Shown: positions 1 through 41,520 of the stretch, in pieces
How the letters are laid out: every line of letters begins with the position of its first letter
Position numbering within the stretch: position 1 is the first letter of the stretch
Made by a program: the position numbers and the translations under genes
Notes under the pieces: generated by a model
Told to the model about the DNA's origin: nothing
Database searches by the model: none
The model's input: only the letters and a program-made list of their open reading frames with translations
Origin: Bacteroidaceae bacterium
GTDB lineage: Bacteria > Bacteroidota > Bacteroidia > Bacteroidales > Bacteroidaceae
Length of the DNA stretch: 41,520 nucleotides
Direction: 5' to 3'
Assembly (NCBI GenBank): GCA_017447625.1
Contig: JAFSNB010000005.1
Location: forward strand, 1 to 41,520

Positions 1-40
1 AGCACAATAGAGGATGCACATGTGCATCCTCTATTGTGCT
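1..40. repeat. Perfect 40-bp palindrome
   Basis: The first 20 bases are followed without a loop by their exact reverse complement, so the two arms meet at 20/21. In RNA this would be a very stable hairpin. No clear T-run follows on the + strand (the next bases are mixed), so a simple intrinsic terminator is only one possibility. It lies at the window edge, so whether it is longer cannot be seen. Confidence 0.9.
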
Positions 41-142
41 TATGTAGCTCTACTTCTATATGTTTGTGGTGATATAATATGTCTTTCTTGTCCAATGATA
101 GGACAAAATTGACGTAAATATACATATAATATATATTAGTAT

Positions 143-150
143 TACATTTG
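143..150 (+). promoter_or_regulatory. Bacteroidota -7 promoter box (TACATTTG)
   Basis: TACATTTG matches the Bacteroidota primary sigma factor -7 consensus TAnnTTTG and lies 43 bases before the start codon of the large secreted protein. I see no TTG at the usual 19-21 bp upstream distance, so this is a half-supported promoter. Confidence 0.5.
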
Positions 151-193
151 CACCGCAAACCAAAGAATAGAACTCACTAACAACACATTTACT

Positions 194-3100
194 ATGAAAC
201 TAAAGATTATATTGATGATGATGGCACTCTCTGCCACATTCGGTACTTATGCTCAGACCGACATGACCAATCGCATCGCTGACCCCGACTTCGAGCAGGA
301 GGGAAAATCAGTGTGGAAAACAAACGGTTTTGGTCGTCAGGGCAACAATACCTTCCCCCTCAAACACGAGGGCTACTACCGCGAGACATGGTCGGGCGGC
401 ACAGTTGGCGACTATTATATCTACCAGGACCTGACTAATCTGCCGGTGGGAACATATACGCTGACGATGGCCTGCCAGAACATCAAGGAAAGCAATAAGA
501 GCCAGATCTGCACGGGCGCTTGGATTTATGCCAACAATCAGAGAAAAGAATTCAACCAGCCGGCTGACTACACCGTCACCTGCGTGGTGAAGGATGGCAA
601 CCTGCGCATCGGCGCAGAGACCAAGAGCTGCACCGGCAACTATGTCTGCATAGACAATGTGCGTCTCACCTATCAGCTCGTTTACGAGGATGTGAAGGAC
701 TATCTGGAGAAACTGGTGGCTGATGCCGACGCAATGAAGACGAACGACGGCAGCGCCGAGGAGACCGAGCTGGTGGCTGCCCGCAACGCGCTGAAGGCGC
801 TTATGGATGCAGCTCAGAGCGATGGTATGGATGTCGCCGTGAAGCGTCTGCAGCAGGCTATGCTGACCTATCGCCTGCATCTGGCCAGCCCCGAGAACCC
901 AATTGATTGCACGGAGTTGATTCTTAATCCGAGTTTCGAGAGCGGTAACGACGGATGGCAGTTCAGCGGCATGGGCACGCAGGGCAACAGCGACTTCCGT
1001 AAGGTGGGCAACACATACGCAGAGAAGTGGACCGATCGCGGAAACGGAGTCGGCGATGCCAAGCTTTGGCAGACTCTCACGGACTTGCCCAACGGACGTT
1101 ATCGCGTGACCGCAGTGGCTCAGAATATCCAGCAGGATGTTCCCAACAAGAATCAGACGGGTTGCTTCGTGATAGCCGGCGACAGCAGGACAGAGGTCGG
1201 AGTCTATGGCACCTACAGCACAGAGTTCGTATGCGTCTCAGGAGAGGCCGTCATCGGTTTCCAGACCATAAGCGCCACAGGCAACTACTGCTGCGTCGAT
1301 GACTTCCATCTCTATTTCCTGGGCTTCGACGATGAGGCCGAGCAGACTGCATTCAACACCCTTATCAGGCAGGGCGAGGCGCACCTGAATCAGGAAATGA
1401 ACACCTCTGTCAAGCAGGATCTGCAGAAAGCCATCAACGATGCAAAGGCTGTGACCGGTTCCAGCGGTCGTGACACCGCATCGAGAGCACTGAACACCGC
1501 TATCGCGGCAGCCAACGCCAGCCACGAACTCTATGTCCAGCTCGCCGCCATCATAGCCAAGGGCGAGAAGGCTCTCTCTTCCGGCAAGCCAAACGGCAAG
1601 GAACGCCTGCAGCAGGCCATAGCCGATGCTACGGCTCTGAAGGCCAGCGGCAACATCGATGATGACAAGGTCGCAGCTGCTGACACAGAGGTTGAAAACG
1701 GCATATTTGCATATAATGTCCTCAATGGCAGCGGCACCGCTCCGAAGGTGACAACAGGTGAGGTTATCGTAGGAAGCCATGCCATGGTGGGCCGCATGAG
1801 TGCCACAGGAAGCAATATAATTGAGCGCGGCTTCTGCTGGGCAGAGAATCCCACCCCGACCGTGCTAGACGACCATACATCATACAACCAGAGCAACGAC
1901 GAGACCAACTGGTCACCTGTCTGGGTCATGTACAACGTGAAGCCTTCAACGGAGTTGTGGGTGCGCGCATACGCTCTCACCAGCACTTATGCCGTAGGCT
2001 ACGGCGAGCCTAGGCGCGTCATCACTTTGCCTAAAGGGGAGACAGAATACACATTCCTCTGGAACGGCGACGACGAACACAACGAGTGGCTGGACAACGC
2101 CATGCGCGAGGCAACTGCCTACTACAACACTTGGACTGCCATCAAAGGCTTCCATCCGACGGCCAACTACAGCCCCGGCACCGAAACCGCCGACTGCTCA
2201 TACGGCGGATGGATCAACGTGGGACCGTGGCGCTGCAACACTGGAACCATGGTGCACGAGATGATGCACGGTACCGGCGTCGGTCAGCACGGACGCTACT
2301 GGGACAGCAATCTGAAAGACGGCATCATGTGGCAGGGAGAGCGCGCCAACCGCATCTGCCATTTCTTTGAGAACTATGACAGCAGCCGAGGAAACTACAA
2401 CTGCAATGGCGACGGCATGCACATCTGCTACCAGGGCAACGGCAGCGACATGCAGCAAATCCGCTCCAGTCTGCTGATGCAGGCTCTCTACGAGGACGGA
2501 CTGCCCGCAGTGTCCGATGGTGCCTGCCCGTTCTACTCTTTCGAGAGCATTGACACCCTCCACTACTATATCACTAACTATGAGTTCGGTGCAACAGAGA
2601 AGTACCTTTGTGAGTCTTCTGGCGGCAAGCTGGTCTATAAGTCGGCCAGTACTTCCGAGCTGCTTGCAGACAGCACATTCGCCTGGAACGTCATCTACGA
2701 CAAACTGACCGGTCTCTACTTTATCAAGAACCTGAAGAGCGGCAAGTATTTCAGCCACACTGGTTCTGCCGTAAACCTGACCAAGAATCAGCCTAAGACT
2801 TCTGAGACAATTCAGCTGATGCCGGCCCGTATCTGGATGGACTTTAATGTCGGCGGCAAGGTGGTTAAGAAGAAGCCCTACTGGTTAGCACGCGGCAACC
2901 GTGTTGAGAATCCTAACGTGATGGCTATTGACGCTGCGACAAAGACTACACCGTCTGCTCCAACGCTTAATTTCGCGAATACCGCTACAAAACAGTTTTG
3001 GCTGATTCTCTCACCAGAGGAATTATTAGAGCTTGAGGCTGCCAATGATGCCGTCAACCGTGAGCGTCTGGAACGACTCATTGCCGGCTCAAGGGTTGTG

Positions 3101-3955
3101 GCTTCAAGCAGACACAACCAATCTGCCGAGGGTCAGGATGCTGCCTTCCTCGCAGTTGTGAAGGAGGTGGAGGATGCTAAGGACGGTTACACTACGGCTG
3201 AGGCTGAGGCCGCAGTGCAGACTCTCTTCGAGAACCTCACGGAATACCTGCCTGCTATCGAGGTTCTCGACTCCATTGACATCTCATTCATGCTGGACGA
3301 TCCCGAACTGAATACAGGTGCCGGTTGGACCGGACTGCCAACGCTCACAAACGGAATGATCCGAAGCACAAATACCGATATTTTCACCGCTGAACAGCAA
3401 CTGCCTTTCAAGATGCCGAGAGGTGAGTATGGTGTACTTGTTCTCGGATACCAGCGTCCGGGGGCCATTGCAACAGTCATGAAGGACTTCGTGGACGGTT
3501 CGAATAAGGTAAAGGCATATGTGACAATCAACTCCAAGAGTCAGCTGATGAAGCACATCGCTGAGGGGGGTGCAGAAACGAAGCTGAATCAGGGCGGCAA
3601 CGAGACGAAGTACTCCGGCATCTTTGTCCCGACTAACAACGCTGCAACTGATGCATACTTGAATGCAGGACGCTATGACAACCTCATGAAGCTGAACCAG
3701 ACCATTCTGAAAGTGCTTAAGGTTGGTGTGAAAGTCACTCAGAAGATAGACAACAGCCTCCTCGTCGTTGACGGTTTCCAGCTCTTCTATTACGGCAATC
3801 CCTCGATGGTTGGGGTTGAGGAACTCGAAGGTGATACTGAGGATGCTGAGGTCGAAGGCTACTACAACGTCAGCGGTCAGCGCATAGCTAAGCCCGGACG
3901 TGGTCTTTCTATAGTGAAGTACAAGAACGGCAAAGCAGCCAAAGTCATGTTGTAA
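194..3955 (+). CDS. Large secreted multidomain protein with zincin (HExxH) domain
   Basis: The 1253-residue protein starts with a cleavable signal peptide (about residues 1-20, ending in TYAQ). Two related beta-sandwich modules, probably carbohydrate-binding-like, follow at about 22-155 and 238-375; both contain an L-P-x-G-x-Y/R-x-T/V-x-A pattern. Next come a helical segment (about 380-510) and a Bacteroidota fibronectin-like segment (about 515-615). A zincin-like domain holds HEMMHGTGVGQH at residues 688-699. A possible ricin-type or adhesion domain and a second helical region follow. The tail contains YYNVSGQRI and GLSIV, like the short C-terminal domain of many secreted Prevotella proteins and possibly a type IX sorting signal. 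HExxH is the known zinc-binding motif of metallopeptidases. The third histidine lies one residue further away than in metzincins. The protein probably acts outside the cell on glycoprotein or glycan; the substrate is unknown. It has its own promoter-like box and no operon partner is evident. Confidence 0.8.
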   Translation: MKLKIILMMMALSATFGTYAQTDMTNRIADPDFEQEGKSVWKTNGFGRQGNNTFPLKHEGYYRETWSGGTVGDYYIYQDLTNLPVGTYTLTMACQNIKESNKSQICTGAWIYANNQRKEFNQPADYTVTCVVKDGNLRIGAETKSCTGNYVCIDNVRLTYQLVYEDVKDYLEKLVADADAMKTNDGSAEETELVAARNALKALMDAAQSDGMDVAVKRLQQAMLTYRLHLASPENPIDCTELILNPSFESGNDGWQFSGMGTQGNSDFRKVGNTYAEKWTDRGNGVGDAKLWQTLTDLPNGRYRVTAVAQNIQQDVPNKNQTGCFVIAGDSRTEVGVYGTYSTEFVCVSGEAVIGFQTISATGNYCCVDDFHLYFLGFDDEAEQTAFNTLIRQGEAHLNQEMNTSVKQDLQKAINDAKAVTGSSGRDTASRALNTAIAAANASHELYVQLAAIIAKGEKALSSGKPNGKERLQQAIADATALKASGNIDDDKVAAADTEVENGIFAYNVLNGSGTAPKVTTGEVIVGSHAMVGRMSATGSNIIERGFCWAENPTPTVLDDHTSYNQSNDETNWSPVWVMYNVKPSTELWVRAYALTSTYAVGYGEPRRVITLPKGETEYTFLWNGDDEHNEWLDNAMREATAYYNTWTAIKGFHPTANYSPGTETADCSYGGWINVGPWRCNTGTMVHEMMHGTGVGQHGRYWDSNLKDGIMWQGERANRICHFFENYDSSRGNYNCNGDGMHICYQGNGSDMQQIRSSLLMQALYEDGLPAVSDGACPFYSFESIDTLHYYITNYEFGATEKYLCESSGGKLVYKSASTSELLADSTFAWNVIYDKLTGLYFIKNLKSGKYFSHTGSAVNLTKNQPKTSETIQLMPARIWMDFNVGGKVVKKKPYWLARGNRVENPNVMAIDAATKTTPSAPTLNFANTATKQFWLILSPEELLELEAANDAVNRERLERLIAGSRVVASSRHNQSAEGQDAAFLAVVKEVEDAKDGYTTAEAEAAVQTLFENLTEYLPAIEVLDSIDISFMLDDPELNTGAGWTGLPTLTNGMIRSTNTDIFTAEQQLPFKMPRGEYGVLVLGYQRPGAIATVMKDFVDGSNKVKAYVTINSKSQLMKHIAEGGAETKLNQGGNETKYSGIFVPTNNAATDAYLNAGRYDNLMKLNQTILKVLKVGVKVTQKIDNSLLVVDGFQLFYYGNPSMVGVEELEGDTEDAEVEGYYNVSGQRIAKPGRGLSIVKYKNGKAAKVML

Positions 3956-3992
3956 TAAGTTAAGCTTAACGTCTTAACTTCCTTAACTTCTT
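3956..3992. repeat. Short imperfect tandem repeat (CTTAACTT-type)
   Basis: Just after the stop codon the bases repeat a CTTAACTT/CCTTAACTT theme about four times, starting with the small palindrome TTAAGCTTAA. It belongs to the same class as the other gene-border arrays in this window. Confidence 0.55.
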
Positions 3993-4011
3993 GCGAAAGA
4001 TATAAAAGGAA

Positions 4012-5193
4012 ATGAAGCAGGAAAAGCTTTGGAACAGCAACTACAGGCGGGTGATGACGGCGAACTTCGCCCTCTTCTTCGCCTTTTATCTGCTGACTCC
4101 GCTGTTGCCGCTGTATTTGGTGGAGCGCTTTGACGCCACCAAGGACGTGGTGGGACTGGTGCTGAGCGGCTACACGCTGACAGCTCTGTTGGCGCGTCCT
4201 TTCAGCGGTTTCCTCGTAGATACTTTTCCTCGTAAGCGGGTGCTGATGGTGTGCTTTGCCCTATTCTTCATTTTCTTCGGTGGCTATTTAGGTGCAAGTT
4301 CGCTGCTTCTTTTCACCATCGTCAGGACATTGCACGGTGCTCCGTTCGGTGCTCTTACGGTGGCCAACTCCACGATGGCCATAGATGTGCTGCCGTCATC
4401 GCGGCGCAACGAGGGCATAGGCTACTACGGCCTTAGCAATAACCTCGCTATGGCCATCGCGCCTATGGCGGCTATTTATATATACCGCCTCACCGACAAC
4501 TTCCAACTGCTCTTCTGGCTTGCCCTGATAATCGCGGGATTTGGAATGGCGGTGGATGCGGGAATAAAGCCAAAGGAAAAACTGCAAAAGAGTCCCGCAC
4601 GCCCGATCAGTCTCGACCGATTCTTTTTGGTTCGCGGGTGGATGCTGGCCTTGAATATGGTGTTTTTCGGTTTCTGCTTTGGTGTGATGAGCAACTACTT
4701 GGCCATATACAGCATGGAAGTGATGGGCATAACGGGCGGCACAGGTACTTGGTTCCTTCTGCTCTCTCTGGGCTTGGTGGCTTCACGTCTGCAGGGAGCC
4801 AAAGCCTTGCGTGAAGGTAAACTGTTGCTGAATGCCACCGAGGGGACTGTTATTTCATCATTTGCATACAGTATCTTTATCCTTTTCCCAAACTCCTTCG
4901 GGTATTATGGCTCTGCCATCCTGTTGGGCCTTGGAAACGGCCATCTGTGGCCAGCCTTCCAGAATATGATTATCTCTATAGCTCACCACAACGAGCGCGG
5001 CACAGCCAACTCCACTCTGCTTATCTCGTGGGACATCGGCATCGGTCTGGGCGTTCTTGTAGGCGGATTTGTCAGCGAGCTAATAAGTTATGCAGCTGCT
5101 TTCTGGATAGTTGCCATATCGCAATTGGCGGGGATGTTCCTCTTCCTGCTCTTCACACGTTCATTCTATCAGAAAAGAGTAATCAGTCATTGA
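4012..5193 (+). CDS. Major facilitator superfamily (MFS) transporter
   Basis: The 393-residue protein is almost entirely hydrophobic, with about 12 predicted membrane helices, the length and build of an MFS transporter. The family signature lies between helices 2 and 3, with GLVLSGYTLTALLARPFSG followed by a basic loop containing FPRKR. Helices 4-5 contain GAPFGALTVANSTMAIDVLP and GIGYYGLSNNLAMAIAP, as in drug or sugar efflux-type MFS members. The substrate cannot be deduced. The gene follows the secreted protein after 56 bases containing a short repeat, with no promoter box seen, so cotranscription is possible. Its 3' end overlaps the convergent fusion gene by 11 bp. Confidence 0.9.
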   Translation: MKQEKLWNSNYRRVMTANFALFFAFYLLTPLLPLYLVERFDATKDVVGLVLSGYTLTALLARPFSGFLVDTFPRKRVLMVCFALFFIFFGGYLGASSLLLFTIVRTLHGAPFGALTVANSTMAIDVLPSSRRNEGIGYYGLSNNLAMAIAPMAAIYIYRLTDNFQLLFWLALIIAGFGMAVDAGIKPKEKLQKSPARPISLDRFFLVRGWMLALNMVFFGFCFGVMSNYLAIYSMEVMGITGGTGTWFLLLSLGLVASRLQGAKALREGKLLLNATEGTVISSFAYSIFILFPNSFGYYGSAILLGLGNGHLWPAFQNMIISIAHHNERGTANSTLLISWDIGIGLGVLVGGFVSELISYAAAFWIVAISQLAGMFLFLLFTRSFYQKRVISH

Positions 5194-8143
5194 TTGCTCC
5201 GCAACGGGGGCAAACGCCCTTGTCGGCCAACTTCATCCCGCAGCGTCCGCACAGATAACGCGCGCGGGCGTGCTGCCAATATTGTTTTAAAGCGAAAATG
5301 CAGAAGGCAAGGCACAGGAGATATGTCAGCAGTCCGGACGGAAGCAGGGAAAAGAGGAGATATAGCAGCATACAGATGGCCAGTAATGAAATCAGGTACA
5401 GTACGGCATCGTGTGGACGTAGCATCCGGAAAACGTCCTGCACGACGGCCAGCGAAAGCAACATAAGCAGCCAAACTGTTATGAGGAAAGCACAGAGAAT
5501 AGGCGGCTGTGCCAGCGGGTTGAGTGTGGGGTGGAAATAGAAATGCACCCACGTCTGCGGCTCAAAGTCCTGGATGTAGGAGTACAGCACAGACGAGATA
5601 GCGAGAGTTATAGTAAGGCAGGTGGGGTAGGCTGAAGGTATATCGTTGTAGAGCAGCATACGGAACCTCTGTTTGAGCATGGAGCGTATGGCGATTATTA
5701 CTATTGCGCCTCCCATAATTATCAAGAACCAGATGAGATGTCGTGAGGAGAAAACTCGGATGAATTCGCTTATAGGGTCATCTGGGGCGGCTTCGCGCAA
5801 CAGGTCTTTCTCGTGAGTCCAACCCATTGTCAGCTGGTCGCGAGCGACCTTTACCCAAACGCTGTCGATGCTGTCCTCCGGAATAACTGTTATGGCGGCT
5901 ACCACAAGCTGGTCCAAACGTCTGACCCATTGACTGTCACTCTGAGCCGTAACGCCTTCGCTCATGTGCATTGGGCGCTCGTCCAACAACATCAACGAGT
6001 CCCCGCGAACAATGAAGTTATACCCTACGGTATAATGGTGGCTATATGCGAAGTCGATGCTGTCACGCACAGCCTCTGGCAACTCCTCCCAGCGGTCGGT
6101 GAGTGCTGTGGGACGGTTATAGCAGGATGTCAGAAGAAGTAGGAAGATGAAGAGCAGGGAAAAAAGAGGCTTGGGAGACTTATGGGGGGTATGGGGTTCT
6201 TGGGCTTTATGGGGCTTATGGGGTTCTTGGGTTTGGACTTGCATCTCGCAGTTCTTGCAGTCAAAGTGAAGGGGAAAACTGCGGCCGTCTGGCAGGCGGA
6301 GCGACCAGGGGTGGGGAGGGCTTATGGTTGAGAGTTGAGAGTTGAGGGTCGAGAGTTGAGAGATTTTTGGGGAAGTCTTGTTTGGACAGAGCCCGAGAGC
6401 GTAGCGCAGGCAATGGCGGCAAGTCATTATTGTTGCTGAGGCGGGAGCCGACAGCTCGTATGCGGGAGCGGGTTCTGGGAGGCTCTTATCAGCATAGAAG
6501 TCGCGTGCCAAACGATTGGAGACGTTGGCTGTATAGTCTGAGGGGAGGGGAATTTGATGGTTAATGGTTAATGGTTGATGGTTGATGGGGTTAATGGGGG
6601 TGATCGGCTTTATGGGTTTTATGGGCCCAACGTTATTTTCTTTTTCTGTGAGGCGGCGGCGGATGTCGGACAAAAGGGAGGAGGGTAAGAACCAGTTGTC
6701 CGAGAAATCTATACTCACATCCTTTTGGTCGGCGGCATAAATCGTGTTCCCGAGGCGGGTGAGCTGAGTGCGGATATTGTCGGCCTGCGGGGTGCGGGCT
6801 GGCTCATGAGGGTGAGGCACAAAAAGTGAGCGTGTGGTGCCATCCTCTTCAGTCAGAGTGAAGGTAAAACCGATGTTGCTTTCTGCTTCATCTGTTTGTT
6901 TGTCTGTAATCGTCCACTTGACTGCTATTCGGCGGTCGGCAGAGGGCTTGGACAGAAGGCCCTCGAAGGCGGCGTCGTAGTTGCGGTAGAGTGGAGTGCC
7001 TTTCTTCAGGTCGGGTAGAGGCGACTGGATATACAGATGATTGCCCTCGGCGCGGTTGATTCGGAACCCTTGCAGATGCCCTTCGGAATCTGTAAAGCAG
7101 AAGCCGTCGCCGTTGTGGAAGACGCTTGTCGAAGAGACTATGATATACAGCCCGCCTCGGTCGCGGCGCGTCTCTTTCATGTGTCCGACCATCTCTCCCA
7201 TAGCCTTGGGGGTGTTGAAGTTCCAGATTGGGGCCGGTGTCCGCCCATGCAGGAAGTAATCGGTAAAGCCTCGGTTGAAGCTCTTGGCCGGATCGGGCGC
7301 GAAGGTATAGGTGGATGTGCCGAGTGAAGAACGGCAGAGGTCCTTCCGGCGGCTGATTATAGCGTCAAGTCGCTGGCGGTAGAAGGCTGTTATGTTCTTC
7401 ACGTAACTGACATCTTTCAGTCGCCCTTCTATCTTCATGCTTGTCACGCCCGCGTCAATCATTTCTTCGAGGTAGTCGGCGCGGTTCATGTCACGGAGGG
7501 AGAGCAGATGACGGTCTTCAACGATGGACTCGCCGTTGGCATCCACGAGATCGAAGGCCAGGCGGCAGAACTGGGCACATTCTCCGCGATTGGCCGAGCG
7601 CCCGAAGCAATGCTGTGAGGCATAGCAGCGCCCAGAATAGCTCACGCAGAGGGCACCGTGGACGAAGGCTTCAAGGCGGACGTCCGGACAGCGGTCGTGG
7701 ATGGCGCGAATCTGCTCAAGCGGTAGCTCGCGGGCCAGCACCACCTGTTCGTAACCCTGTGAAGCAAGCCACGCGACTTTCTCCGGCGTCTGGTTGTCCA
7801 TCTGCGTTGAGGCGTGGAGCGGGATAGGTGGCAAATCCATCTTCAGCAAACCCAAATCCTGAACGATAAGTGCATCCACCCCTGTCTCATAAAGGCGGCA
7901 GATGAGGTCGCGGGTCGCCTCCAGTTCTTCGTCGTAGAGTATGGTGTTTACGGTCACATAGACTTTGGCGTGGAACTGATGGGCAAAACGGCATAGGGTG
8001 GCGATATCCTCGATGCTGTTGCCCGCTGCCGCACGCGCTCCGAAACGCTCCGCCCCGATATAAACCGCGTCGGCACCGTGGCGGATGGCCTCGATGCCGC
8101 ACGTGAGATTCTTGGCAGGTGAGAGAAGCTCAATGGGGCGCAT
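5183..8143 (-). CDS. U32 peptidase-family protein fused in frame to a zinc-ribbon membrane lipoprotein
   Basis: The reading frame is open upstream to 8257, but that part overlaps metA; the ATG at 8143 gives the family start MRPIELLSPAKN and 986 residues. Residues 1 to about 640 are a U32 protein (TrhP/RlhA-like, known to act with an iron-sulfur cluster in tRNA or rRNA hydroxylation). The U32 signature EAFVHGALCVSYSGRCYAS is followed by a cysteine-rich stretch, and CRHC...LCPNK and FDCKNCEM mark the usual U32 C-terminus. The frame then runs through a 9-bp tandem repeat (PHKPHK) into what looks like a separate protein. This part has a hydrophobic signal with lipobox LLTSC, about five membrane helices and a terminal zinc ribbon (CGRCG...CPRCG). 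An internal ATG at 6244 could start the lipoprotein separately (353 residues). Two further tandem arrays sit inside the U32 part. A true fusion would put a signal peptide in mid-protein, so two products are likely. Confidence 0.8.
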   Translation of the reverse strand: MRPIELLSPAKNLTCGIEAIRHGADAVYIGAERFGARAAAGNSIEDIATLCRFAHQFHAKVYVTVNTILYDEELEATRDLICRLYETGVDALIVQDLGLLKMDLPPIPLHASTQMDNQTPEKVAWLASQGYEQVVLARELPLEQIRAIHDRCPDVRLEAFVHGALCVSYSGRCYASQHCFGRSANRGECAQFCRLAFDLVDANGESIVEDRHLLSLRDMNRADYLEEMIDAGVTSMKIEGRLKDVSYVKNITAFYRQRLDAIISRRKDLCRSSLGTSTYTFAPDPAKSFNRGFTDYFLHGRTPAPIWNFNTPKAMGEMVGHMKETRRDRGGLYIIVSSTSVFHNGDGFCFTDSEGHLQGFRINRAEGNHLYIQSPLPDLKKGTPLYRNYDAAFEGLLSKPSADRRIAVKWTITDKQTDEAESNIGFTFTLTEEDGTTRSLFVPHPHEPARTPQADNIRTQLTRLGNTIYAADQKDVSIDFSDNWFLPSSLLSDIRRRLTEKENNVGPIKPIKPITPINPINHQPLTINHQIPLPSDYTANVSNRLARDFYADKSLPEPAPAYELSAPASATIMTCRHCLRYALGLCPNKTSPKISQLSTLNSQLSTISPPHPWSLRLPDGRSFPLHFDCKNCEMQVQTQEPHKPHKAQEPHTPHKSPKPLFSLLFIFLLLLTSCYNRPTALTDRWEELPEAVRDSIDFAYSHHYTVGYNFIVRGDSLMLLDERPMHMSEGVTAQSDSQWVRRLDQLVVAAITVIPEDSIDSVWVKVARDQLTMGWTHEKDLLREAAPDDPISEFIRVFSSRHLIWFLIIMGGAIVIIAIRSMLKQRFRMLLYNDIPSAYPTCLTITLAISSVLYSYIQDFEPQTWVHFYFHPTLNPLAQPPILCAFLITVWLLMLLSLAVVQDVFRMLRPHDAVLYLISLLAICMLLYLLFSLLPSGLLTYLLCLAFCIFALKQYWQHARARYLCGRCGMKLADKGVCPRCGAIND
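6171..6233. repeat. Nonamer tandem array at the U32/lipoprotein junction
   Basis: Seven in-phase 9-bp units of the TTATGGGGC / TCTTGGGCT type. On the minus strand they encode the repeated EPHKPHK segment that joins the U32 domain to the lipoprotein signal sequence. The 9-bp period keeps the reading frame whatever the copy number. Confidence 0.85.
6328..6362. repeat. Heptamer tandem array inside the U32 frame (TTGAGAG)
   Basis: Five 7-bp units (TTGAGAG with two variants) lie inside the U32 coding region, encoding the SQLSTLNSQLST segment between the CPNK cysteine cluster and the last domain. Gain or loss of one unit would shift the frame. Confidence 0.85.
6555..6628. repeat. Heptamer array (TGATGGT/TAATGGT) followed by nonamer array
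   Basis: Five 7-bp units (6555-6589) run directly into four 9-bp units ending in ATGGG or TCGG (6590-6625). On the minus strand the nonamers encode a P-I-K/T/N triplet repeat and the heptamers a NHQPLTINHQ segment. Two array classes adjoin within one coding region. Confidence 0.85.
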
Positions 8144-8166
8144 GAACGGATTGACGGAATTACGGA

Positions 8167-9156
8167 TTAATGGATTGCGTTGATGTCGTACGGGGTCTCC
8201 TGATAAACGTAGTAGTTGAGCCAATTGGTGAAGAGTAGATTGGCGTGGGCGCGCCAAGTGACGAGGGGGCCTTTGTCGGGGTCGTCGTCACGATAGTAAT
8301 GGCGCGGCATGTCTATGGGCAGGCCTTTGGCGAGGTCGCGGCGATATTCAGTGTCCAGAGTCAGAGGCGAGTACTCGGCGTGGCCGGTGATGAAGAACTC
8401 GCGGCCTTCGCGTGCCATAACGATGCTGACGCCGCTCTCCTCGCTCTCTGCGATGATGGTGAGGGGATGGGCCTCGGCGGGAGAACCGCCAAGCACACTA
8501 CCCGCTCCCGAAGCGGAGGCGGAAGCGAGGGCGGCGGCGTTTACCGCCTCGATGTCTTCGCGCCGGATTTCGGTGTGGCGGCTGTGAGGCATATAGAATA
8601 CGTCGTCGAAGCCGCGGAAGATGGGGAGACGGGGAAGGAGCGTGCGTTGCGGGAAAATGCCGAACATCTTGGCCGGCAGCGGATATTTGGGAACGCCGTA
8701 GTGGTAATAGAGACCGGCTTGGGCAGCCCAGCAGATATATAGCGTTGAGGTGACGTGTGTCTTAGCCCACGCGAATATCTCCTGCATCTCGTCCCAATAG
8801 TTGACTTCCTCATATTCCAGATGTTCCACGGGGGCGCCGGTGATGATCATCCCGTCGAATTTCTCATGTTTGAGCAGTTCGAAATCCTTATAGAACGCCT
8901 TCATGTGTTCTATGGGTGTGTTCTTGGAGGTGTGGCTCTTTATCTTCATGAATGAGAGCTCCAACTGCAGGGGTGAGTTGGAGAGCACACGTATGAGGTC
9001 GGTCTCCGTAGTTATCTTTATCGGCATCAGGTTCAGGATGACGATGCGGAGGGGACGTATGTCCTGAGACGAAGCTCGGGAGGAGTCTATCACGAAGATA
9101 TTCTCCTCCTTGAGCAAATCTATCGCCGGTAGGCGGTCAGGCAGGGTTAGAGGCAT
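8167..9156 (-). CDS. metA: Homoserine O-acyltransferase MetA (probably acetyl-CoA dependent)
   Basis: The enzyme activates the homoserine hydroxyl for methionine synthesis in the cytoplasm. The 329-residue sequence fits MetA throughout: catalytic Cys142 (LYICWAAQAG), then His259 and Glu261 in ITGHAEY, corresponding to Cys142/His235/Glu237 of E. coli. Residue 111 is Glu (GAPVEHLEY); published work on this family links Glu111 to acetyl-CoA and Gly111 to succinyl-CoA, so I infer acetyltransferase activity. The 24-residue shift of His/Glu comes from an Ala/Ser/Gly-rich insertion at about 208-231, encoded by a palindromic repeat element. The stop codon TAA lies in a short octamer-like repeat 23 bp before the U32 gene, suggesting cotranscription. 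Upstream are 151 bases with two heptamer arrays and a small palindrome. Confidence 0.95.
   Translation of the reverse strand: MPLTLPDRLPAIDLLKEENIFVIDSSRASSQDIRPLRIVILNLMPIKITTETDLIRVLSNSPLQLELSFMKIKSHTSKNTPIEHMKAFYKDFELLKHEKFDGMIITGAPVEHLEYEEVNYWDEMQEIFAWAKTHVTSTLYICWAAQAGLYYHYGVPKYPLPAKMFGIFPQRTLLPRLPIFRGFDDVFYMPHSRHTEIRREDIEAVNAAALASASASGAGSVLGGSPAEAHPLTIIAESEESGVSIVMAREGREFFITGHAEYSPLTLDTEYRRDLAKGLPIDMPRHYYRDDDPDKGPLVTWRAHANLLFTNWLNYYVYQETPYDINAIH
8473..8516. repeat. Composite hairpin element, copy 1 (within metA)
   Basis: Reading the minus strand: a small hairpin (CCGCT/AGCGG), then GGTAGTGTGCT, then a hairpin with stem GGCGG/CCGCC ending in CGAG. The same order and linker occur in cobQ, and the linker plus second hairpin occur in cbiB. 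It encodes the extra GSVLGGSPAEA segment of MetA. Confidence 0.75.
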
Positions 9157-9170
9157 TTATGCGAATGTGT

Positions 9171-9303
9171 AATTCATAATTCATAATTCATAATATGCTG
9201 CGCGATGAACGTCCGATGACAAAGAACGAATCGTTCTGCCAGATTGATTGTGAATTAAGAATTATGCCATTGTGAATTAAGAATTATGCATTATGAATTA
9301 AAA
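9171..9303. repeat. Two heptamer arrays (AATTCAT / ATTATGA) upstream of metA
   Basis: Three AATTCAT units at 9171-9191 and about seven units of ATTGTGA/ATTAAGA/ATTATGC at 9247-9303 flank about 55 bp of unique sequence between metA and the M13 peptidase gene. The two blocks are inverted relative to each other. Confidence 0.85.
9224..9236. promoter_or_regulatory. Candidate operator palindrome upstream of metA
   Basis: GAACGAATCGTTC is a 6+1+6 inverted repeat in the only non-repetitive part of the metA upstream region. A TTCTTTG sequence overlaps it on the minus strand and resembles a -7 box imperfectly. Its role as an operator is inference. Confidence 0.35.
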
Positions 9304-9307
9304 CCGA

Positions 9308-11326
9308 TTACCAGATGGTTACACGGTCTTCCTTCGGAATAAACATCGGATCTTTCTCAGTGATGCCGAAGGCCTCGTACCAAGCATCGATATGAGGCAG
9401 GGCACCGTTCACACGCCAACGGCCGAGGGCATGTGGGTCGCTCTTCGTGCGCACACGGATTTCCTCGTCGCGGATGTTTCCAGCCCACACGCCTGCGTAG
9501 GCCAGGAAGAAACGCTGGTCGGCGGTGAAGCCGTCGGCATCGGGCAGCGGATGACCTTTTGTGGCGTTCTTATAAGCCTGCCAAGCCACCTGCAGACCGC
9601 CGTGGTCGGCCAGGTTCTCGCCGAGAGTCAGCTTACCTTTGGCACGGAGGCCGGGCAACACTTCAATCTTGTTGAAGAAGTCCGCCATCACCTGAGTGCG
9701 CTCCTCGAACTTGGCGCGGTCCTCGGCTGTCCACCACAGACGCAGGTTACCATCCTTGTCGAACTGCGAGCCTTGGTCGTCGAAGCCGTGAGTCATCTCG
9801 TGGCCTATGACAACGCCGATGGCACCGTAGTTGAAGGCATCATCGGCCTGCATGTCGAAGAAGGGCGGCTGCAGGATTCCGGCGGGGAAGCAAATCTCGT
9901 TAGTAGTGGGGTTGTAGTAGGCGTTCACCATCTGCGGTGGCATATACCACTCTGTGTTATCCACGGGCTTGTTCAGTTTACGGCTCACCATGTCCTGAAT
10001 CTGCCACTTGCTGGTCTGCTTGACGTTCTCCCAGTAGTTGCGTCCAATCTTCAGGCCTTTGTAGTCCTTCCACTTATCGGGATAGCCCACCTTCACGATG
10101 AAGGCATCCAGTTTCTCGTGAGCCACAGCTTTCGTGGAGTCGCTCATCCACTCCTGTGCGTCGATACGCTCGCCGAGAGCCACCTGCAGGTTACGAACCA
10201 GCTTTACCATGCGCTCCTTGGCGGCTGCTGGGAAATATTTCTCAACATAGAGACGGCCTACGGCCTCACTAAGAGCACCCTCGGTACTGCTGACGGCACG
10301 CTTCCAACGCGGGCGGTCTTCCTCCTTGCCCGACATCACCTTACCGTAGAAACCGAAGCTGGCGGCCCGCATCTCGTCGTCGAGATAAGAGGCTGCCTCG
10401 TCGATGAGCTGCCAGGCCACATAGTCCTTCAGATCCTTGAGCGGGGTGTCCTTCCAGATGGCTTCCACCTCGGTGAAGAACTCCGGCTGACCTACGCTGA
10501 CTTCCTTTGCCTGGCGCACGCCCATAATGTCCATATAGATGCCCCAGTTGATGCCCGGGAACTTGGTCTTCAATTGCTCAACGCTCATCTTGTTGTAGTT
10601 CTTCTCTGGGTCACGCAGATCTGTGGCATAGCGTGAAGCCTGGGCCAGACGGGTTTCTATGGCCATTTCAGCGGCCACGTGAGCGTCGGCATCTTCCTCC
10701 TTGGCCACCTTGCAGCGGATGAACATATCGCGCATATATTTTAAGTAGGCGTCGTGGATGATGGCAGTGGCGCTGTCGAGGTCAACATAGTACTCCTTCT
10801 CGCCCATGTGGAGGCCGCCCTGGCCTATCTGCACGAGATTCATCTTAGAGTCCTTGATGTCGGCGTCGATATATGAGCCGAACATACCGCTGATGCCCTG
10901 AAGTTGCAGACTGCAGTATTTGCGCCAGAGCTCAGTCTTGCCCGGGCAGTCCATGATGTCCTGTAGGTCGGCGCGGATGGGCTCGATGCCCTGCTTGTTG
11001 AGGCTGACGCTATCCATTGCAGAGGCGTACATCTGAGCAATCATATCGGCCACGCTGCCGGGCTCGTTCGTCTGGGCGGCCACCTCCTCGATGAGGCTAC
11101 GGAGCTGCTCGCGGTTGTTCTCAGCCAGTTGGTCGAATGAGCCGAAAAGGCTGTACTCGGCTGTTAGCGGATGGGCTTTCTGCCAGCCGCCGGTGGCGAA
11201 GTCATAGAAGTCTGTGCCAACGCAGACTGTGGTGTCGAGGTTGGCTGTGTCGATGCCTGTGCCAAGGGGTTGCCCTGTGCAGGCTGTTAAGGCTATTGCC
11301 ATGATGGAATAGAAAAGTTTTTTCAT
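9308..11326 (-). CDS. pepO: M13-family (neprilysin/PepO-like) metallopeptidase lipoprotein
   Basis: The start at 11326 gives MKKLFYSIMAIALTAC, a lipoprotein signal peptide; the frame's upstream extension overlaps the ABC-F gene. The mature protein is an M13 zinc endopeptidase of about 655 residues, probably in the periplasm or on the cell surface. The zinc motif is HEMTH at residues 509-513 (known zinc ligands and general base), with the third ligand in ENLADHGG. Substrate-binding NAYY lies just upstream, comparable to NAFY of neprilysin, and the protein ends in a conserved Trp-containing tail (VTIW). Full length, no damage visible. It lies 13 bp behind the ABC-F gene, so the two are probably cotranscribed. 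The family cleaves oligopeptides; the physiological substrate here is unknown. Confidence 0.93.
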   Translation of the reverse strand: MKKLFYSIMAIALTACTGQPLGTGIDTANLDTTVCVGTDFYDFATGGWQKAHPLTAEYSLFGSFDQLAENNREQLRSLIEEVAAQTNEPGSVADMIAQMYASAMDSVSLNKQGIEPIRADLQDIMDCPGKTELWRKYCSLQLQGISGMFGSYIDADIKDSKMNLVQIGQGGLHMGEKEYYVDLDSATAIIHDAYLKYMRDMFIRCKVAKEEDADAHVAAEMAIETRLAQASRYATDLRDPEKNYNKMSVEQLKTKFPGINWGIYMDIMGVRQAKEVSVGQPEFFTEVEAIWKDTPLKDLKDYVAWQLIDEAASYLDDEMRAASFGFYGKVMSGKEEDRPRWKRAVSSTEGALSEAVGRLYVEKYFPAAAKERMVKLVRNLQVALGERIDAQEWMSDSTKAVAHEKLDAFIVKVGYPDKWKDYKGLKIGRNYWENVKQTSKWQIQDMVSRKLNKPVDNTEWYMPPQMVNAYYNPTTNEICFPAGILQPPFFDMQADDAFNYGAIGVVIGHEMTHGFDDQGSQFDKDGNLRLWWTAEDRAKFEERTQVMADFFNKIEVLPGLRAKGKLTLGENLADHGGLQVAWQAYKNATKGHPLPDADGFTADQRFFLAYAGVWAGNIRDEEIRVRTKSDPHALGRWRVNGALPHIDAWYEAFGITEKDPMFIPKEDRVTIW

Positions 11327-11339
11327 ATTGTTGGGATTT

Positions 11340-13292
11340 TTATATTTTTGCATTCTCTAATTCTTCGGAGGCTTCGAGCCAGTCGGATTCCAGCTGCTCC
11401 TGCTTCTTCTTCAGACGGTCGTAGCGCTCGTAGGCTGAGGGGTCGGAACCGTCCATATTGGCTTCGAGGATGGCGATAGCGGCGTTCACCTCGTTCATCT
11501 CCGCCTCTATGTTCTTAACGCGGTCTTCCAAACGCTTCAAGGCGCGCTTCTGGGCCTTCTGCTCTGCATAGGAAGCTGCGGCAGAGGTCGGTTCTGGCCC
11601 CCCCTTTGCCCCCCGAGTGGGGCACGATAGTTCATTGGATGAAGCAGTTCCTGCAGAGCGCACAGCTATTGAAGCCCCCTCGGGGGCAGTATGGGGGGCT
11701 TGTTGTAGCCAGTCGTATATCCCACCGAGATGCTCTCTCACTTTGCCGCCACCGAAGGAATATATGCGGCTGACGAGTCCGTCGAGGAACTCACGGTCGT
11801 GAGAGACGACGATTACTGTGCCGTCGAAGTCGCGGATGGCCTCCTTCAGCACATCCTTTGAACGCATATCGAGGTGGTTCGTTGGTTCGTCGAGGATGAG
11901 GAAATTCACGGGTTCAAGCAGCAGACGAATCATTGCGAGACGCGAACGTTCGCCGCCCGACAGCACCTTAACTTTCTTGTCCGAAGCCTCGCCGCCGAAC
12001 ATGAACGCGCCGAGGATGTCGCGGATGCGGGTTCGTATGTCGCCGCGAGCCACACGGTCAATGGTGTCAAAGACAGTCAGCTCGGGGTCGAGCAACTGTG
12101 CCTGGTTTTGTGCGAAATAGCCTATTTGGGCGTTATGACCCACCTTAAGCGTTCCCTCGTAGGGAATCTCGCCGAGGATGCACTTTACGAGAGTGGATTT
12201 GCCCTCGCCGTTCTTTCCCACGAACGCCACCTTCTCGCCTCGGCGGATGGTGAGGTTTACGTGGGAGATGACGGGGTGGTCATAGCTTTTGCTTAGGTCC
12301 TCGACGATAAGGGGGAAGTCGCCGCTGCGCTGGCAGGGTGGGAACTTCAAGTGGAGGGCTGAGTTATCGACTTCATCCACCTCAATCGGGACGATGCGTG
12401 CCAGTTGCTTTATGCGTTCCTGAACCTGAACGGCTTTGGTGGGTTTATAGCGGAACCGCTCTATGAATTCCTTGAGGTCGGCGATTTCCTTCTGCTGGTT
12501 TTCGTATGCCCGCAGTTGCTGTTCGCGGCGCTCGGCCCGCAGACGCACGTACTCGTCGTACTTAACTTTATAGTCCCACACCCGTCCGCATGAGATTTCG
12601 AGCGTGCGGTTTGTTACGTTGTTTATAAATGCGCGGTCGTGGGAGACCAGAATTACGGCTCCCGCCTGCTGCACAAGATACTGCTCGAGCCATTGTATGC
12701 TCTCGATATCAAGATGGTTCGTGGGCTCGTCAAGCAGTAGCACGTCGGGCTTGCGCAGCAGCAGTTTGGCCAGTTCGATGCGCATACGCCAGCCGCCGGA
12801 GAGCTCGCTTGTTGGGCGGTCGAACTCCTCGCGCCCGAAACCGAGACCAATCAAAGTGCGTTCTATCTCTGCGTGGAAGTTCAGACCTCCCATCATCTGG
12901 AAACGTTCCTGGGCGTGGGCGTAGCGTTCGCAGAGATCCATGTAGTCATCGCTCTCGTAGTCGGTGCGCCGGGACATCTCTGCGTTCATCTGTTCTATGG
13001 AGGCCTGCATATCGTGTATATGCTCGAAAGCGAGCATCGCCTCTTCCATGACTGTGCGACCGCCTGCCAGATCCATCACCTGCGGCAGATAAGCTATGTT
13101 GCTGCCTTTGGTTGCGGTGACGGTGCCGCTGGTTGGCATCTGCTCGCCAGCGATTATTCGCAGCATAGTGCTTTTGCCCGCCCCGTTCTTTCCTGTAAGG
13201 GCTATTCGGTCGCGGTCGCCAACGACAAAGGAGACCTCCCGGAACAGAGGCCGCGCGCTAAATTCCACACAAAGATTATCAACAGTTACCAT
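11340..13292 (-). CDS. ABC-F family ATP-binding protein
   Basis: The 650-residue soluble protein has two ABC ATPase domains and no membrane part, as in the ABC-F translation factors and resistance proteins that bind ribosomes. Domain 1 has Walker A GKNGAGKST, signature LSGGW and LLLDEPTNHLD; domain 2 has GKNGEGKST, LSGGERSR and LILDEPTNHLD. A charged helical linker containing RFRYKPTKAVQVQER joins them, and the C-terminus is a coiled coil (about 570-645). Between domain 2 and the coiled coil there is a roughly 38-residue Pro/Ala/Gly-rich insertion encoded by two GC-rich palindromic repeats (11594-11703). A -7 box lies upstream and the M13 peptidase gene follows after 13 bp. Which ABC-F subgroup it belongs to is not decided from sequence inspection. 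Confidence 0.93.
   Translation of the reverse strand: MVTVDNLCVEFSARPLFREVSFVVGDRDRIALTGKNGAGKSTMLRIIAGEQMPTSGTVTATKGSNIAYLPQVMDLAGGRTVMEEAMLAFEHIHDMQASIEQMNAEMSRRTDYESDDYMDLCERYAHAQERFQMMGGLNFHAEIERTLIGLGFGREEFDRPTSELSGGWRMRIELAKLLLRKPDVLLLDEPTNHLDIESIQWLEQYLVQQAGAVILVSHDRAFINNVTNRTLEISCGRVWDYKVKYDEYVRLRAERREQQLRAYENQQKEIADLKEFIERFRYKPTKAVQVQERIKQLARIVPIEVDEVDNSALHLKFPPCQRSGDFPLIVEDLSKSYDHPVISHVNLTIRRGEKVAFVGKNGEGKSTLVKCILGEIPYEGTLKVGHNAQIGYFAQNQAQLLDPELTVFDTIDRVARGDIRTRIRDILGAFMFGGEASDKKVKVLSGGERSRLAMIRLLLEPVNFLILDEPTNHLDMRSKDVLKEAIRDFDGTVIVVSHDREFLDGLVSRIYSFGGGKVREHLGGIYDWLQQAPHTAPEGASIAVRSAGTASSNELSCPTRGAKGGPEPTSAAASYAEQKAQKRALKRLEDRVKNIEAEMNEVNAAIAILEANMDGSDPSAYERYDRLKKKQEQLESDWLEASEELENAKI
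11594..11703. repeat. Paired GC-rich palindromic elements inside the ABC-F gene
   Basis: Two hairpin-forming stretches (GCCCCACTCGGGGGGC at the low-coordinate end, and GCCCCC/GGGGGC at 11673-11688) lie about 50 bp apart within one coding insertion. The second is followed on the + strand by AGTATGGGGGGCTT, close to the element at 32892-32922. Confidence 0.65.
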
Positions 13293-13311
13293 TATTTGCT
13301 TTTTTCCGGTG

Positions 13312-13319
13312 CAAAGATA
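13312..13319 (-). promoter_or_regulatory. Bacteroidota -7 box (TATCTTTG) for the ABC-F gene
   Basis: The minus-strand TATCTTTG matches TAnnTTTG and is 20 bases before the ABC-F start codon, implying a very short leader. No matching -33 TTG was seen. Confidence 0.6.
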
Positions 13320-13358
13320 CGCCTATCCGCCGCCTTTAGCAGCCTATGACGAATGAAA

Positions 13359-13393
13359 TATCACCCAGTTTAACATACTTTAAGCGGGTGATA
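13359..13393. terminator. Hairpin at the end of the cobalamin locus
   Basis: TATCACCC and GGGTGATA pair as an 8-bp stem with a 19-base loop, 28 bp after the last gene of the locus. On the minus strand it is followed by TTTC, and on the + strand by GGTTTTTAG, so termination is plausible but not canonical. Confidence 0.4.
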
Positions 13394-13420
13394 GGTTTTT
13401 AGAGGCGATTTCTGTTGCTT

Positions 13421-14197
13421 TCATCTCATTTGAATCTCGAAACGGCGAGCGGAGGCTTCATATATAAGAGCGTCGCAGTCGAAGTAACGGCCTATATCTC
13501 CGCTCTTGCCGAGGGCCTCGGGCGTGCCGTCGGTGAGTCCTTTCTCTTTATCCAAAAGCCACAGGCGGTCAGCCACGCAGACGGCGTGATCGAGGTCGTG
13601 AGTGGAGAGCAGCACACATTTGCCAAGCTCGCGGGTGAGGCGGCGCAGAAGTAGCATGGTGCGAATCTTGCTGGGATAGTCAAGGAAGGCGGTGGGCTCA
13701 TCGAGGAATATTATGGGTGTCTGTTGTGCGATGGCTTTGGCCAGCATCGCTTTCTGACGTTCGCCGTCGGAGAGGGAACGTAGGGGACGGTGGGCGAGTT
13801 CGCTTATGCCAATGAGACGGATTGCCTCGTCTGTAGCCTTCTCGTCCGCGGCTGAGAGGCGTCCCCAGAAGTTGGTGTAGGGACTGCGCCCCAAAGCTAC
13901 GACCTCGCGAACGGTCATGTTGAGGTGAGGCACGCTGCCTGTGAGCACGATGCTTATCAGTCGGGCGCGCTCCTGGGCGGTGTAAGAGGAGAGAGACCGG
14001 CCATCGAGGGTTACGCTGCCCTCAAGTGGCGGGAGTGTGGCTGTTAGCGTTTTCAGCAGAGTGCTCTTACCCGCTCCGTTGGGACCGAGCAAACAAGTCA
14101 TTTCACCCGCCTTCAGGCTGGCGGTGAGGTTGCGGGATATGGGGTGGACGGCGTGGCGTGAGCGGTAGCCAGTGGTGAGAGAGGTGAAGGAAAGCAC
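13421..14197 (-). CDS. btuD: Cobalamin/iron-siderophore type ABC transporter ATPase (BtuD-like)
   Basis: The 258-residue ATPase powers inner-membrane import with a BtuC/FecCD permease. Walker A is GPNGAGKST, the signature is LSDGERQK (typical of the FecE/BtuD group), Walker B is IIFLDEPTAFLD and the H-loop is STHD. It is the last gene of the cobalamin locus. The matching permease lies about 7.4 kb upstream (21610-22623) and the binding lipoprotein further still (31650-32804), so the three parts are scattered among biosynthetic genes. Assignment to cobalamin or cobinamide rather than iron chelates rests on this context. Confidence 0.85.
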   Translation of the reverse strand: MLSFTSLTTGYRSRHAVHPISRNLTASLKAGEMTCLLGPNGAGKSTLLKTLTATLPPLEGSVTLDGRSLSSYTAQERARLISIVLTGSVPHLNMTVREVVALGRSPYTNFWGRLSAADEKATDEAIRLIGISELAHRPLRSLSDGERQKAMLAKAIAQQTPIIFLDEPTAFLDYPSKIRTMLLLRRLTRELGKCVLLSTHDLDHAVCVADRLWLLDKEKGLTDGTPEALGKSGDIGRYFDCDALIYEASARRFEIQMR

Positions 14198-14202
14198 GGG
14201 AA

Positions 14203-14246
14203 AAGTAAAAATTAAAAGGTAAAAATTAAAAGGGAAAAGGAATAAA
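14203..14246. repeat. AT-rich repeat (TAAAAATTAAAAGG) between cbiB and btuD
   Basis: A 14-bp unit occurs about three times with decay directly after the cbiB stop codon and fills the 49-bp gap to the ATPase gene. Confidence 0.7.
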
Positions 14247-15236
14247 TTAAAAGAGGGTAGAGACTATTGGGTCTATATGGCTTATAAGGCCTATTAGGCT
14301 TATGGTTAAGATTACAGCTATCGTTTCTGCAATGAGAGCGATGCGGATGCTGAGACGGCAGTCGGCGGTGGTTAGGGGGCGCGGATTAGTGCCTATATAG
14401 GGCTTCTCCACGGCTTGACCGAAGTAATCGTGAGTGCCGCCGAAACGGCAGTCGAGAATTGCGGCGAGGGCTGCCTCGGGCCAGCCGCTGTTGGGAGAGG
14501 CGTGGGCAGGGCCGAAGCGGAGGAGGAAACGGTAGTGTGCTCGACGGTTTTGCCGTCGAGAAAAATTACCGACGATTAGTATCAGCAGGGCTGTGAGGCG
14601 GGCGGGGATATAGTTGGCGATATCATCAATGTGGGCGGCCCAACAGCCGAACTGACGGTAGCGGTCGGTGCGATAGCCTATCATGGAGTCGAAGGTGTTG
14701 ATTACTTTATAGGTTAGCATTCCTGGCACACCAAGAAGGGCAAGCCAGAACAGTGGGGCGATGACGCCGTCGGAGAGGTTCTCGGCCAGAGTCTCAAGGG
14801 CCGCCTGTCGTATCTCCTGAGCGGAGAGCGACTGGGTGTCGCGACCCACGATCCGTGCCACCTGAGTCCGTCCCTCTTCCACGCTGCGATCCACAGCCTC
14901 GAATGTCATACGAACCTCGCGCCGCAGGGTGTGGCCTGCAAGGCAGAAGAAGATGAGGATAGAGGATAATGTTAAATGGAAAATATTAAATGTAAAATGT
15001 AAAATGTGAAATGTATAGGGGGTAAGGGAAAGGAGGTAGAGTACGGCGGCTGTGCCAGCAAAGACTAACAGTATGGTTACTATGACCAGAATAGCTCCCT
15101 TCAGCATATGGTAGTTGCCTAGGTTGAGACGCTTTTCCCAGAAAGCAATCCAGCGGCCTATATACACAACGGGGTGGGGCAGCCGCGCGGGGTCGCCGAA
15201 GAGAAGGTCAAGAATCCAACCGAAGAGGAGAGACAT
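14247..15236 (-). CDS. cbiB: Adenosylcobinamide-phosphate synthase CbiB
   Basis: This integral membrane enzyme attaches (R)-1-aminopropan-2-ol phosphate to adenosylcobyric acid. The 329-residue protein has the family start (LLFGDPARLPHPVVYIGRWI), the conserved TLAENLSDGVIAPLFWLALLG and NTFDSMIGYRTDRYRQFGCW segments, and about five membrane helices. Three repeats are written into it: a heptamer array encoding a Phe/His/Leu-rich stretch at about 75-92, an antisense copy of the hairpin element giving FSRRQNRRAHY, and a nonamer array giving an I-x-x triplet repeat at the C-terminus. All keep the frame open, and the catalytic segments look intact. It follows cobD by about 116 bp of repeats. Confidence 0.93.
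   Translation of the reverse strand: MSLLFGWILDLLFGDPARLPHPVVYIGRWIAFWEKRLNLGNYHMLKGAILVIVTILLVFAGTAAVLYLLSLTPYTFHILHFTFNIFHLTLSSILIFFCLAGHTLRREVRMTFEAVDRSVEEGRTQVARIVGRDTQSLSAQEIRQAALETLAENLSDGVIAPLFWLALLGVPGMLTYKVINTFDSMIGYRTDRYRQFGCWAAHIDDIANYIPARLTALLILIVGNFSRRQNRRAHYRFLLRFGPAHASPNSGWPEAALAAILDCRFGGTHDYFGQAVEKPYIGTNPRPLTTADCRLSIRIALIAETIAVILTISLIGLISHIDPIVSTLF
14264..14308. repeat. Nonamer array in the 3' end of cbiB
   Basis: Five 9-bp units (for example CTTATAAGG and CCTATTAGG) encode (I-S-L)(I-G-L)(I-S-H)(I-D-P)(I-V-S), the last predicted membrane helix end of CbiB. The period is a multiple of three. Confidence 0.8.
14531..14560. repeat. Hairpin element, copy 2 (within cbiB, opposite orientation)
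   Basis: The + strand reads GGTAGTGTGCTCGACGG, a TTTTG loop, then CCGTCGAG, followed by AAAAATT. It matches the element in metA and cobQ but lies antisense to its host gene. The stem is CTCGACGG/CCGTCGAG (8 bp), with compensating changes relative to the cobQ copy (A-T in place of G-C). Confidence 0.8.
14968..15016. repeat. Heptamer array inside cbiB (AATGTAA)
   Basis: Seven 7-bp units of AATGTTA/AATGGAA/AATGTAA/AATGTGA lie in the cbiB frame and encode a stretch rich in Phe, His, Ile and Leu. The same unit family occurs between genes at 37538-37579. Confidence 0.85.
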
Positions 15237-15237
15237 A

Positions 15238-15355
15238 GTTTTATTTTACGATTTTACGATTTAAAGATTTTACTATTTATTTACTATTGAGCGATTTTAC
15301 GATTTGGCTGCGCGAAGCCTTAATTATGAATTATGCATTAAGCATTATGAATTTA
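15238..15355. repeat. Octamer and heptamer arrays between cobD and cbiB
   Basis: Octamers of the TTTTACGA type (15238-15305) are followed by AATTATG/CATTATG heptamers (15322-15355). The last heptamers reach the cobD stop region. Nothing else is visible in this gap. Confidence 0.8.
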
Positions 15356-16378
15356 TCGGATCCATTCTTGGATGGCAGCGATGAGGGCGTTGTTCTCTTC
15401 TGGTGTCTGCACTGCGATGCGGAAGAAGGAGGCGTCGAGCCCCTCGAAGTTAGAGGCATCGCGGATAAGGATGCCGCGCTCTGTGGCAAGCCATTCTTTA
15501 AGAGCGGAGGCGCGACCTATGCGCAAGCGACAGAGGAGAATGTGGGTGTCTGATGGCCACGGCTCGATGACGCCAGTCTTTGAGAGTTCAGCGGCTACTC
15601 GTTCGCGCTCATGAAGCAGGTCTGCAAGTGGGAGGACGTAATCAGTCTTATGTCGGAGCAGATATATGCCCGCGGCTTGTGAGATGCTGCCGACGGTCCA
15701 CGGCATACGCTGCCGACGCAGAAGCTCGGATAGCGTTTGGTTTGCTGTGATATATCCCAGACGAAGGCCAGGCACCGCAAATTCTTTTGTCATGGAGTGA
15801 AGCATTATGATATTGGGCAGGGCTGCGGCTTCTTTTGGGGAAATAAGAGGGTGCTGAGTGAAGGGGGCGTAAGAGGCATCTATAACGAATAACGTGTGCG
15901 GGTGAATCTCGGTGAAATGGCGCATTTCGGATTCAGGAACGACTGTGCCAGTAGGGTTGTTGGGGTTGCAAAGCCAAAGAAGAGGCCCAACCCCGGATGG
16001 TCCATCACTGGCGGGGATGTCTTTGAGAGAGTAAATTGCTTTTACGCGGTGTTCGTGTGTGCGGCAGGCATCGGCATACTCGGAGAAAGTGGGTTGAAGA
16101 ATGTAGGATGTGGAGCGACGGAAGACCTGTGCCACGAGATAGATGGCTTCTGTGGCTCCTGCGGTGGCAATTACCTCTGAAGGGGAGAGGCTGAGGTCGG
16201 CAGCTAAGGCTGCTTCCAGGCGTTCGGGTGAGGGCTCCGGGTAATTAGCCACAGAGGGCAGGACCTCTGCGAGATGGGCATAGAGGCCATCGTGGCAGAA
16301 GTGGCTGTAAATGTTGCTGCTGAAATTGAGGCGGATGTCCGTGTAAGCGTGGATGTCGTCTCCGTGGCCGTTAATCAT
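15353..16378 (-). CDS. cobD: L-threonine-O-3-phosphate decarboxylase CobD
   Basis: This PLP enzyme of the aminotransferase class I/II fold makes (R)-1-aminopropan-2-ol phosphate for CbiB. The 341-residue sequence begins with HGDDIHAY and LNFSSNI, as in the family, has NPNNPTG for cofactor binding, DASYAPF in the sheet, and the Schiff-base lysine in HSMTKEFAVPGLRLGY. The conserved C-terminal arginine segment FFRIAVQTPEEN is present. Its start overlaps the end of cobQ by 8 bp, indicating translational coupling, and cbiB follows, so substrate maker and user are neighbours. Histidinol-phosphate aminotransferases are the closest alternative, but the context and the HGDD start favour CobD. Confidence 0.92.
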   Translation of the reverse strand: MINGHGDDIHAYTDIRLNFSSNIYSHFCHDGLYAHLAEVLPSVANYPEPSPERLEAALAADLSLSPSEVIATAGATEAIYLVAQVFRRSTSYILQPTFSEYADACRTHEHRVKAIYSLKDIPASDGPSGVGPLLWLCNPNNPTGTVVPESEMRHFTEIHPHTLFVIDASYAPFTQHPLISPKEAAALPNIIMLHSMTKEFAVPGLRLGYITANQTLSELLRRQRMPWTVGSISQAAGIYLLRHKTDYVLPLADLLHERERVAAELSKTGVIEPWPSDTHILLCRLRIGRASALKEWLATERGILIRDASNFEGLDASFFRIAVQTPEENNALIAAIQEWIR

Positions 16379-17927
16379 GTGTGAGTATTTTATATAGTTT
16401 CTGGATGTCTATGTGCTTGCGGATATGGGCTGCCAGGCGGTCATATTGCTCCTCCTTGAAGGCGGAGGCTGAACTCGGCGGCAAAACCGCCGAGCACACT
16501 GCCCCCTGAGGGGCGGCTGCATATGGGGTGAAAGCAGATGAGGCGGTTGCAGAAGCTGGAACAGCAGATGAGGCGGCTTTGAGGAGGGATTCGATGACGG
16601 GTGGGTTGTCGAGGAAGCCGTGGATGTAGGTGCCGAGGCAGCGGGGAGCGCGGGTGAAGTGTGAAGAGGGGTCGCAAGTTGTGTGCCCAGATGTTTGGGA
16701 AGGGGCAGCCGCAATGTCGTTAGTGCTTATGCCTTGATGGATTTCGTAGCCCTGACAGGTATAGCCTTCCCAGTCGAAGGTGACTTGACGGGTGGTCTTG
16801 GAGGCTGTCATAACGGTATTTATGGGCAGGAGACCGAGACCTGGCAGAGAGGGTATATCGCCCTCAATGCCGTCTGGGTCGCTGACGGTTTGCCCGAGCA
16901 TCTGATAGCCTCCGCAGATGCCTACGACTATGCGCCCGTTGCGGTGAGCGCGGATTATGGCCTGAGCACATCCGTTACGACGCAGTTCAAGCAGGTCGTC
17001 AAGAGTGGCTTTGGTGCCAGGAAGTATTATAATGTCCGCCCGCTCAATGTCGGTGGTGTTGTTTGTGTAGAAGAGGTTCACGCGCGGGTCGCGCTCCAGA
17101 GTGCCGAAGTCGGTGAAGTTGCTGATATGTCGCAGCAACACTACGGCCACATTCACTTTCCCCTCTGCCAGTTCACGACGTTTACGCTCGAGACTGACGC
17201 TATCCTCCTCCTCGATGACTATGTCTGTGAACATAGGCACGACACCCAACACTGGCACGCCACACACCTCTTCCAACATCTTCCGCCCCTCTTCGAAGAG
17301 ACGGATATCGCCACGGAACTTATTGACTATTATTCCTTTTATGCGACTGCGATCCTCGGGCTGCTGAAGCATTATGCTGCCATAGCAGGAGGCGAAGACG
17401 CCGCCTCTGTCTATATCAGCAACGAGGAGGACGTCAGCATCAGCGTGTCGGGCCATCGGCATATTCACCAAGTCGCTCTCCCGCAGGTTTATCTCTGCTA
17501 TGCTGCCCGCTCCCTCCATCACGATAGGGTTATATCGGGCAGCGAGGCGGTCAAAGGCAGCACATACTTCGCTACGCAGTTCCTCACGCCCTTCTTTTCT
17601 GAAATAGTCGTATGCTGAGCGGTTTCCTATGGGCTTTCCGTTGAGTACCACTTGAGTTGTATGTTCGGAGTTGGGCTTCAGGAGCAGCGGGTTCATGTCC
17701 GTATGCGGATCCAGACCACAGGCTTCGGCCTGCACCGCCTGGGCACGCCCAATTTCTCGTCCGTCGGGTGTGGCGAAAGAGTTGAGTGCCATGTTCTGCG
17801 CTTTGAACGGAGCTGGGTGAAATCCGTCTTGCAGAAAAATGCGGCAGAGAGCCGTGGCAATGACGCTCTTGCCTACGTCGCTGCCTGTGCCGGCAAGCAT
17901 TATGGGGTGAAGATATTTAGAATTCAT
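16371..17927 (-). CDS. cobQ: Cobyric acid synthase CbiP/CobQ
   Basis: The enzyme amidates four side chains of adenosylcobyrinic acid diamide using glutamine and ATP. The N-terminal synthetase half has the P-loop-like GTGSDVGKS and PFKAQNMALNS. The C-terminal class I amidotransferase half has the nucleophile in GICGGYQMLG and a conserved His in YEIHQG. Length is 518 residues, slightly above the usual 480-500, because an Ala/Ser/Pro-rich insertion near the C-terminus is encoded by the composite hairpin element (16474-16514). The assigned start ATG (17925-17927) lies in a heptamer array that also provides the cbiA stop; MLAGTGSDVGKS nine residues later is an alternative start. The end overlaps cobD by 8 bp. 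Confidence 0.94.
   Translation of the reverse strand: MNSKYLHPIMLAGTGSDVGKSVIATALCRIFLQDGFHPAPFKAQNMALNSFATPDGREIGRAQAVQAEACGLDPHTDMNPLLLKPNSEHTTQVVLNGKPIGNRSAYDYFRKEGREELRSEVCAAFDRLAARYNPIVMEGAGSIAEINLRESDLVNMPMARHADADVLLVADIDRGGVFASCYGSIMLQQPEDRSRIKGIIVNKFRGDIRLFEEGRKMLEEVCGVPVLGVVPMFTDIVIEEEDSVSLERKRRELAEGKVNVAVVLLRHISNFTDFGTLERDPRVNLFYTNNTTDIERADIIILPGTKATLDDLLELRRNGCAQAIIRAHRNGRIVVGICGGYQMLGQTVSDPDGIEGDIPSLPGLGLLPINTVMTASKTTRQVTFDWEGYTCQGYEIHQGISTNDIAAAPSQTSGHTTCDPSSHFTRAPRCLGTYIHGFLDNPPVIESLLKAASSAVPASATASSAFTPYAAAPQGAVCSAVLPPSSASAFKEEQYDRLAAHIRKHIDIQKLYKILTHD
16474..16514. repeat. Composite hairpin element, copy 3 (within cobQ)
   Basis: On the minus strand: GCCCCTCAGGGGGC hairpin, then AGTGTGCT, then a stem CGGCGG/CCGCCG with loop TTTTG and a trailing AG. 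Same architecture as in metA but read in another frame (GAVCSAVLPPSS). Confidence 0.85.
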
Positions 17928-17969
17928 AATTCATAATGCATAATTCACATTCTCCATTTTACATTTTAG
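17921..17969. repeat. Seven-unit heptamer array spanning the cbiA stop and cobQ start
   Basis: Seven consecutive in-phase 7-bp units (AATTCAT, AATTCAT, AATGCAT, AATTCAC, ATTCTCC, ATTTTAC, ATTTTAG) span this interval. The minus-strand array supplies the last residues and the stop codon of cbiA and the ATG of cobQ. Two otherwise separate unit families meet here in phase. Confidence 0.9.
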
Positions 17970-18530
17970 CGACCACAGGTCGTAAAGGTGGGTGTAGCTG
18001 GCAAAAACGTTCTTGTATCTCAGAATGGGAGTGTTTACGGGCTCGTTCTTGGCGTTATAGACTTGCGCGATGCTTTCGGGGGCGGAACCGAGGAATTGAG
18101 TGTAGTGGAACTCGTGACCGCGGTATTCCTTGCCGTCAAGTATAAAACGACGGTAGCCGAGTGAGAGCTTGCGGTCGGCCTTCCGTGCGGTGATGGTATA
18201 TGGCAGTACGCCACACATCGGATATTCGCCATCATCGGTGAGGATGCTTTTACACAGATATATCAAACCGCCACACTCTGCCACGATTCTTCCGTCATGT
18301 TCAGCAAATTCTTTTATAGCCTTACGGCAGGCCTCGTTTCTCACCAGTACATCCAAGTGCTTTTCCGGATATCCGCCAGGCAGATAAAGCAAGTCAATAC
18401 CGTCAAAGCACGGTACTTCATTCTCCGGATCGAAGAAGCTGACGTTGCCCAATCGGTCTATCGTCTCCTGATAGATAAAGGAAAACGACTCGTTGTTCCT
18501 TGCTATTAAAGTTTTAGAAGCTCTTCCCAT
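17931..18530 (-). CDS. cbiA: Cobyrinic acid a,c-diamide synthase CbiA, C-terminal (amidotransferase) part in a separate frame
   Basis: This 199-residue frame is the class I amidotransferase half of CbiA, which supplies ammonia from glutamine for the a and c amides. It has the nucleophile in VAECGGLIYL, LLYLPGGYPE and the conserved histidine segment GHEFHYTQF. The N-terminal half is encoded just upstream in another frame and the two overlap by 25 bases. The expected family sequence (I-A-R-x-E-x-F-x-F-x-Y) appears here as LIARNNESFSFIY, and the preceding residues (MGRASK) look like out-of-frame reading of the N-terminal half. Either the ATG at 18530 makes a separate subunit, or a -1 shift joins the halves, or the gene is disrupted. 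The last residues (LKCKMENVNYAL) are encoded by the heptamer array. Confidence 0.85.
   Translation of the reverse strand: MGRASKTLIARNNESFSFIYQETIDRLGNVSFFDPENEVPCFDGIDLLYLPGGYPEKHLDVLVRNEACRKAIKEFAEHDGRIVAECGGLIYLCKSILTDDGEYPMCGVLPYTITARKADRKLSLGYRRFILDGKEYRGHEFHYTQFLGSAPESIAQVYNAKNEPVNTPILRYKNVFASYTHLYDLWSLKCKMENVNYAL
18506..18516 (-). other. cbiA: Putative -1 frameshift point in cbiA
   Basis: The minus strand reads CTA AAA CTT TAA. An AAA-decoding tRNA can re-pair one base back (A-AAA), and the frame-0 stop follows one codon later. Whether this is programmed slippage, a true mutation or a sequencing error cannot be told from one sequence. Confidence 0.4.
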
Positions 18531-19156
18531 TGTATATTTTCTTCTATCAGGTTTAACAGTTGCTCTGGCACGACAATCTCAGAGAAATCAAGCCCCAAAT
18601 AACGGGACCCCTGTTCCAAGTCAGTGCTTTTTGGCAGATAGCCGAAGCATCGTATATGCAGGTCGTCACATACCTGTCGGAGCATATCGAAGTGTCTCGC
18701 TGAGCCTACCTTATTGAATATGACGCCTGCTATGTTCACGTCTGCCCGGAAATGGATGAAACCGGAGAGCAGAGCCGCCATCGAATAGGCTGCACTCTTC
18801 GCATCTACAACGAGCACCACGGGGATATTCAGCACACGTGCGATCTCTGCCGCAGAACCGCGGTCGCGGTCGTAGCCGTCGAAAAGACCCATCATCCCTT
18901 CCACGACGCATACATCTGCATCGGCACCGTAATGCTCGAAAAGTTCGCGCACATGTTCAGGAGTTGCCATGAATGTGTCGAGGTTAATGCTTGGTCGTCC
19001 GCACACGGCGCTGTGGAATTTGGTATCGATATAGTCAGGCCCACACTTGAACGGCTGTACACGCAGGCCGTGGTGACGCATCGTCTGCATCAGCCCGAGT
19101 GTTATGGTGGTTTTGCCGCATCCCGAAGAGGGCGCTCCTATGAGGAACTTATTCAT
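18506..19156 (-). CDS. cbiA: Cobyrinic acid a,c-diamide synthase CbiA, N-terminal (ATP-binding) part
   Basis: The 216-residue frame has the CbiA/DethioB-like ATPase fold: P-loop GAPSSGCGKTT, PFKCGPDYID, VVEGMMGLFDG and the linker GVIFNKVGSARH. It normally continues directly into the amidotransferase domain (about 400-460 residues in all). Here the frame stops with TAA at 18506-18508 after EELLKL. A -1 shift on the AAAA run at 18512-18515 would give EELLKTLIARNNESF, exactly the expected junction. The gene follows cobS after a short heptamer-like AT-rich stretch. Both halves look otherwise undamaged. Confidence 0.87.
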   Translation of the reverse strand: MNKFLIGAPSSGCGKTTITLGLMQTMRHHGLRVQPFKCGPDYIDTKFHSAVCGRPSINLDTFMATPEHVRELFEHYGADADVCVVEGMMGLFDGYDRDRGSAAEIARVLNIPVVLVVDAKSAAYSMAALLSGFIHFRADVNIAGVIFNKVGSARHFDMLRQVCDDLHIRCFGYLPKSTDLEQGSRYLGLDFSEIVVPEQLLNLIEENIQWEELLKL

Positions 19157-19170
19157 TATAAATTATGCAT

Positions 19171-19968
19171 TTATATAAGTAGGAACAGGTAGAATACAAG
19201 TTCTGTGAGAATAAACGTGGCACCGCAGCAGTCGCCCGTGTAACCTCCGATGCGACGGCGCATAAGTAGGAAGAGGGCGGCGGCAACGATGGCTGCAGGC
19301 AGCAAAGAGAGGGCGAAAGTTGATAATTGACAATTGACAGTTGACAGTTGACAGTTGACAATTGACAATTGACAAAGATATATGAATAGGCAGGCTGGCG
19401 CTAAGCCAAGGATGAGGCTGAGAAAGCGCTCTCCCCAAGGCGTGCGCTCATATATGAGGAGGTTCTTAGCCTCAGACTCCGGTCTTGCGTAGGGCAGGAA
19501 ATAAATTATTGTGGAACTAATCCATTTGCAGGCGGAGTCGGCCACGATGAAGACGAGAGGCGAAAGGCCGTATTCCAACAGATGGGTTAGGATGGCAAAG
19601 AGCAACAGATAATAAATAACGAGTCCCAGCACGCCGTAGGTACCGATATGCGAGTCCTTCATTATGGCCAGAGTCCGTTCGCGTGAAGTACCGCCGCCGA
19701 AACCGTCGCAGAAGTCGGCAAAGCCGTCTTCGTGAAGTGCTCCTGTAAGCAGCACCCTGCTGGCAAGCGCTAGTATCACGCTCACCGAAGGCGGCAGACC
19801 AATTGCCATTGCTCCCCAGCACACAACTGCCATAACGCCTCCCGTGAGCCACCCGGCAAGCGGCCACAGAGGCACCACTCTCTCGAAATACCCCTTCTCC
19901 ACCGTAACTAAACGCCACAGGGGGATACGGGTGAAGAACATTATGGAGGCAAGGATTCGCTTAAGCAT
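19171..19968 (-). CDS. cobS: Adenosylcobinamide-GDP ribazoletransferase (cobalamin synthase) CobS
   Basis: This integral membrane enzyme joins adenosylcobinamide-GDP with alpha-ribazole (phosphate), the last step of cobalamin assembly. The 265-residue sequence has the family start (FFTRIPLWR), the metal-binding GALHEDGFADFCDGFGGG, DSHIGTYGVLGL and the C-terminal GGYTGDCCGATFILTEL. There are about six membrane segments. Between two C-terminal helices lies a heptamer-encoded insertion (CQLSIVNCQLSTVNCQLST). The start ATG is the last unit of the heptamer array after cobT. Confidence 0.94.
   Translation of the reverse strand: MLKRILASIMFFTRIPLWRLVTVEKGYFERVVPLWPLAGWLTGGVMAVVCWGAMAIGLPPSVSVILALASRVLLTGALHEDGFADFCDGFGGGTSRERTLAIMKDSHIGTYGVLGLVIYYLLLFAILTHLLEYGLSPLVFIVADSACKWISSTIIYFLPYARPESEAKNLLIYERTPWGERFLSLILGLAPACLFIYLCQLSIVNCQLSTVNCQLSTFALSLLPAAIVAAALFLLMRRRIGGYTGDCCGATFILTELVFYLFLLI
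19320..19375. repeat. Eight-unit heptamer array inside cobS (TGACAGT/TGACAAT)
   Basis: Eight 7-bp units (TGATAAT, TGACAAT, three TGACAGT, two TGACAAT and a final partial TGACAA) lie inside the cobS frame. Three units make seven codons, which shows as the repeated VNCQLST peptide. A change of one or two units would shift the frame upstream of GGYTGDCCGA. Confidence 0.92.
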
Positions 19969-19993
19969 TATGAATTATGAATTGTGAATTATG
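19966..19993. repeat. Heptamer array between cobT and cobS (AATTATG)
   Basis: Four 7-bp units (CATTATG, AATTATG, AATTGTG, AATTATG) occupy the whole cobT-cobS gap; the first contributes the ATG of cobS. Confidence 0.85.
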
Positions 19994-19994
19994 C

Positions 19995-21041
19995 TTAGAA
20001 GTATTTGGTTATCTCAGCGTGGCTGAAATTGTCCATCTCGTTTAGCATGGCAACCGCCGACTGAACAATCGGATAGGCTACTAAAGCGCCCGTGCCTTCG
20101 CCTAAGCGGAGACCGAGATTGAGAAGTGGATTTGCGCCCATTTTATCGAGCATTAGACGGTGGCCACCCTCGTCACCGCAGTGGCCATAGACGGCATAGT
20201 CAGTCACGGCTTTGTCAATCTTTGAGGCTGCCAGCATACAGGCTGTCATGATGAAGCCATCAACGAGGATAACAAGTCGCCTTTCAGCTGCCCGCAGCAT
20301 ACCTCCTATTGCTGCAGCCATCTCGAAGCCAACGAAATAGCGGATTGTGGCAGAGGCGTCTTCGGTGCAGTTCGAAGGCGTGAAACCGCTATTTTCAACT
20401 GCGCGGCACAGGACACCCAGCTTATGTCGCACGCCCTCGCTGTTGAGGCCGCTGCCACACCCTACGCATTGCTTCAGAGGTATATTCTCGAACAGATGCA
20501 TCAGTATGCTAGACGGCGATGTATTCCCGATTCCCATTTCGCCAAAACAGATAATGTTACAGCCTTCATTGGCGCAGGCATCCACTTGTTCCGCACCTAC
20601 TTCCAAAGCCTTCAGCCACTCAGCTTCGCTCATAGCCGGCTCGTATAGGAAGTTGCGGGTGCCATGGGCCACCTTGCGGTCTATGATATGCGGATAAGCC
20701 CCGTGGTCAAAATCGTAATCCACCCCCACATCAACAATACGGAGGTTGAATCCGTGTTGGCGGCAGAATACATTAACTCCGCCTCCGCCGCGATCGTAGT
20801 TCTTCATCTGCTGCCATGTCACCTCACGCGGTGACAGCGACACGCCCTCACGCTCAATGCCGTGATCTCCTCCGAAAAGGATATGGCAGGGGTGGCTCAG
20901 TTTCGGGCTTAGTGTCTGCTGGATAAGAGCCACCTGAAGGGCGAGACTCTCCAGACGGCCCAATGACCCTTTGGGCTTGTTCAGGTTGTCAATCTTTTCC
21001 TGAATAGATGGGATAAGAGTTTTATCTGTGGGTGTTATCAT
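19995..21041 (-). CDS. cobT: Nicotinate-nucleotide:dimethylbenzimidazole phosphoribosyltransferase CobT
   Basis: The cytoplasmic enzyme activates the lower base to alpha-ribazole phosphate for CobS. At 348 residues it has normal length and the family landmarks KPKGSLGRLE, FGGDHGIEREGVS, GEMGIGNTSPSS and the catalytic glutamate in LRLGEGTGA. The start ATG is one base after the cobU stop, indicating translational coupling. The enzyme family accepts different bases; which lower ligand this organism uses is not visible here. Confidence 0.96.
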   Translation of the reverse strand: MITPTDKTLIPSIQEKIDNLNKPKGSLGRLESLALQVALIQQTLSPKLSHPCHILFGGDHGIEREGVSLSPREVTWQQMKNYDRGGGGVNVFCRQHGFNLRIVDVGVDYDFDHGAYPHIIDRKVAHGTRNFLYEPAMSEAEWLKALEVGAEQVDACANEGCNIICFGEMGIGNTSPSSILMHLFENIPLKQCVGCGSGLNSEGVRHKLGVLCRAVENSGFTPSNCTEDASATIRYFVGFEMAAAIGGMLRAAERRLVILVDGFIMTACMLAASKIDKAVTDYAVYGHCGDEGGHRLMLDKMGANPLLNLGLRLGEGTGALVAYPIVQSAVAMLNEMDNFSHAEITKYF

Positions 21042-21042
21042 A

Positions 21043-21543
21043 TCACTTTATGGTTACGGGAATTCCGGAAATTAAGAGTGTTACTGTGTCGGCTATGGCT
21101 GCGACTTTCTGGTTGAACGAACCGAGCTGATCGGTAAAGCGCCGTTGCCCTGCGTTGCCGCTAATTCCTCCTAAGCCTATTTCGCTGGTAACGAAGATGA
21201 AGGTGGCGTTTTGTTCGATGAAACGGTCAAATTCTTCCTCTAACCTGTCGATAGCTGTGTTGATGTCTTCGGCAAAGAAATTGGTCAACCACAGCGTGCA
21301 GCAGTCTATCAGCACCACGCGCCCGTTCACATCGTGGCGGCTAAGATATTTCTCTTCTTCTATGTTTGTCCATTCGGGGCCGCGCCGCTCTTGATGGGTG
21401 CGAACCCGCTTGGCGAATTCAGCGTCCCAGATGTGTGCGGTGGCAATATAAACGGGGTTCTTTGCGAGCGACATGGCGAGCCGCTCGGCGTATGCGCTCT
21501 TGCCAGAGCGTTGTCCTCCAGTTATAAGAATTATTCGTCTCAC
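21043..21543 (-). CDS. cobU: Adenosylcobinamide kinase / guanylyltransferase CobU
   Basis: The bifunctional enzyme phosphorylates adenosylcobinamide and transfers GMP from GTP. The 166-residue protein has the P-loop ITGGQRSGKSAYAE, the guanylylated-histidine region ATAHIWDAEFAKRVRTHQERR, and VTSEIGLGGI, all typical of CobU. The first possible start is GTG at 21543, preceded by an octamer array rather than a ribosome-binding site. It is coupled to cobT by a 1-base gap. Confidence 0.94.
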   Translation of the reverse strand: MRRIILITGGQRSGKSAYAERLAMSLAKNPVYIATAHIWDAEFAKRVRTHQERRGPEWTNIEEEKYLSRHDVNGRVVLIDCCTLWLTNFFAEDINTAIDRLEEEFDRFIEQNATFIFVTSEIGLGGISGNAGQRRFTDQLGSFNQKVAAIADTVTLLISGIPVTIK

Positions 21544-21550
21544 AAGGAAA

Positions 21551-21614
21551 AATCTTTAAATCGTCAAATCGTGAAATCGTCAAATCTTTAAATCCTTAAA
21601 TCGTCAAATTTATC
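21551..21614. repeat. Eight-unit octamer array between btuC and cobU
   Basis: Eight 8-bp units (AATCTTTA, AATCGTCA, AATCGTGA, AATCGTCA, AATCTTTA, AATCCTTA, AATCGTCA, AATTTATC) fill the gap; the last unit carries the btuC stop codon on the minus strand. Confidence 0.9.
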
Positions 21615-22623
21615 TGCGTCTGAGCAGCACCCATATTGCCACGGGTGCGCCAATGAGAGCCGTTACGGAGTTGATAGGCAATGCACCCTCGAAGCCTGGC
21701 ATACGGGCTATGAGGTTGCAGATGAGAGCCAACGATGCCCCTGCCAGAATAGTGGCAGGCAGAAGCAGACGGTGGTCTTCCGTGGCGAGCAAGCCGCGTG
21801 CGATGTGCGGCACAGCCAGGCCGAGGAACATTATTGGGCCGCAGTAGGCGGTGGCTACAGCTGTCAGAATACCTGCAGAAGTGATAATCATCATCCGGGC
21901 GCGGCGCACGTCAAGGCCGAGGTTGGTGGCGTACTGTTCTCCAAGCAATAGCATATTAAGAGGCTTGGCCAGGAGCAGCGTGCAGGGCAGCAGCACAGCC
22001 ATAAGCCCAACGAAAACATATACCTGACCGCCTGTGACACGGGCAAAGGAACCGAGTCCCCAAATCACAAACTGATGAACATCCTCCTCTGATGAGAGAT
22101 ATTTCAGCACACCAATGATGGCTGACGCGATATACCCGATGAGAACACCCACGATAAGCAGGGTGGCGTTGCCCTCAACCCTCTGTGAGAGCCAGACGAT
22201 AAGGGTCATCACGGACAGCGCACCGACAATGGCAGCCAGCGTGAGGGCTGTGTTTCCATATACGCCGAAGCCAGCCAGCAGCGCACCGCCGAGAGCTCCG
22301 TTGGCCAGAACCATAAGAGCTACGCCGAGACTGGCCGCGCTGCTTATACCTAAGACAGAAGGACCGGCCAAGGGGTTGTGGAACACCGTCTGCATCTGTA
22401 AGCCGGCAGCGGCAAGGCCAGCGCCGCAGAATATTGCGGTTAGGGTCTGAGGCAATCGTGTCTGAATGACTATAGCACGACCGATCTCGCTGCCTCCGTC
22501 GCCTCCGCATAGCAGGCTGACTACCTCGCCAAACGGTATCGCTACAGAGCCTACGGCGAGGTTGATAATAGTTAGTAACGGAATGCTCACAAGGAGCAGG
22601 ATTATTATGCTTGACTGTCGCAT
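21610..22623 (-). CDS. btuC: BtuC/FecCD-type ABC transporter permease
   Basis: The 337-residue inner-membrane protein has about ten helices and family landmarks: VFHNPLAGPSVLGISSAASLG, GNATLLIVGVLIGY, and near the C-terminus GPIMFLGLAVPHIAR with the cytoplasmic coupling region for the ATPase. The start overlaps cbiD by 19 bp. Placed among cobalamin genes it probably imports cobalamin or cobinamide together with the ATPase at 13421-14197 and the lipoprotein at 31650-32804. Iron-chelate import is the family's alternative function. Confidence 0.88.
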   Translation of the reverse strand: MRQSSIIILLLVSIPLLTIINLAVGSVAIPFGEVVSLLCGGDGGSEIGRAIVIQTRLPQTLTAIFCGAGLAAAGLQMQTVFHNPLAGPSVLGISSAASLGVALMVLANGALGGALLAGFGVYGNTALTLAAIVGALSVMTLIVWLSQRVEGNATLLIVGVLIGYIASAIIGVLKYLSSEEDVHQFVIWGLGSFARVTGGQVYVFVGLMAVLLPCTLLLAKPLNMLLLGEQYATNLGLDVRRARMMIITSAGILTAVATAYCGPIMFLGLAVPHIARGLLATEDHRLLLPATILAGASLALICNLIARMPGFEGALPINSVTALIGAPVAIWVLLRRR

Positions 22624-24395
22624 ATCAGGTGAATTTGCAGGTCATTATTAGGGAAAACGCTACGGCAATGCTGAAGGCACAGCTCGTGTATGCGGTCAAA
22701 GAAAGCTTGTGGCATCAAATTCCACAATTCGCGAGCCATAGTTATGCTGTCGAGAATAGCCATGGCATTGTCCACTCCAGCGCTCTGAGCTACCTCGCAA
22801 AGGAACTCCTTGTTCATTGCGACTTTGTGAGAATGGGTGTCAAGATGCCCTTCAGCCAATTTTACGGCCTTGCCTATCATTATACCTATGACGGCGCGGT
22901 GGAAACCGAGTTTGTGGGCTCGTTTGAGACTCTCGCCGATGAAGTTGCCGTAATGTACAACTCGCAATGACGGCTCCATCTGCAAAAGAGCTTCTTCGCC
23001 CCGTTTGCCAGATGCAAGACCGATGGCATCGCAGCCGATGGCGCGGGCTACTTCAAGCTCCCGTCCGATACTTTCTATGAAGGCCTCATTGCTAAGAGGT
23101 GATACTATGCCAGATGTGCCGATAATGCTTATGCCGCCTACAACACCAACCTTGTGGTTAAATGTGCGTTCGGCAAGAGCCTCGCCGTTGGCTACAGAAA
23201 TCGTGATGTCTATGTCTTGGTCGGTAAATGAGCGGACGGTGTCAGTCATCATTTGGCGTGGAGTAGGATTGATGGCCGGTTCGCCAACAGGAATTCCTAA
23301 GCCGGGAAGTGTGACGCGACCAACTCCTTCGCCCTGCAGGAACCGAACGCTCCCCTCCCCAGGGAGGGGCTGGGGGTGGGCTGATAGGGCGTGTCTGTTG
23401 GGGGTGGGTCTTACCCGTGCAGTAATGCGGCAGCCGCGTGTCACGTCGGGGTCGTCGCTGAAGTCTTTGGTTACAGTGGCAACTCCTCCGGCTTCGGCCT
23501 CAACTGGTATCGTCAAAACCTCGCCGTCAGGCAGAGCAAAATGTGCTTCTTCCGGCAACTGACCATAGAGCAGCGACTGCATGGCAGCACTGACGGCTGC
23601 TGTGGCGCAGGCACCTGTGGTTAGGCCCGTGTGCAAGGGGAAGAACGTGGGTACAAGCCTTTCTATTGCGCGGCGCAAGCCGTGACGTCCTGTGACGTAT
23701 ATCCAGTTGGCAGGCGTACGGGGTGGCATTACGGCATAGACCTTAATGCCGAGTGTGCGGGCAGCCTCCTCCTTAGCGCTAAATCCACCGCTCTCACCGC
23801 TCATTTTCGTTATGATGGCATCGCAACCTATTTGTTTCATAAGCGTCTCTTCCTCTGCCTGCGACGGGAGAGTTAGGGCATCGTTATAGAAGAGTAAACG
23901 GTCGGCAGGGAAGCCCTCGGCTTCGGCTTTTGCTATGCTCTCTTCGCGACGAAGTATCCGGAAATAAGTGGCGTGCGTCTGCCAATATGACCGCAAACGG
24001 GATATCGTGTTCACGCCAGAGAGGGCAAGAAGGCAACGAGGACAGTCGGCTTGCAGACGTGAGAGCGCATCTGCCCAGTCAGAGCAGACTATAACGCTTT
24101 CAGGTAGTTGAATGGGAGGTCGCTGAAGACGAATCACAGGCAAGTACAAATTCGCTATAGCCTCATGTAAGCCTTCGGCAAACGGATGTGCGGCATCTAT
24201 GATAGCCTCAATGCCCTTGTCTTGGCAGAAGCGTTCAATGTCGGCGGCGGTCATAGGGCCGGTGAGACGCTGCCCATTATGCAAAGGCACGTCCTGTAGC
24301 GCGCTCTTCGTTGAATAGAAGAACTGCTTGCCGGCCTGCTCGCAAACCTCGGCAGCGAGGCGGCCCTCTGTTGTGCCTCCGAATATAAGTATCAT
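22605..24395 (-). CDS. cbiJD: Fused CbiJ (precorrin-6A reductase type) and CbiD (C1 methyltransferase)
   Basis: Residues 1 to about 248 are CbiJ: ILIFGGTTEGR at the start, AAHPFAEGLHEAI, LLALSGVNTI and a C-terminal ITKMSGESGGFSAKEEAA segment; it reduces cobalt-precorrin-6A. From about 252 the sequence is CbiD, FPLHTGLTTGACATAA, with VGVVGGISIIGTSGIVSPLS; it methylates C1 of the corrin ring. The fusion places two consecutive ring-contraction-pathway activities in one polypeptide. Within CbiD the segment SAHPQPLPGEGSVRFLQGEG is encoded by a GC-rich palindrome (23350-23381) and looks like an insertion between beta strands. The start overlaps cbiF by 4 bp (ATGA) and the end overlaps btuC. Confidence 0.93.
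   Translation of the reverse strand: MILIFGGTTEGRLAAEVCEQAGKQFFYSTKSALQDVPLHNGQRLTGPMTAADIERFCQDKGIEAIIDAAHPFAEGLHEAIANLYLPVIRLQRPPIQLPESVIVCSDWADALSRLQADCPRCLLALSGVNTISRLRSYWQTHATYFRILRREESIAKAEAEGFPADRLLFYNDALTLPSQAEEETLMKQIGCDAIITKMSGESGGFSAKEEAARTLGIKVYAVMPPRTPANWIYVTGRHGLRRAIERLVPTFFPLHTGLTTGACATAAVSAAMQSLLYGQLPEEAHFALPDGEVLTIPVEAEAGGVATVTKDFSDDPDVTRGCRITARVRPTPNRHALSAHPQPLPGEGSVRFLQGEGVGRVTLPGLGIPVGEPAINPTPRQMMTDTVRSFTDQDIDITISVANGEALAERTFNHKVGVVGGISIIGTSGIVSPLSNEAFIESIGRELEVARAIGCDAIGLASGKRGEEALLQMEPSLRVVHYGNFIGESLKRAHKLGFHRAVIGIMIGKAVKLAEGHLDTHSHKVAMNKEFLCEVAQSAGVDNAMAILDSITMARELWNLMPQAFFDRIHELCLQHCRSVFPNNDLQIHLICDSQA
23350..23381. repeat. CCCACCCCC/CCCCTCCC-type palindromic element inside cbiD
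   Basis: The stem CCCCTCCC/GGGAGGGG with a 2-base loop is followed on the + strand by CTGGGGGTGGG. On the minus strand it matches the element at 32817-32850 and at 36254-36286 at nearly every position outside the loop. Confidence 0.8.
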
Positions 24396-26176
24396 TCCTT
24401 GCCTTTGCGGAAGAGATGTGTGAAGTGAGAGTCGTATAGACGGCTAAGTCCCTCGCGATTGTCTATGGCTTCGCCTACAACTATCATGGTTGTGAGTGTG
24501 AGTTTGTTGTCGCGGATTATGGCGGCGAGGTCTTTCAGCTGCCCCCTAAATATGCGCTGTTCTTTCCATGTCAGTTTGTAACAGGCGGCAACAGGTGTCT
24601 CGGGCGGATAACCTCCTGCGAGCAGTTCCTCCTGCACCTGTTCAGCCAAAGAGGCTGAGAGGAAGATGCACATTGTGCTCTGGTGCGAGGCCAGAAGACG
24701 CAGTTGCTCGCGTTCGGGTGTCGGTGTGCGCCCCTCGCCACGGGTTAGAATTATTGTCTGGCAGCGTTCGGGGATAGTGAACTGACTGCGCAACTCGGCA
24801 GCAGCAGCAAGGAAACTGCTGATTCCCGGTGTTATGTGATAATCCATCCCGTGAGCGTCGAAGAATGCCATCTGTTCCTGGATTGCCCCATAAATACATG
24901 GGTCTCCGGTGTGCAGTCGTACTACTAAGAGTCCACGGTCATAGAAATCCTTCATCAAGGCGAACTGCTCTTCCAAGTCGAGATCTGCGCTGCTGCGCAC
25001 GATGGCTCCGGACTTGGCACAAAGGGTCAGTTCGCGCGGCACGAGACTTCCGGCGTAAAGAATCAGATCGGCCCGCTCAAGGAAACGGCGGCCGCGCACA
25101 CTTATCAGGTCCGGGTCGCCAGGTCCTGCACCTACAATTTCGATGTGGCCTTTCCTCTGCCTCAGATGTTGATAGTCTATGGCGAGGGCTGCCGTGAAGT
25201 GCTCTCCCTTTACCTTTGGGATAATCAGTTTGCCGTGGTTTGAACCGAGGATGGCTGCGGCCTCACAGACACTCGACGTGCCTACGTGCTTCTTCACTGT
25301 GGGGCTTGGATTTGGTACATCCACAGCGGCCAGTTGTTCGGCGGTGAAGAATACCACCTCCTCTTCATAGTCTTCTCTGAGCACATCTATGAATTCCTCG
25401 TCCTTCTTAACGTCTATGGTACAGTAGCGATGTGCACAAGGCAGGACGCCCTGATTGGCGAACGCCTCGTCTATTTCATCATAGATAAATTCGTAGTCCT
25501 CAGGGTGATGAGACAAGCCGAAGCCTATAGTTCCGACCATCGGAACGAAATGCAGTTCTAACATCCCGTAGGGGGCGTGGCGGATAAAAGGCGAAACGAT
25601 TATGAGCAGCTTATATTTGCTCGGGTCAGCCTCGCTGATATCGTTGATTATGGTAACGTGGTTTGGCAATGTCTTCTCCAGATAATCTGTGCCTTCGTCG
25701 CGCGCTTCAAGCAGCAAGGCTGTCGGCTTACGGTTCACAAATGCAAAGATGCAGGCGTTCATATCATCGATGTCACTTGCCACGGGCCAGTCAAACCGCT
25801 GCTCGAAAGTGTCCAAGGCCCACAGCCCGGCGTTGTCGCTTTGTGTGGTTATTATCGGTTGGGCACCGATTATTGAGGCCACCGTCTGCGTCAGTTCGTT
25901 AGCCCCTCCGACATGCCCCGAAAGAACGGAAATGACGTTCAGCCCGAGACTGTCCACGCAAACTACGGCTGGATCCTTGTGCTTGTCGGCTATATATGGG
26001 GCAATAGTGCGCACACAGATTCCCATGGCTCCGATGAAAATAAAAGCGTCGTAGCTCTTCCATTGCTGGCCTACGGCATCGCGGCTTATGCTCTTGGCGC
26101 CAAGCTCGTGTATGAGTTGCCGGGCAATGTCGTCCGCGGCTTCAGTTATCTGGACTATAGCTATTTTCTGTTGCAT
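24392..26176 (-). CDS. cbiGF: Fused CbiG (cobalt-precorrin-5A hydrolase) and CbiF (precorrin-4 C11 methyltransferase)
   Basis: Residues 1 to about 335 are CbiG, which opens the delta-lactone and releases acetaldehyde: IFIGAMGICVRTIAPYI, VLSGHVGGANEL, GIGF-type GTIGFGLSHH, and the C-terminal VGTSSVCEAAA. From about 343 the protein is CbiF: the SAM methyltransferase start IVGAGPGDPDLISVRG, LHTGDPCIYGA, and TPGISSFLAAAAEL. The 594 residues equal the sum of both families. It overlaps cbiET by 16 bp and cbiJD by 4 bp, so translation is probably coupled. The order of domains is opposite to reaction order (CbiF acts before CbiG). Confidence 0.94.
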   Translation of the reverse strand: MQQKIAIVQITEAADDIARQLIHELGAKSISRDAVGQQWKSYDAFIFIGAMGICVRTIAPYIADKHKDPAVVCVDSLGLNVISVLSGHVGGANELTQTVASIIGAQPIITTQSDNAGLWALDTFEQRFDWPVASDIDDMNACIFAFVNRKPTALLLEARDEGTDYLEKTLPNHVTIINDISEADPSKYKLLIIVSPFIRHAPYGMLELHFVPMVGTIGFGLSHHPEDYEFIYDEIDEAFANQGVLPCAHRYCTIDVKKDEEFIDVLREDYEEEVVFFTAEQLAAVDVPNPSPTVKKHVGTSSVCEAAAILGSNHGKLIIPKVKGEHFTAALAIDYQHLRQRKGHIEIVGAGPGDPDLISVRGRRFLERADLILYAGSLVPRELTLCAKSGAIVRSSADLDLEEQFALMKDFYDRGLLVVRLHTGDPCIYGAIQEQMAFFDAHGMDYHITPGISSFLAAAAELRSQFTIPERCQTIILTRGEGRTPTPEREQLRLLASHQSTMCIFLSASLAEQVQEELLAGGYPPETPVAACYKLTWKEQRIFRGQLKDLAAIIRDNKLTLTTMIVVGEAIDNREGLSRLYDSHFTHLFRKGKE

Positions 26177-27357
26177 TTGAGTAATTCTATGGGGTTGTAG
26201 TCGTTAATGGTTATTCGGGTGGCTGGTTGCTGCTCGAGTCCCAGCTCCATACAAGCTTCGTTGAAGAGCTGCTTGCTTTGTGCGGTGACGCTGTTCATAA
26301 CAATGCATCCATCTTCCGTCAGTACCGTCAACACCTTAGTCAGAATATCTTTCAGACGTCCGTTGTGACCGCCAATGAAGACGGCATCAGGACGTGGATA
26401 GGCGCTGAGGTCGGCATCGAGGAAATCACCGATAACGGTGGTGATACCAGGCGTCCCGAAACGTCGGCTGTTGGCGGCCATCAGTTCCCTGCCTTCCTCA
26501 CGCACCTCGAATGCGGTAACTTGAAGATGCGGGAACTGCAGTTTTGCTTCTATGCTTACGCTGCCGGTGCAAAACCCGATGTCCCACAAAGAGCTGCGGT
26601 TGTGCAGACCGAGCATGGAGAGGGAAAGGAGGCGGATGGGCATCTTGGTTATCATCCGTTCGCGGCCGTCCAGGAAAGTGAATTCCTGTTCTGGAATACC
26701 GAACGGACGAGGGCGGATGTATGTGCGACGCAGAATGAGGCAGTTGGGTACGGCATATTCGCGCCCCTCGGCAAACGGCCCGATGCGTTCTTCCTCTTCG
26801 TTACCCAACATCTCCCCTACGGTTATGTTGTAGTTGTCGTAACCGTATTCGAGCAGACGCTCGTAGATGGCTTGCGGGGTCTTTGTCCGGTCGGTTAGAC
26901 AGCCAATTAGCGGCTCCTGGCGTATTATGGCTTCATCGAATTTATCCCACGGACGGCCCGTGAGCGACACCACACTCATGTCCTGATAAGGCAGACGCAT
27001 ACGGTGGGCAAGCATCTGGAGAGAATTGAAGGACGGATAGACCACCAGACGGCAGTTTGGCCATTCGCGCTGAACGGTGGCGGCAAAACCGTAGAAGAGG
27101 GGATCGCCGGATGCGAAGATGACTATTTCTGTGTCCGTGCCTGCCAACGCCTCCTCATAACGGCGGAACACATTGGTGATGGGAACAGTAATGTCAATCC
27201 ATGAGTGTCCTTCAGGCAGACGGTCGGCCATGATCTCATGATGCCGTCGTCCGCCGGAGAAGAGCTTTCCTCTGGCTATTACAGCCTCCACCTCTGGCGG
27301 AAACCACTGGCGGCGGCTGTCAGTTATGCCTATTATTATGCATGTCCCTTTATACAT
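26161..27357 (-). CDS. cbiET: Cobalt-precorrin-7 methyltransferase/decarboxylase CbiE-CbiT
   Basis: This fused enzyme methylates C5 and C15 and removes the C12 acetate carboxyl group. Residues about 1-205 are the CbiE methyltransferase (ASGDPLFYGFAAT, SFNSLQMLAHRM, SLTGRP). Residues about 225-398 are CbiT, with the SAM-binding segment LWDIGFCTGSVSIEA and AVFIGGHNGRLKDIL. The usual length of CbiET/CobL is about 400, matching 398 here. Both ends overlap neighbours (8 bp with cbiHC, 16 bp with cbiGF). No repeat element is visible inside this gene. Confidence 0.94.
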   Translation of the reverse strand: MYKGTCIIIGITDSRRQWFPPEVEAVIARGKLFSGGRRHHEIMADRLPEGHSWIDITVPITNVFRRYEEALAGTDTEIVIFASGDPLFYGFAATVQREWPNCRLVVYPSFNSLQMLAHRMRLPYQDMSVVSLTGRPWDKFDEAIIRQEPLIGCLTDRTKTPQAIYERLLEYGYDNYNITVGEMLGNEEEERIGPFAEGREYAVPNCLILRRTYIRPRPFGIPEQEFTFLDGRERMITKMPIRLLSLSMLGLHNRSSLWDIGFCTGSVSIEAKLQFPHLQVTAFEVREEGRELMAANSRRFGTPGITTVIGDFLDADLSAYPRPDAVFIGGHNGRLKDILTKVLTVLTEDGCIVMNSVTAQSKQLFNEACMELGLEQQPATRITINDYNPIELLKCNRK

Positions 27358-28753
27358 CGCGTCCGGGTCTTAGCTGTTCGGCGTCATCGTATGTAAGGAT
27401 GCTGTTCACGAGTGTGGCTGCGAGATTGCTGCCACCCTTGCGTCCTTCGATTATTATCAAGGGTATATCACGAATGGTTTTGGCGGCGTGCTTGCTCTCC
27501 TCTACATGTACAAAGCCTACGGGCGCACCAACGATACCGGCAGGTCTGCATTTCCCGTGGCGGATGAGGTCGCACAGTTCGAGCAGCGCGGTCGGAGCGT
27601 TACCGATGGCAAAGAGGGCTTCGGGGTGTTCGTCGGCTGCGAGGCGCATGGAGGCTTGGGCGCGGGTGATGCCCTGCTCCTTAGCCATAGCAACGGCCCG
27701 TTCGTCATTAATGTAACACACCACTTCTATACCTAATCTTGTCAACGCTCCCTTGCGTATGCCGCTGGCTGCCATGGTTACGTCGGTGACTATGGTCTTT
27801 AGGGTGCCGTCGGCCACTTTCCCATAGAGCTTGGCTGTAGCCTCAGGAGTCATCCAAAGCAGACTCTCCATGTCGAAGTCTGCGGTGGTGTGGATAGCGT
27901 GAAGCAACGGCCACAGATGCCACAATGGATAAGAGGTATTGCGCAGTTCTCCCATTATTGTCTGGAAGGAACGTAGCATTATGGCAGCTCCCACATTCTC
28001 CATTTTACATTTTACATCAGAATAGTAGCCTCGTGGGGTTATAAAGCAGTTATCGCGGATATATGACTGACTGTTGCCGATGATGACAACAGTGAACATA
28101 TCCACCTCCTCCGGGTCGAAGTCATTGAGTGACGTGACGGTTATAGTCTGGTCCTCGCGTCCGGCCTGACGGACATAGCCCACAGGTGTGTCGCCGCTGC
28201 GGTGTTTCAGAAAGATTTCGCGGAGGCGGTGCAGCTGCCAATAGCGTCCGTTGCTGCGCGGGTTATATACAGCCGTGACGAAATCGGCTGTGGCGGCTGC
28301 GATGATGCGACGCTCGATAGTAGCCCACGGAGTCATCAGATCGCTCAGGGAAATGACACAGAAATCATGGCCTATCGGAGCGCCGAGCAACGAGGCTGCT
28401 TTCTGGAAAGCGCTTATGCCAGGCAGAGGAATAATCTCAATGTCCGTAGCCCCACGCTCTCTTCTCATCTCGAACAGCAGCGGCGACATCCCGTAGATGC
28501 CGGCGTCGCCGCTGGATATGACGCAGACGGTCTTGCCTTCTTCAGCCATAAGAAAAGCCTGTTCAGCACGTTCTCTCTCGCGTTTCATCCCAGAATCCAC
28601 ACATTCTGTACCGGGACGCAAGTAGGATGTGATGAACTGGAAGTAGTACTTGTAACCTACTACCACGTCGCTCTCGCTGACGGCTTTAAGCACGGCCGGC
28701 GTTATGTCATCGGGTGAGCCGGGGCCGATACCAGCAACATAAATCTTTCCCAC
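27350..28753 (-). CDS. cbiHC: Fused CbiH (precorrin-3B C17 methyltransferase) and CbiC (precorrin-8X methylmutase)
   Basis: The first half is CbiH, the ring-contracting methyltransferase: VGKIYVAGIGPGSPDD, SSGDAGIYGM, PLPGISAFQKAASLLGAP and TAVYNPRSNGRYWQL. The second half is CbiC, which moves the C11 methyl group to C12: TDVTMAASGI, FAIGNAPTALLEL and GIVGAPVGFVHVEESK. They are joined by DVKCKMENVG, encoded by a heptamer array of intergenic type. I chose GTG at 28753 because it fits the family start (MGKIYV); the frame is open to a TTG at 28771 inside another heptamer array. CbiC lacks its usual first helix residues next to the linker, compared with stand-alone CbiC starting near MIRNP. The end overlaps cbiET by 8 bp. 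Confidence 0.93.
   Translation of the reverse strand: MGKIYVAGIGPGSPDDITPAVLKAVSESDVVVGYKYYFQFITSYLRPGTECVDSGMKRERERAEQAFLMAEEGKTVCVISSGDAGIYGMSPLLFEMRRERGATDIEIIPLPGISAFQKAASLLGAPIGHDFCVISLSDLMTPWATIERRIIAAATADFVTAVYNPRSNGRYWQLHRLREIFLKHRSGDTPVGYVRQAGREDQTITVTSLNDFDPEEVDMFTVVIIGNSQSYIRDNCFITPRGYYSDVKCKMENVGAAIMLRSFQTIMGELRNTSYPLWHLWPLLHAIHTTADFDMESLLWMTPEATAKLYGKVADGTLKTIVTDVTMAASGIRKGALTRLGIEVVCYINDERAVAMAKEQGITRAQASMRLAADEHPEALFAIGNAPTALLELCDLIRHGKCRPAGIVGAPVGFVHVEESKHAAKTIRDIPLIIIEGRKGGSNLAATLVNSILTYDDAEQLRPGRDV
27994..28017. repeat. Heptamer array forming the CbiH-CbiC linker
   Basis: Three 7-bp units (ATTCTCC, ATTTTAC, ATTTTAC) identical to those at 17949-17969 sit exactly between the two enzyme domains and encode CKMENV. 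Confidence 0.85.
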
Positions 28754-28762
28754 AGTATAATC

Positions 28763-28797
28763 AATGTTCAATGTTCAATGTTCAATGGAAAATCTTA
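28763..28797. repeat. Heptamer array between TonB receptor and cbiHC (AATGTTC)
   Basis: Three perfect AATGTTC units and two decayed units fill the gap and include the TonB receptor stop codon and a possible TTG start of cbiHC. Confidence 0.85.
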
Positions 28798-30888
28798 TTG
28801 TCTGAAACGCAGGGCGAGGCTCACGATGAGTGAACGTCCCGGGTTTATGGTAGAGAAGTTAGAACTCCAATAGGAGGTGTCGCGGCAGTTGAATATGTTC
28901 TCGATGCCGATGCCGGGCTCCAGGATGAACTGGCGCAGGGTGAAGGTGTGGCGTGTTGTTAAATCCCATTGGCTGTAGCCGTCGGCATAGCCGTATGTAC
29001 TGCTGTAGCGGCGGCCCTGTATGTGGCCGTTTATGTTCACGTTGAGGTGGTAGCGCCGCCATGTCTTGTCATACGAGGCCTGCACATGTCCCACGTTGCG
29101 TACGCACTTATCCACCGGAGTGGTGGTGATTTCATACTCTTGAGTCTTTTTGTTCAGCGTCTGAGTCTCTGCGCGGGAGTCTGTCATGGTGTAGCCGCCA
29201 CCAAGCGTTAGGCCGAATGGGAACATGAACTTCAGGTTAGCACTTATGCCGCGCAGACGGGCACGGTCTATGTTGTCGCGCTGGCGGATTGTGGTCCAAC
29301 CCTCATCGCGCAGATCAGAGAGGTGGCTGTCGGCATCAATCTCAGCTGTAGTCATTGTGCGGTAGTTGATCATGTCGCGAATCTTATTCACGAAACCGCC
29401 TACGCTCGCACTCATCCAAGAATTGGAGTATTCTGCATTCACCTGCCAGAAATCGTTTTTCTCTGGCTTTAGAGATGTGTTGTAGAGGGTGTAGCGAGCC
29501 GTGGTCTTAGCCTGGTCGGTAGCATAGAGCTGGGAGAGGGTGGGGGTGCGGTAGCCTCCGGCATAGCTGGCACGGAGTCTGAAACCGCCCACATGGAAGA
29601 ACAGGCCTGCGTTTGGAGTCACGGCTGAGCCGAAGAGATTGTTGTATGTGTATCGCACGCCGACTACGGCTTCCATCCATTTTAGGATTTTCAGCTCGTC
29701 CTGGGCAAAGATGTTATAAGTCTGGGTGCGACGCCCGTCGATATTGTCGCTCTCGCTGGTGAGGCTCTCCTGAACAAACTCAGCTCCGGCAGACAGTTTG
29801 TTCCAGTCGGCCAGACGGAAGATTCCGCGCAGGGTCTCATTTGTGTAATGCGTTTTCTTGCGCATCTCGTCGTATGCCTCCTCATCGGCAGTCTGCCAGT
29901 AGTCATAGAGCGAACGCAGGTTGTCGCTATAAACGTCGAGATAAACGTGTATGCGGCTGTTGGGAGTCCAACGTGCGCCGCCGCCGTAGGAATAGGACTG
30001 GTGGTGAAGGTCATATGTGTATGCCTGCTTAGAGGTGTATTTATATGTTCCGTCAGCCTGTTTCTTCGGTGTGTTGAAGTATGTGGCAGACTGTGGCCTG
30101 TGGGTCGTGTAGTCATAGTAGTTGCCTCGGATATAGGCAGACCAGTTGTCCGTGAACCTGAATTCCATTCGTTCCGAAATGTTATGGCTTCCAAAACCTA
30201 CTGACATTGGCCTGCCGGTGAGTTTCAGAACCTCAACCTCTGAACCGTCGGCGGCTTCTTCTGTGAACGCCTGTTGGTTGGATACCTGCCAGTTATCAGC
30301 CTGGCGGTGGTTATATGAGGTGTAAGAGGAGAAGATGCCTGCATTAACATCGACATTTATATCCTGATCCAGACGGCCCTTGCTGCGCAGACGTGTGCTT
30401 GTCTGGGCTGAGACGCGGTCGCGACTGTCATCCGTGATGATATTGATTACGCCGGCTATGGCATCCGAGCCGTAAAGGGCGGAGGCGGCTCCGCTGAACA
30501 CCTCGATGCGCTTGACATTGTCCAGACTGATTCTGTTCCAGCGGTCGTCGCCGCTCACCCGCTTGCCGTTTTCAAGGATGAGGATATAGTCGTCCGACAC
30601 ACCGTTGAAGTTCACGAATGTTCCCATTCCATTTGTGTGGGTAGTGATATTTGTGGTGAGACGGCTCAGTGCATCCTGCAGGTTTGTGGCACCTGCATCT
30701 TGCAGCTCCTTGGCTGTAATAACCTTCACGGCCACAGGTGCGTCGGCTGCTTTGTGGTAGGTGTTTGTACCTGTTATTACCACCGGATTGAGTGTGGTCT
30801 GGCGTATAGAGTCATTATTGTTAGCGTTTGCGTTAGCCGCTACCGTTAATGCTAACACTATCGCGGCTCCTAATTTAAATTTTTCCAT
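28795..30888 (-). CDS. btuB: TonB-dependent outer-membrane receptor (BtuB-like)
   Basis: The 697-residue protein has a signal peptide (about 1-23, ending ANANA), a plug domain (about 35-150) with LQDALSRL, ILILENGKR, RIEVFSGAASALYGSDAIAGVINII, and a C-terminal 22-strand type beta barrel ending in aromatic-rich strands with ALRFRQ. Such receptors import vitamin B12 or iron chelates across the outer membrane using TonB energy. Its location between the adenosyltransferase and cbiHC genes supports a corrinoid substrate, although no ligand is visible from sequence. It has no riboswitch directly in front; the leader is about 5.6 kb upstream in the locus. A second receptor is at 34148-36373. Confidence 0.9.
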   Translation of the reverse strand: MEKFKLGAAIVLALTVAANANANNNDSIRQTTLNPVVITGTNTYHKAADAPVAVKVITAKELQDAGATNLQDALSRLTTNITTHTNGMGTFVNFNGVSDDYILILENGKRVSGDDRWNRISLDNVKRIEVFSGAASALYGSDAIAGVINIITDDSRDRVSAQTSTRLRSKGRLDQDINVDVNAGIFSSYTSYNHRQADNWQVSNQQAFTEEAADGSEVEVLKLTGRPMSVGFGSHNISERMEFRFTDNWSAYIRGNYYDYTTHRPQSATYFNTPKKQADGTYKYTSKQAYTYDLHHQSYSYGGGARWTPNSRIHVYLDVYSDNLRSLYDYWQTADEEAYDEMRKKTHYTNETLRGIFRLADWNKLSAGAEFVQESLTSESDNIDGRRTQTYNIFAQDELKILKWMEAVVGVRYTYNNLFGSAVTPNAGLFFHVGGFRLRASYAGGYRTPTLSQLYATDQAKTTARYTLYNTSLKPEKNDFWQVNAEYSNSWMSASVGGFVNKIRDMINYRTMTTAEIDADSHLSDLRDEGWTTIRQRDNIDRARLRGISANLKFMFPFGLTLGGGYTMTDSRAETQTLNKKTQEYEITTTPVDKCVRNVGHVQASYDKTWRRYHLNVNINGHIQGRRYSSTYGYADGYSQWDLTTRHTFTLRQFILEPGIGIENIFNCRDTSYWSSNFSTINPGRSLIVSLALRFRQ

Positions 30889-30918
30889 TATGATGTATTG
30901 TAGAGCGCAAGGCCCCCA

Positions 30919-30950
30919 ATTATGAATTGTGAATTAAGAATTATGCATTT
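30919..30950. repeat. Heptamer array after the adenosyltransferase gene (AATTATG)
   Basis: Four 7-bp units (AATTATG, AATTGTG, AATTAAG, AATTATG) cover the last codons and the TAA stop of the adenosyltransferase gene. Confidence 0.8.
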
Positions 30951-31495
30951 CGTTTCCAAACGGTATCCTCGACCTTCTCATCGGCATTAAGCTTGCGGGC
31001 TAAGGCGAAGAAGTAGTCGCTGAGGCGGTTTATGTACGCAAGCACCTGAGCATCTACCTCGGCACCGGTCTCTGCCAGACGCAGAATGTCGCGCTCTGCG
31101 CGGCGGCATACTGTACGGCATACATGAGCTTGAGCACCTGCGTATGTGCCACCAGGCAGGATGAAGAGACGAATGGGTGGAACAAGCGTCTGCAGGCGGT
31201 CAATCTGCAATTCGATGTCTCGCACCATCTCCGGCGTGACTATATTTCCTGGGCGCACCTCGCGCTGTGAGTTATCTGTGGCGAGATAGCCTCCGACCAC
31301 GAAAAGATTAGCCTGCACGTCAAGCAGAAACTTCTGATCAGTGGCATCCTTGCATAGGGTTATGAGTAGCCCGATGTGTGAGTTCAGCTCATCTACGGTA
31401 CCATAGCTGTCCAGACGTTTGCAACATTTGCTGACACGCTGGCCCCCTACGAGAGAGGTCTGGCCCGCATCGCCTGTTTTAGTATATATTTTCAT
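30941..31495 (-). CDS. pduO: PduO-type cob(I)alamin adenosyltransferase
   Basis: The enzyme transfers the adenosyl group of ATP to Co(I) corrinoid, forming adenosylcobalamin precursors. The 184-residue protein starts with the family motif MKIYTKTGDAGQTSL, continues with SYGTVDELNSHIG, and has the ATP-binding FILPGGTYAGAQAHVCRTVCRRAER and NRLSDYFFALAR. Full length. The C-terminal residues and the stop lie in the start of a heptamer array. It stands between the binding lipoprotein and the TonB receptor, matching its role just before CbiP, CbiB and CobU. Confidence 0.95.
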   Translation of the reverse strand: MKIYTKTGDAGQTSLVGGQRVSKCCKRLDSYGTVDELNSHIGLLITLCKDATDQKFLLDVQANLFVVGGYLATDNSQREVRPGNIVTPEMVRDIELQIDRLQTLVPPIRLFILPGGTYAGAQAHVCRTVCRRAERDILRLAETGAEVDAQVLAYINRLSDYFFALARKLNADEKVEDTVWKRNA

Positions 31496-31584
31496 ATTTT
31501 AAATGTTGATTGCTTGTGTAGTTATTATTATCTTTATATTTATATTTAGATGAACGCGCGAGCCCAATTGTTTATTGCCCTCTG

Positions 31585-31656
31585 ATTCCATTTTCCATTA
31601 TCCATTGTCGTGAGTTGTTGTGCGCAGGCTCATAATTATGCATTATGAATTATTTC
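31585..31656. repeat. Heptamer arrays between btuF and pduO
   Basis: ATTCCAT/TTTCCAT/TATCCAT (31585-31605) and AATTATG-type units (31631-31656) flank about 25 bp of unique bases. The second array carries the btuF stop codon. Nothing else is recognised in the 154-bp gap. Confidence 0.75.
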
Positions 31657-32804
31657 AGCAGCTTATAGTAGTGTGGGGTGTAGTGTGGAAGGAGTTCGGG
31701 ATGAAAAGCCTTCACGAAGTCGGCCAAAAGCAGATGTGGCTGCACTCCGGCCAATTCACGATAAGGAGTCTGCGACAGGTTGCAGAAGATGACGTGGCGG
31801 TTGCGGTATGCCTTCATGGCTGTGTAGCGTGTGTCCTCAGCGGCCAGCGTCTCCATGGTGAAATCTCCCGCATAAGAGCCGTCGGTCTGCCAGAAGTCGG
31901 CATCCAGACTCCTGGCGTAGGCAGCTTCGAATTCAAGTGTCGTTCCGCCTGAGTCTTCGTTGTCCGCCATGATGTATCGGGCTCCGGCATCGCGGAAGAG
32001 CTGAGCCATATAACTGCGTCCTCCGACAATATACCAGCCGTCGCGCAACTGACGTCCGGAGGCTACTGTTGGCAGTCCATCAACCGACCTCTCCCCAAGG
32101 GAGGATAGCTGTGCCACCTCCTCGCGCAGCGTTAGATATTTACTTTCGATATCTGCAAATACGGCGTTGGCACGGCGCGGTTCGCCTGTGAGCAGTCCTA
32201 TGAGTTTTATCCATTCAGCTTGGCCGAGCGGGTCAGTCTCCTTGTATCCGTGATGTGGAACGAGAGGAATGCCGCAGTCGCGAAGCACATCGAAGCCACC
32301 GTGCTTCGAGGCGCTGACGAAGATGTAGTCCGGGTGCGAGGCTATTATCGTCTCCACGTCGAACACGCCCTCCTTGCCGATCTTCACCGTCTGCCCCGTC
32401 TCCATCTGCTCTCGCATACGTGGGGAGAAGAGATGCCGCAGGGTGTTCATACCTACAATGCGGTCTTCCAGTCCCAGCACCTCGAAGTTGCCTAACTGCA
32501 GAGCCGTGGTGCAGATGAAACGTCGTGCCGGCTCTGTGATTACAAGCGTGTCTGGCCGCGAGTGTCTGGCCGCCGGATCGGGGTTCGTGATGACTACGTG
32601 AATGCCGTCGGCCTCATAGCTTACACTCAGTCCGCGTGCATATTTTATCTCTATCGTGTCCGAATAATCGCTGGCTGTGGCCAGCACGGAGTCGTGCTGC
32701 TGATAGAGGTCGTCAGCTGTGGCACGCCCCTGTCCATGCGGCTTCCCGCAAGACAGTAACAGCGTTGCGGCTGCTATAATGATAAAACTCTTTTTCCTCA
32801 TCAT
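31650..32804 (-). CDS. btuF: Cobalamin-type ABC transporter substrate-binding lipoprotein (BtuF-like)
   Basis: The 384-residue protein has a lipoprotein signal (IIIAAATLLLSC) and the type III periplasmic binding protein fold used for cobalamin and iron chelates: RFICTTALQLGNFEVLGLEDRIVGMN at the N-lobe start, IIASHPDYIFVSASKHGG, then a long helix (EWIKLIGLLTG) and a C-lobe. It would capture the ligand in the periplasm for the BtuC/BtuD-like importer. A short segment (LSSLGERSVDG) derives from a degenerate CCCCTCCC-type element at about 32085-32112. A full copy of that element sits immediately before the start codon. Iron-siderophore or heme specificity cannot be excluded. Confidence 0.87.
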   Translation of the reverse strand: MMRKKSFIIIAAATLLLSCGKPHGQGRATADDLYQQHDSVLATASDYSDTIEIKYARGLSVSYEADGIHVVITNPDPAARHSRPDTLVITEPARRFICTTALQLGNFEVLGLEDRIVGMNTLRHLFSPRMREQMETGQTVKIGKEGVFDVETIIASHPDYIFVSASKHGGFDVLRDCGIPLVPHHGYKETDPLGQAEWIKLIGLLTGEPRRANAVFADIESKYLTLREEVAQLSSLGERSVDGLPTVASGRQLRDGWYIVGGRSYMAQLFRDAGARYIMADNEDSGGTTLEFEAAYARSLDADFWQTDGSYAGDFTMETLAAEDTRYTAMKAYRNRHVIFCNLSQTPYRELAGVQPHLLLADFVKAFHPELLPHYTPHYYKLLK

Positions 32805-32816
32805 TTATGATTTGAG

Positions 32817-32863
32817 ACCCACCCCCGACCCCTCCCGTGAGGGAGGGGAGACCTGCGGGAGGC
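32817..32863. repeat. CCCACCCCC/CCCCTCCC palindromic element in the btuF leader
   Basis: CCCACCCCCGA followed by an 8-bp stem CCCCTCCC/GGGAGGGG (32829-32848, loop GTGA) then GAGACCTGCGGGAGG. It is the fullest of three copies in the window and would lie in the 5' leader of btuF if transcribed through. Confidence 0.8.
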
Positions 32864-32922
32864 TTCTTAAACTTCTTAAACTCTTAAACCCTTATCCCCC
32901 GCGGGGGATTATAGGGGGCTTT
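32864..32922. repeat. CTTAAAC-type array and second GC-rich palindrome
   Basis: A TTCTTAAAC/TCTTAAAC array (32864-32891) adjoins a palindrome CCCCCGCGGGGG followed by ATTATAGGGGGCTTTT, resembling the ABC-F insertion element. Confidence 0.7.
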
Positions 32923-32937
32923 TAAAACCTTTAAATA

Positions 32938-32972
32938 GGACTCGCCAGCAGGTGTTGCCCTGCTGACGGTCC
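32938..32972 (-). other. Strong hairpin between cbiK and btuF
   Basis: On the minus strand GGAC + CGTCAGCAGG pairs with CCTGCTGGCG + AGTCC (one bulge, one G-U) around a short GCAACA loop. It is followed by TATTTAAAGG, not a T-run. It may be an attenuator or RNA processing site; function unknown. Confidence 0.5.
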
Positions 32973-33007
32973 TATCATCATTCATTATTTTATTTGGCAG
33001 AAAGGGA

Positions 33008-33023
33008 GTCTCCTCACGGAGAC
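33008..33023 (-). terminator. Hairpin 11 bp after cbiK stop
   Basis: GTCTCC-GTGA-GGAGAC on the minus strand forms a 6-bp stem, followed by TCCCTTTCTG. It could give partial termination between cbiK and btuF. Confidence 0.4.
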
Positions 33024-33033
33024 GTATGCATGT

Positions 33034-34161
33034 TTACTCGGGATTCTTTGAGTGGTAGTAGTCGAGAGCTTCTCCATCGATGGCAGCCTGAGTGTGGTTC
33101 ATCCATACTGCAAGGATAGATGGCAGTTCGAGCAGTCCCTTCTCTATCATTGTGGAGTTGTTACATGTGAAACCGGAACCGTTGGCACCGAAGTAACGCT
33201 TCCAGCTGGTGTCCTCGACCTCGCCTTCTTCGTTTGCCAGAGCCTGAAGCTGTGCGAATGTGTAATTGTTCTCATCAATATCCTCGGGCAGGTCATCGCC
33301 GGCCATGTCGTTGTGTCCGTGGTCGCCGTCGATAGACATCAGCGGGTGCAGCCACACCTTCTTGGTGCCGTTGTTCAGGCCCTTAGCAGCCATGCGAGCA
33401 TATACGTGGGTCTTGAAATTCTCCATCATATCCACTGTGCCTACGAAGTAGTTATCACTACGCACTTGCAGGCTGTCCTCCAATTGCGTGTAGCGAATGT
33501 TAGCCTTGTAGGTGTCGTAGCTGTCGGGGTTGCCGTGGCCCATGAAGGCAACAATGTCGGTTGCGGCTTTGGCGCTGTAAAGGGTGTGGAGACGGGTGGC
33601 AACATCGCTCACGTCGGAAAGGTCTTGCAGCAGGGGCACACCAAGTTTGATAACGACTTTAGACAGATATTCGTCATCGAGGTCGCCGTTGGCGTTGTTT
33701 GCGAAGTCCTTGATGTAGTTTATGACGCGGGTGTATTCCTCACCGGGGATAACCTGCAGGCTCTGCACTACGATCTCGTCATAGCGTATACCTTCGGCGG
33801 CAAAAGCGTTGAGCCAGAAGTTCGGAGCATAGAAGTTGCGCGGATCTACATTCTCACCGGCAGCTGCGCGGTTGATGCAGATGGCGGAGGAGAAGGAGAG
33901 GAACACGTCATAGCCAGAGAACTTCTTTCCGTATTCTGTTAAGGTGTTGTCAAAGGCATCGAATGCCTGCTGCCATGTGCTACCGAAAGCGACAAGCAGG
34001 ATAGCCTTGTTGTGCTTCTTCTCTGCTTTAACTTTTGAAGTGACGGCATCCTGATACTTTTGCCAGTTACTTACTTCTGCATTCTCGTCCGAGCAAGCTA
34101 CGAAGCCGGCGGACAGAACGGTGGCTGCAACAGCCATCAGAAAAAGTTTAATCTTCTTCAT
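33034..34161 (-). CDS. cbiK: CbiK-family cobalt chelatase-like lipoprotein
   Basis: CbiK inserts cobalt into sirohydrochlorin. The 375-residue protein has the family core: ILLVAFGSTWQQAFDAFDNT, VVQSLQVIPGEEY, FMGHGNPDSYDTY with a candidate metal-binding histidine, and MSIDGDHGHNDMAGDD. Unlike cytoplasmic CbiK it begins with a lipoprotein signal (AVAATVLSAGFVAC), so it should be exported and lipid-anchored. Exported relatives are known: a periplasmic CbiK in Desulfovibrio and the heme-binding lipoprotein IhtB of Porphyromonas, which sits beside a TonB receptor. Its start overlaps the receptor gene by 14 bp. It may therefore act in metallo-tetrapyrrole uptake rather than, or in addition to, biosynthesis. 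Confidence 0.9.
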   Translation of the reverse strand: MKKIKLFLMAVAATVLSAGFVACSDENAEVSNWQKYQDAVTSKVKAEKKHNKAILLVAFGSTWQQAFDAFDNTLTEYGKKFSGYDVFLSFSSAICINRAAAGENVDPRNFYAPNFWLNAFAAEGIRYDEIVVQSLQVIPGEEYTRVINYIKDFANNANGDLDDEYLSKVVIKLGVPLLQDLSDVSDVATRLHTLYSAKAATDIVAFMGHGNPDSYDTYKANIRYTQLEDSLQVRSDNYFVGTVDMMENFKTHVYARMAAKGLNNGTKKVWLHPLMSIDGDHGHNDMAGDDLPEDIDENNYTFAQLQALANEEGEVEDTSWKRYFGANGSGFTCNNSTMIEKGLLELPSILAVWMNHTQAAIDGEALDYYHSKNPE

Positions 34162-36373
34162 TGTGAGTTTGTTTAGAATTGGTTTTTATTGGTTTGAATG
34201 TTCGTTTGCCTTGTTGGAAGCGCAGGGTGAGTGAGGCATATACTGTGGTGCCGGGACTTGTGGTACCGAGGTGCAGACCATGGGGTGTGCGATCCACGTA
34301 GTTGAAGATGTTGTCTATGCCGGCTTCTGCGCGTAGGGTAAGTCCTCGGGATGTGATTGCACGACTCTGTATGTCGTGCGTGGATGTGAGACGCCAGATA
34401 TGGTATGCCTTGCCATCCCCGTTCAGCTGGTAGAAGCGTTTTGATGAAGCTCGCCCGTAGATGCCTATACCGAGATGGTAAGGGCGGCGAAAACGGTGAT
34501 TCCAAGTCACATAGCAGTTGGCTTTGTGGTGTGCCGTACCGTCTATGGTTACGGCTTTCATACGGTCGTGCTCGCTGTCGTATTGGTTGGCGTCTGTATT
34601 GAGATAACTGTAGGAGCCTCCGAAAGCCCATTCGCGGGAGGAGTAACGGAAAGCAAAGTCTATACCGAGAGTTCGGGCATCGTCGAGATTCTGATACTGG
34701 CGGGTGCGGTGTAACTCATATTGAGTCTGATATTCCTCAGGTGCGCGGTAATTGGGAATAGTAACGAGGGTAATCATATCCTTTACCTTGTTGATGTACC
34801 CCGTGACGGATACAGACCATTGGCCTGCTGTTATTTCTGCCGAGAGAGAACCGTAGTTGCTGGTCTGTGGCTTTAGGTCTGCATTGCCGAGATAGAGATA
34901 CGTTCCGCTCATCTCCCGGACATAGCGGTAATGTTGTTCCTTTGGCGTCGGGGTCTTGAAACCTTGTGACCAAGCAGCACGCAGACGCAGCCATTCGGTG
35001 GGGCTGAGCATCGCGGACACTTTGGGCGTGAGGTGAAGGCCTGCCTGACGGTTGCGGTCCAGTCGCAGTCCGCCTGTAAACTGGAGTAGATGTGTCGTGC
35101 CGCGTTTGCGCCCTATGCCCCATTCGTCTTGGACGTACAGAGCCTCGGTATCGTCGGTCACTGTCCCTCCGTTATCCACACGCATAGGAGCTCGAAGCCA
35201 GTCGTGCCGCACTTCCAAGCCGGCACTTAAACGGTTGCGCTCGTGCAACTGGAATATACCTTTCAGATGTCCCATCGTGCGGCGTTGGTCGCTCTGGAGA
35301 TTCGACTGGCCTGGGAAATACGGGAAATAGTGAGTGAAGTTACCCCATGGGTCGTAACCGTCAACCAACGTGGTGTCCGTGAACAGGTAATAGTATGCAT
35401 GGCGGTTCCAGTCTATGTCGAGTGTTACTATGGCTCGTTCCGACGGTTGCCACTTGCCGCCAATCGCCGCCGATGCGTTTTTATAATGTAGGTCATAGGT
35501 CTTCACATCCACAGCCGCATATTTGCCTGAAGGTCGGTAGATGCGTTTCCAGTAGAAGCTCCCCTCGGCATAGAGCTCTAACTCCGGGCTTATGTTGAGG
35601 CCAATCCGCTCCTGTATCTGCCAGTTGGTGTGGCGATTCACAGTCATGTTACGTGAGTCTGTGATTAGGAACTCGGTCTGTGACGGGGCTTCTGTGGCTG
35701 TGTTCTGCCAGCCGTTGCTGTGCTGAAGCTGGAAGTTCGTAAGCGAGGAGAACTTGCCGATGGCAAACCCTATGCTGTTGTGCTGGCGCAGGTCAAAGTG
35801 GGAGCCGCCGCGTGTGGTATTTTCTATGAGTAGCCCGTCGCGGTCATATTTGCGTGTGATAATGTTGATGACGCCGGCAATGGCATCTGAACCGTAGAGG
35901 GCTGAAGACGCACCTTTAACAATCTCGATGTGGTCTATGCGGGCGGGGTCGATGAGGCCCAGGTCGTTCTCGCCTCCGTTGTCACCGTGCAGCCGCTTGC
36001 CGTCTATTAATATTAATATGTATGAGTTCCCGAGCCCGTTCATCTGCATCTGACTGCCCATGTCATCCTCGTTGAAAGCAAACGAGGCGGTCAGACCGGC
36101 CAGGATGTCCTCCAGTGAGCGGCCCCCGTAGGCTTCGAGCTGGCGGCGTGAGATTACCTCTGTCTGCACAGGCACGTCGCGCAGTAGATGCTCTGTGCCG
36201 GTGGCAGTCACCACAACCTCGCGCAGAGTATCCACAGGCTCAGCCGATGCAGGCCCACTCCCGACCCCTCCCCAAGGGAGGGGAGTTGACTTAGCTGTTG
36301 GCGTGCAGACTAGCAGCAAGACGATAGCAAAGGCTGTCGCAGCTGCGGCATGTGTGATGTGATGATGTCTCAT
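34148..36373 (-). CDS. TonB-dependent outer-membrane receptor, first gene after the riboswitch
   Basis: I place the start at ATG 36373 (MRHHHITHAAAATAFAIVLLLVC, a plausible export signal); the frame is open to a GTG at 36424 inside a repeat. The mature part has a plug domain with LREVVVTATGTEHLLRDVPVQ, LEDILAGL, ILILIDGKRLHGDNGG and IEIVKGASSALYGSDAIAGVINIITRK, then a beta barrel to the C-terminus (SLTLRFQ). Between the signal peptide and plug, TPLPWGGVGSGPAS is encoded by a palindromic element. The upstream cobalamin riboswitch makes a corrinoid ligand likely, while the partner chelatase lipoprotein recalls heme systems. The end overlaps cbiK by 14 bp. Confidence 0.9.
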   Translation of the reverse strand: MRHHHITHAAAATAFAIVLLLVCTPTAKSTPLPWGGVGSGPASAEPVDTLREVVVTATGTEHLLRDVPVQTEVISRRQLEAYGGRSLEDILAGLTASFAFNEDDMGSQMQMNGLGNSYILILIDGKRLHGDNGGENDLGLIDPARIDHIEIVKGASSALYGSDAIAGVINIITRKYDRDGLLIENTTRGGSHFDLRQHNSIGFAIGKFSSLTNFQLQHSNGWQNTATEAPSQTEFLITDSRNMTVNRHTNWQIQERIGLNISPELELYAEGSFYWKRIYRPSGKYAAVDVKTYDLHYKNASAAIGGKWQPSERAIVTLDIDWNRHAYYYLFTDTTLVDGYDPWGNFTHYFPYFPGQSNLQSDQRRTMGHLKGIFQLHERNRLSAGLEVRHDWLRAPMRVDNGGTVTDDTEALYVQDEWGIGRKRGTTHLLQFTGGLRLDRNRQAGLHLTPKVSAMLSPTEWLRLRAAWSQGFKTPTPKEQHYRYVREMSGTYLYLGNADLKPQTSNYGSLSAEITAGQWSVSVTGYINKVKDMITLVTIPNYRAPEEYQTQYELHRTRQYQNLDDARTLGIDFAFRYSSREWAFGGSYSYLNTDANQYDSEHDRMKAVTIDGTAHHKANCYVTWNHRFRRPYHLGIGIYGRASSKRFYQLNGDGKAYHIWRLTSTHDIQSRAITSRGLTLRAEAGIDNIFNYVDRTPHGLHLGTTSPGTTVYASLTLRFQQGKRTFKPIKTNSKQTHNEED
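36254..36286. repeat. CCCACTCCC/CCCCTCCC palindromic element in the TonB receptor gene
   Basis: CCCACTCCCGA, then stem CCCCTCCC/GGGAGGGG (36265-36283, loop CAA) then AG. Nearly identical to the btuF leader copy and to the reverse strand of the cbiD copy. It is translated just after the signal peptide. Confidence 0.8.
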
Positions 36374-36414
36374 AAGATGCCTTTTTGCTCCAAATCCTGA
36401 GAGCAGGCTTTTTT

Positions 36415-36474
36415 TACTTTTCACTTTTCACTTTTCACTCAATTATGAATTATGAATTGTGAATTATGCATTGA
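36415..36474. repeat. Heptamer arrays between riboswitch and receptor start
   Basis: Three ACTTTTC units run into four ATGAATT/GTGAATT/ATGCATT units. The array lies in the region that should hold the riboswitch expression platform and ribosome-binding site. Confidence 0.85.
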
Positions 36475-36479
36475 ATTTT

Positions 36480-36672
36480 GGCAGGTCTTCTGGCTTACCA
36501 TAAGAGCCAACGTCTTCCCGCCTTGTGTCGGCAGTGACTTCATTGCTGGCTCCAACAAATGGCTTACAGCTGCAGGAACAGCCCAGGTCTTGCACCTGAT
36601 TCCCTTGCACGAGCGCCGTCTCCAATGTCCAATCGTAATAGTCCAATAGTGGAAGAACGGTGGTCTCGTTAC
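36480..36672 (-). promoter_or_regulatory. Cobalamin (B12) riboswitch
   Basis: On the minus strand the leader contains the core AGGGAATCAGGTGC, then GACCTGGGCTG, CTGCAGCTGTAAGC, a CACTG...GGCGGGAAGACG segment and the 3' B12 box AAGCCAGAAGACCTGCC (36480-36496). These match the conserved class of adenosylcobalamin riboswitches in order and spacing. Ligand binding normally represses downstream uptake or synthesis genes. The 5' boundary is approximate. It lies directly downstream of a good promoter and about 105 bp before the receptor start. Confidence 0.95.
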
Positions 36673-36684
36673 CAAATCCGGCTG

Positions 36685-36715
36685 CAAAGGTACGAATAGA
36701 TTCTGTAACCGCAAG
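36685..36715 (-). promoter_or_regulatory. Promoter of the cobalamin locus
   Basis: The minus strand has a -33 element CTTG (36712-36715), a 19-bp spacer from its TTG, and the -7 box TACCTTTG (36685-36692), matching the Bacteroidota consensus. Transcription should start a few bases before the riboswitch. Confidence 0.8.
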
Positions 36716-36777
36716 CGAAATTGGCAAAATCTTTCATTTTTCCCCCACTTTTGTGTGGCGTAATCAGAAATAAGATG

Positions 36778-36785
36778 TACCTTTG
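36778..36785 (+). promoter_or_regulatory. Promoter -7 box of the DUF5020 gene
   Basis: TACCTTTG matches TAnnTTTG, with TTTG at 36750-36753 as a possible -33 element at a rather long 24-bp spacing. It diverges from the riboswitch promoter. Confidence 0.65.
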
Positions 36786-36805
36786 CCGCCGCAAACAAAA
36801 GGATT

Positions 36806-37534
36806 ATGTTCAGAAGTTATATAATGGCCGTCCTGCTCTGTATCGGCATTACGGCACAGGCTCAGCTCAATGTGCAGTTGCATTACGACCTGGGACACGA
36901 CATCTACGGAGACAAACTGTCCAACCGCCCGCGCGTGACGGCTACCGTTGAGAATTTCACCCCAGACCGTTGGGGAAGCACCTATTTCTTTATGGATGTC
37001 GATTTCGGAGGCAACGTCGTCCGTAGTGCCTACGGCGAGATAAGCCGTGAACTGCGTTTCTGGAAAGCGCCCTTTGCAGTCCATATAGAGTTGAACGGCG
37101 GACTGAACGGCACCACGGGCAGTTTCGACAACGCCTATCTTATTGGTGCAGCCTGGAATTGGCACAACGCATCGTTCAGCAAGACCTTCTCCCTGCAGCT
37201 CATGTACAAGTGGTTAGCCCACCGCCAGAATCACGGCAACACACACAACAGCGTGCAACTTACAGGCGTTTGGGGAATAAACTTCGCCAAAGACCTGTTG
37301 ACCTTTTCCGGCTATCTCGATGTGTGGTACGACCGCGGGGTCAAGGGCAAATGGATTCTGTCATCCGAGCCCCAGTTCTGGGTCAATCTCTGGCATCTGC
37401 CGCGCATCAGCGACGACGTGAAATGGAGCGTAGGCACGGAGGTGGAAATCACCAAGAACCTGCTCTGGGATGCCGAGGGACGTAACGACCGCTTCTACGT
37501 TATCCCCACCGTAGCCATGAAATGGACGTTCTGA
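36806..37534 (+). CDS. DUF5020-type outer-membrane protein
   Basis: The 242-residue protein has a signal peptide (MFRSYIMAVLLCIGITAQA) and then alternating beta-strand-rich sequence with many aromatic residues, ending in a terminal Phe (AMKWTF), typical of an outer-membrane barrel. I recognise it as like the Bacteroidota DUF5020 family (VQLHYDLGHDIYGDKLSNRPRVTATVENF at the N-terminus, here split over the first strands). The function is not established; distant resemblance to nucleoside-type channels is possible. It diverges from the riboswitch-controlled locus, sharing about 90 bp of promoter region, but carries no riboswitch itself. A GGA-type ribosome-binding site precedes the ATG. Confidence 0.75.
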   Translation: MFRSYIMAVLLCIGITAQAQLNVQLHYDLGHDIYGDKLSNRPRVTATVENFTPDRWGSTYFFMDVDFGGNVVRSAYGEISRELRFWKAPFAVHIELNGGLNGTTGSFDNAYLIGAAWNWHNASFSKTFSLQLMYKWLAHRQNHGNTHNSVQLTGVWGINFAKDLLTFSGYLDVWYDRGVKGKWILSSEPQFWVNLWHLPRISDDVKWSVGTEVEITKNLLWDAEGRNDRFYVIPTVAMKWTF

Positions 37535-37537
37535 GAA

Positions 37538-37579
37538 GAATGTAAAATGTAGAATGTGAAATGTAAAATGGAGAATGTA
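37538..37579. repeat. Heptamer array after the DUF5020 gene (AAATGTA)
   Basis: Six 7-bp units (GAATGTA, AAATGTA, GAATGTG, AAATGTA, AAATGGA, GAATGTA) start four bases behind the stop codon. Same family as the array inside cbiB and the CbiH-CbiC linker. Confidence 0.9.
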
Positions 37580-37607
37580 TATCAACAAAAATAGGTCAAA
37601 GGCAAAA

Positions 37608-37642
37608 ATTATGAATTATGCATTATTAATTATGAATTAATT
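37608..37642. repeat. Heptamer array upstream of ilvC (AATTATG)
   Basis: Five 7-bp units (AATTATG, AATTATG, CATTATT, AATTATG, AATTAAT) end four bases before the ilvC -7 box, so they occupy the -33 region and may affect promoter strength. Confidence 0.85.
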
Positions 37643-37645
37643 CCC

Positions 37646-37653
37646 TACCTTTG
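37646..37653 (+). promoter_or_regulatory. Promoter -7 box of ilvC
   Basis: TACCTTTG matches TAnnTTTG, 43 bases before the ilvC ATG. The -33 region is replaced by heptamer repeats and has no TTG. Confidence 0.65.
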
Positions 37654-37695
37654 CGCCCGCAATTCCGAAACCTTAATACTTTAATATATAAAACA

Positions 37696-38739
37696 ATGGC
37701 AAAAATGAATTTCGGCGGCGTTATCGAAGAAGTGATGACCCGCGAAGAGTTCCCCTTGGAGAAGGCACGTGAAGTGCTGAAAAATGAGACCATCGCAGTA
37801 CTCGGCTACGGCGTGCAGGGCCCTGGTCAGGCTTGTAACCTGCGTGACAACGGCTTCAACGTAATCGTAGGTCAGCGCGAAGGCAAGACCTATGACAAGG
37901 CTGTGGCCGACGGATGGGTTCCCGGCAAGACCCTCTTCTCTCTCGAAGAGGCTGCAGAGCGCGGCACCATCGTTTGTCTGCTGCTCTCAGATGCTGCTCA
38001 GATGCAGCTCTGGCCCATGATCAAACCCCATCTCACACCGGGCAAGACCCTCTATTTCTCCCACGGCTTCGCCATCACCTGGAACGACCGCACAGGCGTG
38101 ATTCCTCCCGCAGACATCGACGTCATCATGGTAGCCCCGAAGGGCAGCGGCACAAGTCTCCGCACCATGTTCCTCGAGGGTCGCGGACTGAACTCCAGCT
38201 ACGCCATCTATCAGGATGCCAGCGGCAAAGCTCTGGAGAAAGTTCTCGCTTTCGGTATCGGTATTGGCTCAGGCTATCTCTTCGAGACCACCTTCCAGCG
38301 CGAGGCCACCTCTGACCTCACCGGCGAGCGCGGCTCTCTGATGGGTGCCATCCAGGGCCTCCTCCTGGCTCAGTACGAGGTGCTGCGTGAGAATGGTCAC
38401 ACCCCCTCTGAGGCTTTCAACGAGACCGTTGAGGAGCTCACACAGAGCCTTATGCCTCTGTTCGCTCAGAAAGGTATGGACTGGATGTACGCCAACTGTT
38501 CCACCACCGCCCAGCGCGGCGCTCTGGACTGGATGGGCCCGTTCCACGATGCCATCAAGCCCGTTGTTGAACGTCTCTATGCCAGCGTGAAATGCGGCCA
38601 CGAGGCTCAGATAAGCATCGACAGCAACTCCAAGCCCGGCTACCGCGAAGGTCTCGAGCAGGAACTGAAGGCTCTCCGCGAGAGCGAGATGTGGCGCACC
38701 GCCGCCGTAGTTCGTCAGCTCCGTCCCGAGAACAACTGA
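37696..38739 (+). CDS. ilvC: Ketol-acid reductoisomerase IlvC
   Basis: The NADPH-dependent enzyme rearranges and reduces acetolactate in valine, leucine and isoleucine synthesis. I chose the ATG at 37696 (MAKMNFGGVIEEVMTREEF) over the upstream extension, which covers the promoter; this gives 347 residues. The Rossmann motif is AVLGYGVQGPGQACNLRDNG, the nucleotide specificity loop VGQREGK, and the knotted C-terminal domain has ETVEELTQSLMPLFAQKGM and TTAQRGALDWMGPF. Codon use is the strongly biased type seen in highly expressed genes. It stands alone between its promoter and a strong terminator, with no ilvBN neighbour. Confidence 0.96.
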   Translation: MAKMNFGGVIEEVMTREEFPLEKAREVLKNETIAVLGYGVQGPGQACNLRDNGFNVIVGQREGKTYDKAVADGWVPGKTLFSLEEAAERGTIVCLLLSDAAQMQLWPMIKPHLTPGKTLYFSHGFAITWNDRTGVIPPADIDVIMVAPKGSGTSLRTMFLEGRGLNSSYAIYQDASGKALEKVLAFGIGIGSGYLFETTFQREATSDLTGERGSLMGAIQGLLLAQYEVLRENGHTPSEAFNETVEELTQSLMPLFAQKGMDWMYANCSTTAQRGALDWMGPFHDAIKPVVERLYASVKCGHEAQISIDSNSKPGYREGLEQELKALRESEMWRTAAVVRQLRPENN

Positions 38740-38797
38740 TGAATACTTCGGGCACACTTATGGTATGCCCCGCCGTTTTAATTAATTACAGCAAAAA

Positions 38798-38829
38798 CAG
38801 GAGCGTGTAACCCTCTGGACACGCTCCTG
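38798..38829 (+). terminator. Intrinsic terminator of ilvC
   Basis: CAGGAGCGTGT pairs perfectly with ACACGCTCCTG (11 bp) around a 10-base loop, followed by CTTCCTTT. It lies 58 bases after the ilvC stop. Confidence 0.85.
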
Positions 38830-38943
38830 CTTCCTTTATCCCCCCTCTCTTCTTTTTTTCAAAAAAAACATCACTAACATCACCTTTTGGGGTAATTGCA
38901 GCGTCAAACACCTGTTTTACAGTCAATTATCAATGCGACATCA

Positions 38944-39030
38944 GGGTGATGTTTTGGGTGATGTTTTCAGCCAACAGGTGATGTTAGGGTGATGTTTTCA
39001 GCCAACAGTTGATGTTTTGGGTGATGTTTT
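38944..39030. repeat. Left arm: GGGTGATGTTTT motifs with 22-bp direct repeats
   Basis: Six copies of GGTGATGTT or close variants. A 22-bp sequence ending in CAGCCAACAG occurs twice, at 38956-38977 and 38987-39008, with a 31-bp offset. The motif is the reverse complement of the AACATCACC unit in the right arm. Confidence 0.85.
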
Positions 39031-39089
39031 ACCCAACGTTGGGCCCGTTCACGGTTCTTTTGAATACACCTGCATTCAGCCGCTGTTCC

Positions 39090-39167
39090 GACTGGCGGGA
39101 AAGGTCGTTCCCACAAGTGGGACGCTCCTTTCCCACTTGTGGGAAGGGTCTGTCCCACTGGCGGGAA
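39090..39167. repeat. Four palindromic sites with 22-bp period (TCCCACwwGTGGGA)
   Basis: TTCCCACAAGTGGGA (39108-39122), TTTCCCACTTGTGGGAA (39129-39145), TCCCACTGGCGGGA (39153-39166) and a half site TGGCGGGA (39093-39100) have centres close to 22 bp apart, about two helical turns. This is the arrangement of protein-binding iterons or operators. Confidence 0.8.
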
Positions 39168-39234
39168 TCCTCCCTGCACCTATGGCCATTAATATACAAA
39201 AAAATCAATAACACCCAAACGTTTTTCAGCAAAC

Positions 39235-39271
39235 CCTAACTTTAACCTTAACCCTAACCTTAACCTTAACC
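39235..39271. repeat. TTAACC-type hexamer array
   Basis: About six tandem units of CCTTAA/CCCTAA precede the 11-bp array directly. Confidence 0.75.
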
Positions 39272-39275
39272 TTTT

Positions 39276-39373
39276 AACATCACCAAACATCACCCCAAAC
39301 ATCACCCAAACATCACCCAAACATCACCCAAACATCACCCAAACATCACCCAAACATCACCCCAAACATCACC
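39276..39373. repeat. Nine-copy 11-bp array (CAAACATCACC)
   Basis: The motif AACATCACC recurs nine times, mostly every 11 bp (some 12 by an extra C). Spacing near one helical turn puts each copy on the same DNA face. There are no spacers, so it is not a CRISPR array. Confidence 0.9.
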
Positions 39374-39432
39374 GCCCAATCCGTTTGTTTACAGACAATT
39401 AGCCTAAAAGGTGATGTTAGTGATGTTTTTTT

Positions 39433-39757
39433 ACCCAAAAACTATGTATTCTTTTTCATACGGGGACTTTCTTCCGCATCACCCCTCAGATGTTGTCAAA
39501 AATCCGAAAGACATCACTTTCGATGCATTCCGCCAGCATTGACTTACGTAACTTTCAGCTATAGCCGAGCTGACGATGCCACAAAAATAAAAAAAAGAAT
39601 CAAGAATTTAAGTTCTTCAAGGGGAAAATGCATATTTTTATCAAAAAAGGCATTCTTCTACCCCCATTTTAGGAAATTATCTGTATTTTTGTGCTCGAAT
39701 TGTAGGAATTTGACATAACCAAACTGATAAGTGAATCCCCCAAAAAGAATTAAGGAT
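39433..39757. other. Intergenic stretch without recognised gene
   Basis: AT-rich sequence between the inverted-repeat element and the Bro-N gene. Apart from a candidate promoter box near 39684 nothing is recognised. Confidence 0.6.
39684..39691 (+). promoter_or_regulatory. Candidate -7 box of the Bro-N gene (TATTTTTG)
   Basis: TATTTTTG matches TAnnTTTG and lies 67 bases before the ATG. No -33 TTG at normal distance. Confidence 0.4.
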
Positions 39758-40597
39758 ATGACAAAGAAACAGGCAATAAAACTCTTTGAAGAAAAGAAAG
39801 TCCGTACGGTATGGGACGACGAACAAGAGAAATGGTATTTCTCGATAGTGGATGTCTGTGGTGTGCTCACGGATAGTCCCAATCCTCGTAACTATTGGAA
39901 AGTTCTGAAACACAGACTAGTAAAGGAAGGAAATGAAACGGTTACAAATTGTAACCAGTTGAAGTTGCTGGCTGAGGACGGTAAGATGCGACTGACGGAT
40001 GTGGCTGATACAGAGCAGCTTTTCCGTCTGATTCAGTCTATCCCATCTCCCAAGGCAGAGCCTTTCAAATTATGGATGGCTCAGGTGGCCAGTCAGCGGA
40101 TCGACCAGATGCAAGACCCTGAGAAGAGCATCGATCAAGCTATTGTTGATTACAAGCGTTTGGGCTATAGCGACGCTTGGATCAATCAGCGAATCAAGAG
40201 CATCGAGGTTCGCAAGGAACTGACAGACGAGTGGCAACGTACTGGTGTGCACGAAGGTCTGGAATATGCGTCTCTAACAGATATTATTACTCGCGAGTGG
40301 AGTGGATTCACCACCAAGCAATATAAGCATTTCAAGGGGTTGAAGAAGGAAAGCCTGCGAGACAACATGACCAATTTGGAAATAGCCCTCAATATTCTGG
40401 CAGAGGCTTCGGCTACAGAGCTTTCAAAACAGCGCAATCCGAAAGGCTACAGGCAGCAAACCAGGGTTGCCCAAGAAGGCGGTAGCGTGGCAAAAGCAGC
40501 CCGCAATCAATTGGAAAGCAAGCTAGGTCGCACTGTCATTTCGCCCGCCAGAGCCAGCGACTACCTGCTGCCAAATAATGAGGAAGAAGATAAGTAA
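39758..40597 (+). CDS. dinD: Bro-N domain protein, DinD (DNA damage-inducible protein D) type
   Basis: From the ATG at 39758, which is preceded by AAGGAT, the protein has 279 residues. The N-terminal Bro-N domain (about 8-105) shows VRTVWDDEQEKWYFSIVDV, NYWKVLKHRL and MRLTDVADTEQLFRLIQSIPSP, as in phage antirepressors and DinD. The middle part FKLWMAQVASQRIDQMQDP and AIVDYKRLGYSDAWINQRIKSIEVRKEL and the C-terminal segment KHFKGLKKESLRDNMTNLE are characteristic of DinD-like proteins. E. coli DinD is known as an SOS-induced protein that inhibits RecA filament activity; whether that applies here is inference. Such genes are common in mobile or accessory regions, in keeping with the adjacent repeat element. 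Confidence 0.88.
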   Translation: MTKKQAIKLFEEKKVRTVWDDEQEKWYFSIVDVCGVLTDSPNPRNYWKVLKHRLVKEGNETVTNCNQLKLLAEDGKMRLTDVADTEQLFRLIQSIPSPKAEPFKLWMAQVASQRIDQMQDPEKSIDQAIVDYKRLGYSDAWINQRIKSIEVRKELTDEWQRTGVHEGLEYASLTDIITREWSGFTTKQYKHFKGLKKESLRDNMTNLEIALNILAEASATELSKQRNPKGYRQQTRVAQEGGSVAKAARNQLESKLGRTVISPARASDYLLPNNEEEDK

Positions 40598-40609
40598 ACA
40601 ATATTATTT

Positions 40610-40816
40610 ATGTCAACTGAACAGAGCATCATACAGGAGAACGAAAAACGACATCCAAGGTTCTTGAACGAGCCAAGCGGCAAAGCCGAGCGTAACTTAA
40701 GGTATATTTCGCTGGATTATCCACGACATGAGTGTTTTATGGAAACACACCATGAATGTATAACTAGTTGTATTTCAATTGATTTTGTTCTAAACGGTAG
40801 AAAAGTGATTATGTAG
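40610..40816 (+). CDS. Doubtful small ORF behind the Bro-N gene
   Basis: A 68-residue frame starts 12 bases after the Bro-N stop. The first 40 residues (MSTEQSIIQENEKRHPRFL, then a Lys/Arg/Glu-rich part) look protein-like, but the end is rich in Cys and His without a clear motif. I do not recognise it. It may be a truncated gene or chance. Confidence 0.25.
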   Translation: MSTEQSIIQENEKRHPRFLNEPSGKAERNLRYISLDYPRHECFMETHHECITSCISIDFVLNGRKVIM

Positions 40817-40941
40817 ATTCTGCGGAGGACAAAACGATGAAGATTTAACGTAGTTAACTTTTGTAAACCCCAATAGTTATTGAAGTGTGCAAATTACTGT
40901 ATTAATCAGTGAACACTAATTAAGGCAACACTAAATAGTTG

Positions 40942-41520
40942 TTATTTCTCGTGGAACGCTCTTATATATCCAACGACTTTACCATTATTATCTAATGTAT
41001 AAGTACCACTAATGATAAGCCACATGGGGAGATATGGTACACTTTGATAATCATGCAGTCCTATAATGTTCTTCTCACCAAGCACATACCAAACGATTCT
41101 CTTGTGATGTTTGGCAAGATAATCCATCAGTGCATTCTTTCTCACTAACAGGTTTGTCCTAGATTCTTCTACTGCTCCCTCATCAAAACAAATTACTTTG
41201 CCCTCTTTATCAATAAACACACCTTCCTTGTCACCATGTTGCATCCCCATACCGTCAAACAATTGCTTCGAAGGAACAAGGCTATAAAAAGTCTCTTCCT
41301 TAGAATGGTCTTCTCCTGCCTCCCACAAATAGCCGATACTTGTTACTTCTGCATGACCAATAAACCGATTCGTTTTCCTGTCATATATTTCTTTCTTGGT
41401 CAACCCCTCTGCATCATAATACTGATATGCTGGCGACCAATAGTACTCTCGATAGAATATTTCATATCTGTCACTGCATTCTGGCATCCATCTTCCACCA
41501 AAATTCTGTTTTGCTGCCCA
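40942..41520 (-). CDS. Unrecognised protein, 3' part of a gene running off the window
   Basis: The minus-strand frame is open to the window end (eleven more codons beyond the ATG at 41487, reading WAAKQNFGGRW), so only the C-terminal 192 or so residues are visible. They contain FYREYYWSPAYQYYD, IVWYVLGEKNIIG and WLIISGTYTLDNNGKVVGYIR, a soluble mixed alpha/beta sequence without membrane segments. I recognise no family with certainty. The AT-rich composition and the position next to a Bro-N gene and repeats suggest an accessory region, possibly a large ATPase or defence-type protein, but that is a guess. Confidence 0.7.
   Translation of the reverse strand, partial: WAAKQNFGGRWMPECSDRYEIFYREYYWSPAYQYYDAEGLTKKEIYDRKTNRFIGHAEVTSIGYLWEAGEDHSKEETFYSLVPSKQLFDGMGMQHGDKEGVFIDKEGKVICFDEGAVEESRTNLLVRKNALMDYLAKHHKRIVWYVLGEKNIIGLHDYQSVPYLPMWLIISGTYTLDNNGKVVGYIRAFHEK

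Follow-up and report, generated by a model that had tools for sequence, protein, structure and literature searches.

REP-like hairpin elements within genes of Bacteroidales and their probable link to a divergent family of single-strand-DNA transposases

Hairpin sites in metA, cbiB and cobQ

A short palindrome recurs in three genes of the window, the whole stretch of 41,520 nucleotides of a Bacteroidaceae contig that was analysed. This raises the question of whether the sites are copies of an inserted nucleic-acid element, as the original prediction held, or a motif of the encoded proteins. The current analysis indicates that they are probably copies of a REP-like mobile hairpin tied to a divergent family of single-strand-DNA transposases.

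The host genes, all on the reverse strand, are metA (8167..9156, PF04204), encoding homoserine O-succinyltransferase, cbiB/cobD (14247..15236, PF03186) and cobQ (16371..17927, PF07685 and PF01656). The element in metA (8473..8499, reverse strand) is comprised of a foot AGTGTG, a stem CTTGGCGG/CCGCCGAG with one G-T pair and a loop TTCTC. The copy in cobQ (16474..16500, reverse strand) has the stem CTCGGCGG/CCGCCGAG and the loop TTTTG, and the copy in cbiB (14534..14560, forward strand), which is antisense to its gene, has the stem CTCGACGG/CCGTCGAG with the loop TTTTG. The hairpin forms at all three sites when each single strand is folded alone, and the compensatory change noticed earlier, G-C in cobQ against A-T in cbiB, is borne out. 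The pattern by which the sites had been recognised is found with 0 mismatches at 8486-8502 (-), 14531-14547 (+) and 16487-16503 (-). In shuffled sequences, with up to 3 mismatches allowed, the mean was 0.86 matches and at least 3 matches were seen in 8 of 100 shuffles. A pattern that includes both stem arms has 4 exact copies in the genome of the window and its reversed form has 0. Translation through the element gives GSVLGGSPAE in MetA, AVCSAVLPPS in CobQ and, antisense, RRQNRRAHY in CbiB, in the frames that had been predicted. A known RNA family was ruled out by the absence of any match up to an E-value of 1 between Rfam 15 and positions 7800-17500 of the window.

A second small hairpin had been proposed to make the unit composite. 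It is present in both the best fold and the centroid for cobQ, and for metA in the best fold but not in the centroid. The composite unit has been rejected, since conservation across 195 copies is confined to about -1..+28.

Spread, host genes and orientation of the element

In the unit of about 27-30 nucleotides, a 5' foot [Y]A(G/C)TGTG is followed by a stem of 8 bp that closes a TTYYS loop. The stems are perfect and show strong covariation, which holds even for copies found by a pattern that leaves three pairs free. The genome of the window contains 28 copies; 47 of 101 congeneric genomes have 1-52 copies and 54 have no match, and across the family 29 of 301 genomes have matches. These further copies, together with the covariation, the occurrence of both orientations at one site and the orthologues with a short site, support an inserted nucleic-acid element.

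MetA of the window has an extra loop of 24 residues (about residues 207-230; 8467..8538, reverse strand) made up of an Ala/Ser-rich stretch and the element, and MetA proteins from other genomes align on either side of this loop, to residues 1-206 and 231-329. Filled and short MetA sites occur side by side within the genus and some of the copies look worn. A site in what we take to be a GltB-like gene carries the element in sense orientation at two loci (L046, L100), in antisense at two others (L078, L054) and not at all at L057 and L171. In CobQ the position of the insertion differs between two species. Insertions within genes are in frame and leave the genes undisrupted. No target-site duplications were seen in the filled and empty pairs compared, which are diverged and in which several 'empty' partners hold a hairpin of their own. 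Beyond the 27-nucleotide unit, the paired sites differ in length by -30 to +12, and by 0 in two comparisons.

Two gene callers place 168 or 176 of 234 copies (72-75%) within genes, the hosts including MutL, DNA polymerase I, UvrA and ClpB. When host sites are grouped, with mixed groups scored by majority and ties arbitrarily, 109 of 118 are in sense orientation and 92 of 118 are read in the frame seen in metA; the mixed groups number 7 of the 118, and in two of them a misplaced anchor is the cause. The different frames and orientations that had been described are therefore true of the three sites of the window, but do not extend to free mixing in the family. The frame bias may be explained by selection against Arg/Cys-rich or hydrophobic frames. 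Outside genes, 32 copies lie between two co-directed genes in sense orientation as against 3 between two antisense genes, and this strand bias outside genes points to transcriptional direction as a further influence on whether copies insert or are retained. Two matches in HisD (L106, L053) have weak E-values and were retained in the gene-location, strand and frame counts; they are probably chance matches, as the peptide is native there.

A candidate transposase

A protein family of 364-536 residues has been identified with a divergent Y1/HUH domain, a variable linker and a DprA-like domain, and it is the likely mobiliser of the hairpin. The family came to light only because element-bearing loci contained it. 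In a scan of NCBIfam, REP_Tyr_transpos was the top family for 5 of 5 proteins (E-values 1.4e-8 to 1.3e-3), all below its cut-off of 80 bits, and the gathering score of Pfam Y1_Tnp (PF01797) was reached by 0 of 9 proteins. The structure model resembles ShosA/DprA and the ISDra2 TnpA, and a search of PDB sequences with the transposase profile gave nothing significant, the top entry being ISDra2 TnpA (E-value 0.07). An ordinary IS200/RAYT transposase recognisable by Pfam was considered and set aside: PF01797 has no match in the genome of the window, and among 20 selected congeners it matches in 5 of the 10 rich in elements and in 2 of the 10 that lack them, 7 in all. Weak PKD matches in four of the transposase proteins (E-values 0.003-0.1) fall under the cut-off and were also set aside.

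Within the genus, a member at E<1e-50 is encoded in 20 of 20 genomes that have 5 or more elements and in 33 of 81 others (Spearman 0.68), an association uncorrected for kinship and drawn mostly from incomplete genomes. Two high-copy genomes, G017 and G076, have weaker members only (5.8e-70, 6.8e-77), and the top member in G028 contains a stop. At the looser threshold of E<=1e-6, 5 of 47 element-bearing genomes of the genus are without a member and 24 of 54 element-free genomes have one. In other genera the transposase is found in 9 of 12 element-bearing genomes and 1 of 12 comparison genomes (Fisher p 0.0028).

Hairpins on the same strand adjoin both ends of the transposase gene in L073, L228 and L232, and in all three loci the flanking copies are direct. 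L073 and L228 are close relatives. A hairpin is found at one end of the gene in L182. A search of 30 transposase loci gave any element match (E<=1) in 12, both gene ends matched in 2 and a weak match at the 3' end in L231. Copies also occur within the linker of the transposase itself (L031, L073, L143, L168, L182). Outside the genus, G269 has a same-strand copy 28 bases upstream of the transposase gene and another within it. The gene is present in 5 of 116 element stretches fetched by pattern, which by rough arithmetic is little above expectation, and crowding of transposase genes near elements was left unused as an argument.

Explanations and known systems

We infer that the hairpin transposes. 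By a mechanism like that proposed for REP-associated tyrosine transposases, the Y1 domain would recognise the foot and hairpin on single-stranded DNA, cut, and join the unit to a new place, and the DprA-like domain may help to hold the single strands. As all six frames of the consensus are free of stop codons, insertions in surface loops would be translated as about 9-10 extra residues, be tolerated and decay later. We call this an unusual REP/RAYT-like system that is largely intragenic and biased in strand and frame. A broader and tentative proposal, which we hold to be possible but somewhat doubtful, is a REP system of Bacteroidales in which a Y1/HUH-DprA fusion places stop-free hairpins of about 28 nucleotides preferentially on the coding strand. 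It would target genes over intergenic DNA and its insertion would be coupled to transcription. Conserved and essential proteins would in this way gain and lose short Gly/Pro loops genus-wide.

The association of element and transposase inside and outside the genus speaks against the chief rival, that a selfish palindrome like the Rickettsia RPE was spread by another mechanism and the Y1-DprA protein is a bystander with copies in its variable linker. The absence of the protein at E<=1e-6 from some element-bearing genomes (the 5 of 47 in the genus and 3 of 12 of other genera) and of flanking copies at most transposase loci would suit a bystander, but genome incompleteness or gene loss can account for the former cases, and the same-strand copies at both ends of three genes are further evidence against it; we consider it unlikely. 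Much less credit can be given to a hairpin acting in the mRNA (stability, pausing, termination) and kept by selection, with its spread as a by-product. The perfect stems and the strong sense bias, which includes extragenic copies, would fit such a role, but presence is patchy with over half of the congeners empty, antisense copies occupy the same site, MetA copies look worn and Rfam has no match.

Least probable of all, if only slightly more so, is a linker motif S/T-V-x-[DG]-G-x-x-x selected at the protein level, or the origin of the palindromes by template switch in repetitive loops. One frame encodes the motif at 92 of the 118 grouped sites, the 20 preceding residues are rich in Ala (0.129 vs 0.084) and Ser (0.105 vs 0.058), and template switching is discussed in PMC6649704 as a process that maintains palindromes. 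Yet the AGT and GTG positions are nearly invariant despite available synonymous codons, in copies that had been chosen for A[GC]TG[TC]G, and the same nucleotides are kept in other-frame, antisense and non-coding copies; the antisense and non-coding copies already disfavour a peptide motif. Template switching, for its part, would not conserve the unpaired foot and loop.

Coding palindromes of a similar kind to those of Rickettsia occur here in many species of gut Bacteroidales, whose genomes also encode a candidate enzyme family, so that their in-frame entry into genes becomes open to experiment. They offer a possible route for conserved enzymes to acquire new surface loops. As a caution for annotation, Ala/Ser/Gly/Pro-rich insertions in such proteins can in some cases be debris of mobile elements. 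To our knowledge, coding palindromes have been discussed mostly for Rickettsia and Wolbachia, where we know of no mobiliser. The RPE and WPE of these genera are likewise palindromes lying in frame in genes of conserved enzymes, but RPEs are about 105-150 bp, far above the unit here, and the host phylum is unrelated. The comparison with RPE made in the original prediction is fair as a working likeness, but REPs with tyrosine transposases, which it did not mention, are closer.

REPs with TnpA-REP/RAYT, especially TnpA-Y1 subclass 2.4 (PMC6006769), share the 5' foot and short hairpin, the exchangeable paired stem, the dispersal, a Y1/HUH protein family in the genome and hairpins in places at the ends of its gene. 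The present family is likewise a short dispersed hairpin with conserved foot and covarying stem, and its cognate transposase, present in every genome with at least 5 elements, is assigned by sub-threshold NCBIfam scores and model comparison. Subclass 2.4 is common in Bacteroidetes and has in-frame copies between the HuH and Y motifs of the transposase (PMC6006769), as here. The RAYT foot is GT[AG]G, whereas here it is TGTG, family-wide (A)(G/C)TGTG, and neither GTAG nor GTGG; atypical feet have been described for some TnpA-Y1 classes (PMC6006769). REPs flanking RAYTs are inverted and REPs are mostly extragenic, unlike the direct flanking copies and mostly intragenic elements here, and RAYT proteins are shorter than this DprA-like fusion; the word DprA is absent from the main text of PMC6006769.

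IS200/IS605 elements such as ISDra2 share the Y1/HUH fold, by model comparison, and the same-strand hairpins at both gene ends of three loci, but the present system has many solo hairpins and the extra DprA-like domain, and its whole-unit movement is only putative. CGTC-tagged REPs, including RPE-4/RPE-6 of Rickettsia conorii, are reported in Bacteroidetes among other phyla (PMC3733652) and are alike in the 8-9 bp stem, 4-5 nt loop and intragenic in-frame copies. They are mostly intergenic with no transposase association reported, unlike the element here, and their CGTC foot and AT-rich stem start differ from its consensus (PMC3733652).

Hairpin copies in the window, its genome and related genomes

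The pattern GGYAGTGTGCTYGRCGG, which the original prediction had placed at three sites in metA, cbiB and cobQ, is matched exactly at all three, and each site folds on its own into the hairpin that had been claimed. The foot and both arms have four exact copies in the window's own genome (2.56 Mb, 73% complete, with the window as its contig C40) as against none for the reversed pattern, and a fifth copy carries 3 mismatches. A covariance model built on six copies (R1) has 41 matches in this genome at E<=10 and 25 at E<=0.01. The model rebuilt on 119 matches in other genomes (R2) has 28 matches in the window's genome at E<=0.01, and those in the window are the three known sites only.

The conserved span has been delineated in 195 of 234 non-redundant copies, selected for an intact A[GC]TG[TC]G. 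It comprises position -1 (C/T), the foot, the stem, the TTYYS loop and a weak A after the stem, beyond which no conservation is seen in the 195 copies. In 112 distinct rows 98.0% of the stem cells are paired as against 84.3% in shuffles, double changes occur at all eight stem pairs as against 3.7 in shuffles, and slid structures bring the pairing down to 31.5-60.7%. Since these rows had been chosen by a model that rewards pairing, the count was repeated on 118 copies obtained with a pattern that leaves three pairs free; these pairs are Watson-Crick in 109, 111 and 114 of the 118 copies, and all three are so in 102.

A degenerate pattern has matched at least 116 stretches in GTDB species genomes. 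Eighty of them, many from ruminants, are all named as Bacteroidetes, Bacteroidales, Bacteroidaceae, Prevotellaceae or Prevotella, as are 35 of the remaining 36, the last being an 'uncultured bacterium'. Among 101 genomes of the genus, 47 are positive with R2 at E<=0.01, with 1-52 matches each. The family-wide search at E<=0.001 reveals the element in 29 of 301 genomes spread over 8 of 30 genera, including a genome of a different genus (G273) with 20 matches. Tandem runs of 2-3 copies with a spacing of 32-80 bp, mostly outside genes, are also observed (loci L097, 1943-2115; L163; L052, 4187-4288; L088, 4139-4249; L079, 6650-6718).

Filled and short sites

Orthologues without the insertion, which had been proposed as a check on the prediction, have been found as short MetA sites and as element-less cob sites in genome G087. 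MetA is detected in 127 of 139 genomes of the genus, and its site has been compared in 30 fetched loci, 29 of them readable (L218 is unreadable there). The segment is of 28 residues in 12 of the 29, of 30 in genome G028 and of 33-67 in 16, among them the window with 52. MetA of genome G059, 94% identical over residues 1-206, is short. The cob region of G028 is 92-94% identical with both the cbiB and cobQ elements unchanged, and its MetA is short despite these shared elements. In G087 both cob elements are absent at the window's sites, but its CobQ has another copy (SVSASDSSPVGAS) some 90 residues upstream, a position free of the element in the window. CobQ is occupied at different positions in the two species. 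Exactly 27 nt are missing from the second genome in two pairs of loci, L032 and L150 (tRNA synthetase) and L042 and L142; other pairs have other length differences.

Long MetA segments with apparently worn or altered hairpins occur in L198, L201 and L203. The metA genes of L198 and L203-L206 encode related Pro/Glu/Gly/Ser loops at this site (TVPEGSPEG, TVPSDSPEG); these look like worn or altered copies, the stem being kept in some only. In L201 (metA of genome G066) the loop has grown through repeats of a hairpin resembling GTGCCTGGCGCTTTTCCGCCAGG and translated as VPGAFPPG; a local variant seems to have been multiplied at this spot. A second kind of repeat, AT-rich and like AAAATGGAAAATTGAAAATTAAAAATT, likewise lies within coding sequence: at 14960-15015 of the window (inside cbiB), in the same MetA loop of L210 and L212, where it encodes KMENGKLKIKDEELKIEG, and in the tRNA synthetase of the window's own genome (L032). 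It is also seen at 14200-14240 of the window.

Host genes, strand and frame

A codon-usage caller trained on these element loci assigns 168 of the 234 copies to an open coding frame and 10 to the end of a gene; for the other 56 the sequence is weak or non-coding. These 56 make up 24%, as against 19% of random positions, and genes are therefore not clearly avoided. A second caller places 176 copies inside genes and 58 outside. Of these 58, which are not all independent, 32 have a gene co-directed with the element on either side, 3 have genes directed against it on both sides, 8 stand between opposed genes, and 15 are without a called neighbour on one side. Ten of 19 prepared host ORFs of the window's genome were scanned and comprise MutL, DNA polymerase I, a carbon-nitrogen hydrolase, a PfkB kinase, UvrA, ClpB, a HAD hydrolase, SurE, a class I tRNA synthetase and RmlD, besides which MetA, CbiB and CobQ are hosts in the window. 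Two overlapping elements in opposite orientation, both translated (ALDGQTAENTVPDGSAVEI), are found in L047 (7359-7411) and L113 (2276-2328); at the same place L136 and L144 have one element only.

When 171 coding copies are grouped by related host into 118 sites, 92 are read in sense frame 0, the frame used by metA, 17 in one of the two remaining sense frames and 9 in antisense. All six frames read off the consensus are free of stops, so that a gene could survive an insertion. Read in sense 0, the peptide is small and rich in Gly and Pro, while the remaining sense frames give Cys/Arg-rich or hydrophobic ones, differences that may account for the preferred frame. Two antisense frames appear equally harmless, yet are rare, and the sense bias holds for non-coding copies too; we therefore infer a strand effect on the insertion or retention of the element.

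A candidate mobiliser protein

A protein family has been identified at element-bearing loci (L073, L143, L168, L182, L045, L092, L154 and, in the window's genome, L031). Nine aligned members of 364-536 aa share the motifs MP[DE]H[LI]H and Y..xNP, separated by a variable linker, and a further conserved domain. The NCBIfam REP-associated tyrosine transposase is the top family, below its cut-off, in all five scanned proteins, and Pfam Y1_Tnp has sub-threshold matches to 3 of the 9. An AlphaFold model (mean pLDDT 73, linker disordered) resembles ShosA (E 9.4e-5), DprA (1.9e-3) and ISDra2 TnpA (2.7e-3), ShosA alone being below 0.001; the whole-chain TM-scores are low because each of the two domains is matched on its own. 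In L073, L228 (the locus of L143) and L232 the gene is directly bordered at both ends by hairpins on its own strand; in L232 the stems differ and one match is weak (E 0.0017). A hairpin lies at the 3' end of the transposase gene in L182 and weakly in L231, and most of the 30 transposase loci are without such flanking hairpins.

The most probable mechanism is that the Y1 domain of this protein family moves the element, a REP-type unit, as single-stranded DNA. Such movement fits the conservation of foot and tip, the stem that stays paired while its bases are exchanged, and the copies beside and inside the transposase gene. According to PMC3733652 most REPs are intergenic, their feet being GTAG or CGTC, and intragenic ones are found notably in R. 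conorii. RAYT genes are described as having a REP on either side, the two in inverted orientation (PMC2817692). TnpA-Y1 subclass 2.4 is reported to be abundant in Bacteroidetes and Cyanobacteria, with in-frame REPs between the HuH and Y motifs (PMC6006769), and coding palindromes are treated in PMC10969869, PMC2229807 and PMC6649704. Among the titles and abstracts of the matches listed from the open-licence literature, no description was found of such elements in Bacteroidales or Prevotella, nor of a RAYT joined to DprA.

The candidate mobiliser family (Y1-DprA) has a member at E<=1e-6 in 95 of 139 genomes of the genus, with seven matches in the window's genome. At E<1e-50 a member is present in all 20 genomes with at least 5 elements as against 33 of 81 others, and at E<1e-100 in 14 of the 20 as against 13 of the 81. 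In other genera a member occurs in 9 of 12 element-bearing genomes; the 12 element-free genomes compared with them, chosen for their low handle numbers, have a single weak match (p 0.0028). A genome can carry many copies of the family, up to 18 matches in G085, and many of them have no hairpin of this kind nearby; other members may have hairpin families of their own.
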